This document shows, piece by piece, positions 1 to 64,000 of a DNA stretch of 64,000 nucleotides (positions are counted from its first letter, which is position 1; every line of letters starts with the position of its first letter). Source of the stretch: Actinomucor elegans (Eukaryota > Mucoromycota > Mucoromycetes > Mucorales > Mucoraceae). Location: the NCBI GenBank assembly GCA_026027325.1, contig JAMSLZ010000005.1:496001-560000 (forward strand), written 5' to 3'. Made by a program: the position numbers and the translations under genes. Below the pieces are notes generated by a model, which saw only the letters and a list, made by a program, of their open reading frames with translations, was not told the DNA's origin and did no database searches.

Positions 1-701
1 GGAACCAATGTTAAATTATCAAAGTATGATATAACACTCAAAATTAGCTCACTGTATCTTAATACACCAATAGTCGTAACTCTAAGTTTTCTATGCAAAA
101 GAAAGTTGGCCAAAAACCTAATAATTCAACAAAGACGAACGAGAGCATCGTGTTTCATTGCCTTTGTCAAAACATATACGGCGTTCAAGAGCCAATTGAG
201 ATCACTGCATGCCATGTTTCTTACAGAGATCAAAATGATACAATGGAAGAAAACAGTAACAAGGAAGCCCTGATGCAGAACAAGTCTATCATGATTAACA
301 AGTGTATTTTTGAGAACTTGACTAAACATGAGGAAGAAGAGCATCAAGAGGAATTTTATCCTATCTGTATCCACTTTACAGGTAAAGACAGCTTGACATG
401 ACGCGTGTAAATGATTAAAGTTTCATATAGGCTATGTTGGCTATGTTTATTCTATTCGAAAACACAAAGGATTATATGTCGCTTCTCAAGTCTGTGAAAG
501 AATCGTGTATATACCTCGGACATTGGAAGAGTTTCACGACTTGCTTTATAACAGCAGAGTGCTTGAGATTTTATGCAATTTAAAGGTATCTTATTTTATA
601 GTTTGACATGCATCTGTAGCTCATATATACACTAGAGACATTATGTAAAACTTGAGAAGGTTGCACAGCATGCTGCTTCAATTAGAAACTTGTGTGGCTA
701 G
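1..701 (+). CDS. Unrecognised protein, C-terminal part (5' cut by window edge)
   Basis: I do not recognise this protein. A consistent spliced reading frame ends at TAG 699-701. Probable exons are 1-23, 74-381, 431-585 and 636-701, with introns of about 50 nt and matching phases. The last three exons are better supported than the first. The protein contains an acidic stretch (KHEEEEHQEE) followed by HFTG-YVGYVYSIRKHKG and a charged helical tail ending ASIRNLCG. No membrane segment or known motif is visible. An alternative start is the ATG at 93, but the frame is open upstream back to a plausible acceptor (AATAG at 69-73), so the gene probably begins outside the window. Confidence 0.45.
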
Positions 702-797
702 GCCAGTAGCAGGCTTTATTCTAAACCAGCTTTTTATAATAAAAATTCGTACGTTTTTATTTTCATTAAACTCTTACTATTCACTCTACATAATACT

Positions 798-3425
798 ATG
801 AGTGGCTTCTTTGGAAGTAGTGCTAATGGTAATGCAAACAACGAAACAGCTACTTCAAGGTGGGGTGGTCTATTCAAACAGGCCATATCTAATGTAGAAA
901 CGACATTTGATTCTTTACTTGAGCAACCACCACTACCACAACAGCAGCAGCAGCAACAACAGATTGCAAACAAAGGTAATTTTTCTTTGAACTTGATCCA
1001 CATTATGAGACTAATGCACACACAAAGATACAGAAACTGAGACTTATGTCGACCCTATAAGCGGTATGGTCACAACCATTGAAAGACCAAAATCAAAGAC
1101 AATTGTAAAGAAACAAGATGAACCACCTGCAACAACGAAACCCATGGAGGCACGCTCAAGTTCTGACTTGTCCAGTCGATTAGCTGCTGTGATGGCTGAA
1201 AAGGCCAAACGACCAGAAACCCCATCTCGCCAATCTAGTTCCAAGTCGATAAGTACCAAGTCGATAAGTACCAAAGAAGAACAGATAAAGCCGGTAGACA
1301 AACCTAGCTTGACCGAAAATACGCTAGATGACGCGGCTACAGTCAATCATAGTGAGGATACCTCGAAAAAGCTTCGAGAAACGAGCAAAGACGCATCGGT
1401 ACAAGATGTTATACCCAACGATACTGCAAATCCTGATGCTATACAGCTAGAAATACCGACAATGATGAAGACAAAACCAGAAAAGACGACCACATCGACA
1501 GAATCAGACTCAGAAGAACCATCCAAAAAAGATAAACCAGCGCAAGATACCAAAGATGATACAAGTCTGGAAACTACATCATCTGCAATCCTTCAGCAGC
1601 GTGAACATCAACTCTTTCAAGCCATGGAGAACATTGCCAAGCTTCACGATCAAATACAACAGCTACAAGACGATGCTGAACGAAGTGAAGCCAGTTTACG
1701 ATCCAAAATAACTCAATTGGAGACCCAACAGGCAGAAGATCAAGCACAATCACCAGCCCAACTGCAAAAGAACTTGAAAAGGCTAGAATCCACTGTAGAA
1801 GACTTGAAGAAACAACTCACCAGCAAAGATGAAAAGATCGAAGGTTTATTGCAAGAAGGAGAAAAACTTTCCAAGGTGGAATTGAGACACTCGACTACTA
1901 TCAAGAAGCTAAGGTCTGAAAAGACCGAAGCTGACAAAACTATTGCAGAACTCACCAAGAAACTGGAAAAAGCCAATGCTGATCTATCGCAAGCTTCAGA
2001 AAAGGGTACCAAACAAACTGAAACCGAAAAGCGATTGCAAGAGTCTGTCAAGTTATTGTCAGACTTAACAGAACAACAAACAAAACACATCAATAAATTG
2101 GAATCCGAAAAACTAGCCTCTCAAAAGAAATATACCGAGACAGAGGCAGCACTGAAAAAGGCATTGGAAACTACTGAGGAAGAACGAGCCAATGCTAAAT
2201 TGGAAGCGGAACAAGAGAATGCTGCTGCTTTGGAAAAAGAAATCAAGGCCAATGATCGACTTCATAAAGAATTGACCAAAATGAAAGAAAGCGCCGAATC
2301 ACTAGAGGCCCGATTACGAAAGGAAGTGAGGGAACTTCAGATTGCTTTGCAGACCGTAGAAGAGCAAGCGGGCGCACGTGAGGATAGACTAAGATTGGAG
2401 ATGGCTGATTTACAATCACGTTTACAGCAATCCGACTACAAGATGGATGATATCAGTACAAGTGTAGATGAAGCAACTGCTCCATTACTGCGTCAAATTG
2501 AACAATTGCAAACGCAGCATGCTATGGCTATTCGAAACAGAGATCAAGCTGAACAAAGGTTTGTCTATAGTTACACATTAAATACAATAGAAAGTTAATC
2601 GTAATGAATAGTATTATGATTCGTATGCAAACAGTAGAAGCAGAGCGCAAGAAAGCTATTGAGAAGGATGAGAAATTGCAAAATGATATCAAAAGATTGA
2701 ATGAGCAATTAAAACAATCGCAATCAGAATTAGACGCCTTACAGGCAAGAATCGCCGTATTGGAGGCCCAAGTAGAAGCAGAGCAAGTAGAGAAAAAGGA
2801 GCTGGAAGAACGTGTTCAATCTTTGATCCAGGAAAAGCAAGAGCTGGATGAAAAGGAAAAAAAGGAGCAAGAGGGTCTAAAGAGCCAGTACCAGCGCTTG
2901 ATGAAGGAAAGATTAAATGAGGAGAGAAAGCAATTTGAAATTAAACTCAAGGCTGCAACTGCGACACATCAAGATCATGATGAAATCAATGTCAAAAAGC
3001 CCACTCATCATAGCACACCTAGTATCAGTTCAAGATCAAGTTTTGATAGTAGCTCAACTACGCCTGCCGTTGTGTCTTCTATTTTAGTTGAACGTCTTCA
3101 AGCCAACATCCGACAATTAGAAAACCAATTGAGCTTTTATCAAACACAGCTCCAAAGTTCGTCACAATCCAGAGATGAGTTATCAGAAGAGATGTTAAGC
3201 ATGTCACATGAAATAGAACAATTGCGGAAGGAAACCAAAAAGACAAATCAATTAGAACAAGAACTTGAGCAATTGAACGCAAGATATCAAACACTATTAG
3301 AATTACTGGGTGAAAGAACAGAAGAAGTAGAAGAACTCAAGGCAGATTTACAAGATGTGAAGGAGATGTATAAAAGCCAAATCATAGATCTCGTACAAAA
3401 GATAGACCAACTGAAGAAGCAATAA
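798..3425 (+). CDS. TMF1/Sgm1-family golgin (coiled-coil Golgi tether)
   Basis: Exons are 798-975, 1034-2558 and 2612-3425, giving 838 aa. The start is the ATG opening MSGFFGSS, followed by a WGGLFKQA segment typical of the short N-terminal motif of TMF-type golgins and a glutamine run (about residues 50-57). Residues 60-190 are low-complexity Ser/Thr/Lys-rich. From about residue 185 to the end the protein is nearly all heptad coiled coil. The last 110 residues (LVERLQANIRQLENQL, LLELLGERTEEVEELKADL, VKEMYKSQI) match the conserved C-terminal TMF domain, which in the family binds Rab6-type GTPases at the Golgi. The 3' end lies tail to tail with the ATP10 gene, with 8 nt between stop codons. 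Family assignment is strong; Golgi localisation is inferred from the family. Confidence 0.85.
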
Positions 3426-3433
3426 AGAGTTTA

Positions 3434-4468
3434 TTAAGCACTCTTCTTTTCGTAAAGATAATCTGTCATTGCCAGCATATTACCAACTTCTTCTGGTGTA
3501 GCTTCACCATGAGCTGTCCATCTAATTTTGCAGTTTTCGTCTACCAAGAATGAATAGCCAATGTATTGATTTGACATATCCAAACACTTTCTAGTTCTGC
3601 TGATATCTTTGAGTATTAAGCAGTAATTGTCTTTGCGTTCCTGAGGCAAGTTTTTACGGATGCTTGGAATGAATGCCTTTAATAACAGCTGCTTCAGCAA
3701 ATTTTCTTGCACATTAACTTCAACCACTTGGATATCTTTTTGGTCTTTATACTTGTCCAAGAATGGTTTGATAAAAGTATTGACATGAGGCTATGGATCA
3801 CAATGAGATTTATTGGTTATTTGAGCTGACAAATATACTCTTACCTCACCAAACTTGGCATACACAAATGTCATTAGGGTAATTTTGCCGACTAGCTTTT
3901 CTGTAGTATTGATCTTTTCCCTTGACAGGTTCTGTGCTTCGAAATTCGGCATATAACCAGCTTTTTCAGGTTTGAATAATTGCGAGCTGGCATAATACAT
4001 CTTACCACCATGTTGACGCATTTCTAAACAGATCTCAGTTTATACAAAGTATTTTAATATATATCATAGTAATCTCTTACCATGAACATCAGCAAAGTAA
4101 GATTTAGTTGCTTCTTCGACTCTAATGTCACTTTTTGAGTATACACATGTCAAAAAAAAGGTACCGTTTATAACCTACAGATATCTACGTTCAGCAGCAT
4201 GGGCAGCAAAAGCCTTTTCATAATCAACAAAATCTCGAAGCTTTTGCTTCTTTCTTTGAATCCAATTATTGTGATCAACTACAGGAGGATCTTGGACACC
4301 TAAAGAAGTGGGGGGACTACGAAACACGCCATATTTCTCGGGTTTAGGTTGCTCTTCTGTTGGTTTGGCTGCTGTAGGTGTAGCCAAATATCTACTTTGA
4401 CTAGCGGCAATTGATTTAATAGTTTGTGTGTTCACGAGGCGTCTTGACAGGAATCGAGTAGACAGCAT
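3434..4468 (-). CDS. ATP10: Mitochondrial F1Fo ATP synthase assembly factor Atp10
   Basis: Four exons on the minus strand: 4468-4179, 4130-4081, 4023-3845 and 3790-3434, giving 291 aa; all phases agree. The first residues (MLSTRFLSRRLVNTQTIK, followed by SRYLAT) form a basic, acidic-free presequence fitting mitochondrial import. The C-terminal half carries the Atp10 signature: KLVGKITLMTFVYAKFGE, a thioredoxin-like strand, then SNQYIGYSFLVDENCKIRW and a conserved GEATPEEVGNM tail. Atp10 assists assembly of the Fo sector (Atp6/Atp9 ring) in the inner membrane. The second exon is only 50 nt. The gene is convergent with TMF1; its promoter is in the long spacer before the kinase. Confidence 0.88.
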
Positions 4469-5952
4469 TTTGGTGAAAAAAAAAAATCAAAAGCAAGGAA
4501 GGCTGGTTAGTTTTGAGTCAAGGCAGAGGAAGTTGCTGCTGTAGTAAAGTTTGTGATTTCTATTGGTTGGCGGTTATTAAATTTTGCTAGCAGCAGAAGA
4601 TGAAGAATTTGAATGACGAGAAAACTGGAAATCAATGTTTGACTTCAATACCGTATCTGATTAAAAAAATCAAGATGTACAAATATTCCCGAGAAGGTTT
4701 TATGTACACTAGGAAACCTAGAAAGAAAAAAATGGGGTACTTGCGCTAATTTGTTGAAGTTAGTGCATCAAAGATTGAAAGAACGCTGAAAGATCGACAA
4801 AATCATGTTTGTTTGATTGAATACAAATGAACTAATCTTACAAAAGATTAATGTTAATGACAAGAAATTATTGAAAGAACTTAACATTGAATGGAACATA
4901 TAATGGAATAATGTATATCTAGGTTTTTTTATGTGCGCAATTAATAAATTGATATGCCATAGTTTATTCAGAAAATAGAAAAATATGCATAGCATCACTA
5001 GACTACACAGATCTGACAATAGATTATAATGATTTGAAGAATTTTTTAAGGTAAACTGTCAATATTTTCAACGGATTAAGCTTATTAAACTCGTCATAAT
5101 AAAACATGCAGATCGCTGGGTTTTTTTTTGTAATGGTAGTCATTTTTGTATAAAAGAGAATCGTTACAAGGTGGAGATCAATTTTCTCATCCTCAAAAGA
5201 AATATTTGAAATATTAACGCTGAAAACTGCCCAGAACTCAATCCACAGAATAGAGCTTTTGTCGGTAGCCTGGAGAAACTATCGACCATCTAGTGTAAAG
5301 TTGGCCTAATCAACCTTCATATCCTTATCCATAGCATATGAACCACATTGCTGCGGTTTGAGTGTCTGTGCATACATCTTGATTGTAAGCATTTAGTTGT
5401 TTGGATTATGGAGTGCATCATTGGTGCTTCCACCAATCCAGTTCCTGGTTTCAGAAAGAGTGTTTTTAATGGAAGAAATCATTACTGCTTTTCCTCAGTA
5501 ATGTTCAAACAAGGAGATAAAATTGATAGATAGTGTGATTAAACAAATGTAGATTTTGGATCAAAACCTTATGTTAGACTGTTGTATGTTTTAAGAACAA
5601 TAAAAAAAAAATAGACGCCAATTGATCCTGGAGAAGGTCGCCAATTTAAATTAATTAAACTTCCAATTAGGGTTCAGGATAACTGTATTTAAATACCGCC
5701 TTTTATTTTTACAAAACCGCCAATTGGCACCGTGAGCACTGTACTGCCCGCTCAAGTACAACCCTCTCAGTACTGTACTCTTTTTCTAATTGTCAAAAAC
5801 AAAGATTAAAGAATATCCATTATTCAAAAGAAGTATAAAGAGAACCTTTTCTCTCTTTATCATTCTTTTGTACGTTGAAACTAAAAGTTAGAAAATTCGG
5901 TTTTTTTCAGGTTTAATTGCTACTGCCCTTGGTGGCAGTAATTTGCGTTCCG
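4469..5952. other. Divergent intergenic spacer, ATP10 / YANK kinase
   Basis: This AT-rich stretch contains no convincing gene; small open frames lack coding character. It must hold the promoters of the ATP10 gene (left) and the kinase (right). Near the right end, about 5700-5900, there are pyrimidine-rich tracts and the sequence TATAAAGAGAA (5834-5844), plausible core-promoter material for the kinase. Confidence 0.5.
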
Positions 5953-7875
<1,923 letters not shown>

Positions 7876-10800
7876 TCTTTTATATATATATATATTTTTT
7901 TTTTTGCATCTTTCTGTTAAACACCAATCATTTATTACTTGCACATTACACTACTTTTAAACGAAAAAAAGGCCCATTTGTATCTTTTACAAACCCAAAT
8001 TGCGCCATCTTGACTCTTCCCCTCCCCCCCCCTTTTTTTTTGTTCCTCTAATACCCTTTATTGCGCATTTTTATTTAGCTTTATAACCTTCATAAATACA
8101 TATTAAATTAAGCACTTGTTCTAGAAAATAAACTGTAGAGTTTGAATTGATTGCTGCGGGATCTACTATATACGGGCGTTTGGAGTTAACTAAACGTATA
8201 CTATTATGTATGATAGCATTTACTGCAAACGTAGTAGATTCAATGTATATTATACACACTACTATTAAAACATGTTCTGTGATCATATGTCGCTATTTAT
8301 TCTGAATAAAGAACACTTGGTATATGCAACAATAAATTGGAATCGGTCAAAAGATGTAATGTTGTAGTAATCTTATACGACACTAAATCGGAATCGCTAT
8401 ATAGATCTAAAAATCATTCGATCCAGGTTATAGGAAATACATCTAATTTAGAAGCCTTTACTGATATGCAATATATTCATCTTATTTCTGTCAAATAATA
8501 CTTTAATATATGTGGCAGTTTATTCTGGGTATGTACTAGTCATCGAATGTAGCTTTAAATCAGGAGCAATGGAAAGCTTTTAGATCATTCAATTCTTGTC
8601 ATGCAAAATGTATATAATTTAGAAACATTCTATTGCACTATAACATATTCGTTATATTTCATTCAATTAGTTGCTCTATTAAATGCTGTAGTTCTTTATG
8701 AAAATGCACTAATTATCAGATGCAACATTAAACTGCGATCGGTGGGAAATGACAGTTTTACCCAACATCATAAGGGCATACATTTAGGTCTAAATTTTCA
8801 TATTAGCATTTTTTTAGGCGTAGTTTATTAATAACATTGGTTTAATGTATTGATGTACTTGTAAATATACATATATATTATTTTTACACAATAAAGTACC
8901 CGAGCTATGTGTAATCACAAAATCACATTTTATTAAGCATATTTACATGGAATTGAAGAAGTATCAAATTTTATTTACACCATCTGATACGCAGCTGAAT
9001 TTTATATGAACTCTGTTGAAATATTTCCATGTATCGTCAAGTGTTTTCTATTAAAAATGAAATCGAAAATGTGCTGAATCGTTTCTAGATTCTGAAAGAT
9101 GCATAGGCACGGGGCGGCGGCGGCGGTATGATTTTAATGCCCAATGACGTATGAAAATTGGAAATCATTTTGCAGTAATAATAGCTCATCCTCCTACCTT
9201 ACCTTTTGAGGCCATTAAAGATATTTAAAAAATATTCAACTTTGGCTGATATATCTTAATACATGTACTAATTTTTTTTTTTTGTGTTTTTTCTACCAAG
9301 ATGGTCCAAGGAATCGAGCTCAATCAGGGATGGTTACCAAATTTTGCCAATAATACAAACAGCAGCAGAATGTGCTGCTTCTAGGTTACAATGACCAACA
9401 ATAGTGTCTCAGTATTGCAAATTGGACATTATATCATAAATGATAAACATATATTATCCTTATTTCACTAATGATAAACGCAACCAAGATAAAGAAGTAT
9501 GAGTACTATCTGTATCACGAAATGAAAACAAGCTGCTAATGTTTATAGTCGATAATAAAGCTTGGCTTCTACCTGTTATAAATAAACTTATCATATCACT
9601 GTTCTGGTTTTCAATACTGTTACTTCCACGACAAGTGAGTTGGTCAATCCAATGCGACATCTCCACCCATATATTGATACCCAGCCAAATCTTGCCGTAG
9701 ATACCCTGAAATTTTGTTTATCATTTTCGTATTAATACCGCTATTCCATGTTCCGGTTTTTCCTTGATTCCATGTATTCCATAGCAAACAGAGATAGTTG
9801 CACTAACAAGAAAGTTTGCAGAAAGTTTCTGTAATTCCGACTCTCGGTAAACCCCCAGTTTGCATACCTGTTTAATATATCAAACACGGTTTCTATGCTC
9901 TTGATTCTCTTTTTATTGTATTCCGTCTAGTTAGAAAACTATCTGGTAGGTATTCAACCGCTGGTAAAGATCCTAACGTACGCCCATATAATCAGATCAG
10001 GTTGAGAGCACACATTATAGTCGAATATTGCTCTTAGCAGCTGATTACATTGATGCATAGATACAAAACTTGGTTCATTAGAAAGAGCATACTTTATTCT
10101 GTATTTTTTTCTTGGAAATCATTGGTTTGTCTCGTTACCTTACTGACCTACTAGAGGCAATTTCGTTGCTATAGTTGGACGTATCATGAGCATGTATTTA
10201 TTTTCCGATTCAATCCCCGGATACCCGTGTGTATCAGCTTCTAACACATGTTTACATTGACATATTACCATTAGAATCAGTTTGATGGTAGATAACTTTG
10301 CGTTACATGTTTTATCTAAAAATTAGCGGCCTATCTTTGTCCTTTGCTGATTTAAATGCGATTCCATGATTGAAATAACGAGTAGTTTCAATTAGCGTCA
10401 TCCAATGAATTTGATCATGTATTTTTGTGTTCGAGCGATCTTCGTCACTTGAATCCATTGCTAAAATACAAATAATGTGATTATACTTTGATTACAATAA
10501 AGCAAACAAGAAGAAGTATTATGTTCCTATATACTACGATTGGAAATATTATTACTAGTCCCTATGTAGTTATTTGGTTAACCAATTGTCTATTGCTCAT
10601 TATTGCCACTCTGACATATGACTTGAGATAATACCAACAATAGAGACGAGATAATGCTGTGTCTTTCCAGAAACAAAGTAATGGATATTAACTCAGTCTA
10701 TTGTTTTACAATCTATTCATGATCTAGATAAATACGAACTAATCTATAAACCTGTTTCATTATATGTAAGCAAGCTTGATTTAGGCAAAAATGCTCGGCA

Positions 10801-11456
10801 TATAGATTCTTTTTATTATATACATTAGTATCAAAAGTCCTATCATTGGTTTAGCTGCTATGCAGGGCGGCTGGTTGCAATACCAGCCCAGCAGTATATC
10901 TCCGCGCCATTTATCTTATATACATATCATCTATGTAAAAGATAGCGAGGGTCTAATAGCATTAAAGATGCTTTATAGTATCGCCTTGGGATTATGTTTC
11001 CAATAGAGGAAGTGTCTAAGAAAACACAATTGTATTTTAATCGTTTAAGTATAATTGGCCATTATATTTTGATTGAGTAACTCTGGATGGATAGTGAATT
11101 TCTACCGAGTACAGCGGACAAACCCGTGATGACAGCTGTGGATTTTTCCCAGTAATAACCTGATGTTATCAAAGCTTATACGGCTAATTAATTTTATACA
11201 ATAAATAAAAACATCTAATCTTTACTACTACTGTTCTGGGGCTAATCTCGATTTGTTTTCGATAGGCGACATTGGGCTACACGATATACTGTGAATTCAG
11301 TTTGATACTCAATCAAGCTGCAATATTCTTACTTGTACTTTAGAAAAACATAAAGAAGATAGTATGGCTCATTACTACATTGTATATATATATATGCCAT
11401 TCTATGATACGAAAACTTAGTGTGATATTCCTCGGCTTACTGCCCCTGGAAAGCTT

Positions 11457-11496
<40 letters not shown>

Positions 11497-11789
11497 CATG
11501 TGTTTAAAGCCACACTATTTGACCAGCCGCTCACGGTTCCCGTCTATGCCAACGGGCACAGAGATCTCGAATGTTTATTAGATTAAAGAGTAAATAAATA
11601 AAATAAAGAGTGACACCAACGATCGTCTGATCAAGCTAATATTCCAAGGCTCCAGGATATAGTATTTAAGCGTCTTGTTTCTATCTACTCTTTTTTCTCT
11701 TTAAACCACTTACAATAATACACTTTTTTTTTATTCTACCTATAACCTCCCCTCTTATTACATTTTATAGTTAGAAACAAAGAAAAAAG
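7876..11789. other. 3.9-kb gene desert upstream of the NAS-like gene
   Basis: No coding region is supported here. Open frames are short, lack ATG starts or have no coding character. Visible landmarks are a C-rich/T-rich run near 8020-8040, a (GGC)n-like GC patch at 9110-9126 (gggcggcggcggcgg) in otherwise AT-rich DNA, and a poly-T tract at 11461-11489. The last 150 bases form the promoter of the NAS-like gene, with TATTTAAG at 11663-11670 and pyrimidine tracts before the ATG. Confidence 0.5.
11461..11489. repeat. Poly-T homopolymer (about 29 nt)
   Basis: An uninterrupted T run in the intergenic region, about 300 nt before the NAS-like gene. Similar long homopolymers occur at 35982-36010 and 42216-42238. 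It could be a promoter dA:dT tract or the remnant of a retroposed poly(A) tail on the other strand; no target duplication was noticed. Confidence 0.7.
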
Positions 11790-12707
11790 ATGGTTCATCA
11801 CTTGTTAATGTCTGCTACTGAAACCGATGCTTTCTGTCATCACCATGCTATCCATAAAACTAATGGATATAATACCATTGTTTCTACTCTTGTAGATGAA
11901 ATTTGCCGTATTCATCACCAACTTTGTCATATTGATGAACTCAAGCCCTGCGATCATGTCAATGCTCTGTTTACCAAGCTGGTTACCATCTGTACTTTCC
12001 AGTATGATACCGAGACTGTTAATGCTGTATTGAATGATGTCCATATTGCTGCACTTATTCCTGAACTTCGGGCTATGGCTTCACAGGGCGAGTACTTTTT
12101 GGAATTGACCTGGGCCACCCAACTCGTTCAACAGGCTCAACAAGGTACCAAACCCAATATTTCTCGGTTCGTGTATTATCAAAATTATGTCGATCTGGTC
12201 AAGCTCGAACTTCACGCACTGCATGGTGTAGGTGCTAAATTGAATAATATTGTCTTTATTGGAAGTGGTCCTTTGCCCTTATCACCTATTCTCATGTATC
12301 AAACATTGGCTGCCACTCATTCAACTGTGATGATGCACAATATTGATAGAGATCAAGAGTCTATCACCATTTCCGGCGCCCTTTTGAAGAAGCTGCATAT
12401 TGATCACGGGTTTACTCAACACGTTATGGATGCTACCGAGTATCCTCACTTTGGTCAGGCGGATGTAGTTATACTGGGTGCTCTTGTAGGCCAAGACGTA
12501 AAGGAAAAAATGGAGTTTTTAAGAAATATTGGACAAAAGATGAAGCCAGGTTCGTTTGTCATGGCCCGTAGCGCTCATTCTTTGCGTAAATTGCTATACC
12601 CTTCCATTGAACCTTACCAAGTTAACAAGTGCGGTTTTGAAACTGCAATTGTCTTGCACCCATTCAACGACGTAGTTAACTCGGTCCTGATCGCAAAGAG
12701 AATCTAA
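11790..12707 (+). CDS. Nicotianamine synthase-like protein (NAS family)
   Basis: An intronless 305-aa gene. NAS enzymes join aminopropyl groups of S-adenosylmethionine to make nicotianamine or related opine metallophores that bind Fe, Zn, Ni and Cu. The family hallmark is visible at about residues 153-165: NNIVFIGSGPLPLSPI, the SAM-binding Rossmann loop. It is followed by MHNIDRDQESI, where the acidic residue would contact SAM, and by VVILGALVG and MKPGSFVMARSAHSLRKLLYP. These match plant and archaeal NAS in order and spacing, and length is typical. Codon use looks highly expressed (many C-ending codons), as does the pyrimidine-rich leader. The absence of introns in an intron-rich neighbourhood is notable. 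The exact product (nicotianamine or a shorter homologue) cannot be read from sequence. Confidence 0.85.
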   Translation: MVHHLLMSATETDAFCHHHAIHKTNGYNTIVSTLVDEICRIHHQLCHIDELKPCDHVNALFTKLVTICTFQYDTETVNAVLNDVHIAALIPELRAMASQGEYFLELTWATQLVQQAQQGTKPNISRFVYYQNYVDLVKLELHALHGVGAKLNNIVFIGSGPLPLSPILMYQTLAATHSTVMMHNIDRDQESITISGALLKKLHIDHGFTQHVMDATEYPHFGQADVVILGALVGQDVKEKMEFLRNIGQKMKPGSFVMARSAHSLRKLLYPSIEPYQVNKCGFETAIVLHPFNDVVNSVLIAKRI

Positions 12708-13185
12708 TAAAATACGTATTTTAAAGTACTATCTATATAAAAAAAAACAAAGTTTCCGTCTTTTACATAGTTACACTATGCAAGAACCACGTTTGTACAA
12801 CTGTAATTTGCTCGAGATGTAAAAAGCACATGAGTTTACATTTAGAGTTCAAGTGTCATATTACATGTTATGTCGATATCAAGGATGTCATTTTATTATA
12901 TCAAAAGTAAGGTATCATTCGGTGCTATTCAGTTTAATCATACTGATCATTCGGCTTTTTGAAGTTATCACAATGATAATCATGTGCACTTTTACTGTTT
13001 TCTGTATCCAGAACACTTGAAATAACTTGGCGTCCAATGTGAAAAAATAAAGAATGAGAACAATCAACCTTGGTTCCGTATTAATTATTTTTCCAAGTAC
13101 TTTCAATTTTCGATCTATAAGCGCAGCGCATAGGCCACCTAACTACAAACACCTCAAAGATTCGAAGAAAAAAGCTAAAAATAAA
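12708..13185. other. Spacer between NAS-like gene and tRNA-Ile
   Basis: This contains the NAS-like 3' untranslated region and the DNA downstream (3') of the minus-strand tRNA. I see no gene. Confidence 0.45.
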
Positions 13186-13259
13186 TGCTCATTACAGGGG
13201 TCGAACCTGTGACCTTGGCGTTATTAGCACCACGCTCTAACCAACTGAGCTAAACGAGC
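13186..13259 (-). tRNA. tRNA-Ile (anticodon AAT)
   Basis: On the minus strand the sequence begins GCTCGTTTAGCTCAGTTGG and folds into a full cloverleaf. The 7-bp acceptor stem is GCTCGTT/AATGAGC with one G-T pair, and the D arm carries the A-box (TAGCTCAGTTGG). The anticodon arm has loop CTAATAA, giving anticodon AAT. The T arm is CAGGTTCGACCCCTG with the B-box GGTTCGACCC, and the discriminator base is A at 13186. There is no intron and no encoded CCA, as expected for a nuclear tRNA. AAT (read as IAT after deamination) is the major eukaryotic isoleucine tRNA. A short T-rich run follows. Confidence 0.96.
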
Positions 13260-14142
13260 TTATGATCCTAAAATCTAAAAAAATTATATGATCAAAAATT
13301 CAATATTATTACTACAGACACCCATAAGTACACACTGTATGTTCTAATTGGTTTACATTCTGGTATTTAAAAAAATCTGGTGAAAACTATTGGAACACAT
13401 TTGATCAGTTGGTCCTGATAAACTACTTTTTGATTTGATACATTGGCTGAATTTCATCCTTTGGGATGCTAGAAACCGTAGTTTTTTGTATTTAATATTC
13501 CCAACTTAAACGAGATTATTATACTGCTGCAGTTTTAGCCATTCACTTTCATAATTCATAACAAAATATACTCACAACTTTTTGTTTAAGACGCGATTAA
13601 GGTCCTTCTTTGTCATATTAAAGAAATGACATACTTATACTAGTTCCATGGTTATTCCAGTATTAAAAAGATACTGCTGATGGTTTGGCCATTTGCGCTG
13701 ATATTACTACAAAGAAACGCGACACGAAATATCATCACGCTTATCGCCTAAAAATCGTTCTTTTTTACGCTCTTTGTTCATATTTTGTGTATTTTATCAT
13801 AGACCTGAAGTAGATTGACACATAAACAAGTAATAATGCAATACAAACAATTAAAAAGAATCAGAAAAAGCACTACGGAATTTAAATCCTTATAAAAATG
13901 CGTGTAAACTTTTTTTTTTTCCCTTGCTCTTCTTTCCCATTACCCATACCTCATCTCAACCTTGTACTTTTTCAAACCTACAAGATCTCATTGTGATATG
14001 GGAAGCACCTTCATTTGTTAATAATTTCATTCTTTTTTTTTCTATTTCCATTCAGCACTAATTCGATCGATCATTATTTAAAAGAAAGAAAAAAAAAAAC
14101 TTTTTTCTGTACATACTATACATACAAACCATTCATACAAAA
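13260..14142. other. Upstream region of the Set3-like gene
   Basis: No gene seen. The last 250 bases (13900-14142) are rich in poly-pyrimidine tracts (for example the T run at 13911-13920 and TTCTTTTTTTTTCTA near 14033), typical of promoter and 5' leader DNA before the PHD-SET gene. Confidence 0.45.
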
Positions 14143-16278
14143 ATGTCAAGACAAAAGCTAAATTACGTTAGTGAACATCGAGTACGTGGATCTGTAAAAG
14201 AAGACGATGATTCTGACCCCGATGATCAAACGGATGAGGACATCATTCGTTGCGTTTGTGATGATTCCAGTGATGACGGGTTTACTATCCAATGCGAAAG
14301 CTGTGAAGACTGGCAACATGCTTCCTGTGTCAATATAAAAAAGAGCAAGATACCAGAACATTATATCTGTGATCGATGTACTAGAAAGCTTAAGCGGCCT
14401 CCAAGTGAATCGCGTCGACGTGACTCTTTAGAATCAGATATGAAAAAAGGTAATTATACGCGCAAATCTATGAGAGTGAAACTGAATCCTAGACATATGT
14501 TTTTAGATAAGAAATCTCTAAAGAACCTCAAAAAGCGTGTATATAGACAAGACAGTGATGAAAATGACCAAGCGTCAAAGAAGATATCTCGAAAAAAGTT
14601 TACTTCGTTATCGAAAAGCGTGTTTAGAGAAAAGCTAGTTGAAGACCTTTTGATTGAAGTCCACCGTCAGTGGATGGAATCCAACAAATCTACTGGTAAA
14701 AACAAGCTCAAGGTCGAAACTTCTTCTTCTACGGCAAGCGCCGCTACAGCTAAAAGACTAGAATCTATCGTTGTCATGGAAAGTAATCTGCTATTACCTG
14801 CTATTCCAAAAGCCTCTGTTCGACCGCTGAAAAAATCATTGAGAGGGTCTTTTCTTCAAAACCAAAAAGATCCTTCCATTGGTAAAGGTGTGTTTGCTGA
14901 CATACATATTCCTAAACATCGGTATCTGATGGAGGTGACAGGTGAATTGGTCAAGAAATCCGATTACAAGAATGAAGCAAGTAATCATTTTTCAGAACTG
15001 GGCGCGCCACTTGCTCATGTTTTCTTCTATCGCGCTTTGGATATCTGTATCGATGCACGTCACGCTGGCAATGAAGCGCGTTATATTCGAAGATCTTGCA
15101 ACCCGAATTCAGAGATCAAAAGCATTATATTGCCAAACGATAGTGACGATCAAACCATCCATATGGGTATTTATACTAGCGAGGAAGTAGATCGAGGCGA
15201 AGAAATCACTATTGGATGGCATTGGCACAAAGGATTCTTGATGTGGCACAAGAGCAAAGAGTTTGCACGTAATGATCATACACTTACGATCGAACCATCT
15301 GAGAAGAAGCAGTTAAAGAAGATATTAAAACTGATAACTAATGAATTTGGTGAATGTGCCTGCGAAGATAAAGAAGAATGCTTGATTCAATACTTAAAGG
15401 ATGAACTGACAAATGAGGATGATCAAGATGTACATAGTAAAAAGAAACGCTCACCTAAAAAGATGCCAAATATCAAAAAACCAGTTTCTCGGCCCATATT
15501 CTCATCAGATGAAGAGGACCAAGCTATCAAGCATCCCATCACTGAGAAATCTCGAAAATTCAAGCAACTCAAGAAGACGCCTGTGCCTGCTTCGCCTGCT
15601 ATATCTTTAACGGATAGTGTGGATATTGATGTTGTCTCTATGAGCCCCATTCCATCAAGACCTCCGAGTGAACCAGACTCTCAGCCGGAGCCTCAAGTAA
15701 CAGCAGGTTTGAAAAGGCCAAGGTTACCAAACCAATTACTCTTGAATCAGCTACCCTGCAAAAAAAGGTGGCTTCGTATCTTTGTCACTGAGCAAAAGCA
15801 ATCTTTAAACATGAGCCCTAGTATACCTAATTCAAATATCAATGTACCTTCTAAAACACCACCAGATCCAGTATATGATGAAAGCGAATTAAGCGATGGT
15901 GCCAGTTCTGCCTCCACTTTACCTCTTGAAGATACCCCTATTGTCATTCAAACTAATGCAAATCAGTCCATGGATACTCAACTTGTGCAAGGAGAAACAT
16001 CAGTAGGCGAAACGCCGGTTACTATTCCAGACAGTAACCAAAATGAAAGTAACGATCTACCCAATCACTTAAATCAAGCAAAAGATGGCCTAGATGCCGG
16101 AATCCCTGCACCAGACAAGCCTACTGCTGCAGCAGCCGTAGAAGCAGCAACAGCAACAACAACAACAGCTAATACTACAAGCCAGAAAGCTGCCGAGACG
16201 CCAAGAAAAAAACTTACTGTACGAGAATACCTGTCTATACATCGGGGGAACTTGCCAACGCCTGATGAAAGGTCTTAA
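14143..16278 (+). CDS. PHD-SET protein of the Set3/MLL5 (UpSET) type
   Basis: An intronless 711-aa gene. A PHD finger spans about residues 34-79 (CVCDD, CESCEDWQHASCV, CDRC), with the Trp of a methyl-lysine reader cage. A SET domain spans about residues 220-366 (SIGKGVFADIHI, YLMEVTGELV, FYRALDICIDARHAGNEARYI, EEITIGWHWHKG). In place of the canonical NHSCDPN loop it has RRSCNPN, the form found in Set3, MLL5 and SETD5, proteins generally regarded as weak or inactive methyltransferases that scaffold histone deacetylase complexes. The C-terminal half is disordered, with acidic, proline-rich and poly-Ala/Thr tracts, and ends VREYLSIHRGNLPTPDE. The inferred role is the scaffold of a Set3C-like deacetylase complex that reads H3K4 methylation. 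Confidence 0.87.
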   Translation: MSRQKLNYVSEHRVRGSVKEDDDSDPDDQTDEDIIRCVCDDSSDDGFTIQCESCEDWQHASCVNIKKSKIPEHYICDRCTRKLKRPPSESRRRDSLESDMKKGNYTRKSMRVKLNPRHMFLDKKSLKNLKKRVYRQDSDENDQASKKISRKKFTSLSKSVFREKLVEDLLIEVHRQWMESNKSTGKNKLKVETSSSTASAATAKRLESIVVMESNLLLPAIPKASVRPLKKSLRGSFLQNQKDPSIGKGVFADIHIPKHRYLMEVTGELVKKSDYKNEASNHFSELGAPLAHVFFYRALDICIDARHAGNEARYIRRSCNPNSEIKSIILPNDSDDQTIHMGIYTSEEVDRGEEITIGWHWHKGFLMWHKSKEFARNDHTLTIEPSEKKQLKKILKLITNEFGECACEDKEECLIQYLKDELTNEDDQDVHSKKKRSPKKMPNIKKPVSRPIFSSDEEDQAIKHPITEKSRKFKQLKKTPVPASPAISLTDSVDIDVVSMSPIPSRPPSEPDSQPEPQVTAGLKRPRLPNQLLLNQLPCKKRWLRIFVTEQKQSLNMSPSIPNSNINVPSKTPPDPVYDESELSDGASSASTLPLEDTPIVIQTNANQSMDTQLVQGETSVGETPVTIPDSNQNESNDLPNHLNQAKDGLDAGIPAPDKPTAAAAVEAATATTTTANTTSQKAAETPRKKLTVREYLSIHRGNLPTPDERS

Positions 16279-19200
16279 CGAATAATTCATCTCCCATCAT
16301 TCATTGTTGTATGCTTGATCAATAATAACCAATAAAGATAATTGCACTATTATTGTATCATATTACGGTGGTTACTGTTATTTAACGCGTTACTGCTTGG
16401 TTATGACTGTCTTTTAATTATCTATGCAGTCTAATCCCATATATTCTAAAACTTTGCTGTTATACCACCAATCTTTCAAAAACCGTACATGGTTTCTATG
16501 GCACAAGTAACGTATTTTTAAGTGTTATATCTAGGTACTTGGGCATGGTACTCTTTTGAAACCATTCGATCCTTCTTCTTAGAATAAACTAACGTCACTT
16601 TTATAAAATAAACAGTGTAATAAGGTGACATCGAGTCTTGATTAATAATAAAAGTATGTTTCTTACATATAAAAATCTGGTTACCCATCATAGATATAAA
16701 TCCAAATAATTGTTTATAGTTATATATATGACATGAAGCGTAATATGATACTAACGCTACTCCATGCGCAACTGAACTTTTTACAATAAATTATGCATTG
16801 GTCTATATCATTTCGGTGCAAGCTGGTGTTATTGAACGCGCTGCGATTCAACGATTTTCCTTGTCGCTTACTAATTTCTATTGTTGGCAGCCAATCAATA
16901 GCTATGCATGAACCCTGACAACCAATTAAATTATTGAGAAGCCCAAGCCCTGCTAACAGATAACCAATTCATTCTATTTGATTGTCATTGATGCCTAATG
17001 GTTCTTTCCAGGGCCATCACCGGAAAGAAAAACACTGGTAGGATCGGAATTGGGTCCAAAGTACCAAAATAGCATGAATAGTACTAGCCAGTAGAAAAAA
17101 CTTAAGGCAGTAACATAGTAGCATCATTAATATGTGGTAAACATCGGATGAAGCAGGTGGCAGTTCAGCCCACGGAGAAGTTGGGATAGCTAGTTTTCGC
17201 ATTTTCCAATGGATCAACGAGAGGTATGACATCCTTTGCAAATTTGGCCACGAGGCTTACCAGGTATCTAACTCATGCACCATCTGAAGAGACAACCATG
17301 CTCTGTAAAAGTGGCAGGCAGATAAAGAGCAGGATTAAAGCCAATAATAAGTCAACACAATTTTGTGAGTATTTGATGATGCTATCTACAGTAGAATAAA
17401 ATAATGGTTTGATGGTCTTGTCGCAAGAGCTTTGCAAGTGCTGTGGCGGGCAAAGGGCTTCGTGTAGGTATATTTTGAAACAGTTAAATGCCTAGTCAGG
17501 AAAGAAGGTGGAGATAAAAATGTTTAAGTGGTAATAACAAGCTCATAGAGAGTAATGTAGCGCGCTTCGTGGATAGTATTTGATAGTGAGTATATCTAGA
17601 TGGTATACTATAAAAATTAAGTTGATCACCAGTTTAAGGACTGTCATGGAAGAAGAACTGCTACCACCGATCAATGGACATAAACAACAATCTTGGACCT
17701 TTTAGAGATCTGCGAGTTCCTTATTTATGAATTTAGTAATGGATAGATCATACCCAAGCTTTAATCAGATGAATGCATATTTTTAATTCCATCAGTTATA
17801 ACTTTTATTACATAAATATTTATCAATTGTTTATCTAAAATATGTTTATTGAGTATTAGCTTCCGTACATATATTGGAATAAGTATAATGTCAATCGACT
17901 TTAATGTTTAGTGAAAGGAAACAAGAAGGAACGTTGATTGTTTATTGCAAACATAAATGGTATGTCATGAAAAGCAAGAATGCACAAAAGTAATAAAGGC
18001 AGGGCTCGAGAGTGCCACTTTGGTTTGATAGCTGCCATCCCTTTTTTTTATTTTATTTTTTTAGTAAAATAGTAAGCTCTAATTTGATTTTACTAGACTC
18101 TTGGAGAGCCTCGATTATTATTGGAGAGAAAAGAAAGGTCGAATATAAAGATTGAGAAGAGAGAATATTAAAGGCTTGAGGAAGTAAACTGTTTTTAATA
18201 CACTAGTATTACTGCTATTTAGTGTTATAGAGTCTCTGATGGCCTATCAAAACGATTTACCAAAAAACGGCTGATCTTTCAAATTTCTTAGTGAATTTTT
18301 TTTAGTTGTCAAAATGTCATTTCAGAGACATAATTTTTAATACTAAACCATTTTATATTAAAAGGTGTTTTTTACTGTATATGCATCATTTTTTTTAAAA
18401 GACCCAGCTTATGGCTATAAATGTGAAAAGGAAATAAATTTCACTCAAATGGAAAATAACCTCAATTTTTCTAAACAATATAACATGTTGCTTGCACTAT
18501 TGGGCGTATAAGAAAGTTTCTTAGAGTTTTTTAAAGTATGCTTGTGCACCTGAACTTTTTTTTTCTTTATTCGTATAACAGGTATCTTTGATGACATAAA
18601 GAAATACGTCTAACTCAATAACGTAACGAAAAAAGTTGTTTATTTCCGGGAAATATATACATTAAAACATTTCTTTACAATATCACCAGTTGTATAATTG
18701 TATCTTCAAGTAGATAGTACCAAGTTTGAAGTATTTTTTTTTCGACCTGGAAAGTCATTATTCTTTTCATCTATTTACAAACCTACATCATTTAAAAGTG
18801 AATTAATTCCTTTGCAAACATTATTAAATGCTTGATGAAGTACTTGTTTTTTTTTCGTAAAGCTGTTTTTATTAAACTTTTAGAGGACACACATCGTGGA
18901 GAGGTGGGGCTTGAATATAAATATATATATTAACAAGGAAATGGGGGTAATAGAGTACTGTAATTAATGGACTACAGGTAGCATTTATGTAAACTAGAGG
19001 TGATGCTTGAACTTAGTTCAATTCAGCTGGAGTTTGTAGTGTTGATACTTGTGATTCAATCTTTGCTATGACCATATCAATTGAAAAAGGTATGTCTTCA
19101 AGGATAAACTTCCAATAGAAGTACCAAATGAACCATAAGGTAGTGGATATAACATTGATGAAAAATGCGTGTTGAGAAGGCCATATGTTGACTGGAGGTT

Positions 19201-19301
19201 CAAGGTGGAGCAATAAAGCGCAAATTTAGATTCTGGCTTAAAAATTCTGTTATCTGGACTTGATTTTTTTTAACACATACAGTGTACTCTTTAATTTATA
19301 T

Positions 19302-19372
19302 GATTGATCTCGGTCGAATGTTGCATCTGATTAGTACTCCATGTTCAGAATGAGCATTTGCATATGATGAAG
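19302..19372 (+). repeat. Dispersed repeat copy 1
   Basis: Degenerate member of a short interspersed family recognised by the ordered motifs GATCTCGGTCGAATG, GCATCTGATTAGTACTCCA and TCAGAATGAGC. Other copies are at 29711, 29863, 48366, 48516, 48689 and 59229. Confidence 0.6.
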
Positions 19373-19718
19373 TTTTAATTTGATTCTAATCCTTCGACTA
19401 CAATAAATGTCTTATATATAACCTAATTTAAACGTAGAGTTGTCTGTAGCCAAGTGCTAACACTCGAAATATTTGAGGAGTATACGTAGTAGTATTTTGC
19501 ACTACACGTACTCCCTTAATAATCAAAGTATTTCTAAGAAGTTTTCACCCTTCCACCTATCATCGATTTAAATCCATGACATATCAAGGAGTTGAAACCG
19601 AAACATTAGTAATTTATGTTGACCAGTGACCAAAGAAAAAGGCGAGAACTTTAAGCTAATAAGCGCTATTTGAAATGCTTCATAATCATTACCAATATTA
19701 GGTAATAGAAAAAAAAGA

Positions 19719-19727
19719 GGTATATAA
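19719..19727 (+). promoter_or_regulatory. TATA box of the pirin gene
   Basis: GGTATATAAG lies about 62-70 nt upstream of the pirin ATG, followed by a short A/C-rich leader. Position and sequence fit a TATA element; not tested. Confidence 0.55.
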
Positions 19728-19788
19728 GCAGCAGAATTTACAGCCTTGGTTTTGTTCGTCAGTTTCTTATATTTACAAATCAATTATC

Positions 19789-20815
19789 ATGCCTGCTACT
19801 GCTACTGCTACTTCTACTACTACTAGAATTTCCAGAAATATTACTAAGTCTGTTCTTTCAAGAGAACAAATGGATGGCGTTGGTGCTCGAGGTACGACCA
19901 TAAGGATGTTTAGGCCCAATTGCATTATATACTTATATCTTATTGTAGTTTATCGATCCATCGGCAGCCACGCTCTTCGTAACTTGGATCCTTTCTTGAT
20001 GCTTGATGAATTCGATGTACAAGCACCTGGTGGTTTTCCTGATCATCCTCACCGAGGATTTGTAAGTATTTCTAGTTATAGTTGACCATTACCGAAAACT
20101 AAATGATTGCATACAGGAAACTGTCACTTACATGTTGGATGGCGAGTTTTTACACGAAGACTTCAAAGGACACAAAGGCAGATTACCCCCAGGTTCTCTA
20201 CAGTGGATGTGCGCTGCCAAGGGCATTGTTCATGCCGAAATTCCTGCCACCAACAGTAGAGCACATGGTCTTCAGCTTTGGGTTAATCTTTCCAGCAAAG
20301 ACAAAATGTCAGAACCCAATTATCAAGAATTTCCAGCAGAAAAAGTCTTGGAGGCTAACCCTGAAGAAGGTATCAAAATCAAGGTCATTGCCGGCGAGTC
20401 TTATGGTGTAAAGAGTCCTGTCATTACACGTACTCCTACGATGTTTATCGATATCAAGTTGAAAAAGGGTAAGAAGGTAGAGCAAATCATTCCCAAGGGT
20501 TATGCTGGCTTCATCTACACAATCGCTGGTACTGCTCTTTACGGTGGTAATCAACATCGTTCTGAAGCACACCACACTTTGGTCTTGAGCGAAAATGAAG
20601 GTGAATATATTCCTGTCGAATCTGCTTCAGATGATTGCCATTTCGTCGTGATTGCGGGCCAACCTATTAGAGAACCTATTGTTCAACATGGTCCTTTTGT
20701 TATGAACACTCAAAGAGAAATTTATCAAGCCTTTGCGGATTACCAACATGGTAGAAATGGCTTTGAAGGTGCCCCTGAATGGACCTCTTCCATCAGAGAC
20801 CGTTGGTCTTCTTAA
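19789..20815 (+). CDS. Pirin-family cupin protein
   Basis: Exons 19789-19891, 19949-20061 and 20117-20815 give 304 aa. The N-terminal cupin has the pirin metal site: PGGFPDHPHRGFETVTY supplies two histidines, and GIVHAEIP plus the Glu after it supply the rest; HGLQLWVNL follows. The C-terminal cupin (GYAGFIYTIAGTALYGG, VIAGQPIREPIVQHGPFVMN) ends with YQHGRNGFE, a family hallmark. Pirins are iron-binding nuclear or cytosolic proteins, variously transcription cofactors or quercetin dioxygenases; the function here is unknown. Several codons are C-ending, suggesting good expression. The gene is convergent with PUS3, 238 nt apart. Confidence 0.93.
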
Positions 20816-21053
20816 TACGTTCCATTCTCTTTTTTTTTATGCATATACTTTCTTTAGCCATTATATCCCCATTATTTTTCTTTAAATAAATAACAGTACA
20901 TACATATAACATATATCAATGAGTTTTACAAATGGTTTCTGAATCTTAGTGACTATAGAATAGTTAGTAGAGGAGTGACAACACCATAGTTAGTTTATTA
21001 TTGTTAATTGTGGTATATCATTAAAAAAAAATGACGGTTTTATTAATTACGGA

Positions 21054-22475
21054 TTATGAAGAAGACGGTGTTTCAGTAGTTTCTGCCTGCTGTCTGTCTA
21101 ATTTTCTCTTTTTACGCACTTCGTACTTTTCTTTCTTTAATTCATCTGTATCGCAACGAGGTCTTTCCAATAAAGGCTTATACTTTGTTACTCGAGATTC
21201 TTTACCGCCACCCAATACAATTGTAGCCATACCAGCAGGACTTGTTACGCCACGCTGTCTGATAAAATCCTCCATTGTTTGTTTAGTATTATCAGGCATG
21301 ATAACAGGGGACTTGGCAACCTTGGACAAATAAGATTGACAGGTCAGACTACGGATCATTTGGATGGTCCACTCTTCATTGTAATGTATATAGGTACGAT
21401 ATGAAGAAGGCAAAGCATCATATGTGTTATCACGGAAAGAATGCGTCCACACCAAATCCTTGAACTCGCAATCGTATAGCACCAATGGTAAATCACTGGC
21501 CATAGGGAAGTCGGGCTTTGAAGACACCAACTCTATATTCAACAAATCCCTGATAATCTCTGGTTTTTCAAAGCCTTGGCCCACCAAAAATAATACAGAC
21601 ATCATGAACCTCACCTGATGCCACAAGAAAGCTGTTCCTTTCAGTTCGACCTCATAGAAGTCAGATCCTTCTGTAACCCCATCTGTCTTTGTATGAGGCA
21701 CTGGGTTAATCTTCATTGACACAATATGACGCTCATAACTCAATACGTTCTTGGAAGGATCCATCTTGCAAAAGTTTCGAAAATCATGATGTCCTTCGAA
21801 ATAAGTGCACGCTTGACGCAAGCGATCAATGTCCATCTTGTCTCGACGGAAGTAGTATTTGTAAGTGCGTGCTGTACAATGAAATCGCGCACTAAAATCT
21901 TCATCGACAGGTGCCCATGCTAACACGCGAATATCGGGTGGCAGCATACGATTCAATGTGTCAATGTAAGGTAGCTCGAGTTCTGGTGGCAGTAAGTCGG
22001 GAGAAGGGTCTGATTGAAGCTTCTTTGAACGTACATTCAGTGCAATCACTTGACCAAGTCCACTAACGCCTTTATCTGTACGTCCACAGCGACTGTAGTC
22101 GCTTTGATCAATATCTTCAATCAAGCGGCAACCCAATAACGCTTTAAATAGTTGATCTTCAATAGTTGGAATCTCGAGAGGTCGGTTTTGACTGGCATAG
22201 CCGCAATAGTTCCAGCCTAGGTAGGCTACACGCAAAGCGATCTTGCGCTTGGTATATTTCGACATATCAAATGGTCTTTTCTTGTCATTCTCGGTGCGGT
22301 TGCGCTTCTTTGATGACTTGTGTTTTAATTCAGAGGAGCTGTCGTTGCTTTGCTCAGGAGTATTGACCTTGTTGGTATCTACGGCGGCATTATTATTGAT
22401 ATTGAGTTTGGCTTCAAGTTCTTGAATACGGTCGAGTAGTTGTTCTCGAGTGAACTCGTTGTACTTCGAATCCAT
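21054..22475 (-). CDS. DEG1: tRNA pseudouridine(38/39) synthase Deg1/PUS3
   Basis: An intronless 473-aa gene. I chose the ATG at 22475 (MDSKYNEFTREQLLDRIQELEAK); the frame stays open upstream but without another ATG. A short coiled-coil segment and a Lys/Arg-rich nuclear-type linker (residues 45-75) precede the TruA-type catalytic domain. GRTDKGVSGLGQVIAL contains the catalytic Asp; KRKIALRVAYLGWNYCGYASQ, FSARFHCTARTYKYYF and GTAFLWHQVRFMMSVLFLVGQG are family motifs. The enzyme isomerises U38/U39 in the tRNA anticodon stem. It is divergent from the SETD6-like gene with 155 nt between starts, so the two probably share a promoter. Confidence 0.93.
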   Translation of the reverse strand: MDSKYNEFTREQLLDRIQELEAKLNINNNAAVDTNKVNTPEQSNDSSSELKHKSSKKRNRTENDKKRPFDMSKYTKRKIALRVAYLGWNYCGYASQNRPLEIPTIEDQLFKALLGCRLIEDIDQSDYSRCGRTDKGVSGLGQVIALNVRSKKLQSDPSPDLLPPELELPYIDTLNRMLPPDIRVLAWAPVDEDFSARFHCTARTYKYYFRRDKMDIDRLRQACTYFEGHHDFRNFCKMDPSKNVLSYERHIVSMKINPVPHTKTDGVTEGSDFYEVELKGTAFLWHQVRFMMSVLFLVGQGFEKPEIIRDLLNIELVSSKPDFPMASDLPLVLYDCEFKDLVWTHSFRDNTYDALPSSYRTYIHYNEEWTIQMIRSLTCQSYLSKVAKSPVIMPDNTKQTMEDFIRQRGVTSPAGMATIVLGGGKESRVTKYKPLLERPRCDTDELKKEKYEVRKKRKLDRQQAETTETPSSS

Positions 22476-22630
22476 CAAATGCAATTGTTTAAACCGAGAA
22501 ATACCGGGAACAAGTAGAGTTATAAATGTGGTTTTTGAAAGTGCTACTCTCCAGTATAAGCCACCAAAAGCCACCGCTAATATAAAAGAGCGAAAAAAAA
22601 AAGTAATTATGCAACTTGGTACTTTTAGAT

Positions 22631-24396
22631 ATGACTACCAGTTTTGAAGAAACAGGAAAAGCCTTTTGGCAATGGCTCGAAAACAATGGTGCGACCTTGA
22701 GTAAAGATATTAAAATCAAGGACTACCGCTCTGAAGGCGCTGGTCGTGGTATTGTAGCAACCAAAGATATCAAGGTATAAATTGACGCGTCAAGTGTTTC
22801 TTCGGTCATATACTAAGTTTCTACTCAAGGAAGGAGAGCTGCTTTTTTCACTTCCAAGAAATATCTTGTTATCTCAATTGACTAGTTCTCTGAAAGATGT
22901 GAAAGGTCTTTCAGAAGAGTTATTGGCTTTGCCTGGCTGGAGCCCCATTATCATATGTATGATGTATGAAAGTCAAAAGCAAGATTCTTTCTGGAAGCCT
23001 TATTTCGGTAATATATAAATATATATATGCGTACAAGTCTTTTGGAGCTGTAGATGGTTAATATTGACTTTTTTCTCGTTACAAGATGTATTACCTCGTC
23101 AATTTAGTACACCAATGTTTTGGGAAGAAAGTGACTTGAAAGAATTAGAAGGAACTGACATCATTCGTAAGTAGCATACGTATATAAGATTTACTAGCAA
23201 TATTCATCGGTTGTATTATAGCTAAGATCGGTAAAGAAGATGCTGAGGCTACTTTTGAGAGAGACGTCAAGCCAATTATTGAGAAATACCCTAGCATCTT
23301 CGATCCAAATGTTCATAATCTCGAATTGTATCATATCTGCGGTTCTTTGGTCATGGCTTATAGCTTTAATGATGAATTACAAAAGGCTGAAAAGACAAAA
23401 AATGCTGAAGAAGGAGAAGAGGAAGAAGAAGAGGAGGAAGAAGAAGAAGAAGAAGAAGAAGAAGATAATAGCATAATTGCTATGGTTCCAATGGCAGATA
23501 TGCTGAACCATAAAACCGGATATAATAACGCTAGACTATTCCATGAAACCGATAGCTTGCAAATGAGAGCCATTAAAGACATCCAACAGGGTGATCAGAT
23601 CTACAACACGTATGGTGATTTATGCAATGCCGACTTGTTGCGTAAATACGGTTTCACTGATGAGGTAAACGAATTTGATCTGGTTGAGTTAGATGGACCT
23701 TTAATCGTGGATCAGTGCTGCCCTGATCAAGATAAGGAATCTGTTGAAAAAAAGGTTCGTTTTGCTTTAATTTCAGATGAAAAGTGTGTTTACTAATACT
23801 TGTTGTATAAAGATTGACTTTTTAATGGAAGAAGGTGTATTAGACGAGTAAAGTATACATTCACTACTGTAAATACATCGACTAATGTATACACATAGGT
23901 GCTTTGTTATCGATACGGAACATGAAATCCCAGTTGAGCTTATCGTTTCTGGTAAAATTTAACATAGCCAATCATTGAATAATCAATCAGTTGCTAATTA
24001 TATAACAGTTCATGTCTTATTGGCAACTGATGATGAGTTTGCCAAGATGGAAGAAAAGCAAAAATTACCAAAGCCCAAGTTAACCAAGCAAGTAAAACAA
24101 GTCATTGAAGCAGTTCTTCAAAAAAGACTCAGTCGATATCCCACTAGTATCAAAGTAAGTTTGATTGCTTTATATATAACAGTTACTTATTAGTTTTGTC
24201 GTAGGAGGATGAAGAGCAACTGGCTGGTGATTGCAGTTTTAACAAAAAGAACGCGCTACTTGTTCGTATTGGAGAAAAGAAGATTCTTGAGTCTACATTA
24301 AAGACACTTGAGTCTATGCCTACTGTCGCAGACAAAAGACCTGATACTACACCCAATAATCAAAAGTCAAAGAAACAGAAAACAGTGCCAAGATAA
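22631..24396 (+). CDS. SETD6/Rkm4-type protein lysine methyltransferase
   Basis: Eight exons: 22631-22774, 22830-23007, 23086-23166, 23222-23754, 23813-23847, 23899-23951, 24009-24154 and 24205-24396, giving 453 aa. The intron before exon 7 has an alternative in-frame acceptor at 23990 that would add six residues. The split SET domain shows GAGRGIVATKDIK-EGELLFSLPRN, MVPMADMLNHKTGYNNA (the NH of the SAM site), GDQIYNTYGDLCNADLLRKYGF (the catalytic Tyr in NTYG) and a C-terminal Rubis-substrate-binding-like region (LVRIGEKKILESTL). SETD6 and yeast Rkm4 monomethylate lysines, Rkm4 on ribosomal protein eL42. A run of about 16 consecutive glutamates interrupts the SET-I insert near residues 210-230. 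The protein ends in a basic KKQK tail. Confidence 0.88.
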
Positions 24397-24536
24397 AACA
24401 GGAGTTTCTTTTAAGCAAATATGCCTATATCTGGGCAATATAGAAACCTAGCATGGGATTGTACAACCTAATCTATATAAATTCCCCATTTAAAGGTTTT
24501 TCCTATTTGCCTCTTTCTTCTGTCTGTAATATTTCG

Positions 24537-25237
24537 ATGATTGCTGTATCTGTACCTATAACATATCCAAATTCACTCAAAACACGCCATGGCCATGGCT
24601 TTGATAACTTGATTGCTTTCACTGCTTTCAATGTGAAAACTCTATTAGAATGTTCAAAAGAGAGAGTCTATTACCAACAAAGACTATTACCAGCTTTACC
24701 TATATTTGTTCGACACGTATTCTATCATTGTAAATTAACGCCTGCAATACTCGTGGTAGCTATTATCTATCTTGATCGATTAAAACGAAACTTGCCTCTT
24801 AAATCTATAGGAGGTACTATACATTCAACATATGGTATGGTGGGATTACTAACAGTTATGTAGAATTTGATACACCCTACAAGATGTTTATAGCATCTAC
24901 GATCTTGGCTACGAAGTTTATTGAAGATTCAAATACAATAGCTCAGTCCATCTATAGACTAGTATCTCCGCTTTACAACTCAAAAGAAATTAGCGAAATG
25001 GAAAGAAGTTTCCTAGGTAAGAAGCAAAGATACATTCCTTTCTTTATATTAAACTCATGTAATCGTCTTCTTGTATCTTGTAGGTGTAGTAAAGGTAAAT
25101 CGCACTCATACTATATTATCAGCAGTAAATACTGACTTTATTCATAGTATAATTTGTTTGTGAATAGGTCTCAAGTCAACGAGTTTATTGAAACACATAA
25201 AGAATTAGAACTCATCGGAATCAATTCGATGCTCTAG
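24537..25237 (+). CDS. Small Pho85-type (Pcl) cyclin
   Basis: Exons 24537-24813, 24864-25016, 25084-25094 and 25148-25237 give 176 aa. An ATG at 24453 in the same frame is possible, but it lies only 57 nt from the upstream stop. The cyclin box is clear: FVRHVFYHCKLTPAILVVAIIYLDRLKR, then PYKMFIASTILATKFIEDS and SEMERSFLGVVKYNLFVNRSQVNEF. This is the Pcl/Clg/PHO80-like pattern (cyclin_N of Pho85-class partners) rather than B-type, and there is no destruction box. The third exon is only 11 nt; without it the conserved FLGVVKYNLFV motif would be broken. The likely partner is a Pho85-like CDK acting in nutrient or polarity control (family inference). Confidence 0.85.
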
Positions 25238-26700
25238 CGTTAAAATCATACCCTTCTCTTTCATAGTGTAAATATTTTATAATAAAAAGCCATTGATTTT
25301 TCATGGCATAAAGCACGCTGTATGTTTATGACACAACTTGTGCGTTGTTTGAAGTAAAATCTTGTTGCACCGTTCTAAACATTACCGATAGGTTCATTTT
25401 TCAGTAAAAGTCTGGTTGTACACATTGCTTTAAGCAGAATTTACAAAACAAAAGTATGTGCTTTGATTTTTTTATACATATATATATATATATATATATG
25501 ATGTCAATGAGTAACTAAGACACCAAATACCCAAAAAAACAATATATAATTCGTGGACAACTCAAAGATTTCAAACGGCAATATATTACTACGTTTATGC
25601 TATTCAATATATAGCCGAGTTACCTTTGGCCTTTGTTTTTTAATCTATCTATTTAAGGGCATCCTCAATATCCGCAGTAAATAGGTTGATCACGATAAAT
25701 TTACTACGTTTTGCCCTCCTAATAGTCATAATATTTTTGCACCGTATTTATACAAATCTTAGTTTCTTGTCTCCATCATGGTATCTATACTCACGAATAT
25801 CGCGCACGATAAATTTTCTGTTATCTAATAAAAATGTCTTCTGCTATTATCCTAAAATCAGCCCGCCAAAGAAATACAGATAAGCACGTCTAGCAAAAAC
25901 AAGAGTAAGTCATTCAAGTCTGAAAATGCCAGAAATTACAGTTCTTGCAGGTTTACTGTGCTACAAATTTAATGTTTTTTTTTCTTTTTTATTATTATCG
26001 TGGCTGCTGGGGATGCTCTGAGACTTTTACTATTCAAAAGTCTTTAATCAAATCTTTCATTGGGATGCTAGAGTTTATCTTATAGTCCAATGAAAATGCA
26101 ATGATTTTATTTTTGATTTTCCGTAATCCAATGAAAGCATCCATTTTATCCCGGTTTATTTTTAACTTTTCCAAGTATTGAAAATGCCCCACTGGACATT
26201 TTTCCGAGTATTTTGACTGCCAACAAGCCGTTTCAAGCTATAGTTTCTAACACTGAAAGATTTCTACAATCGAAAATATACTTGAGTGCTTTTTTTTTAT
26301 GTATGATTGAATTTTGACCTGAAAAAAAAAATGAAAAACCAAAATAATCCGAGTAGATTAAAACTAACTGTTATACATAAAGCGGTATTTTGCATGATTC
26401 TACGCAATTACATTTTACATAAACTTTCCCAATGGATTTAGCGCCTATCTATTTTTATTATTATTATGACAAGGTCGCGTCAAAATTGAAAGATGAACTT
26501 TATGATTGCAAGAATAAGACGTTTCGCTTTATATTTTTCATCAATCTTTGGTGGCCAATTAAACCACTCGACATATTCAAACATCGATTAAAAAGCAAAG
26601 GTATAAGGCAATCTACTGTTGGCCAGGGAAAGCGATGGAAAGAAAAAGCCTGTTGTACTTACCAACTGATATTCTTCTTTTCTTTTCAATAATCCAATAG
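25238..26700. other. Intergenic region cyclin / SRP9
   Basis: No gene seen. It contains a TA dinucleotide microsatellite at 25477-25499 and AT-rich promoter-like DNA. An open frame at 26432-26692 has an ATG but no recognisable content. Confidence 0.45.
25477..25499. repeat. (TA)n microsatellite
   Basis: Perfect alternating TA run of about 11 units in intergenic DNA. Confidence 0.8.
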
Positions 26701-27242
26701 ATGTACATTACAAACTGGGACGAATTCCAAAAAGCAGCCGAGGATTTATACATTGCTTCCCCTGAGCAGGTAATCTGATGAAGAACGCGTAGATTCAAGG
26801 TGTTGTTTTCTCATCTGTTGAACCATTTAGACTCGTTATGTCCATAATTTCCACCGTTCTGATGGCGAACTTGTATTAAAAGTAACTGATGACAGAACTG
26901 TAATGTATACCAGGGACGAAACAAAATGAAAAAAGCAAGTGACATTGACAATATAGATATAGTGCCTCAAGTATAAGACAAACCAAATGACAGATTTAAA
27001 AAAGTTTGTCAATTTGAATAGCGTGTTGATGTTGCAAATGATGAATAAGGAAAAGACAGGTAAAGAATCTATGTAAAAGCATAGATGAGAGCGAGAAAAT
27101 TGAAGGCTTTTTTTATTGTAATGTAGACGAAGACACAGTGATACCCGATGCAGCACCAGTGGCAAAGAATAACGCTCCCGAAGTAAAGACTGCCTCACCT
27201 AAACAAGCGCCCAAGGGAAAGAAAGGAAAGAAGAGAAGATAA
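26701..27242 (+). CDS. SRP9: Signal recognition particle 9-kDa-like subunit (SRP9)
   Basis: Exons 26701-26769, 26831-26899, 26963-27059 and 27127-27242 give 116 aa. The start MYITNWDEFQKAAEDLYIASP and the following TRYVHNFHRSDGELVLKVTDDRT-CLKYKT match the alpha-beta-beta-beta-alpha SRP9 fold, including the YKT motif. SRP9 pairs with SRP14 on the Alu domain of SRP RNA and slows translation while the ribosome docks at the ER. The C-terminal extension is Ala/Pro/Lys-rich and ends KGKKGKKRR, a basic RNA-binding tail seen in fungal SRP9/SRP21 proteins but not in the animal protein. It is convergent with RPS21. Confidence 0.9.
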
Positions 27243-27406
27243 AACACTCGTTTAGCGTTTATAATAAAAACACCTTGTAAATTTCGGTAAACCCAATGTC
27301 AATTATATATGTATAGACATGCTTGGAGCATGCGCATTTGTAACTTTTATTTCAAAATTATATATATAAATTGTACAAAAAGAACAAGTCTCTGTTTCTT
27401 TTATAT

Positions 27407-27806
27407 TTATTGTTGGTAAGAGAAGACATTCTTCAAGTCTATGATTGAAAAAAAAATAACCTTAGTACCGCTATTGTAAAACAACCTGTTAATAATACTT
27501 ACAGCCATCTTGTTGAGAGAGACGGTTAAGGGCATCGTCAGACTCGGCTTCCTTACGGAGGAAACCACAGAAAGCGTAGGTGGAGAAGCTGTTGGTAGCA
27601 CGACCCTCAGCATCAACATCAGCAATGTTGATTTGAACGGAAGCGTGGTCCTTGGCAGTGATGAGACGGTTGGTGGCAGAGCTTTAGAAAATAGACATTG
27701 TTAAACGCTTTTTTTTCAAGTATATGATAAACTATGTCTTTTGAACGCTATTTTACCACTTGCGGGGGATGTAAAGATCGATGACTTGGCCTTCAGAGTT
27801 CTCCAT
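27407..27806 (-). CDS. RPS21: 40S ribosomal protein S21 (eS21)
   Basis: Minus-strand exons 27806-27757, 27681-27503 and 27438-27407 give 86 aa, the usual eS21 length. The start [22 protein letters not shown] and the middle [17 protein letters not shown] and [23 protein letters not shown] are near-diagnostic. Codon use is strongly C-ending, as expected for a highly expressed gene, unlike the neighbours. The first intron splits the Cys codon after PRK. The protein is a small-subunit component near the head/platform and aids 18S rRNA maturation. The gene ends 164 nt from the SRP9 stop, tail to tail. Confidence 0.95.
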
Positions 27807-29710
27807 TTTTGTTAATGTCGTGAAAAGAGAAGGAACTCTTGCTGTACCGCGACAGAGCATATAAATATCAGAACAAATTTTTCTCAGGTCAAGCCAAGCC
27901 ACAATATCCTTCATTAATCACCCGCTACTGTGGCCTTTTTATTTGTTGGTTATCTTGATGGAATCTTTAAAGTAAGCTTTCTTGAGAATACATATACGCT
28001 AAAGAAACACCGAGAAGTTAAAAAGCTGTTGGTAAGCCTTCGAAAGACGAATACAAAATATAACTATAGATAGCTGTCAAAACTTAGAGTATAATATCTA
28101 TAACAATCAATAATGCGATCTATAATAATCATGTATCATGATTTATGGCAATCGTGCAGTTGTGAAAACACATCCCATAATAACCTATGGCTATCCAAAA
28201 AAAAAAAGAGAAGAGAAGCCTCATCCTGAGCTTCATATGCGGTTTATACAATAGGTGCACTCTATTGATTATATCTTTTCTATGCATGAATAATGCGCAA
28301 TGTTTATACCACTGATTTGATACAAAAGTTGAGGCTCATCTGTATATTGTTGATATGAGATGCTCATTTCTACTATTGAACGTGCCCTTTGTTTGGTGTT
28401 TTGTGAGTTATAGTGCATTTAGTTGCTTCATTTTGTTCAGAGTTCTGTTCATGAAACTGTTTCCTATCAATAATACCTCCCTCAATTGAAGGAAATATCA
28501 AATGATCTTTACGTTATTCGATACAACTTGTAATTTTCCACAAACTTTGTTAAAATGCTTTTAAGTACTAAGAAGTCTTTGTAATAAAAAACAGGATCAG
28601 ATTTCTTAATCAACTTTAAGCATAATTTCTAAATAGCCAACAGCCAATAGAGATCGAAAAGATGTCACGGCAGTTGGTATACTTTTTATCTTCCTTATTC
28701 ATGGCATCGAAGACACGTTGAATACACGTTCCATGATACAGTCTTATTGCTGATAATTCACAGTTTACGTTGGTGCTAACTTTGCCTTATAGAAGCTAAG
28801 ATGGGCTAAGCCATCTGATTGAAAAAAACTTAACCAAGTTTTTAGCAAGTCTTCGTTATTCATTACACGAAATTAATTTTTCAACAAAGAGAATAGTTAG
28901 TAGATATATATTTGTTCATAGCTTAAGTTTTGCTATGATAGATATATCAAAGTATTTTATGACTAATTCGGCTATTAGGTACTGTGTGCAACAAAAAAGC
29001 ATTGCTATATAGTTGAAATTGTAAACTGTAATAAACAAGTTTGGGTTACGAACAATGCCTTTGAAATCCATTTAATACCTTCAAATCTTATTGAATTGAT
29101 AGGGTTGCTGTTGATAAAACGACCCCGGATTTAGATATACATTCCCATGCAATAAATCTACAGATATCACCTTGGCATGATATTCAGTACACTGAACTTA
29201 CGATATGAGTAGATCATCTGAAATTAAGCTATTTTGGGCCCATTTTTAACATTTCCAAATTCCTCAACCAGTTCCAGTTATATCACATCTGATAACAGGT
29301 ACAAGTTCAGACTGAAGGACTGGATTGAAAAAGAATGATGCCAGATCTCCTATAATACCTTAGGCGTTAATCTAAGTCTATACATGTTATAATATGATCG
29401 CATACTATATATAACTTGAAAGATCTCTTATATTACTATACTACCATGCATTATACAATACCGAGCGCTGATTATTATATTGTCATGGCGCGACGGTAAT
29501 TTAAGAGCAGTGTAGTAATGTTATTTGTAGGTATAGATTAAAGATACGTTTGATTACATCAAACAAACAAAGGTATAGAAAAAACGAGTTATTGCTTTTA
29601 GTATGATGTTTTCTCAACTTGTAATAAAAACCTAACAAATCTCATTCTTTATTCTTTGCTAATTCGATACCTATTATTATCCATGAGTTAGATTCAGTGA
29701 ACGATGGATT

Positions 29711-29805
29711 TCTTGACCGATCTCGATCAAATGCCGCATCTAATAAGTAATCTATACTCAGAATAAACTGCTGCATCTGTTAGAGCCTTTATTAAACTGC
29801 AGTAT
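29711..29805 (+). repeat. Dispersed repeat copy 2
   Basis: One of the more complete copies: TTGACCGATCTCGATCAAAT, GCCGCATCTAATAAGTAAT, CTCAGAATAAACTGCTGCAT and TCTGTTAGAGCC then TTAAACTGCAGT, in the same order as the other members. Confidence 0.65.
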
Positions 29806-29862
29806 AATCAAAATAATAAAAGTTTCGATAATTATATGACAGTAAACCGCATATATTTATAG

Positions 29863-29946
29863 ATCTATAGATCTATAGATCTATCTCTCGATCGAACATC
29901 GCATCTGATTAGTACCCCCAAGGCCAGAATAAGCTGCTGCACTTCA
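29863..29946 (+). repeat. Dispersed repeat copy 3 with ATAGATCT micro-repeat
   Basis: Starts with tandem ATAGATCT units, then CTCTCGATCGAACATCGCAT, CTGATTAGTACCCCC and CAGAATAAGCTGCTGCA. It sits only about 60 nt after copy 2 in the same orientation. Confidence 0.65.
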
Positions 29947-30441
29947 GAAATAAGTGTAATGAACAGATTTAAAGAAAAAAAACAAACAAGCATATAATAT
30001 GTTCACTCGTATTAATGATATATATCTCAATCTTTTCGAACGGATATCTATGAAAAATATAGTACAAACATCGCAGGTTATGCACACACAGATGGTGTAA
30101 CTCAAAATAGTGTAACTATTATAGAGCCAAACACATGAACTGTGATTTCAGCTATAAGTATATAATATTCCTAGGGGAACAAACTCAACAACAAAACCTA
30201 AATTCCAGTATATCATAGCAAAAGAAAAAGAAAGAAAAAAAAGAGAGAGAGGCTAATTTGATACATACAATGGATACTTATTCCATGTTTGCCTGGACAC
30301 AGTTTATTATTTTGATGTATTAGAAGTGGTATTATCAACGGACAGATCCACAGCAGCGCTATACCATTAAATCAAATCCGTCATCAATAGTCCACTGAGC
30401 CTTTTAATTATATTTTATACACAGTTTATATATATGATTGT

Positions 30442-31811
30442 TTATGAACGATAATCAGCATTGATACTGACATACTCATGACTTAAATCACAAGTCCAAA
30501 ATTTGGTTTCGCTTTGACCTAATCCAAGATCTACTTCGATTTGCAGGTCTTCCATCTTTAGAATTTCAGAAGCTCTGTCTTCGTCCACTTTTTCAGGTTC
30601 ACCTTTGACCATCAACTTCAAGTTTTCACTACCATCGGCAGGAACAAATGTCACACTGACAAGTGTGGGATCTACATCAATTCCACTATGACCAAGGCTG
30701 GCACAAATTCTACCCCAGTTAGCGTCTTGACCATACAAAGCAGATTTAACCAACATAGAAGTCGAGATATGAGAAGCAGCCTTTTTAGCACTTTCAAAGG
30801 TTTCAGCGCCCTATATATACATATAGTGTTAATTATCTAGTTAAAATAATAAGAAGGGTTACTTACCTTGACATGAAGAGTAACAAACTTGGTTGCACCT
30901 TCACCATCTCTAACCACCAATTGAGCCAACTCGGCAGCGAAAGCAGTCAAGCGGTCTCTAAACACTTCATAATCAGCATTTTCTTGCTCGATACGAACAT
31001 CGCTTGCACCGTTTGCCAAGACAGAGATAGTATCATTGGTACTCATATCACCATCAATACTGATCGAGTTGAAACTACGATCAACAGCATAAGTCAAAGC
31101 TTTTTGAAGTAACTCTGGCTTGACATAAGCATCTGTCACCATGAAGCCCAACAGAGTAGCCATGTTAGGATGAATCATGCCTGCACCTTTAGCAATACCA
31201 GCCATTCTAAACTTGCCACCTTGCAATTCAAACTCACCAGAACGCAATTTGGGGAAAGTATCCGTAGTCATGTAAGCTTCAGCAGCATTCATCCAACCAC
31301 TGTGGTGTTCTACCGATAGTTTTGAAAAAGCATCACGAATACCAGATTCGATCTTATCCATAGGCAAGTTTTGACCAATGACACCGGTAGACATAGTTAA
31401 CGCGCTCAAAGGTTGTTTCACCAATTCATCCATGATGGAACGCATCTTCTTAGCATCGACAATACCTTGAGCACCTGTGACAGCATTAGCACAGCCCGAG
31501 TTGGTTACGACCGCGTACAGTTTGTCGTTGTTTTCAGCCAAGGTTGCTTTACTGACTAGCACAGGAGCAGCTTGAAACTTATTGGTGGTGAATACAGCAG
31601 CACCTGAACAAGGTAAGTCGGAAACAACCAATGCAACGTCTTTGTTCTTGTTCTTTTTAATCAATGCCGCTACACCACTAGCACGGAAACCAACCGGGTA
31701 AACGCCTGATTGAGCAATCAAAGATTGTTTTGTGGCAGATAGATGTTCGTAGCCAGTCGTATATAGACGGCGTTGAAGCTGTTTTCCTAGAGCAGCGTTG
31801 AGACGAAACAT
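30442..31811 (-). CDS. ARG7: Mitochondrial ornithine acetyltransferase (bifunctional glutamate N-acetyltransferase)
   Basis: Minus-strand exons 31811-30867 and 30810-30442 give 437 aa. I chose the ATG at 31811 because [19 protein letters not shown] is a typical mitochondrial presequence; an upstream in-frame extension is hydrophobic and unlikely. The ArgJ family signature is present: [30 protein letters not shown], then [21 protein letters not shown]. The Ala-Thr bond (Thr at about residue 218) is the self-cleavage point, and Thr becomes the nucleophile. The C-terminus [12 protein letters not shown] is conserved. The enzyme transfers acetyl from N-acetylornithine to glutamate, making ornithine and recycling acetyl in arginine synthesis. 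It is divergent from POL3. Confidence 0.94.
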
Positions 31812-32260
31812 GGGAAATAAGGATGAGAAAGAGAGAAAAAAAAAAAAAGAGATGAATTTATATGGAAAGGAAGAGATGATCATTATCAGCTATTTAATAA
31901 CCGCCATGTTTATCACTATGAGTTACACACAGTTTTGTTTAATGACTCATCGTGAATTACTAGGCCGGGCCAAGACGACCTGTAGTAGCCAAAAGAGCAG
32001 TTATTCCTCAGCATTGAGGTAATTACAGCATATTGCCAATCACTGCGCTCTTCTCTAATCCTCCCACAGTTACAAAAAAGCGTTTTAATCAAGTGGTTCA
32101 TTATATTTCATGCTGCCTGCCAAAAGAAAAGCGTCACGCGTGTCACAGAGCAAGATTTTTTCGGGCAAAGCGAAACCGAGGTTCCAAATTCACGCGTCGT
32201 AACGCGTTTTTCCCTTCTCACTCTGTTATTTCCTTCAGCTTGCAATAATAAAACCGAGAT
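31812..32260. promoter_or_regulatory. Bidirectional promoter, ARG7 / POL3, with ACGCGT cluster
   Basis: A 449-nt divergent spacer. Three ACGCGT hexamers (MluI cell-cycle box type) lie at 32136-32141, 32192-32197 and 32202-32207, all within 125 nt of the POL3 ATG. In yeasts this box binds MBF and drives G1/S expression of replication genes. The match and placement are seen; binding is inferred. On the ARG7 side there is an A-rich run near 31839. Confidence 0.6.
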
Positions 32261-35200
32261 ATGACAGGATCGGATTCACCTCAAGACATTAAAGTGTCAT
32301 CACAGCCTTTTGAGCCCGGATCTACCATGAAAAAGAGAAAGACTACGCATACCAATACAAGTAGCCAGCAAAATGGATCGCATGCACCTACTTTTGAAGA
32401 AGAGTTGAAATTGCTAACCGACGATATGGACATTGATGTCAAATGTACACACAAAATCAAAAGAATTGTTTGATATAATTACTGATATAAATATTGCATA
32501 GTGGAAAATACTCAGGCTACATGGAAGCGTGCCACTGCGCCTAGGTTAGATCCTAAACAAGACAAGATAGGCAAGTCCTTTGCGCTTTGCTCAAAAGATT
32601 ATTTATTAATCTTATTGATATGTAGTATTCCAACAGATCGAGATTGATGAATATATGGATTATTCAGTTCATGAACCAGTCGTTCGCTTCTATGGTGTAA
32701 CTACGGTAAGATCAAACTCAAATAAAAAAGCACAAGTTATTCATACTCTTTTCTAGGGTGGAAACAGTGTAGTTTGTCACGTCAGAAACTTTCTTCCATA
32801 CTTTTACTTTCCAGCACCTGTTGGATTTCAACGAGAACATCTGCCTGCTTTAAAGCAATCTTTGGCTGTAAAGTATTTTAATCCTTAGATAGTAAATGTG
32901 AGACTTATTTTTTTTTGGATAGTCTGCGCTAGGAAATGCAAATGCAGTGTCAGATGTAACTATTATGATGAAGTCTAGTATATATGGATACCATGGAGAC
33001 ATCAAATCACCCTATATCCGTGTCACAGTAAAAGATCCTCGAGATATATCAAAAAGTAAATCAAAAATCGAACAAGGCGTATTTGTTGCTGGCCTCAATC
33101 GACCTTGCCAAGCAGATACCACATTTGAGAGTAATTTGGCCTATATCCTTCGATTCATGATTGATTGTAAAGTACCTGGTTCCAACTGGATTGAATTACC
33201 TGCTGGCACTTGGTCCTTTTTAGAAAAGTCTACTTCTTTGGCTCAAATTGAAGTTCAAACAAGGTATGCGATAGATTAATCGTTGAAAAAATGCGTTGTT
33301 GACTTTGTTCATGTTAGGTATGATCAGTTTATCAGTCATGCACCCGAAGGAGAGTGGTCTGATATGGCACCACTTCGTATTTTGAGTTTTGATATTGAAT
33401 GCGCTGGCAGAAAAGGTGTTTTCCCTGAAGCCAATGTAGATCCAGTGATTCAAATTGCCTCAGTAGTACAAATACAAGGTAAAGCAGCTACAAGATCGCT
33501 TTGATATGTTTATTAACACATAGTTGCAGGCCAAAAGAAACCATTCATTAGAAACGTATTCACATTAAACACTTGTGCTCATATTGTGGGTTCTCAAGTA
33601 TTATCGTTTGATGAGGAAAAGGACATGTTACAAGGTTGGAGTGATTTCATTCGAGAAGTCGATCCTGATGTAGTTATTGGTTACAATACAACCAACTTTG
33701 ATTTCCCTTATCTATTGGATCGCGCTAAACATCTGGGTGTAACTGGATTTGCTTTTCTGGGAAGAATCAAAGGTATTCGTACTGAAGCAAAGGATCACAA
33801 GTTCTCTTCCAAGGCTTATGGTACGCGTGAAAATAAGTTGATTAATTTGGAAGGTCGTCTTCAGCTCGATATGCTACAAGCCATTCAGCGTGATTATAAA
33901 CTTCGATCATACACTCTCAACGCCGTTTCTGCTGAATTCTTGGGTGAACAAAAGGAAGATGTGCATCATTCGATTATTACTGAATTACAAAATGGAAACG
34001 AAGACACACGTCGTCGTTTGGCAGTTTATTGTCTTAAAGATGCTTTCCTGCCCTTAAGATTGATGGATAAACTCATGTTACTGTTCAATTATACTGAAAT
34101 GGCCAGAGTGACGGGTGTTCCATTCAACTATATCTTGCTTCGTGGTCAACAGATCAAGGTTGTGTCACAGTTGTATCGTCGTGCACTGGAACAAGATCTT
34201 GTAATTCCAGTGATTCGATCTGAAATGACCGAAGAAGCCTATGAAGGTGCTACTGTCATTGAACCGGAAAGAGGATATTACGATATCCCAATCACGACAT
34301 TGGATTTCACTTCCTTGTATCCTTCTATCATGCAAGCTCACAATCTATGTTATACTACTTTGTTAAAACCAGATATTATTCAAAAACTGAAATTGGTCAA
34401 GGATGTAGACTATGAAGTAACACCCAACAATGACATGTTTGTCAAAGCAAATCGACGAAGGGGTCTTTTGCCTGAGATTCTTACTGATCTACTGACGGCT
34501 CGTAAGCGTGCTAAAAATGATCTCAAGAAAGAAACAGATCCATTCAAACGTGCTGTGCTGGATGGCCGTCAATTAGCTTTAAAAATCAGTGCAAATTCTG
34601 TTTATGGTTTCACTGGTGCTACTGTTGGTAAGCTGCCCTGTTTGCAAATTTCGTCTAGTGTTACAGCTTATGGTCGTGGCATGATCTTTGAAACCAAAAA
34701 GATCATTGAGGAACATTTCACTATCAAGAACGGATATAAACATGATGCTAAAGTAATCTACGGTGATACCGATTCCGTCATGATCAAGTTTGGTGTGGAC
34801 AATTTGAAAGAAGCCATGGCTTTAGGTAGAGAAGGTGCAACTCTGGTTACAAAGCATTTTATTCGTCCTATCAACCTTGATTTCGAAAAAGTCTATTTTC
34901 CTTACCTACTAATCAATAAGAAGAGATATGCTGGTCTCTATTGGACAAAAGAAGACAAATATGACAAATTGGATGCCAAGGGTATAGAGGTAAAAGACGC
35001 ATGTTATTAGCCATATGTTAAACTAAACTTGCATTCCATTAGACTGTTCGTCGTGATAATTGTCGTCTGACGCAAAATATGATTTCAAAATGTCTTGACA
35101 AGCTACTCATTGAACGAGACGTTGTTGGTGCTCAAACATACGTAAAGCAAACCATCTCGGATTTACTACAAAACAAGGTGGATCTTTCTCAGCTTGTTAT

Positions 35201-35910
35201 TACCAAGGCATTGAGTAAATCAGATTATGCGAATAAACAAGCTCATGTGGAACTAGCGGAACGTATGAAGAAGCGTGATGCTGGTTCAGCTCCTGCTCTA
35301 GGTGATCGAGTTGCTTACGTGATTATCAAAGCTGGTAACAATACACCTGCTTACGACCGTTCAGAAGATCCACTATACGTCTTGGATAACAATATCCCTA
35401 TTGACACAAAATATTACCTGGAAAACCAATTATCAAAGCCGCTATTGCGTATTTTCGAGCCTATTTTGGGAGACAAGGCAGAAAGTCTATGTAAGTTGAC
35501 GCTATCCTATAATCTGTCTACAATCAGCTAACCTCTTGATAGTAACCGGTGCACATACCCGTACTGTCAATATCTCTACACCTACAGTTGGTGGCCTTAT
35601 GAGGTTTGCAGTCAAGACAGCTACCTGTCTTGGATGTAAAGCCCCATTGCCAAAAGGCGATACATCAGCTGCTTGTAAACAATGTACAGACAGACTGCCT
35701 GAACTGTATCAGCACCAACTAGACACTGTTAATAAGCTCGAAGTTAAGTTCTCGAGACTTTGGACACAATGCCAGCGCTGTCAAGAGTCTTTACATCAAG
35801 ATGTTATTTGCTCCAATAATGATTGTCCCATCTTTTATATGCGTAAGAAAGCGCAGAAAGATATGGATGATGCTTCTGAACGCCTGAATAGATTTAGTTA
35901 TGAATGGTAA
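32261..35910 (+). CDS. POL3: DNA polymerase delta catalytic subunit
   Basis: Nine exons: 32261-32444, 32502-32570, 32626-32705, 32757-32867, 32923-33263, 33318-33478, 33530-34989, 35043-35490 and 35543-35910, giving 1073 aa, the usual length. The 3'-5' exonuclease motif I is FDIECAG (about residue 285); later exo motifs include [16 protein letters not shown]. Polymerase motif A is [16 protein letters not shown] (about 572), motif B is [12 protein letters not shown], and motif C is YGDTDS (about 725). Two C-terminal cysteine clusters follow: CysA (CLGC, CKQC) and CysB (CQRC, CSNNDC), the latter the 4Fe-4S site that binds the B subunit. The intron after exon 2 starts with GC (AG/GCAAGT). The enzyme is the lagging-strand and repair replicase. 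Confidence 0.97.
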
Positions 35911-35981
35911 AATAAAAAGTAGGACTGCTTTTAAAAACACGTAAATTCAAATAATAACAATAAAAAAAGACGCGTTATAAT

Positions 35982-36010
35982 CTTTTTTTTTTTTTTTTTT
36001 TTTTTTTTTT
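35982..36010. repeat. Poly-T homopolymer
   Basis: Long T run between POL3 and the Siva-like gene, ending about 16 nt before the latter's ATG; possibly part of its promoter. Confidence 0.7.
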
Positions 36011-36025
36011 ATCGTTCATTGCATA

Positions 36026-36568
36026 ATGACCAAGAGACGCCTTGATGATAGTGGTTTCGCAAACGTTCTTCGACAAAAGCATAAAGAAGATCCTGTATTA
36101 CAGCAGCAAGCAGGTTAGCGCTAAATAACGGCTCCATGTGCGAGACTAACAATAATCTTTTTTATTGTTCATTTAGCTCAAAACACCTTTGCAATGCTAA
36201 TGAAAGCTCAACAAAGAATACAAAAGCCAGCTATTACACCTAACGAAGCTTCATACCAATACTTTAATAATAACGGCAACCATCATTTATTACAGCAGCC
36301 AATAAGTGCTTGCTACAAGTGTAAAAATACCAAACTTTATGATAAATGCGCTTTTTGTGAAAATGTACTTTGTCAAAATTGTATACAACAGTGCAACTTG
36401 TGCCATCACTTGTATTGCAGTACATGTTCAATATTAGAGTAAGATTTACCCACTTTAATTGCATATGCAATGCAATATTAACTGTTTTTTTTTCTCTTTC
36501 TCTCTCTCTTGCATAGTTATTCGCAATCTTCAGATCAAGTATTCTGTTTATCCTGTAAACACACTTGA
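36026..36568 (+). CDS. Siva-like cysteine-rich zinc-binding protein
   Basis: Exons 36026-36113, 36177-36438 and 36517-36568 give 133 aa. The C-terminal half is a dense cysteine array: CYKC, CAFCENVLCQNC, CNLCHHLYCSTC and, after the last intron, DYSQSSDQVFCLSC. Spacing and the final D-S-x-x-VxCxxC match the zinc-binding C-terminus of the Siva family (animal apoptosis regulators). The N-terminus (MTKRRLDDSG) is basic, and the middle is Gln/Asn-rich. The function in fungi is unknown and should not be transferred from mammals. It could instead be another small B-box-like zinc finger, but the order of all cysteine pairs favours Siva. Confidence 0.7.
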
Positions 36569-37736
36569 AAGTCTTTCTTGATCTAACCCACAATTTAATA
36601 TATATTTGTATGTATATATATATTTATACCTTGGAAGCTTTCTAACAATCCGAATTGCTATATACGCAATTGATAGCACCATCATTATCATCACTCTATA
36701 CTAATAGCTTGTACATAAAATTGTAATAATCAAATCAATAGACGCTGTATTTTATATATGTTTGCATAGTGACCTATTGTTTTTATAATGGTATCTTTTT
36801 GAAAGAGTTTGATAAACCGGATTGCCAGGAACAATATTTCTTCTATTTAGCTTGAATATTCATTTACACGGATGATTGTACAACTAAGGTCTCTTTTGTA
36901 AGCTCAGTTCAAGCGCGGTACTAGCTATTAGATATTAACAGGCCATAATAGCAGCATTTTTACGCATTCTTTTCAATTCTATGACATTTCCTACCATTGA
37001 TGGGAGCCTGTCAGCCTGTCTTCTACTCTGACTAAATTTTACCTTTAATTCAATTCCTAAATAAACTATAATAAAAAAAAACATTGTATATGGTTACTGT
37101 CGTAATCCATGCGATGCTTAGTTTGTGACAAGTGAGAAAAACCCAGTACAAACAACTAGCTAGTCCTATACTTGCTCGGTCGCTATCGTACTCTGGAGGA
37201 CCTGGGGAGGGGGACGAGGAGGACGCTGCTGTAATCCTTTTCTGAGAAGAAGGGTTTTCTACTAAGTGAGAATTTCGATTCTGCTCCATATCTTTGTTTG
37301 ACCTGTGCTACGTTCCGGTAAACCAAAACAGGGAGCCCAAAATGTCATTAGCATTTTGAATAATTATGTTTATTTTGAAATAATCACCATTATTGCCTTG
37401 GCGTCAAACGTTGTCTTTACGCCACAATTTAGATGCTTATCTTATGAGCCACCCATACCAATGACGCGGGACAGATGAGCCAACCCAATGGTCATAAGGT
37501 ATTTATCCTAATAGAATGCCTGTGTAAGCCTTGATAATAGCCTTTGTCTACATTTGATCTTTGAATTTCCCTCTACTGTATGCTTCTTTTGCTCATTTCA
37601 AATGTGTTCAACCATTATAAAAGAATAGCTTATTCTTGTCTCACCATATACATATACTATCCTTTAGATATTGAAAGTAGATGCTTGTCATCTCTTAAGC
37701 TACTTTATTCTTTACTTTTATATACACTACAGGTCT
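36569..37736. other. Intergenic region Siva-like / FAM50
   Basis: Convergent spacer with no firm gene. A minus-strand ATG frame at 37050-37289 begins MEQNRNSHLVENPSSQKR and is Ser/Pro-rich, then reads into hydrophobic sequence. It has a GC patch near 37196-37225 and could be a first exon, but I found no continuation. Confidence 0.4.
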
Positions 37737-39105
37737 TTACCCTTTGTATTTGTATTTTCCATACTGATAAAAATAAATAAATAGATTAATTACAGAAAAG
37801 TGAGGACAAGTGTCAGAAACTTACTGATTTCGCTGGATCGAAAATCTCCCAACGGCTAGCAGGAAAGATATGCTTGTTTCTTTCATACCAAGCTCTTTCG
37901 ACCACCTTACCAGCATGTGACTAGATAATAGTTTAGCAAACATTCAAGAAATTTGCGTCCTTTGATGTATACCTCATCCTTTTCTATTGTAGCATCATTG
38001 ACGAATCGAATATCTTCATGCACATCAAAATTAAACAGGGGTCCAGATTTACCTCTTGCTTTGTTAATGATAAAGTCATAAAAAGTGAAATGCTATATTG
38101 CAGTATTGTTAGTCTCGCGAGTTCTAGTAGGTCCTTGGTACTTTACATGAGGAATAATCAAATCTTCTTTGACATAGAGCAGATTATCTGTGTTTACACC
38201 TCTTAATTGAGAAACCTGCTGACGACAAGCTTCCAAAAACTGCTGAATGGTATCTCCCTTCTTACACTACAATGCAAAACTTGATTCATCAAAAACCAGT
38301 GCTCATATTAGTAGTTCTTTGTATCAAACTTACTGAAACCATCTTACGGTGACCACTACCGTCCCAGAACGAATATGTAATATTGATTTTTTCATCTAAT
38401 AAAGTCAGGATGAGTAACGCCAACATACTAACTACCGACTACTTTACTCTTGATTTCCTCTTGTTTCATGATCCATTCCTTTCTCAACAACTCGCGTTCG
38501 ATACGTTCCTTATCTTCTCTTTCTCTGTCTGGCAAGAAGCTTGTATCAATCGAGGGATCTTTGAGCATCTTTCTCTTTTTCACTTCTCTTTCGCTTTCAC
38601 CTTTGACTTCGCCTTCATCTTGGTTCTCTTGATCTAGTTCTTCCTCTTCATCAGCAAAAGACAACTTTAAAGGTTGCTTCTTCTTTTTCTTCTTTCTCTT
38701 ATCATCACTATTGTATACATGGCCGTTTAGCGTAGGGCCCTTTACATCGCACTCTGTGTCTATTTACCTCAATGGGGCAGTCTTGGCTGCTTCTCGCTTT
38801 TGTTGTTCTTCCAAGTTCTCTCGAATCTTTCTATAGTCTTTTAATTCGGTCAAACCAATCGTACTACTTTTCAATTGCGATTCAATATCGGTTTTGGTTT
38901 TGACGAATTTATCAGATCCAACGCGTACTTCGCTCATCTATCGATTCGCAAGACATTAAACTCATGTTCAAAAAATTCGTTACCCTTTTTTTTTTTTTTT
39001 AAATACCTTGGCATTCTTTTGGCGTTCTTTTTCAGACTCTTCATAAATCTTTTGTCTTTGCTTCTCCAGCATGGACTGGCGAAGACCTTCTGCTTTGGAG
39101 TCCAT
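37737..39105 (-). CDS. FAM50/XAP5 family nuclear protein
   Basis: Eight minus-strand exons: 39105-39007, 38937-38768, 38707-38448, 38395-38334, 38266-38147, 38092-37973, 37920-37825 and 37763-37737, giving 317 aa. The N-terminal half is a charged helix ([31 protein letters not shown]) followed by a KKKKKK stretch (nuclear signal). The XAP5 domain is unmistakable: [87 protein letters not shown], and [13 protein letters not shown] near the end. XAP5/FAM50A proteins associate with spliceosomes and chromatin. The last exon encodes only eight residues. Confidence 0.94.
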
Positions 39106-39234
39106 GTTTATATATTAGGTAAAAAGAGAAATGAAAAATTTTAGTAGAAACTCCTACAGTGAGTGGTTTTATGATTAGACATAGAGTGAACATAGTTTAT
39201 TATTGCATGTATATGTATGAAAAAAAAGGACATA

Positions 39235-39260
39235 GTATATGTATGTATGTATGTATGTAT
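39235..39260. repeat. (GTAT)n microsatellite
   Basis: About six GTAT/TATG units between the FAM50 and Zn2Cys6 genes. Confidence 0.8.
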
Positions 39261-39323
39261 ATTAAACAGTGTTAATTTTATGGTACAAAACGAAAGGAAA
39301 TGGAGGCATCATGGGGTGCGTAT

Positions 39324-41519
39324 TTAGATGATTTTGTTGTATTTGCAGCTCTTGGAGTTTTGAAACGACGATGGAAAATGATTAATGAAACCAGACGATC
39401 CTGCTGTAGTTACGGAGATAGCAATTGGAACAGTCCTAATAGGTTGTGGATGATTGGGGGATGGAATTGGATGAAAATAAGAATCCATATCGACTAATGA
39501 GAGTGGTGTAAGAGGATCATGCTCTAGAGAAGATGGTGATCTACCAAATTCCTGAACAAACGTAGGCGTCAACGGTATGTTATCATGATCATACTTTTGT
39601 TGCTGGTAATATTGACTTCCATGTTGGCTCCAATGATTTTCCGGCTGATAATTGGGATAACTGTCATAGTCTTGCCATTGCTGATGTCCATTTTCCTCTT
39701 GTGAAGTGTATTGTTCATTTGCACTGTTATCATGGATATGTGCATAGAAATAAGACGCTGAATTTTGTGGAGATATTCGGGGAAAACTGTAATCGATTCT
39801 TGTTTGTTGGTCTTCATGAGGCGTTGTTGTTTTACTGCTGTTACCACTAGAGTCGATAGACTCTGAGGTATCTACTTGCTCTTTTGCTTCTATTTGTGCA
39901 CGTAATGTTTGAATAGTTATATAGAGTTGGGATGAAAGAGCCATATCATCAAATATCCGAAATAAAAGTGTGCAACAGCCGTAATATCGCTTGATGTCTT
40001 CCAATGTCTTTGTATGTTTTTGTTCATGATAATACGAATACGCTTGCAATGCCAGTGTGAGACCAAAAGATACAAGACGGCTTCCTTGAATAGAGGCCAT
40101 CCTTGAAAAGCGAGGTTCTTGCAAATCTCCCACAGTGAAACTATGGGATCGGTAATAAATCTGTGATGCTTTTTTGGGGATGTGAGCAATGTCAGAAGGA
40201 ATGGAAGAAGAACAGCATTGATGGATACAAATCAAAAGATCCAATATGTCGTATATCAAGCAAATGTAGGCGGTAAAAGAAGCTGTCTTGGAACTATCAT
40301 GCGATACAGCATGATTCTGTGCTGAATAGAGTATGGGCGGATCTGCTGTGAGCGACAAAGCGATATGACTTGGTAGCTTTGACTTGCATATCTCAAGATT
40401 AGTGGCAAGCTTGGTGAATTCAGAATGGTCTGCTGACACGAACAAAGTGCTTTGGTCAGATATCAGACAAAGCGTTTGCGAATATAAAAGTGAGATATTA
40501 ATCAGATGGATTAGGTTGCAGGTTGTGTTTAATTCGCCCTTGTCATATTGCTCTGATTCTGTCAAGGAAGGAAAACGTGTAGGTACAGTACATCCTTCAA
40601 ACATGGCTTTCCATCTTTTATCTGCTGTACTGCTCATTGAAACGATGATATAAAGAATCCAACTTGCACGGTTGAGAAATTCATCGTTGATGGTCCAGAT
40701 AGAAAGATTGCTTCGTTGCTGTTTCAGTTGTTGAATCATGACTTGTGCTTCTTTCAAATAGTCCACAGCATCATTTGGAAGAGGACAACCAACATGGGTG
40801 ATGAGCTCTTGGTATTTGTATAATAGGAATAAAGTTTGTAATGATAACAGACTGGGTGTATGGTCGAGTTGAATCGATGCATGGAAGTAATAAGCCGCAG
40901 CAGTCGAGTCTTGGCGTTGCGTGAAATGGAGGGCGACTGCCATGACAGCCCATTTGAATGCAGTTGGTAGCACATCGCTATCGTATTGTAAAGCTCGAGA
41001 AACATAGAATCGATCCAGGATAGGGTAAAAAGGATGTACATAAGTAAAGTAGATATCAAACAGTTCTTGTTCAAACTGTTTGGCATAAGGTGGTGGTAAT
41101 TCATGAATGGGAGAAGTTATACAATTATAAGCTGCTGAGCTGTATTTTTCATAAGCGCAATGGCCTTGTTGATCAATTGAAAAGGAAGGATTTCTGACTT
41201 GGTACATACTGGTAAAGTTGTTGGTGCTAGATGAAGTATTGGTGGATACAATGCGCTTCAAAGTCGATGAAACAGGAGAAAAAATGCAAGTATGATTCGA
41301 TTTTTTACAATTGGAGCAGGTACCTGAGCCGGGAATACCAATATCGCATCTAATGATCTTGTTAGTAAGCGCCAGTATAAAATAAGTGTGTATTTACTTT
41401 GATTTACGCTTTCTACAAAAGTCACAGGCTCTAGCTACTTTGAGCTTCTTGTATCTATCAGGGTCATTCATATCAACAAAGTGATACTCAACAGCCTTCT
41501 TTTTGCGCTGATTTGTCAT
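39324..41519 (-). CDS. Zn2Cys6 (Gal4-type) transcription factor with fungal-specific domain
   Basis: Minus-strand exons 41519-41398 and 41349-39324 give 715 aa. The DNA-binding cluster is ACDFCRKRKSKCD...GTCSNCKKSNHTCIFS, six cysteines with standard spacing. The single intron falls inside it between K and C. Residues about 130-330 form the fungal-specific transcription factor domain (FEQELFDIYFTYVHPFYPILDR, AFKWAVMAVALHF, LFLLYKYQEL, EFLNRASWILYIIVSMS, helical repeats). The C-terminal 200 residues are Gln/Ser/Tyr/His-rich and disordered, a probable activation region. The overall order resembles XlnR/carbon-source regulators, but the target genes are unknown; neighbours suggest no cluster. Confidence 0.9.
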
Positions 41520-42733
41520 AGTGAAGGGTAAAAGAGAGAAAAGAGAAAAAAAAAAGAATACTGTTTTTATATAGAATTAAAATATAACGATCATCATGTT
41601 CAATCTTGGTTTGACAATAGAATAGAACAGCCCAGGCTGTGCTCTTATTGCCTGTTTTATAATTAAAATTGCGCCAAATCAACAATATAATGCATAAAGA
41701 ACATCGATTTTAAATAAGGTTAATCAATGCCACGTTGTTGATATATTCTAACATCTATTCCGTTTTCCGATTTTCTTCATTTTGCCTTGTTTCCGGATTG
41801 AGTATTTTGACAGAAGCATGGTCTGTGGTTTTATCTAATATTATACATGTACATTCGGTTGATATATAAAAACAGGCGACTATTTTAGGTAACCAATGCG
41901 TTCATCATTATAGTTACTTCTTTAGCTTACTCTAATTGCTTGTGTCAGTAAAATCGATCGATCGAATGCTAACAGACAAAGTGATTTGTCTAAATGAGGT
42001 AACAACCGATCTTTTTATCAGCCACAAATGAAGCCTGACAGGCCTGCTTCTTTCCTATTTCAAAGGAATATCCTATTGGTTCCAAGAAGTACCGCCAAAT
42101 ATGCACATTTTTCGCTGGTGTAACGGATCTTATTTCCTTACGCGTCTTTGCACTGTTTTCTGATTTGTCCAAATGCAACTTTTATAAAACTGTATAAACG
42201 TGTAACTCAACATGCAAAAAAAAAAAAAAAAAAAAAAATACCTTGGCATTTGAATATCTTGTCTTGACTAAAGAACCAAAGAATGCGATTGATGCAGTAG
42301 CGGTAACACCTCGTTTTGGCGATCAAGTATACAAATAAAATGTTGGGTTTAGCCAACCACAAGATAATCGTACGATTTCTATATAAAGTCTTGATAATCA
42401 TGTTTTTGTGCAAGAATTATGGAATTATTTTTGTTAATCTAGCCTCTGTAATGGAGTGCTCTCGTTCTCAGGAGAGAATGTTAACTTATAATACAGGAAT
42501 GCTCATGAATAGAGTTACGCAGGGCTGTTTCTCTATTTGACTTGGGCTATTTCCGATAATTGGGTATGTGGATCTTGTCAAGGTTAGTGTCATCGATCTT
42601 ACAGTTGAAAAATGCAGCTACCGACTGAACCCTGACGGCAGCAGCAAACCCCACAATAACAAATATTTCAATTTATACAGTTACCATTTGTTCTAATTCT
42701 TCATTTGCTGTCTGTGATTCAAAAACGAACAGC
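41520..42733. other. Intergenic region left of the transposon
   Basis: No gene supported. It contains an A-run at 42216-42238 and a minus-strand open frame at 41990-42178 without ATG (NVHIWRYF...KKQACQASF) that faintly recalls a BED zinc finger; not claimed. Confidence 0.4.
42731..42733. repeat. Target-site duplication, left (AGC)
   Basis: AGC directly precedes the left terminal inverted repeat; the same three bases follow the right end at 47973-47975. CMC/CACTA transposons usually duplicate 2-3 bp. Confidence 0.65.
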
Positions 42734-42747
42734 CACTATGGGAAAAA
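42734..42747 (+). repeat. Left terminal inverted repeat
   Basis: CACTATGGGAAAAA; pairs exactly with 47959-47972 on the other strand. Confidence 0.88.
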
Positions 42748-42749
42748 TT

Positions 42750-42899
42750 CGAGTGAATTTCGAGTGAATTTCAAGTTAACTCGGTTTGCAGGAGAATCGT
42801 TGCCGTTTCGAGTGAATTCAAGTTAACTTGCAATTCACCTGCAATTCACTTGAAAATCAGGTTAACCCGAAATTCACCTTAAATTAACTCGAAAAACAT
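42750..42899. repeat. Left subterminal motif array
   Basis: Imperfect direct and inverted copies of CGAGTGAATTTC, AAGTTAACTCG, GCAATTCACTTG and GTTAACCCG. They form the boundary zone between the terminal repeat and the 39-bp tandem array. Confidence 0.7.
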
Positions 42900-43055
42900 G
42901 TTAACTCGCAATTCACTTGCAATTCACTCGAAAAACATGTTAACTTGCAATTCACTTGCAATTCACTCGAAAAACATGTTAACTTGCAATTCACTTGCAA
43001 TTCACTCGAAAAACATGTTAACTTGCAATTCACTTGCAATTCACTCGAAAAGCAT
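42900..43055. repeat. 39-bp tandem repeat, four copies, in the left subterminal zone
   Basis: Four head-to-tail units start at 42900, 42939, 42978 and 43017. Each begins GTTAACTTGCAATTCACTTG and continues CAATTCACTCGAAAAACAT. Only isolated substitutions separate them (a C in unit 1, a G in unit 4). Each unit holds two AATTCACT boxes plus a GTTAAC palindrome. Confidence 0.9.
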
Positions 43056-43220
43056 GTTAACCTTCCTATGATTTCAACCACTTATATTTCAACCTTTTTT
43101 GCATGTATTAACCATGTATAGATAATGAAACAACATATGTGTAATGATGACTCTTTATTCAATAAGATAAACGATACAAAATGGGTATATAATATTAAGC
43201 TAATTATATTTACTGATATA

Positions 43221-43894
43221 TTACTGCAGTCCTTGATTTCTTGCATTTCTTAACTGCGCACCTTCCGCTTGAAGCCTACAAATGGGTGTTCATTTTTCTC
43301 TCCTTTTGATTCAATATGCAATAGTTATAGAATGTACACTTACACTTTCTTCCTGTTATATTTGCTTCTGTTAGTCCATTTTTCTTGCACAAGAAACTCG
43401 CAAGGCCAAAATCTTACACACTTGTTGATGATAGCAAGCCGTTCATCTGATGCTATCGACTGTTGTAGTGCCGACTGTATCATGGAGAGCTTATTAAGAG
43501 AAGAAAGCAGCCTCCAGCTTTTACATGCAGCTTCTGGGTTCTGCTGCGCAAAAGTTAGTACTGAAGAGAAAGCTTCTTGATCAAGTATTCCCATCAGGCT
43601 GCTGATATCTTCATCATTAGGCACTGGCTCCTTTAGGTGTTCTTTTAAAAAGCATTGGATATAGACTTTAGAATTTACTCTCCTTTGCTTCTTTGGCACT
43701 GGGATAGTTTTTGAGCTTCCTATGTTTAAAGAGGGTTGAAGCTTTTCATCGAAATAGTTTACGAGATCTTGTTTAAAATCTTCCATCCAAGGTGGAGGTA
43801 GATTTATTTGACTGTTAAGATCTCTGTCGTTTTCTCTGCTGCTGGATTGACTGGATTGGCTGGTCTGTCTAATTTGTCTTCTGTTAGCTGGCAT
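43221..43894 (-). CDS. Transposon accessory protein of unknown function
   Basis: Minus-strand exons 43894-43344 and 43275-43221 give 201 aa; the 68-nt intron has good donor (GTAAGT) and acceptor sites. I recognise no family. The N-terminus is Gln/Ser/Arg-rich (RQIRQTSQSSQSSSREN), followed by PPPWMEDFKQDLVNYFDEKL, a basic PKKQRR patch (possible nuclear signal) and a helical C-terminal half (WRLLSSLNKLSMIQSALQQS, NRSKYNRKK). It is transcribed away from the transposase from a shared spacer of about 610 nt inside the element. By position it may play the role of the second protein (TnpA-like) in plant CACTA elements; this is inference only. Confidence 0.6.
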
Positions 43895-44507
43895 GATTCT
43901 AATGATTTTATAAAATTTATGGAAAGAAATGAGTGCAAAAGAAATGCATGTAGTGGAACCATCTTTATATCATAAGCCCTGCAGTTAAAAATGGCTTTAA
44001 CTTAATAGGTATAGCCTGTGTCGGGAGAATCTTACCAGGAAGTGCTAGGTATCATATACAAAAAATCAGAACCTATTAGAGCTAATGTAACGTAATTATG
44101 CGTAATAAACAAACCTTGCTCGAATATTGATATCTCTCTTGTGGTGAAACGCACATATGGCACTCTGCATATATATATTAAGGAATGGGTTTCATCTAAC
44201 CATCCATCTAAAGAGGGAAGTTTGGATCACCGCTGAAAGGACAATTAATGCAGAGTGAACATATATTAAAAAAGACCTTTGATTGTTACCAAGAGACTAT
44301 TTTCTTTGAAATCTAAATACAAGACATACGTGCTAGATAGGATAGCTAAACTTACTTTAGATCAATAAAACCTCATAAAACGGTTTTAATTCATTTATTC
44401 GCTTTTTATTCAATTTTTACCGCATCTCTAAAACTGTGCATATAATACGTGCAGAGTCCCAACGCTTTTACCTTTATTTTACTCTTTCGCCTATTTCAAC
44501 AAGAATA
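43895..44507. promoter_or_regulatory. Internal divergent promoter of the transposon
   Basis: A 613-nt AT-rich spacer between the two oppositely directed transposon genes. It holds no open frame of note and should contain both start sites. Confidence 0.5.
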
Positions 44508-47500
44508 ATGCCTGGTGAAAACTGCCCAGTGTGTCAACAGTACTTTACTAAAAAAGAAATAAGAAGGCATATTATCAATTGCAGAATGCGACGTGCTTTC
44601 AATATATATAGTCAAGTAAAGCAGAAACTTACACTATCTCAGCAAGGTCATTTCGCCAGTAACCCTTATGTATCAGATGATCTTTTAAACCATGAAACGC
44701 AACATCAATCAAGCACTGATATTGTAAATAACAATCCTGCTGATATTTTACGAACAAGCCACTGTGATTTCAGTAACTCTGTAGATATGAACAGCTTGGA
44801 TGAATGCGACTCTATAGCGAATGAAGAAGAAAATTCAGAAAAAACTAAGGTAATACAAGAAGGTTGGCGAACAGTTGGCGCTATAGAAGAAGACGCAATA
44901 AAAAAAACCACAGTGGAAGAAATATACTCTAGATTAAGCAAATTCAAAGATACTATTACCCATCCTATTCAGCTTAAAATCAAGGACGATGGTAAACAGT
45001 ACATGGATATTTTAAGTCCTCCAGAGAGGAAAAGTCTAGAACTGAAGTATCTCTTAAAAGAAAACAATGTATCAAAAAGTACGACCGAAAAAATATTCAA
45101 CTTCTTCAATGAGTACTTAATTGAGATGAATAGTGGTATAGTTATTATTTCCATCTTGCTGCTTTACTACTACCAGTGTGCTCACTGCTATTCTTATTTT
45201 CTTTTATAGAACATCTAAAATTCATCAGCCCGTATAAATGCGAAAGCATTAATAATAATCATATAATCCAACTTCAAGCTGATAAATATGACATGTGTCC
45301 TGAAGGGTGCTACATGTATTACCCTGGTGACAGTCAAACTGCTTGCCCTAGGTTAAGTTGCAAGAGACATCGTTATGAAGAGACATCGTCCACATCAACT
45401 ATCATGGAAGCTAAAGCCAAGCATTACCAACTATCACTTAGTAAGCAGTTGGCCTATTTTATGCTGTCTGAAAAGAATAGGAAGAAGTTGAAATATAAAG
45501 CTACGCGTAGCTCTGTGTATAGTTCAACCGATGAGCTTGATGGCTGCGAGAGAGATATATTGGATGGATTCGCTTTTAAAAGTAGAAATAGTGACGCCGA
45601 AGAAGACTATAACCTCTCGCTCTCGTTCCATTACGATGGATTCCATCCTTTTGACACAGGTGATAATAGTATGGCAATTATCATGTTTACTATTAATGAT
45701 ATACCACCAGAACAAAGGTACAAAACAAAATAACTTGGCGCTGAAACTTTAATGGATAAATTAAATGCTCTATTATAGATTTGATCCAGAAAACAGACTG
45801 ATCGTTGCCGTCATACCTGGTCCGAGAAAACCCTATGATATCTTTAGTTTCCTTTATCCTACCATCCAGGAGCTTCTCGTTTTGGAAACAGAAGGCATTA
45901 TTGTCGAAACAGGAACCTCTTCCATCCGTATAAAGGCCCACTTATTAAACATAATTGGTGATATTCCTGGACTATCAGAGCTATGTTTACATGCTGGCCA
46001 TAATTCTTACCATGGATGCCGCATTTGCAAGATCAAAGGCATTTATTCCAAATCAAAAAGGACTATAGTTTTTCCTGGAACAAATGAAGCACAAGAGCCC
46101 ATTGAATACCCATTAAGGACTTCTGAGGATTATCAAAACGGTGACTTGGTAAGAAGCTTAATAAATTAAACAATAGTAACTGTATCAGTGTCTAATGCAG
46201 TATGATTTGATTAACTATCTAGGCTACTTCACTCAAAGGGAAATTGCCATTTGCATTATTAAAAAGCTTTCATGGATGTTCATTTTTTGGATTAGATGAG
46301 ATGCACTTATGGGGAATGAATATAGCCAAGCACATATGGTCCATGATGAAGGATGACTCTCAGAGATTCGGATACTATAACCCTTTGTTCCTTCGGAACG
46401 CCTATAGAGAAGAAATTGGCAGAGCAATGGTTCAAATACAACGAATGCTTCCAAATGGAGCCATTGATGGTCAATTTATAGGTATTAGAGATTAACTCAA
46501 GAAACTTAATGCTAATTATTCCAATGAATTAATATCCTTGCTTTTTTCTTCACTTAGATATTTCTTCCAAATCAGGCCAATCTCGTAGCGTTGACTGGAT
46601 TGATTTTTTAATGTACATAGTACCCACTTTGGTAGTGGAGGCGTTACGAAAACAACATGCTGATATTTACCAAACCGAAAGAAATAGAAAAAAGAAGAGA
46701 AAGGTAGCTTCTCCTGTACTGGAAGCTGTTGATGATGCGTGCAATGCTTTGAAATCAATATCCATGGTCTGCACTTTGACCCAAAAATTCAACATATATC
46801 CAAGTGATCTGTTACGGATTGATGAGTAAGTTTTTTTTTTGAGAGACTACTACGTGCAGCTATGCTAAGTTTTCGATAATTTATATCGTCTTTTCATTCT
46901 AGATTAGTAAAAAGATGGCATGCGTTCTTACTGCAGAAGATGGGAAAAGATACATTTACCATTAACCAGCATTATCTAAAACATTTGTCCTATATTATTT
47001 TTCAGCTTGGTCCACTTAGATTGATAAGCGCCCGAACTCTTGAAAGAAGTATTCAAGATGTAAAAAGACATATCAAGTCTAAACAAAATCCTCAAAAAAA
47101 CTCTGTCACTGTTCTAATGGATCACTACACAAAAGCGTATAAAAACTGGCAGATTGGAATTGAAAGCCATAGTGTTGATGAAGATATGGTATTTAAACCT
47201 TCTTCTGCTGACTTAATCAACCAATTATTTCCAACGTGTGATATTAAGCATCTAATCCAGCAATATCTAGCCGATCATAATGGTTCCAGTTCAACAGAAG
47301 AGGAGTACTCTGTTTCTACTTCTAATACTTACGGTAAAACGAGGAATGGCCAAACCGTTGATATTTCTTCAAGAAAACAAAACCAAAAGATAGTTGCATA
47401 CATATCAGATGATACTATGTCCTTACAATATAATATAGGCCAAGTAAAGCAGTTTATTAGATGGAAAGATCAAATACTTGCCTTATTACAACATCAAACG

Positions 47501-47662
47501 ACTTTAGTGTTTGATGGTCAAACATGCTGCTATTATACGCAACCCTATGAAGAAAGGCTCCTATGGAAAATAATCAAAGCCAAGGACATAATAGGATATG
47601 CTATACTTATACCTTCTTTATTAAATAAAGACAAAACATATGTTGCTTGGAGACCTTATTAA
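44508..47662 (+). CDS. CMC/CACTA-superfamily transposase (Tnp2-like)
   Basis: Exons 44508-45135, 45210-45717, 45779-46148, 46223-46481, 46558-46825 and 46903-47662 give 930 aa with no internal stop. An N-terminal zinc finger is visible (CPVCQQYFTKKEIRRHIINC, a C2HC pattern). A second cysteine cluster (CPEGCYMYY, CPRLSCKRH) precedes the catalytic core. Core elements fit Tnp2-type enzymes: LSFHYDGFHPF (first Asp), VAVIPGPRKPYDI, GDIPGLSELC with CRICK, FGLDEMHLWGMN (Asp in the D-x-MH motif) and, later, HYLKHLSYIIFQLGP with SARTLERSI. These order and spacing features are family knowledge; the assignment of catalytic residues is inference. The C-terminal 250 residues are divergent. Confidence 0.85.
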
Positions 47663-47699
47663 ACCAAGTACATATATAAATTTATTCTATACTATCAAT

Positions 47700-47958
47700 G
47701 CTGTCTTATATTCGTTGAAACCAGAGCTCTGCTTCACTGTTTAGTTTAACATACAATTTACTCGAACTAGCTCCATATTCACTCCAATTGGGAAACATGG
47801 AAATTCATGGAAAAATAATGGAAATAAAAGTTAAGGTGCATTAACCTGGTTTCCAAGTTGCCATGAAATTCACTTTATTTCACTTTAAATTCAGGTGAAA
47901 GCACTAATTCACTTGAAATTCACTTGATTTTGCCATGAATTCACTTTATTTCACTTTT
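47700..47958. repeat. Right subterminal motif array
   Basis: About ten imperfect AATTCACTT or TTTCACTTTA boxes and a GGTGCATTAACC palindrome-like segment before the right terminal repeat. It mirrors the left array but has no 39-bp tandem units. Confidence 0.7.
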
Positions 47959-47972
47959 TTTTTCCCATAGTG
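47959..47972 (-). repeat. Right terminal inverted repeat
   Basis: TTTTTCCCATAGTG, exact reverse complement of the left end. Confidence 0.88.
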
Positions 47973-47975
47973 AGC
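47973..47975. repeat. Target-site duplication, right (AGC)
   Basis: Matches the AGC at 42731-42733. Confidence 0.65.
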
Positions 47976-48365
47976 AACGGTGGCTCGGTGAGTGGCAGAT
48001 ACTCATTTTTGGGAATCGAAATCTTTTCTCTTTTCCCTTTAAACTGGTACGTAAATAGCGAGAATGTACAGATACACAAAGCACGTTTTAACAAAACTCG
48101 CAAAGAAAATAAATTCATTATTTGTGCCCTTGAATTCATTCAATTATATTTATTGGAAAATCCATTGTTTTTGTTTTTGTTTGTTTGTTTTTTGTTTGGA
48201 ATAGGGTGGTCATAGTTCTTGTATGCATGATGGTAAAATTGCCAAAAGAATATAATTGCATATTCTTCGATGTACTAAGCATAGATTATGAGTAATCTAT
48301 GATCTAAAAAAAAAAGAGGCGTTTCTAAAATTTAGGGCTCAAGGCGATTCCTTTTATCATTGCAT

Positions 48366-48425
48366 TTCTCAATCGATTCCACATCTGATGATCAATACAT
48401 GCTTAAATAAATTGCTGCATATACT
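48366..48425 (+). repeat. Dispersed repeat copy 4 (degenerate)
   Basis: Motifs TCTCAATCGATTCCACATCT, GATGATCAATACATGCT and AATTGCTGCATATAC align with the middle of the other copies. Confidence 0.5.
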
Positions 48426-48515
48426 TTGACCATTATTATTTGAATTGCAAAGAACATAGCAAGTTTTAGAGATTGGCTATAGAGTACGTGCATTTCATAT
48501 GGTCCAAATTCAATA

Positions 48516-48630
48516 ATCTACAGATCTCCTGATTGATCTCAGCCAAATGCCACATCTGAGCAATGTCACATGCTCAGCATATGTCATTATACCTGCAATA
48601 AAATTTATTTAACTGAACCGCAATTAGCAT
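48516..48630 (+). repeat. Dispersed repeat copy 5
   Basis: CTACAGATCTCCTGATTGAT, CTCAGCCAAATGCCACATCT and ATGCTCAGCATATG, then TTATTTAACTGAACCGC, in family order. Confidence 0.55.
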
Positions 48631-48688
48631 AATATTTGCCATTGATAACTGTAAAATAAATGTAATTGTATAATTTACACTGAGTTTT

Positions 48689-48800
48689 CAGATCCAAAAA
48701 TCTCTTGGCCGATCTCACTCCAATCTCGCATTTTATCAACTCTTCATATCCAGAATGAAATCTTGCATCTATTAGAGCCTAAATTTAACTGCGGCTTAGT
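48689..48800 (+). repeat. Dispersed repeat copy 6
   Basis: GGCCGATCTCACTCCAATCT, CGCATTTTATCAACTC, CCAGAATGAAATCTTGCATC and TATTAGAGCCTAAATTTAAC extend to the same 3' part as copy 2. Confidence 0.6.
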
Positions 48801-49146
48801 GTTATATTCAAATTGATAACAAGAACACGATACTTTTACTCTAAATAGTGAAACTAGTTGAGCTCAACTTTTTTTTTATTTTTTTATTTTTTTTTTTTTT
48901 TAAAAAAAAGAATACATATAGATGGGCCTTAGTGGGTGCCACCAACAGACAGACTACCAACAAGTGTCTACAGTATCGATAATACACTTTCGTTTTAATC
49001 GGTGATACATAAAGTTGCGGCGCAAATAGGCACGCGTTCTTTTAGTAATCGACCGAAACGAACTGGGTTGAAAATATTCTGCCGCAACCAGCAGTTGGGA
49101 CTAGTCAAGCAAAATGTACTAGTTGGCCTCTTTATCCTCAATAGAA

Positions 49147-50471
49147 ATGGCTTACGCATACAATTCGGCAATGCAGAGAGGTATGTCCTTTCAAGAAGCT
49201 TCTTACGACCAATCCGCAGCACCGCCAAGCCGAACTTTATGGTACTTGTTGTCATAAACTTATTCAACCTTTCATGACTAAAGCATCCACACATGTATTG
49301 TAGGATGGGTGAACTAGATCCTTGGATGGATGAAAACTATTTACGTCAATTATGGTGGAGTTTGGGAGAAGAAGTAACATGTCGTATTAGTATTGACAAG
49401 TATGGCGGCAATTACGCGTTCATTGACTTTGCAACGCATGAAGGTGCCAGTAAACTGCTGCAGACTTTAAATGGAACGCAAATTCCCAACACCAACAAGT
49501 ACTTCAAGCTGAATTGGTCCAACAGAGACGGCAACGGCATGCTTATTATGAACAGGTAAAGTAGTTTACGCGTCAAAAAATCACAAATATTCATGCTTGT
49601 TTAGCACTGCTCCAGTAGGAGGAGGGCCCGCTATGGGAGGTGATTTCAGTATCTTTGTTGGTGATTTAGGACCTGATGTGGATGATAATGTATTAATGGC
49701 AGCATTTCAAAGCAGATACCCTTCGATTCGTTCAGCAAAAGTACTAATTGATCCAGCAACAGGGTATTCGAGAGGATTCGGCTTTATTCGGTTTTATGAT
49801 GAGAGCGATCAGCAAAGATCTCTGGAAGAAATGCAAGGGGTTTATGTTGGTTCTAGACCTATAAGAGTCTCGGTTGCTCGGCCTAGAGCAAAATTTGATG
49901 TAGGATTAAATCCACATACACCAGAATCAGAAATCACAACCGTCTTTGTGGGTGGATTGAACAATACTATTACAGAAGAAGAATTGCGCGCCTACTTTGG
50001 TACTTATGGAGATATTTTAGCTGTCAAAATCATTCCCAATAAGAATATCGCGTTTATACAGTATGAACAGAGAGTTTCAGCCGAACAATCGATTGCAGAA
50101 TTGAACGGGTCTCATCTAGGCGGAGCAAAATTGAGATTATCGTTTGGAAGAACTCAATTGAATACTGGAGGGTAAGTTCATTACGAATGACTTTGCTGGA
50201 GAAATTAACACAATGAGGTAGATTTCATTACGCTCCTGCCTCTATGAACTACGGAAATGGTGCGGTACCTCAAGCTCAGCCAACTATGTTTCAACCACCA
50301 ATGCCTCCACAACCCCTACCACCACCACAACCTATTATTGACCTTGTTGATCCTAGAAAACCAGTCGACGTTCAAGTGCAGAATGATCTGTTTCTGAATC
50401 ATCAACTATCCCATTGTCTGGATTGGAATTCATCCTTGTCTGCAAGTGAAACCTCCAAAAAGTTAACTTAA
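49147..50471 (+). CDS. Three-RRM RNA-binding protein, Nam8/TIA1/SECp43 type
   Basis: Exons 49147-49241, 49304-49555, 49605-50171 and 50222-50471 give 387 aa. The first exon rebuilds the signature TLWMGELDPWMDENYL across the splice (TG/G makes the Trp), which fixes the start at 49147. RRM1 is at about 30-115, RRM2 (FSIFVGDLGPDVDDNVL, YSRGFGFIRF) at 127-205 and RRM3 (TTVFVGGLNNTITEEELR, KNIAFIQYE) at 225-300. The C-terminus is Pro/Gln-rich (PPMPPQPLPPPQP). In yeasts Nam8 is a U1 snRNP splicing factor; related Csx1 and TIA1 proteins act in mRNA stability. It ends 68 nt before the RdRP start, same strand. Confidence 0.9.
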
Positions 50472-50538
50472 GTCACGCTTTTTATGTAAATAAACCACAT
50501 TTTCTTTTTCGCCACTAAACCCTCCAGTCTTACAATAT

Positions 50539-53500
50539 ATGTCAAGTAAGAATCATACACCAAGCAAGTGGATTTGTAATAACCAAATGTTTTTCGCATA
50601 GACAGTAATCGAAATCGTTATAACAACCGAGATTTACCTCGCACATTCTTGGTGTCTAACTTAAATCAGTCCACTGTACCAAATACCCTGATGAATTACT
50701 TTGATAAGTTTGGCACGGTTGAAGACGTAATCTTGAGCGAGGAAGATGACGACAACGGCAGAACTCAGTATATTGCTACTATTACTTACAAGTAAGCGCT
50801 TTTTGTTAATCCATAGTCTCGCATATTCACTTTCTTGTAGGTCTTCCCCGAAAAAGATCGAACCTATTGTTAGATCGCATCGCATTGATGGCAAACACGT
50901 CAAAGTTGAAGCTATTCGTAACCAATTCAATGGATACCACAACAGCAAGGATAATGTATCAAGGATGCTTGCTCGTTCTTTCAGTATGGGTAGTATGATT
51001 AGTCCTAAGAATTTTGTTGAAGAATGGAGCACTACTGGCAACGTTAGATTCTTATTAAACTACACTAGACGTCGCTTTACTCTTTTCTTTACGCACTTGG
51101 AGGAGGAGTACAGGGTTGAATTCAAATTCAAAGACCTTTCTGAAAATATATATGTTGAACGCGAGAATCCTGTCACTGTTTTTACTATCCAATTACGTTA
51201 TCCCGGTATCTACTTTAAAAGAAGCAGCGAGGACGTAACCGAGACAAGGTTTTCAGCAAGAAGAGGAAGACAATGGAGTCGAGTGGCGCTGATTCCTTTA
51301 ACGAATGATGCAAAAATAATCACTCTTCCGTCCGTTCCCATTCTTCCTATTCCTCAGAAGGATACACTTAATCTCGGTAACTGGCTTGTGTTTCGCATCA
51401 TGTTTAATCCTTCGCAGCACAATGCCGAGGAGTTTGAAAATGCATTAAAAGAAGCAGCTGATTTCAACCTCGTACCTCGCGAACTGGGCTTGAAGCGAAA
51501 CTTTATTAAAGTCACTCAAGCAAAAGATCTGCCAAAACCATTCGGCCATGTTGAACGCTGTGCGCTACTCAAAGATAAATTCAATGTTCTGTATATGCTT
51601 GAATCAGTCATATCGTTTCATTATTTCAATGAATACAATCTCGATCAAAAGTTCTATTCTGATCTTGCCAGCCTCGACGAGAAAGTGGCTTGCGGTATTC
51701 TCCAATTGATCAGCGTCGCAAAACAAAGGATATGGGATCCATCCCTCGAGTTTAGTAAAATCTGGGACAAAATGGGCATGAAAGTAATAGATGAACGTAA
51801 TATCCCTAGTCACTGTGCAATGCTCCGCAAAGTGATCATCACTCCCACTCAAATCTATATCCAAACGCCTACACTGGAAACCACTAACCGTGTTGTCCGT
51901 CATTTCAAGGATCAATCAGACGGGTTCGTTCGTATTCAGTTTATGGATGAAGGTTTCAATCGTGTAGGCGCAGCTCAAGCAGCTTTAACGAAGGAAGCCA
52001 TCTATAATCGCATCTATAATATCCTTAAGCGAGGAATTCAAATAGGAACAAAGCGCTATGAATTCCTAGCCTTTTCAAGTTCTCAGTTACGTGAACAGGG
52101 CTGCTGGTTCTTTGCCCCCACGAAGAATTTAACTGCCGCTGACATTCGGCAATGGATGGGTGTCTTTTCTCATGAGAAAGTGGTGGCCAAACATGCTGTG
52201 CGTATGGGCCAATGTTTCTCATCAACTCGACCTGTTTATACGCTGCAGCCTCAAGATGTACAATATATTGAAGATGTCATACATAACGGTCATACTTTTT
52301 CTGATGGTGTCGGCAAGATCTCTTCCTCTTTAGCTGAAGAAGTAGCCATTCGAATGGATTTGAAGACCGTACCTAGTGCTTTCCAGTTTCGTCTCGGTGG
52401 TGCCAAAGGTGTTTTGACCATTGATAAAGATCTGGATTCGAAAAATGTCAAGATCCAACTTCGACCAAGTCAGATTAAGTTTGAGTCTCAGCACTTGACT
52501 CTAGAAGTCATTCGTACCTCAACCTACATTCCTGGTTTCCTGAACCGGCAAGTAATTACTCTCTTATCGTCCTTGGGCGTGAAAGATGAAGTCTTTATGC
52601 AGCTTATGAATGATATGCTACGCGACGTGAACAAACTATTCCAACAATCTGAAGAAGCCATCCGTGTATTACAAGGTAACGCAGATGAGGCTGGTACTGC
52701 TACTTGTATGACCAAAATCATTGCAGCTGGCTTCTTTGAACGAGGTGACCCATACATTAAGAACTTGCTCAATTTGTTTCGCGTAAGTGTCCTGAAAGAC
52801 CTAAAGAAGAAGGCCAAGATTATCGTTCCTAATGGAGCCTATTTACTTGGCGTAATGGATGAAACTAACACACTGGAGGAAGGTGAGGTGTTTGTTCAAA
52901 TATGTGATACTTCAAACAATGGTGTTCGTCGTCAAATTATCACTGGTGAAGTGGTAGTCTTTCGAAATCCATGCTTCCATCCTGGTGATGTTCGTGTTGT
53001 AAAAGCTGTAGATAAAGAGGGCTTGCATCATTTGATGGATGTCGTCGTTTTTCCTGCCAAAGGACACCAAGACATTCCTAGTATGTGTTCTGGGGGAGAT
53101 TTAGACGGAGATGATTACACGTAAGTCTACTATCAACGATCACTGTATAATTCAGTAGCTGATATACCTTGATAGTGTATATTGGGACCCTAAGCTCCTA
53201 CCGCCCAAAAAGAACTATCCACCTATGAATTATAAAGCCGTGTCACCCCAGAAGGTGGACAAAGTTCGAATACGCGATATTATTCGATTCTTTGTCACAT
53301 ATATAGCCAATGATAACCTTGGATCGATTGCTAATTCTCATCTAGCACAAGCTGATATGAGTGACAAAGGTGCAATAGATGGAAAGTGCATTCGTTTGGC
53401 TCATCTTCATTCTGATGCTGTTGGTAGGCATATTTATATCAAGTGTCTCTGTTAAGTAGACTAACACAGGTATTAAAGATTTCCCCAAGTCCGGAAAACC

Positions 53501-54518
53501 TGCTTACCTCTCAAATGATCTGAAGCCAAAGGTTTATCCTGATTTTATGCAGAAAAAAGATAAGGAATCCTATCAATCGAAAAAGGTGCTTGGTGAAATC
53601 TTTCGTGCTATCGACAACTCTGACTATAAGAATTATCAATCGAATCTAACAGCTGAGACTGTGTATGACATTCGAATGCATGTGCCTGATAAAGACTTGT
53701 ATGTAGCTGAAGCCCGAGACCTTCGTCATGAATACAATCGAAACCTTGCTGCCTTGATGAATCAATTTGGTGTTCAGACCGAAGCCGAAATCTGTTCTGG
53801 TTATATTATCAAGTGGTTGAAAAAAGGCAAGAGCAAATCCAGATATGAGCAACACGATTATACCATGAAAGCAATGAAAACATTCAAGCTATTCTGGAAA
53901 AAGAGATTCGAGCAAGAATTTCTTGACAAGAATAAAAGCATTGACTTATCAAAGCGACACTGGATTGACGCAAAGGCTGCTGCTTGGTATTACGTTGCGT
54001 ACCATCCAGTTGAACGAAACAGGGATATGTCTGTGGAGGGTGGCTTCTTTAGTTTTCCTTGGTGTATCTATGAATATATTTGTGATATTGCTAAACGAAG
54101 CAAACGAGATATAGATATCAATGTGAATCCAGAGGCTGCCGCACCTATTCCCGAAGAAAAGATACAAGAAGGCAAGGTTAAATTATTGAAACAAAGGAAC
54201 CAGAATACATTCGAGATGGTGTTTGCCGAAGATAATTCGGATGATGATGATGATGATAGTGATGTCAGCGAGTATGAAGAATATGAATCTGAGGAATCAT
54301 CAGATACTGAGATTATTACTAGTAAGGATTTCTTTCCTTCCAGTAAAAATTTTGCTCATCGCAGCAACAATACTGAGTCAAGTGGAAGTACGCAATACAG
54401 TTCAAGCATCCTGAATCCTATTCATCAAAGACCTTTGGAGGCGCATCAATCTGTCGTAACTGCAGATATGAAAGATGAAGATTTGGAACAAGCGCTATTA
54501 GGATCCTTAAAGCTGTAA
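50539..54518 (+). CDS. Cellular RNA-dependent RNA polymerase with N-terminal RRM
   Basis: Exons 50539-50545, 50602-50791, 50841-53120, 53176-53423 and 53470-54518 give 1257 aa. An RRM-like fold at about residues 15-95 (RTFLVSNLNQSTVPNTLMNYF) precedes the QDE-1/RDR catalytic region. That region includes HTFSDGVGKISSSLAEEVA, FQFRLGGAKGVLTIDKDL, GEVVVFRNPCFHPGDVRVV and the catalytic loop CSGGDLDGDDYTVYWDP (about 815-830), whose three aspartates bind metal. The C-terminus is acidic (DDDDDDSDVSEYEEYESEE). These enzymes make double-stranded RNA for silencing and, in Mucorales, for RdRP-dependent mRNA decay. I cannot say which paralogue this is. The first exon holds only ATGTCAA. Confidence 0.93.
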
Positions 54519-54641
54519 ATAAAAGTGCAGACGCGTAACGCGAGAACGCGTTATTATAAGCTAATGCCGCTGTGTTTCAAACATTCAGAAAACGTCTTTT
54601 AATCTTTGAAAAAGCTTTTATACATTTATAGATTCCAGAAC
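54519..54641 (+). promoter_or_regulatory. PIF1 upstream region with ACGCGT cluster
   Basis: A short spacer of 123 nt. ACGCGT occurs at 54531-54536 and 54546-54551, with a TAACGCGAG half-match between, within 21 nt. The layout resembles the POL3 promoter and the MBF-binding MCB elements of yeast. The match is seen; regulation is inferred. Confidence 0.6.
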
Positions 54642-57168
54642 ATGAAAAGAACTACAGAAAAGAAGAAATCCCATAATACGTTATTCAGTTACTTTACTTC
54701 GACAAAAGAGCCAACAAAAAAGGAGTCTTTATCTTCTCTGATTGCAAAAACAACTATTGTAAAAAGTGATTCCATAGATCTAACAAGATCAAGCACTCGT
54801 ACAGCCTCGGCTAGGATCGCTCTAAGTCCAACATGCAAAAACGCGAAAACTATCGATTTGACAGAGTCTGATGACGATGATCTGCTAATCCTTCCTTCTT
54901 CGCCTAGTTCTTCAGTAAACTTTTCGAGTCGAATTAGCTCGCCTTCCAGCAGTCAGGGCTCATTGAGTACTTTAAACACAACCGAGATAAAAAACACATC
55001 AAAATATAACAAGAAAGGCTGGTCTGTGCAAGCAAAAGAAAGAGGACCTCAAAGGTCCAGCCAAGATCCTTCGTTATCACAAGAAAAACAGCCTATCCCA
55101 AGATATGAAAGGCTCGTTTTGAATAAGCCTCGTATCACAGCGAAACCATCTTACGATTGGATAGGTCCTAACGACGTTAAGCCTTACAGTTCCAGCTATC
55201 TACCTTATGCTTCGACCAATTCCAACGGTTTAGCAGCTCAGCGCCCACATATCTTGACAAAGTATAGCGCATCAGCCGCAACAACGACGGATTCAAAGTC
55301 CAAAAGAGGCTGGGAAGATACATTTGGCTCTTCTACTACTAATTCATACGAAAGCTCGTATAACGGATGGGCACCTCCATCTCGACAGAATACCGAAGTA
55401 ACCAAAAGACACGCGTTTACCAAACAAGAGTCAGGCGAGAAGATGTGGACGAGGATCAAGGAAAAAAAAGGTTTTACAAGCCAACGTCGTCCCAATAGCA
55501 ACAACTTTGATTTCACTATGGCAAGCTTATCTACGCCTTCCACAGCATCTTCAGAGTACATACCAGTGTTATCTTCAGAACAACAGCGTGTTCTAGATAT
55601 GGTGGTGAATGATCGTCAAAGCTTGTTCTTTACAGGCTCGGCTGGTACGGGTAAATCTGTCTTGCTGCGCGCCATTATAGACAAATTGAGAAACATATAC
55701 GGCAGTGGTTTAGCAGTTACTGCTTCCACAGGTATTGCGGCCTGCAACATCAACGGATGTACCTTGCATAGGTATGCTATGAATGAGTTAAAAGTGTGTC
55801 ACGTATTAACCATCGCATAGCTTTGGTGGCATTGGATTAGGAAAAGAGTCTGCAACTGAACTTGCTTCCAAAGTACAGTTTAATAAGAGAGCAACTGAAA
55901 GATGGAGAGAAACTCAGGTTTTAATTATTGATGAAAGTAAGTATAATCGTCATTAGTAAAGACATATTTATTAACTCACCAAAGTATCTATGGTTGATGC
56001 CGAGCTATTTGATAAATTGGATGCCATTGCAAAGATTATCAGAATGAATAAAAAGCCTTTTGGTGGTATGCAGATTATTGTTACTGGTGATTTTTTCCAG
56101 CTACCGCCTGTCAACACTGTCAAAGTCTCCAAGTTTGCTTTTGAAGCCAATGCTTGGCGTGCAGCCGTTACACAGACAGTAATGCTCACTAAAGTATTCA
56201 GACAAAAAGATGGAAGTAAGTGCAAGTCAAATTTTACGCGTTGAATACATTCACTGATAGTGTCTCTTGTAGCATTTGTCAGGATATTAAACGAGATGAG
56301 ATTGGGTATTTTGTCAGAAGAGGCTACACGTATTTTCAAATCTTTGTCTCGTCTACCTGAAGGCAATGATAGCATCGCACCTACAGAACTGTAAGTGATT
56401 GTATAACCTTGTGTAAAGCGATCAACAACTAACTTTTATTTTGCAAGATACCCACTTCGACAAGAAGTAGATGAATCAAACAGAAAAAGACTTATCGATC
56501 TTCCTGGAGATATCATCGAGTTCAAGGCTCAAGACAGTGGCGATCCTAGAAAGCTGACTCAATGCATTGCTCCTGCAGTGCTGCACTTTAAAATCAATGC
56601 CCAAGTCATGCTGCTCAAGAATTTAGATGCTGATCTAGTTAATGGCTCCCTTGGTATCATTATCGGGTTCGCAGGTCGTGGAGAGTACACATCAAAGAAA
56701 AAATGCGAAGATCTTCGCGTTCCTCAACGTCGAAGAGAGTCCTTTATGGAAGAAGGTGAGCCTCTTGACCTAAGGATACCTTTCCCCATTGTTCGATTCG
56801 GTAATGGCAGGGTACTTTTACTTGAATTCGAACAGTGGTCTATTGAATTACCAGGTAAGCTGTCTATAGAGCATCTTTATATCTAAATACGAATTAATAT
56901 ATTTGTTATAGGCGGAAAGGAATCCGCCTCAAGAAAACAGCTTCCTTTAATGTTGGCTTGGGCCATTTCAATCCATAAAAGTCAAGGACAAACGTTGGAT
57001 CGTGTCAGGGTTGATCTTGGAAAGGTATTCGAAAAGGGCCAAGCTTATGTTGCGCTTTCTCGTGCTACAAGCATGGAGAGATTACAAATCCTCAATTTCG
57101 ATCCTGTCAAAGTCATGGCACATCCCACCGTTACGCAATTCTACAAGTCATTAAAGACTATCCAATAG
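54642..57168 (+). CDS. PIF1: PIF1-family DNA helicase
   Basis: Exons 54642-55771, 55821-55936, 55985-56215, 56273-56390, 56448-56854 and 56912-57168 give 752 aa. The N-terminal 300 residues are disordered and Ser/Lys-rich, with [12 protein letters not shown] near residue 12 resembling a PCNA-binding box. The helicase core starts with [12 protein letters not shown]; Walker A is [14 protein letters not shown] (about 330-343), and [12 protein letters not shown] and [15 protein letters not shown] (Walker B) follow. Then come [33 protein letters not shown] and the C-terminal [17 protein letters not shown] and [13 protein letters not shown]1 is a 5'-3' helicase for G-quadruplexes, Okazaki fragments, telomeres and mitochondrial DNA. 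A single member gives no hint whether it is nuclear or mitochondrial. Confidence 0.96.
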
Positions 57169-57544
57169 AGGTCTTCGTTTCTATGTGCATTTTCCACCTA
57201 GTCACCTGTAAATACCAACCCTTTTTCTCTATGAATTAAACATAAAAAGATGTTTAGTTACAGTTACACTTGTACCGCAGAAATCTATTTACAACATGGT
57301 CAGATGAGTAATAATACGTGAATAGTACTTTTATGCTGTACTTGTAGGTTGACTAGCTCAATCACTACAAGTTTACGAAAGAGTCGGTAACTGTGCAATG
57401 GTGTTTAGCCAGCCTCAGTCGTACGCAAGAGCGGCTACTTTGCGCAGTTATGTAACAGACATACCACTAAACTGAGTACATAAAATATTATTATTAGAAG
57501 ACAGAGTAAAGGTACTTTCTTTCCTTTTCATTAGCTTGCCAAAG
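57169..57544. other. Spacer between PIF1 and the acyltransferase pair
   Basis: No gene seen; it holds the PIF1 3' end and the promoter of the first wax-synthase-like copy. Confidence 0.5.
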
Positions 57545-58657
57545 ATGGACCCTCCTCTAATCGATATCCCTATCCCAGGCCCATATTATGAACTGGATGG
57601 TTTTACTTTAACTGGTCTATATGTGTTAATAGTCTATATTGACTATTACCTGTATTGCAGAACGTCCATACCTTATCAGAAATACAAAAAATGGGTTAGA
57701 GCTTTTCATATAACAGTACCTTTTGTATTAGCGCCTGCAAACTACACAATAGCTACGACCTTGATATCCTACCCATGGTTTATCGCTTCTGTTGGCGCCT
57801 ACTCTGCCGAACTCTACAAAAAAAGCATCTCAAAGACTCTTCAAAGCCTCAATCATTCATGGACTGGATCAAATCGATTGGTAGAGAAGGTCTATTGAGA
57901 GATTTAGCTATGCAGCCAGATGGTACAATCATGACCAAATCACAAGTTAGATTGGAGGGGCTTTGGCGCACAGCCACCAATTTTACAGTCCTGCTTCTTG
58001 CCAATCGCTTTTTGAACTCTATCTTATTGGATGATCCTTATGTGTTACTTTCAATGCCATGGTACTCTTTGGAATGCATCTATCACTGTCTATTGATGGG
58101 AATAAAAGGGTATACGCTCATGAGTACAAACGATATTCAATTATCTATCTGCCAAATGGTTTTTGGACTCAGAACCATCAAAGCATTCAATAAGCCATTT
58201 ATGGCTACTAGGTATAGTAAAACAAAATAGAACCATTCGCCATATTCGAAAGATATTGACCTTTGTTCATAGCCCAAAGGATTTCTGGGGCCATAGATGG
58301 AACTTGATTGTTCGAAACGTGTTCCATAAGCAGGTCTTTGCCAACAATGGCGATCGGTCAACTAAGGAACACAAAGCACTTCGCATTTTCTTTATTAGTA
58401 GTTTATTACACGAATCTATCATGACTTTAGTCAGCCGTCAAATTACTTTTGAGCAGTTTGCATTCTTTATGGTGCAAGGTATTGCGATATATGTACAAAT
58501 GAATCTGATACCAAAATCTTTGAAAGAAAAAGTGCCTAAGCCTCTGTCTATCTGCTTCACCATGATTTTCATGGCACTCACTGCCAAACTGTATTTTGCA
58601 CCTTATGTTCGGTATGAAAAGTACTCTGTAGTATTTGGTAAGCATTCTCCTATTTAA
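57545..58657 (+). pseudogene. Wax-synthase-like MBOAT acyltransferase, copy 1, frameshifted
   Basis: Exons 57545-58211 and 58273-58657. The sum is 1052 nt, one short of a multiple of three. The break is in an A-run near 57820 (SVGAYSAELYKK): seven A's where the downstream frame (KHLKDSSKPQSFMDW) needs eight. As read, translation stops after about 118 residues. The remaining sequence is well conserved with copy 2, including CRTSIPYQKYKKW, the Wax2_C-type segment SPKDFWGHRWNLIVRNVFHKQVF and LLHESIMTL, whose His is the likely catalytic residue. Several membrane segments are visible. It could be a young pseudogene or a homopolymer sequencing error. In the intact form it would be an ER membrane O-acyltransferase. 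Confidence 0.75.
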
Positions 58658-59506
58658 TAAAAGTGGTACTCATCTATTTTGATCAAGTATGATCAATATG
58701 TGCAATACGATTGCTGTGAGTACTTTGAGTTCAGTGCGTGTTCAGTACGAGTTTAGTACGAACTTGGTACGAATCTTTTTTAGACTCTCGTAAAGTACAG
58801 GATGATACGTTCTGAATGGTTTATTGAGCTTCATTGGCCATCAGTGAATGAACGCGAGACCCATGAATGCAACTTGATAGACTTATTTGAATTATATCAA
58901 GAAGTCTACAATAAGTATAAATCTATGTAAGGATTTAGTTTTCAAGAAATACGTAGAACAAAGTATTTTTATTTTGCTGAACACTTTGATATAGTTATCA
59001 TGAAGATGTTTATGTAATTAATTTTTTTGTTTTGTTTAAAACATTACTTTATCTTTCATTGTTTTTATAAAATACTATCCTTCGGAAGGAAACTGCATTT
59101 TACACCATGTTAATTAAGCACTAAAATTGCAAATACATACCCGTCAACTGTTACCTTATATTTTCGGTTAATTCCAGGGTCCAAAATTTATTAAAAATTT
59201 GCAGCTCAGAATTGGCATAGCTTGTTGATCGTTAGTTTTCTCGAATAATCGTGGTAAAATGCTACGTCTGATTAGAAGTCCATGCTCAGAATGAGTAGCT
59301 GCATTAAGTGAAGCCTCACTTTGGGCCCTAATACCTTTGTTTCATTAAATGTCCTGAGTGCATTTTTTTAATTCGTAATCTTTATAAATCTGCAGACTCT
59401 ACTATGAAATGTAATACAACAGAAAGTTGCTGAGGTTGATAATAATAATTACCTGGAAAATCTTATTTATACTTCTTTTGCCTTTTTTCTTTCTTTATTA
59501 GATCAA
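58658..59506. other. Spacer between the two acyltransferase copies
   Basis: No gene. The dispersed repeat copy 7 lies at 59229-59330. The last 60 nt before copy 2 are T-rich. Confidence 0.5.
59229..59330 (+). repeat. Dispersed repeat copy 7
   Basis: GATCGTTAGTTTTCTCGAAT, AAAATGCTACGTCTGATTAG, AAGTCCATGCTCAGAATGAG and TAGCTGCATTAAGTGAAGCC, in family order; close to copy 1 in the core. Confidence 0.6.
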
Positions 59507-60616
59507 ATGGACCCTCCTCTTATCAATATTCCTGTAGCGGGTCCATTCTACCAACTAGGTATATTCCCCTTAACTGCTGTGTATTCATTAATAGTGTACG
59601 TTGAGTATCTTTTGTTTTGCAAGACTTCCATCCCATATCAGCAGTACAAGAACTGGTGTCGTCTATTTCATATTATCCTGCCGATCATACTGGCTCCCGA
59701 TCATTTTGCAACCATCACTTCCTTTGTTGCTTTTCCATGGTTTGTCGCATCGGTAGGCGCTTACAGTGCAGAGTTATACAAAGAAAAACATCGCAAAGAA
59801 AACCAAACAGTGCCACAAACTTTTAAAGAATGGATCATCTCAATTGGTAGAGAAGGATTCTCGGAAAGTGCCCTGCAACCTAACGGGCTTACGATGCCCA
59901 AGTCTGATATCCGTATGGAAGGTTTGCAGAGGGTAGCCATCGATTTGTTCGGTTTATTGCTTGCCAATCAACTACTAAATCCTTTGCTATTGGACAAGCC
60001 TCGAGATCTACTGGCGTTTCCTTGGTATTCTTCAAACAATATTTATTATGGATCTTTGATGGGGTTGAAAGGGTGTTCTTTAATGATTGTAAACGATCTT
60101 CAACTCTGTATTTATCAAATGATATTTGGTGTAAGGACTATCAGGCTGTTCAATATGCCAATGTTATCCACTAGGTAATTACTACTATAAAAGTAAACTA
60201 ATATTGGCTGAATAAGATTCTTGTTACATAGTCCAAAAGACTTTTGGGGAAATAGGTGGAACCTAGTAGTGCGTAACATGTTTCATAAACAAGTCTTTGC
60301 TAACAAGAATGATACAACAAGTAAGCAATGGAAAGGGTTTCGAGCCTTTCTCATTAGTGGGTTGATGCATGAAGCAATTGCAGCTATGTTCACACGCCAA
60401 GTCACCTTTGAACAGCTTGCATTCTTTTTGATACAAGGATTAGCAGTATATGCACAAATGAATTTCGTGCCAAGGAGGTTACAGAATAGACTACCAAAGC
60501 CAGTTTCCATCCTTTTTACTATATTGTTTATGGCTTCGACCGTCAGACTCTTTTTAGGCGCATATCTTCGATATGAACGCTATGCTGTAGTCTTTGGTAA
60601 ACATGCTATCATTTAA
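59507..60616 (+). CDS. Wax-synthase-like MBOAT acyltransferase, copy 2 (intact)
   Basis: Exons 59507-60174 and 60232-60616 give 350 aa, intact throughout. Six to eight hydrophobic segments are visible (for example FPLTAVYSLIVYVEYLLF, LFHIILPIILAPDHFA, VAFPWFVASVGAY). The C-terminal half carries SPKDFWGNRWNLVVRNMFHKQVF and FLISGLMHEAIAAMF, the Wax2_C-type motif with the conserved His. The family includes plant wax synthases and fungal membrane O-acyltransferases that move acyl groups to alcohols or secondary products. The substrate here is unknown. The start MDPPLINIPVAGPFYQL is shared with copy 1. The stop is 21 nt from the convergent kelch gene. Confidence 0.85.
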
Positions 60617-60637
60617 TAAATATACCAAGTAATATGT

Positions 60638-62775
60638 TTAAGGGCCCACATGTATATGATTTATTATCCCTCTACCAACGTCTGGTTTTGTTAAAATCCC
60701 ATCATTGAATGACGAAGATGTAGTAGTTGTGTACTGATCGCCGAGCATATGTCTATATGCACTACTACTTGAATCTGATGGCAAAAAAGATAGCTTCACG
60801 TCCGGAGTTTGTGGAGAAGGAGGAATTTGTTCGTAGGTGTTGGGCGAATAAGCTCTAACAGATAGCCTTTCCAAAGTAGGCGAAAGATGATACTGGATGA
60901 CACTACCACTGTCAAATTGACCGTCGATTTTATCCCAGTCAACATGCATTTCCTCCTGTATCTTGCTTTCTCGATCAAAATTATCATATTTAACTTCTCT
61001 TTCAATGACAACCTCTTTCGCTTTAGCTGTCTTTTGCTTTTTTAAACGAAAAAATAACAGGCTACCAATGATCCCCAAAACCTAATATATATATACAACG
61101 TATATTTAATTAGCATTTCAAGCCATATAACAATAATATAAGAGCTGGGTCCTTACTGTAATTGCACAACTGACAGATATACCAATGATGGCGCCTGTAG
61201 ATAATGACTCTTCATCACCATTTTCGTCAGGGGCTTCCTTGATAGCAGGAGAACTGGCTTTTGTGGCGTATGGGTAAGTACTTACAATCGTTATATTTGA
61301 TGATGATGCTACATCCAATACTAGCATATCATCTAAGACGACAGATTTAGATGACATACCAAATAAGATAAAAAGACTCGTTTCAACCAACACAGCTACA
61401 CACCGATACAAAAATAAGAATTGGTTTGAGTTTATATAGTAGTAATTTTACCTGAATGAGCATATCTTTTTGAAGTAATTCCTTCTACTGGAGTCAAATT
61501 ATGGAAGACCCATTTGTTTCCTATGACATCCAAAGTGTGACATATATCCTCAACCTCTGCAACAACAGTTGTTAGGGGTTTTACTTTGTAAATTTATAAA
61601 CCAACAATTTTACCTTGCTTGACATTTACTCCAGGACCGCCTCCAAAAAGTAATATATCATTAGAATTGGGTACTAAAGATAACTAGAGTCAGCGTTTAT
61701 GTATATATTTAGAGGAGAAATACTCACATAGAGTCGCAGTAGGGAATATTCGATCAGAAGGAGTGATTCCTCCAAGCGAGATGTTACCCCAGAATCCATT
61801 AAATGTAGAAAAAGTCACAACATATTTAAATGATTTATGTAGGCTCTTTTGATAACCATCTCTAGCTGTCGTATAATGACCACCCAAATAGTAAATTAGA
61901 CCATTCGGATGGATAGTTGCAGTTTGTCCAATGTATGCAGTTAACCTCAGCGCTTCTCGTTGAAGCGATTGAACTGACCAAAACTAAGTATGGTGATATT
62001 GGTCAGTGAATGTAGCATGGATGTCTACCTATTTTTCCTTACCGTGGGTTTTTTTAGATCAAGTACATTAACATCCAAAAAGCCCGCGTTATCAACTATA
62101 TTAAAGTTTGAATCAATAGTAGTATTTACATGAACAACTGTGTTTAAGGCATTGTAAGTATGATTTTTAGGGTTCCTATAATCAGGCTGTCAGACACGTG
62201 TTTCTTTGGTTAATAATGCTTACAATGTGGCGCCACCATAAAAATAAACTATCCTCGATTGAGAATGATATACACAGGTTGTATCGAATCTACAGTATAC
62301 TCGTAGTTAGCATATCCAACTCTACAAGTTCCTTGAACACAAACATTTGCTTCGTCTCGTTTAATGTCGCGTAATAATTTGGTAATGTTTTCCAAGAGTT
62401 CGCGGTTGCATTATATGCAATTGTTTGGTTGATTAGTGTCCCACCTCCATTAAACGTATATCCACCATAAATCAACAATGAATTGCCTCCATAAGTCACT
62501 GAGCAAGCTCTTGTTCTTGGTTCAACAATATAATCCGTTGGATTAGTAGGTTTTACTTCGGTCCATTGCTCTGATGCTTCTTTGAGACTTGTAAAAGTTC
62601 CATCCGATTTAGTAAGTTTTCCTAGATCAAGAGAGTAAACCTTATCGCTTAATCTGCTATCGATAAGCTCTGTTCTGTGCTGTACCTCAAGACCCCCACC
62701 GCCCCCAAAGCATATGATTTTTTTATCGATATATCCACAATCTATTGGTAAGCAGTTATTTAATGTGTGCTTCAT
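60638..62775 (-). CDS. Kelch-repeat type I membrane protein
   Basis: Eight minus-strand exons: 62775-62345, 62289-62224, 62175-62043, 61983-61728, 61673-61614, 61556-61452, 61395-61157 and 61081-60638, giving 577 aa as modelled. Kelch blades are visible: CGYIDKKIICFGGGGG, ACSVTYGGNSLLIYGGYTF, CVYHSQSRIVYFYGGAT, TIHPNGLIYYLGGHY and NDILLFGGGPG, then KRYAHS. A linker leads to one membrane helix (GAIIGISVSCAITVLGIIGSLLFF) followed by basic RLKKQK and a cytoplasmic tail of about 130 residues. The layout is common in Mucoromycota surface proteins. The N-terminus starts without a signal peptide; an acceptor-like site (CCAATAG just before CGYIDKK) suggests a missing upstream exon. Ligand unknown. 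Confidence 0.78.
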
Positions 62776-63904
62776 TTTTCTGTCATCTCATCTCGTCTCA
62801 CTTGTACGGCTTCGTCCTTGCCCAAAAGCGAACTGTAGAAGAAGCGCGTAAATCCATAGAAAGACATAAATGGATCGCATATATAAGGCAAAGTTGTATG
62901 AGTACTAATAAAAAAGAGAAAGAGCAAAACATAGAAATAGGGTGTTCTATTTATGTTACTATGGTTCAGGAAGACAATCATATTCTGTACTTCCAAGAAG
63001 CACAATGTTTTATTCCAAGATTTGAAAAGACAGTTAAAGTGATCGCTATTCATCCAAGTATGTCTTCTACTTTATTGTCATAATGCAATAATATTATAGC
63101 AGTAAAAAGAGCTAGCCTATTAGCCAACAGCACTCTTTATTGTAGGTCCTAGTATCCTCTGATAAAAAAAAATGTTTACTGGTACATGCATGCATGTGCG
63201 ACGCTTTACTTCTTAATCTGAACTACTGTGGAACGATACCCCAGAAAAGGTTCTTGACATCTTAAAAATTACAATTGATATGAACAGCAAAATAATCAGG
63301 GCTTGTGGTTCGACCGTCTTTCCATTGAATAATCATTAACGCTGTAGAAGGTTATTTTAATAAAGAAATATAGAGCAAGCAATTTATCTGATGTTTCTTT
63401 CGTGCTAGTATTGTACTACAGGTCCCATTTTTACTATGACTGAGATCAAAGCCTTTCACCAAGTCTTTAACTATTTCTAGATCAAATATCACATCAGTCG
63501 AGAAAATGCCATCGTTTGTTCACAAAGATATTTGTTCAAGTAGCTATCTTTAAAGAAACTTCAGTGTCTTCTGATATCATATTCGGCTTAGGGGAACTCC
63601 TCCATCACTAGGTCCACCTGTCACAAAAATTCAATTGATACAGTCTTACCTTAAGGTATTTATAAATAATGATTAAATATCTGTAATCATCCTCAAGGCA
63701 GCTAGCCTTTTTATTGAAGTTATGAAAGACTACTTCTGTTGTTCCAAGATTATTTATATATGCTGGTAGTATCAGTAAGTACATTATTTTCTTCCATATC
63801 CTTGAGGTAAGGCTGTGCTAATTGAGCTTTCTATAGCAGATGAACCTAGCGATGGAGAAGTTCTCCTAAGCCGGATATGACAACAAAAAACACTCGATTT
63901 TCTT
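62776..63904. other. Upstream region of the kelch gene
   Basis: A plus-strand open frame from ATG 62763 to 63083 (MCASFFCHLISSHLYGFVLAQ...IHPSMSSTLLS) is the longest here; its first 20 residues look secretory, but no family is recognised and it overlaps the kelch start on the opposite strand. The rest shows no gene. Confidence 0.35.
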
Positions 63905-64000
63905 TAAAACAATAAATTAATATTGATTGAATAATCTTAGTAGTACGCAATGCGGTTCACAAACAGGCTTCTCTACCAAGTACGACAAAAAAAAAGTAAG
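63905..64000 (+). pseudogene. Decayed third wax-synthase-like copy (fragment, cut by window edge)
   Basis: The end of the window resembles the intron-exon 2 junction of copy 2. TTAATATTGATTGAATAA corresponds to the intron, and TAGTAGTACGCAATGCGGTT with CACAAACAGGCTTCT corresponds to the LVVRNMFHKQVF segment. The start of exon 2 (SPKDFWGNRW) is missing and the frame meets a stop at the last bases, so this is a relic. Further homology may continue outside the window. Confidence 0.55.

Follow-up and report, generated by a model that had tools for sequence, protein, structure and literature searches.

The En/Spm transposon of maize combines CACTA ends and subterminal repeat arrays with a Tnp2-type protein and a second protein, both produced from one transcription unit via alternative splicing. 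To our knowledge, little is understood of how CACTA elements choose their targets. For the Tf1 and Ty3 retrotransposons, integration is positioned by promoter-bound host proteins. Among fungi, CNIRT6 of Cryptococcus neoformans is known as an active CACTA element; it has inverted ends (24 bp, CACTG), a conserved DDE motif in its CMC transposase, 3-bp duplications whose sequence varies, and near-identical copies (PMC12810828). One study already reports EnSpm in every member of the Mucorales sequenced there, among DNA elements present at one to a hundred copies; the accessible part of that account gives counts only, with structure, targets and scars absent from it (PMC7928374). In Candida albicans, Ac/Ds, a member of another superfamily, leaves P-nucleotide palindromes no longer than 3 nt as excision scars (PMC5873905).

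The window, a stretch of 64,000 nucleotides from Actinomucor elegans, contains an element of the CACTA type with the following features.

42703..42714, minus strand: host target motif at the window copy, CAG-ACAG-CAAAT, one mismatch from C[CA]G-N4-CCAAT; CCAAT-like part starting 26 bp from the element
42731..42733, no strand: left target site duplication, AGC
42734..47972, no strand: complete CACTA element, 5239 bp, one among 55 complete copies
42734..42747, plus strand: left terminal inverted repeat, CACTATGGGAAAAA
42748..43061, no strand: left subterminal array, a 39-bp unit repeated 6.2 times plus TTCACT motifs, the three closest to the end oriented outward
43340..43894, minus strand: second gene, a 184-aa frame to the stop, divergent from the transposase, no known family found
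44508..45135, plus strand: predicted transposase exon 1, with an N-terminal cluster of Cys and His seen by eye
45210..45717, plus strand: predicted transposase exon 2, first conserved Asp at residue 352
45779..46148, plus strand: predicted transposase exon 3, second Asp at 440, Cys 459 and Cys 462
46223..46481, plus strand: predicted transposase exon 4
46558..46825, plus strand: predicted transposase exon 5
46903..47662, plus strand: predicted transposase exon 6, His 701, His 705 and Glu 725
47733..47958, no strand: right subterminal array, 8 TTCACT motifs in a single orientation throughout
47959..47972, minus strand: right terminal inverted repeat
47973..47975, no strand: right target site duplication, AGC

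The 14-bp ends pair perfectly and begin with CACTA at both termini, and AGC flanks the element on both sides, as the first-pass annotation had stated. The subterminal arrays that it placed at both ends were also borne out: counting both strands, there are 12 copies of TTCACT in the left 330 bp and 8 in the right 240 bp, against 3 in the intervening 4669 bp. Joining the six predicted exons reproduced the proposed reading frame of 930 codons and a stop, and GT..AG bounds each of the five predicted introns. The predicted protein had been called Tnp2-like, and a protein profile scan agreed, matching it to Pfam Transposase_21 (E 3.2e-11, 43.3 bits against a cut-off of 28.6). D352, D440, C459, C462, H701, H705 and E725 were invariant relative to two distant Tnp2 proteins, so that D-D-C2C-HxxxH-E is kept; the CMC signature used here, D, D, C(2)C, H(3-4)H, E, was taken from PMC12730594. 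Homologues of the transposase beyond this genome amounted to one distant match.

CACTA ends, 3-bp duplications, a Tnp2 transposase, the D-D-C2C-H-H-E signature and subterminal repeats place the element in CACTA/EnSpm (CMC). The earlier suggestion of a lineage between EnSpm and Plavaka was unsupported and was dropped; the profile scan gave Transposase_21 and no Plavaka. For the Pfam Plavaka profile PF18759, neither the transposase (E up to 5) nor the genome gave a match, and control genomes gave none either. Plavaka termini are listed as TGT..ACA or CATCA..TGATG (PMC12730594) and differ from the CACTA..TAGTG termini found here, which together with the 3-bp duplications fit EnSpm.

The minus-strand gene, on which the first-pass annotation was silent, as it was on copy number, target motif and scars, is separate and divergent, whereas in En/Spm the second protein is spliced from a shared transcription unit. 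Its product would reach about 201 aa on splicing of a putative 68-nt intron (43276-43343). Neither the protein profile scan nor further family searches assigned it to a known family. Lysine and arginine (29) exceed aspartate and glutamate (21), and the predicted structure is all helical with a mean pLDDT of 44, too poor for a fold search. A match to a bacterial effector E3 ligase (E 0.00044 over 54 residues; again at E 0.052, far under the family cut-off) was treated as chance, though not disproved, and a weaker one to a viral uncoating factor (E 0.43) likewise as chance. CNIRT6 differs: it is ~7.5 kb long, the described isolates hold two full-length copies, and the available part of its description names neither a second gene nor a phased target motif (PMC12810828).

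A search for further copies with the same ends found 55 complete copies in the 36.5-Mb genome, the window copy among them, and those fetched share the same borders. With the Transposase_21 match as well, none of the results that the first-pass annotation had listed as refuting its element came about. Genome-wide there were 58 exact left and 56 exact right ends, compared with 0 for reversed control patterns. Among the 25 copies read end to end, 19 are identical, the window copy counted. A 3-bp target duplication flanks 47 of the 55 complete copies against 1.2 expected from mismatched flanks; 2 have 4 bp and the remaining 6 belong to neither group. Reading the 4-bp duplications of copies L005 and L006 as 1-nt palindromic scars was rejected as indistinguishable from a 4-bp stagger. 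Copy number and sequence identity suggest that the window element is almost certainly an active CACTA element. Where the annotation had called the element possibly autonomous, we regard it as probably so.

Most of the insertions lie beside a common host sequence. CCAAT, read outward from the element, begins 25-27 bp away in 38 of the 55 copies (at 26 in 31) and lies within the motif TT-N-AA-N3-CCG-N4-CCAAT, in which C[CA]G begins at 19 in 43/55. In the 25 discovery copies an outward-reading CCAAT stood 20-29 bp away in 18 and the opposite orientation in 0; in the 30 set-aside copies, which include one (L061) whose flanks are paralogous to two discovery loci and hence not independent, CCAA stood at 25 or 26 in 21 and at no single distance from 0 to 24 in more than two. 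Of 16 flanks that were extended, 15 completed the match to CCAAT. All 30 matches to C[CA]G-N4-CCAAT in the available flank (up to 60 bp) fell at 25, 26 or 29, compared with 3 in 25,000 positions in a control 100-600 bp from the element. Eleven copies were scored with one mismatch, four of those on four letters, a level that an estimated ~9% of random sites would reach at these offsets. Three of the 55 (L040, L045 and L063) lack a CCAAT preceded by C[CA]G even when one mismatch is allowed; L059, with a flank of three letters only, was unjudgeable. The motif lies on one side of the insertion, and either element end may face it. A fixed spacing from a host motif is one trait of elements with host-factor-directed integration, and this element shows it; target choice is not random, and we are highly confident that insertion is phased on this motif. 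Gene direction near the targets (outward frames 16/23) was too weak for use.

Unoccupied sites carry a second pattern. At 23 of 60 free full-motif sites (6, 9 and 8 in batches of 20 each) a triplet is duplicated, its second copy starting exactly at -26, the insertion position, against a background of 29/1200 (2.4%; binomial p 6e-22) at positions picked after the table had been seen. Of the free sites, 23 repeat the -26 triplet on the side away from the motif and 1 on the side facing it; occupied sites have an extra triplet away from the motif in 19/40 and toward it in 2/40. At 18 free C[CA]G-N4-CCAAT sites picked without TT-N-AA, the -26 duplication occurred in 1, not above other positions. 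At free sites there was no clear excess of scars with spacers or of triplets with two of three letters matching (13/37 at -26 against 2-10 elsewhere), and no excess of palindromes at -26. Since the duplications are mostly perfect and free sites show no such palindrome excess, hairpin-type scars appear to be rare. Four copies in place (L081, L111, L117 and L056) carry a palindromic extra triplet. The palindromes resemble those left by Ac/Ds; here they flank copies in place, whereas free sites have mostly clean direct triplets.

Collectively, these results point to a cut-and-paste transposon of the CACTA type (EnSpm/CMC) that is autonomous and was active recently, with motif-phased insertion and triplet excision scars, an account that we consider likely as a whole. 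By analogy with its family, the Tnp2 transposase, perhaps aided by the second gene's product, would bind the terminal and subterminal repeats, and the element would be excised and joined to its target with a 3-bp stagger. The cut falls 26 bp (25-27) from the CCAAT of TT-N-AA-N3-CCG-N4-CCAAT, on one side. In the reading that we favour, the strand-transfer complex would dock on a host protein bound there, for which NF-Y/HAP, the CCAAT-binding complex, together with a partner at CCG is the likeliest candidate. Because excision may often leave both copies of the 3-bp duplication, a visited site would retain a tandem triplet at the same position, and repeat visits could extend it into a triplet repeat on the motif-distal side. 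Occasionally one end may be cut and rejoined, giving a palindromic extra triplet. Tf1 and Ty3 are retroelements, whereas a cut-and-paste DNA transposon of this kind is also able to leave.

Two other accounts of the target choice were weighed. If insertion were random and selection spared only harmless copies near promoters, few long open frames would be broken, and just 3 of 25 sites lie within a stop-to-stop frame of at least 100 aa; random nearby sites, however, break such frames at about the same rate (0.14), and single-base phasing is beyond what selection can give, which makes this extremely improbable. A more serious alternative, plausible though it is not the reading we favour, is that the transposase or the second gene's protein itself reads CCG-N4-CCAAT and needs no host protein. 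The near-rigid spacing, as if one protein complex touches both sites, agrees with it, as do the exon 1 Cys/His cluster and the net basic charge and lack of a known family of the second protein. By eye, however, the motif is unlike the element's subterminal repeats, and it is over-represented genome-wide well beyond element-bearing sites: CCG-N4-CCAAT occurs at 1631 sites against 345 for the reversed control (4.7-fold), one extra spacer base abolishes the excess (CCG-N5-CCAAT, 369 against 360), and the full motif occurs at 372 sites against 0. This over-representation suggests that a host protein very likely already uses the motif. Three matches to NF-YA were found, and we judge the case for a host tether over direct recognition, with NF-Y as candidate factor, to be evenly balanced.

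The triplets could instead be a native part of the host motif, the transposon merely using such sites, and their similar frequency at free (23/60) and occupied sites (21/40) is what this would give. A native repeat, however, need show none of the features observed: period 3, the duplication length, is the only one that rises (periods 1, 2 and 4-9 around the insertion position reach at most 3/60 free sites), and the peak coincides with the cut position, returning to background by -23. We regard a native origin as improbable, and the pattern in this one genome argues that the -26 triplets are probably excision scars of earlier visits. The palindromic triplets might similarly reflect insertion without duplication into pre-existing palindromes rather than hairpin scars. 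All four copies sit in triplet-rich or AT-rich flanks and the free sites lack a palindrome excess, as this would have it; against it, C[CA]G on the extra-triplet side begins at 22 in 4/4, where 19 is usual, as an added triplet predicts, and 3/55 copies fit the palindromic pattern compared with 0.11 expected from mismatched flanks. Ready-made palindromes are unlikely, if less so than native triplets, and we favour hairpin scars for these copies.

No paper on CCAAT-directed transposon target preference was among the matches listed (titles and abstract starts), which is weak evidence of novelty because subscription literature lay mostly outside the search. A cut-and-paste element that a host motif phases with near single-base precision offers a tractable system with predictable landing sites, scars and a candidate host factor. 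Tentatively, and with slightly less assurance than the tether itself, we suggest that the host CCAAT complex docks this transposon group on ~1,600 CCG-N4-CCAAT sites, always at the same cut, and that its repeated arrivals and departures leave trinucleotide repeats next to a host regulatory motif, a directed, transposon-driven origin of microsatellites at fixed phase. If true, this would explain how triplet microsatellites could come about at specific places, and past transposon visits would be readable from a single genome.

The first-pass annotation described a complete transposon with perfect ends and AGC on both sides. This was confirmed at 42734-47972, where AGC flanks enclose a perfect 14-bp inverted repeat. 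The subterminal arrays it described were also found, with TTCACT present 12 times in the left 330 bp, 8 times in the right 240 bp and 3 times in the 4669 bp between. The six exons of the transposase join to 930 codons without a stop, with GT..AG at 5/5 introns. As proposed, the 930-aa product matched the Pfam profile Transposase_21 (E 3.2e-11, over the curated cut-off), and a Pfam scan of the protein gave no match to a Plavaka profile at E up to 5. Alignment with two distant Tnp2 proteins, one public and one from the same genome, revealed that D352, D440, C459, C462, H701, H705 and E725 were invariant; these residues are the signature given in PMC12730594. By kind, the element is a CACTA element.

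A genome-wide search for other copies with the same ends detected 58 exact left ends and 56 exact right ends (reversed control patterns, 0), and 55 complete copies were paired. Of 25 fully read copies, 19, including the window copy, were identical, five differed by one small indel, and one (locus L043) carried 18 differences, most of them in its left part. The exons were compared with the window's at 27 loci, the partial copies L052 and L056 among them, and at 23 all six were identical. The genome also has Transposase_21 families that are larger and more distant: frames mostly of 314 aa with 39% identity to exon 3 lie at ~50 places on many contigs, and further families have 306- and 783-aa frames. 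Frames of an RNA-silencing type RNA-dependent RNA polymerase gene (window 50737-54518; Pfam RdRP, E 7e-157) start ~2.8 kb from the window copy, with an RRM-protein frame at 49552-50175 between them. The element carries a second gene:

43340-43894, minus strand, second gene, 184 aa, or ~201 aa with a 68-nt intron removed (splice inferred)

No Pfam family was matched by its product in a Pfam scan. Two relatives were detected (97% identical over 92% of the query; 81% over 67%), and in the genome 55 places share the top score, with weaker matches down to ~30% identity. Since the differences from L043 and L052 are rich in silent changes (nonsilent:silent 2:4 and 9:10, for 441:111 sites), with 32:9 in the decayed copy L056, these small counts suggest that the second protein is maintained by selection.

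A 3-bp target duplication was observed in 47/55 copies, compared to 1.2 expected from mismatched flanks, and two copies (L005 and L006) had a 4-bp duplication. The six copies with neither were L045, L061, L099, L081, L111 and L117. The duplication of L045 is 1 bp. The flanks of L061 (C12:1668494-1673694; L061, L119, L120) match those of two other loci, the left being 98.7% that of L053 (contig C7) and the right 97.4% that of L054 (C9), indicating either that copies have recombined or that the join was made in the assembly. In L099/L100 (C23:2121216-2126454), the right end is damaged, its normal last bases gone, within a 12-bp palindrome seen by eye, possibly another product of the hairpin route considered below.

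A CCAAT pointing away from the element started 20-29 bp off in 18 of the 25 discovery copies, which have long flanks, and the opposite orientation in none. The 30 set-aside copies were tested on 30-bp flanks fetched earlier to read duplications. CCAA was at 26 bp outward in 16 and at 25 in 5, with at most 2 at every distance from 0 to 24; as L061, among these 21 positives, shares flanks with two discovery loci, the independent count is 20/29. Longer flanks of 16 set-aside copies contained CCAAT in 15 and CCAAC in 1. In a recount, exact CCAAT was at 25-27 in 38/55 copies (26: 31; 25: 6; 27: 1), at 29 in L081 and at 28 in L111. CCAAT with one mismatch and C[CA]G ahead was present in 11/55, four judged on four letters only; L040, L045 and L063 miss the motif, and L059 has three letters only, too few to judge. 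C[CA]G starts at 19 in 43/55 copies. Either end may face the motif (left 22, right 17 among 39 copies scored). Outward from the element, the full target pattern is TT-N-AA-N3-CCG-N4-CCAAT, with exact TT-N-AA in only 10/27 CCG-N4-CCAAT targets. All 30 matches to C[CA]G-N4-CCAAT in the available flank (up to 60 bp) were at 25, 26 or 29, compared to 3 in 25,000 positions 100-600 bp away. Phased insertion is shown by two sets of copies. L009 and L026, which have diverged but share the terminal repeat, also lie near the motif, at other distances (CCAAC 33, CCAAT 42, counted by eye).

The CCG-N4-CCAAT motif belongs to the host. It occurs genome-wide at 1631 sites versus 345 for the reversed control, with 369 versus 360 for N5 spacing. 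TT-N-AA-N3-CCG-N4-CCAAT, with 372 sites versus 0, is apparently a host regulatory motif. NF-YA had three matches in the genome, 3/3 above the cut-off. From the CCAAT core we infer that NF-Y may be the docking factor, and our guess is that the element is tethered to a host protein at the motif.

The duplicated triplet was already tandem at 25/47 occupied sites, compared to 5.6% in the window. If earlier visits made these tandem triplets, empty sites should show them in the same phase, with extra units away from the motif. This expectation was fixed before those sites were looked at. We took 40 bp upstream of 60 free sites with the full motif, namely every listed C1-C3 site except three holding elements and one beside L026; element ends were found at 0/60. 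A triplet duplication with its second copy starting exactly at -26 from CCAAT was present at 23/60 (6, 9 and 8 in batches of 20), compared to 29/1200 (2.4%) at background positions picked after the table was seen (p 6e-22). Repeat periods of 1, 2 and 4-9 around -26 each occurred at 3/60 sites at most. At 23 free sites the repeat of the -26 triplet lay on the side away from the motif, and at 1 it lay on the motif side. Occupied sites were scored if they had a duplication and their motif could be located, which left 40 after four were excluded for lack of a duplication and 11 because the motif was too weak; the extra triplet was away from the motif in 19, toward it in 2 and absent in 19. As evidence against such marks, among free sites picked by C[CA]G-N4-CCAAT alone the -26 duplication was found in 1/18, and by our own reading only 3 of these 18 have TT-N-AA. 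Period, phase and side, all from one genome, are the basis for the proposal that the triplets are marks of past visits.

A palindromic extra triplet, in the arrangement X-element-rc(X)-X or the mirror image of this, is seen in L081, L111 and L117 (3/55 versus 0.11 expected). L056, an older deletion copy, ~10% diverged and not among the 55, also fits, in an AT-rich flank. In all four, C[CA]G is at 22 rather than 19 on the extra-triplet side; CCAAT is at 29 in L056 as in L081, and L117, with CAAAT at 28, is the weakest case. Such triplets could arise if one end were cut, a hairpin formed on the flank and the ends rejoined. They fit the route of one-ended cutting, flank hairpin and rejoining inferred for Ac/Ds in PMC5873905. 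Empty sites show no palindrome excess and mostly clean triplets, which argues that the hairpin route is rare.

Two head-to-head copies at C13:13640-23892, with right ends outside, are surrounded by an ATA duplication, with CCAAT at 26; as read, the terminal repeat is absent at the inner junction. Outer flanks identical to these are found at C23:3032067-3042270, and both places are near contig ends. The pair probably moved as a single unit, and two right ends may therefore suffice for movement. The novelty of this element is how it picks and marks its sites, not its kind.
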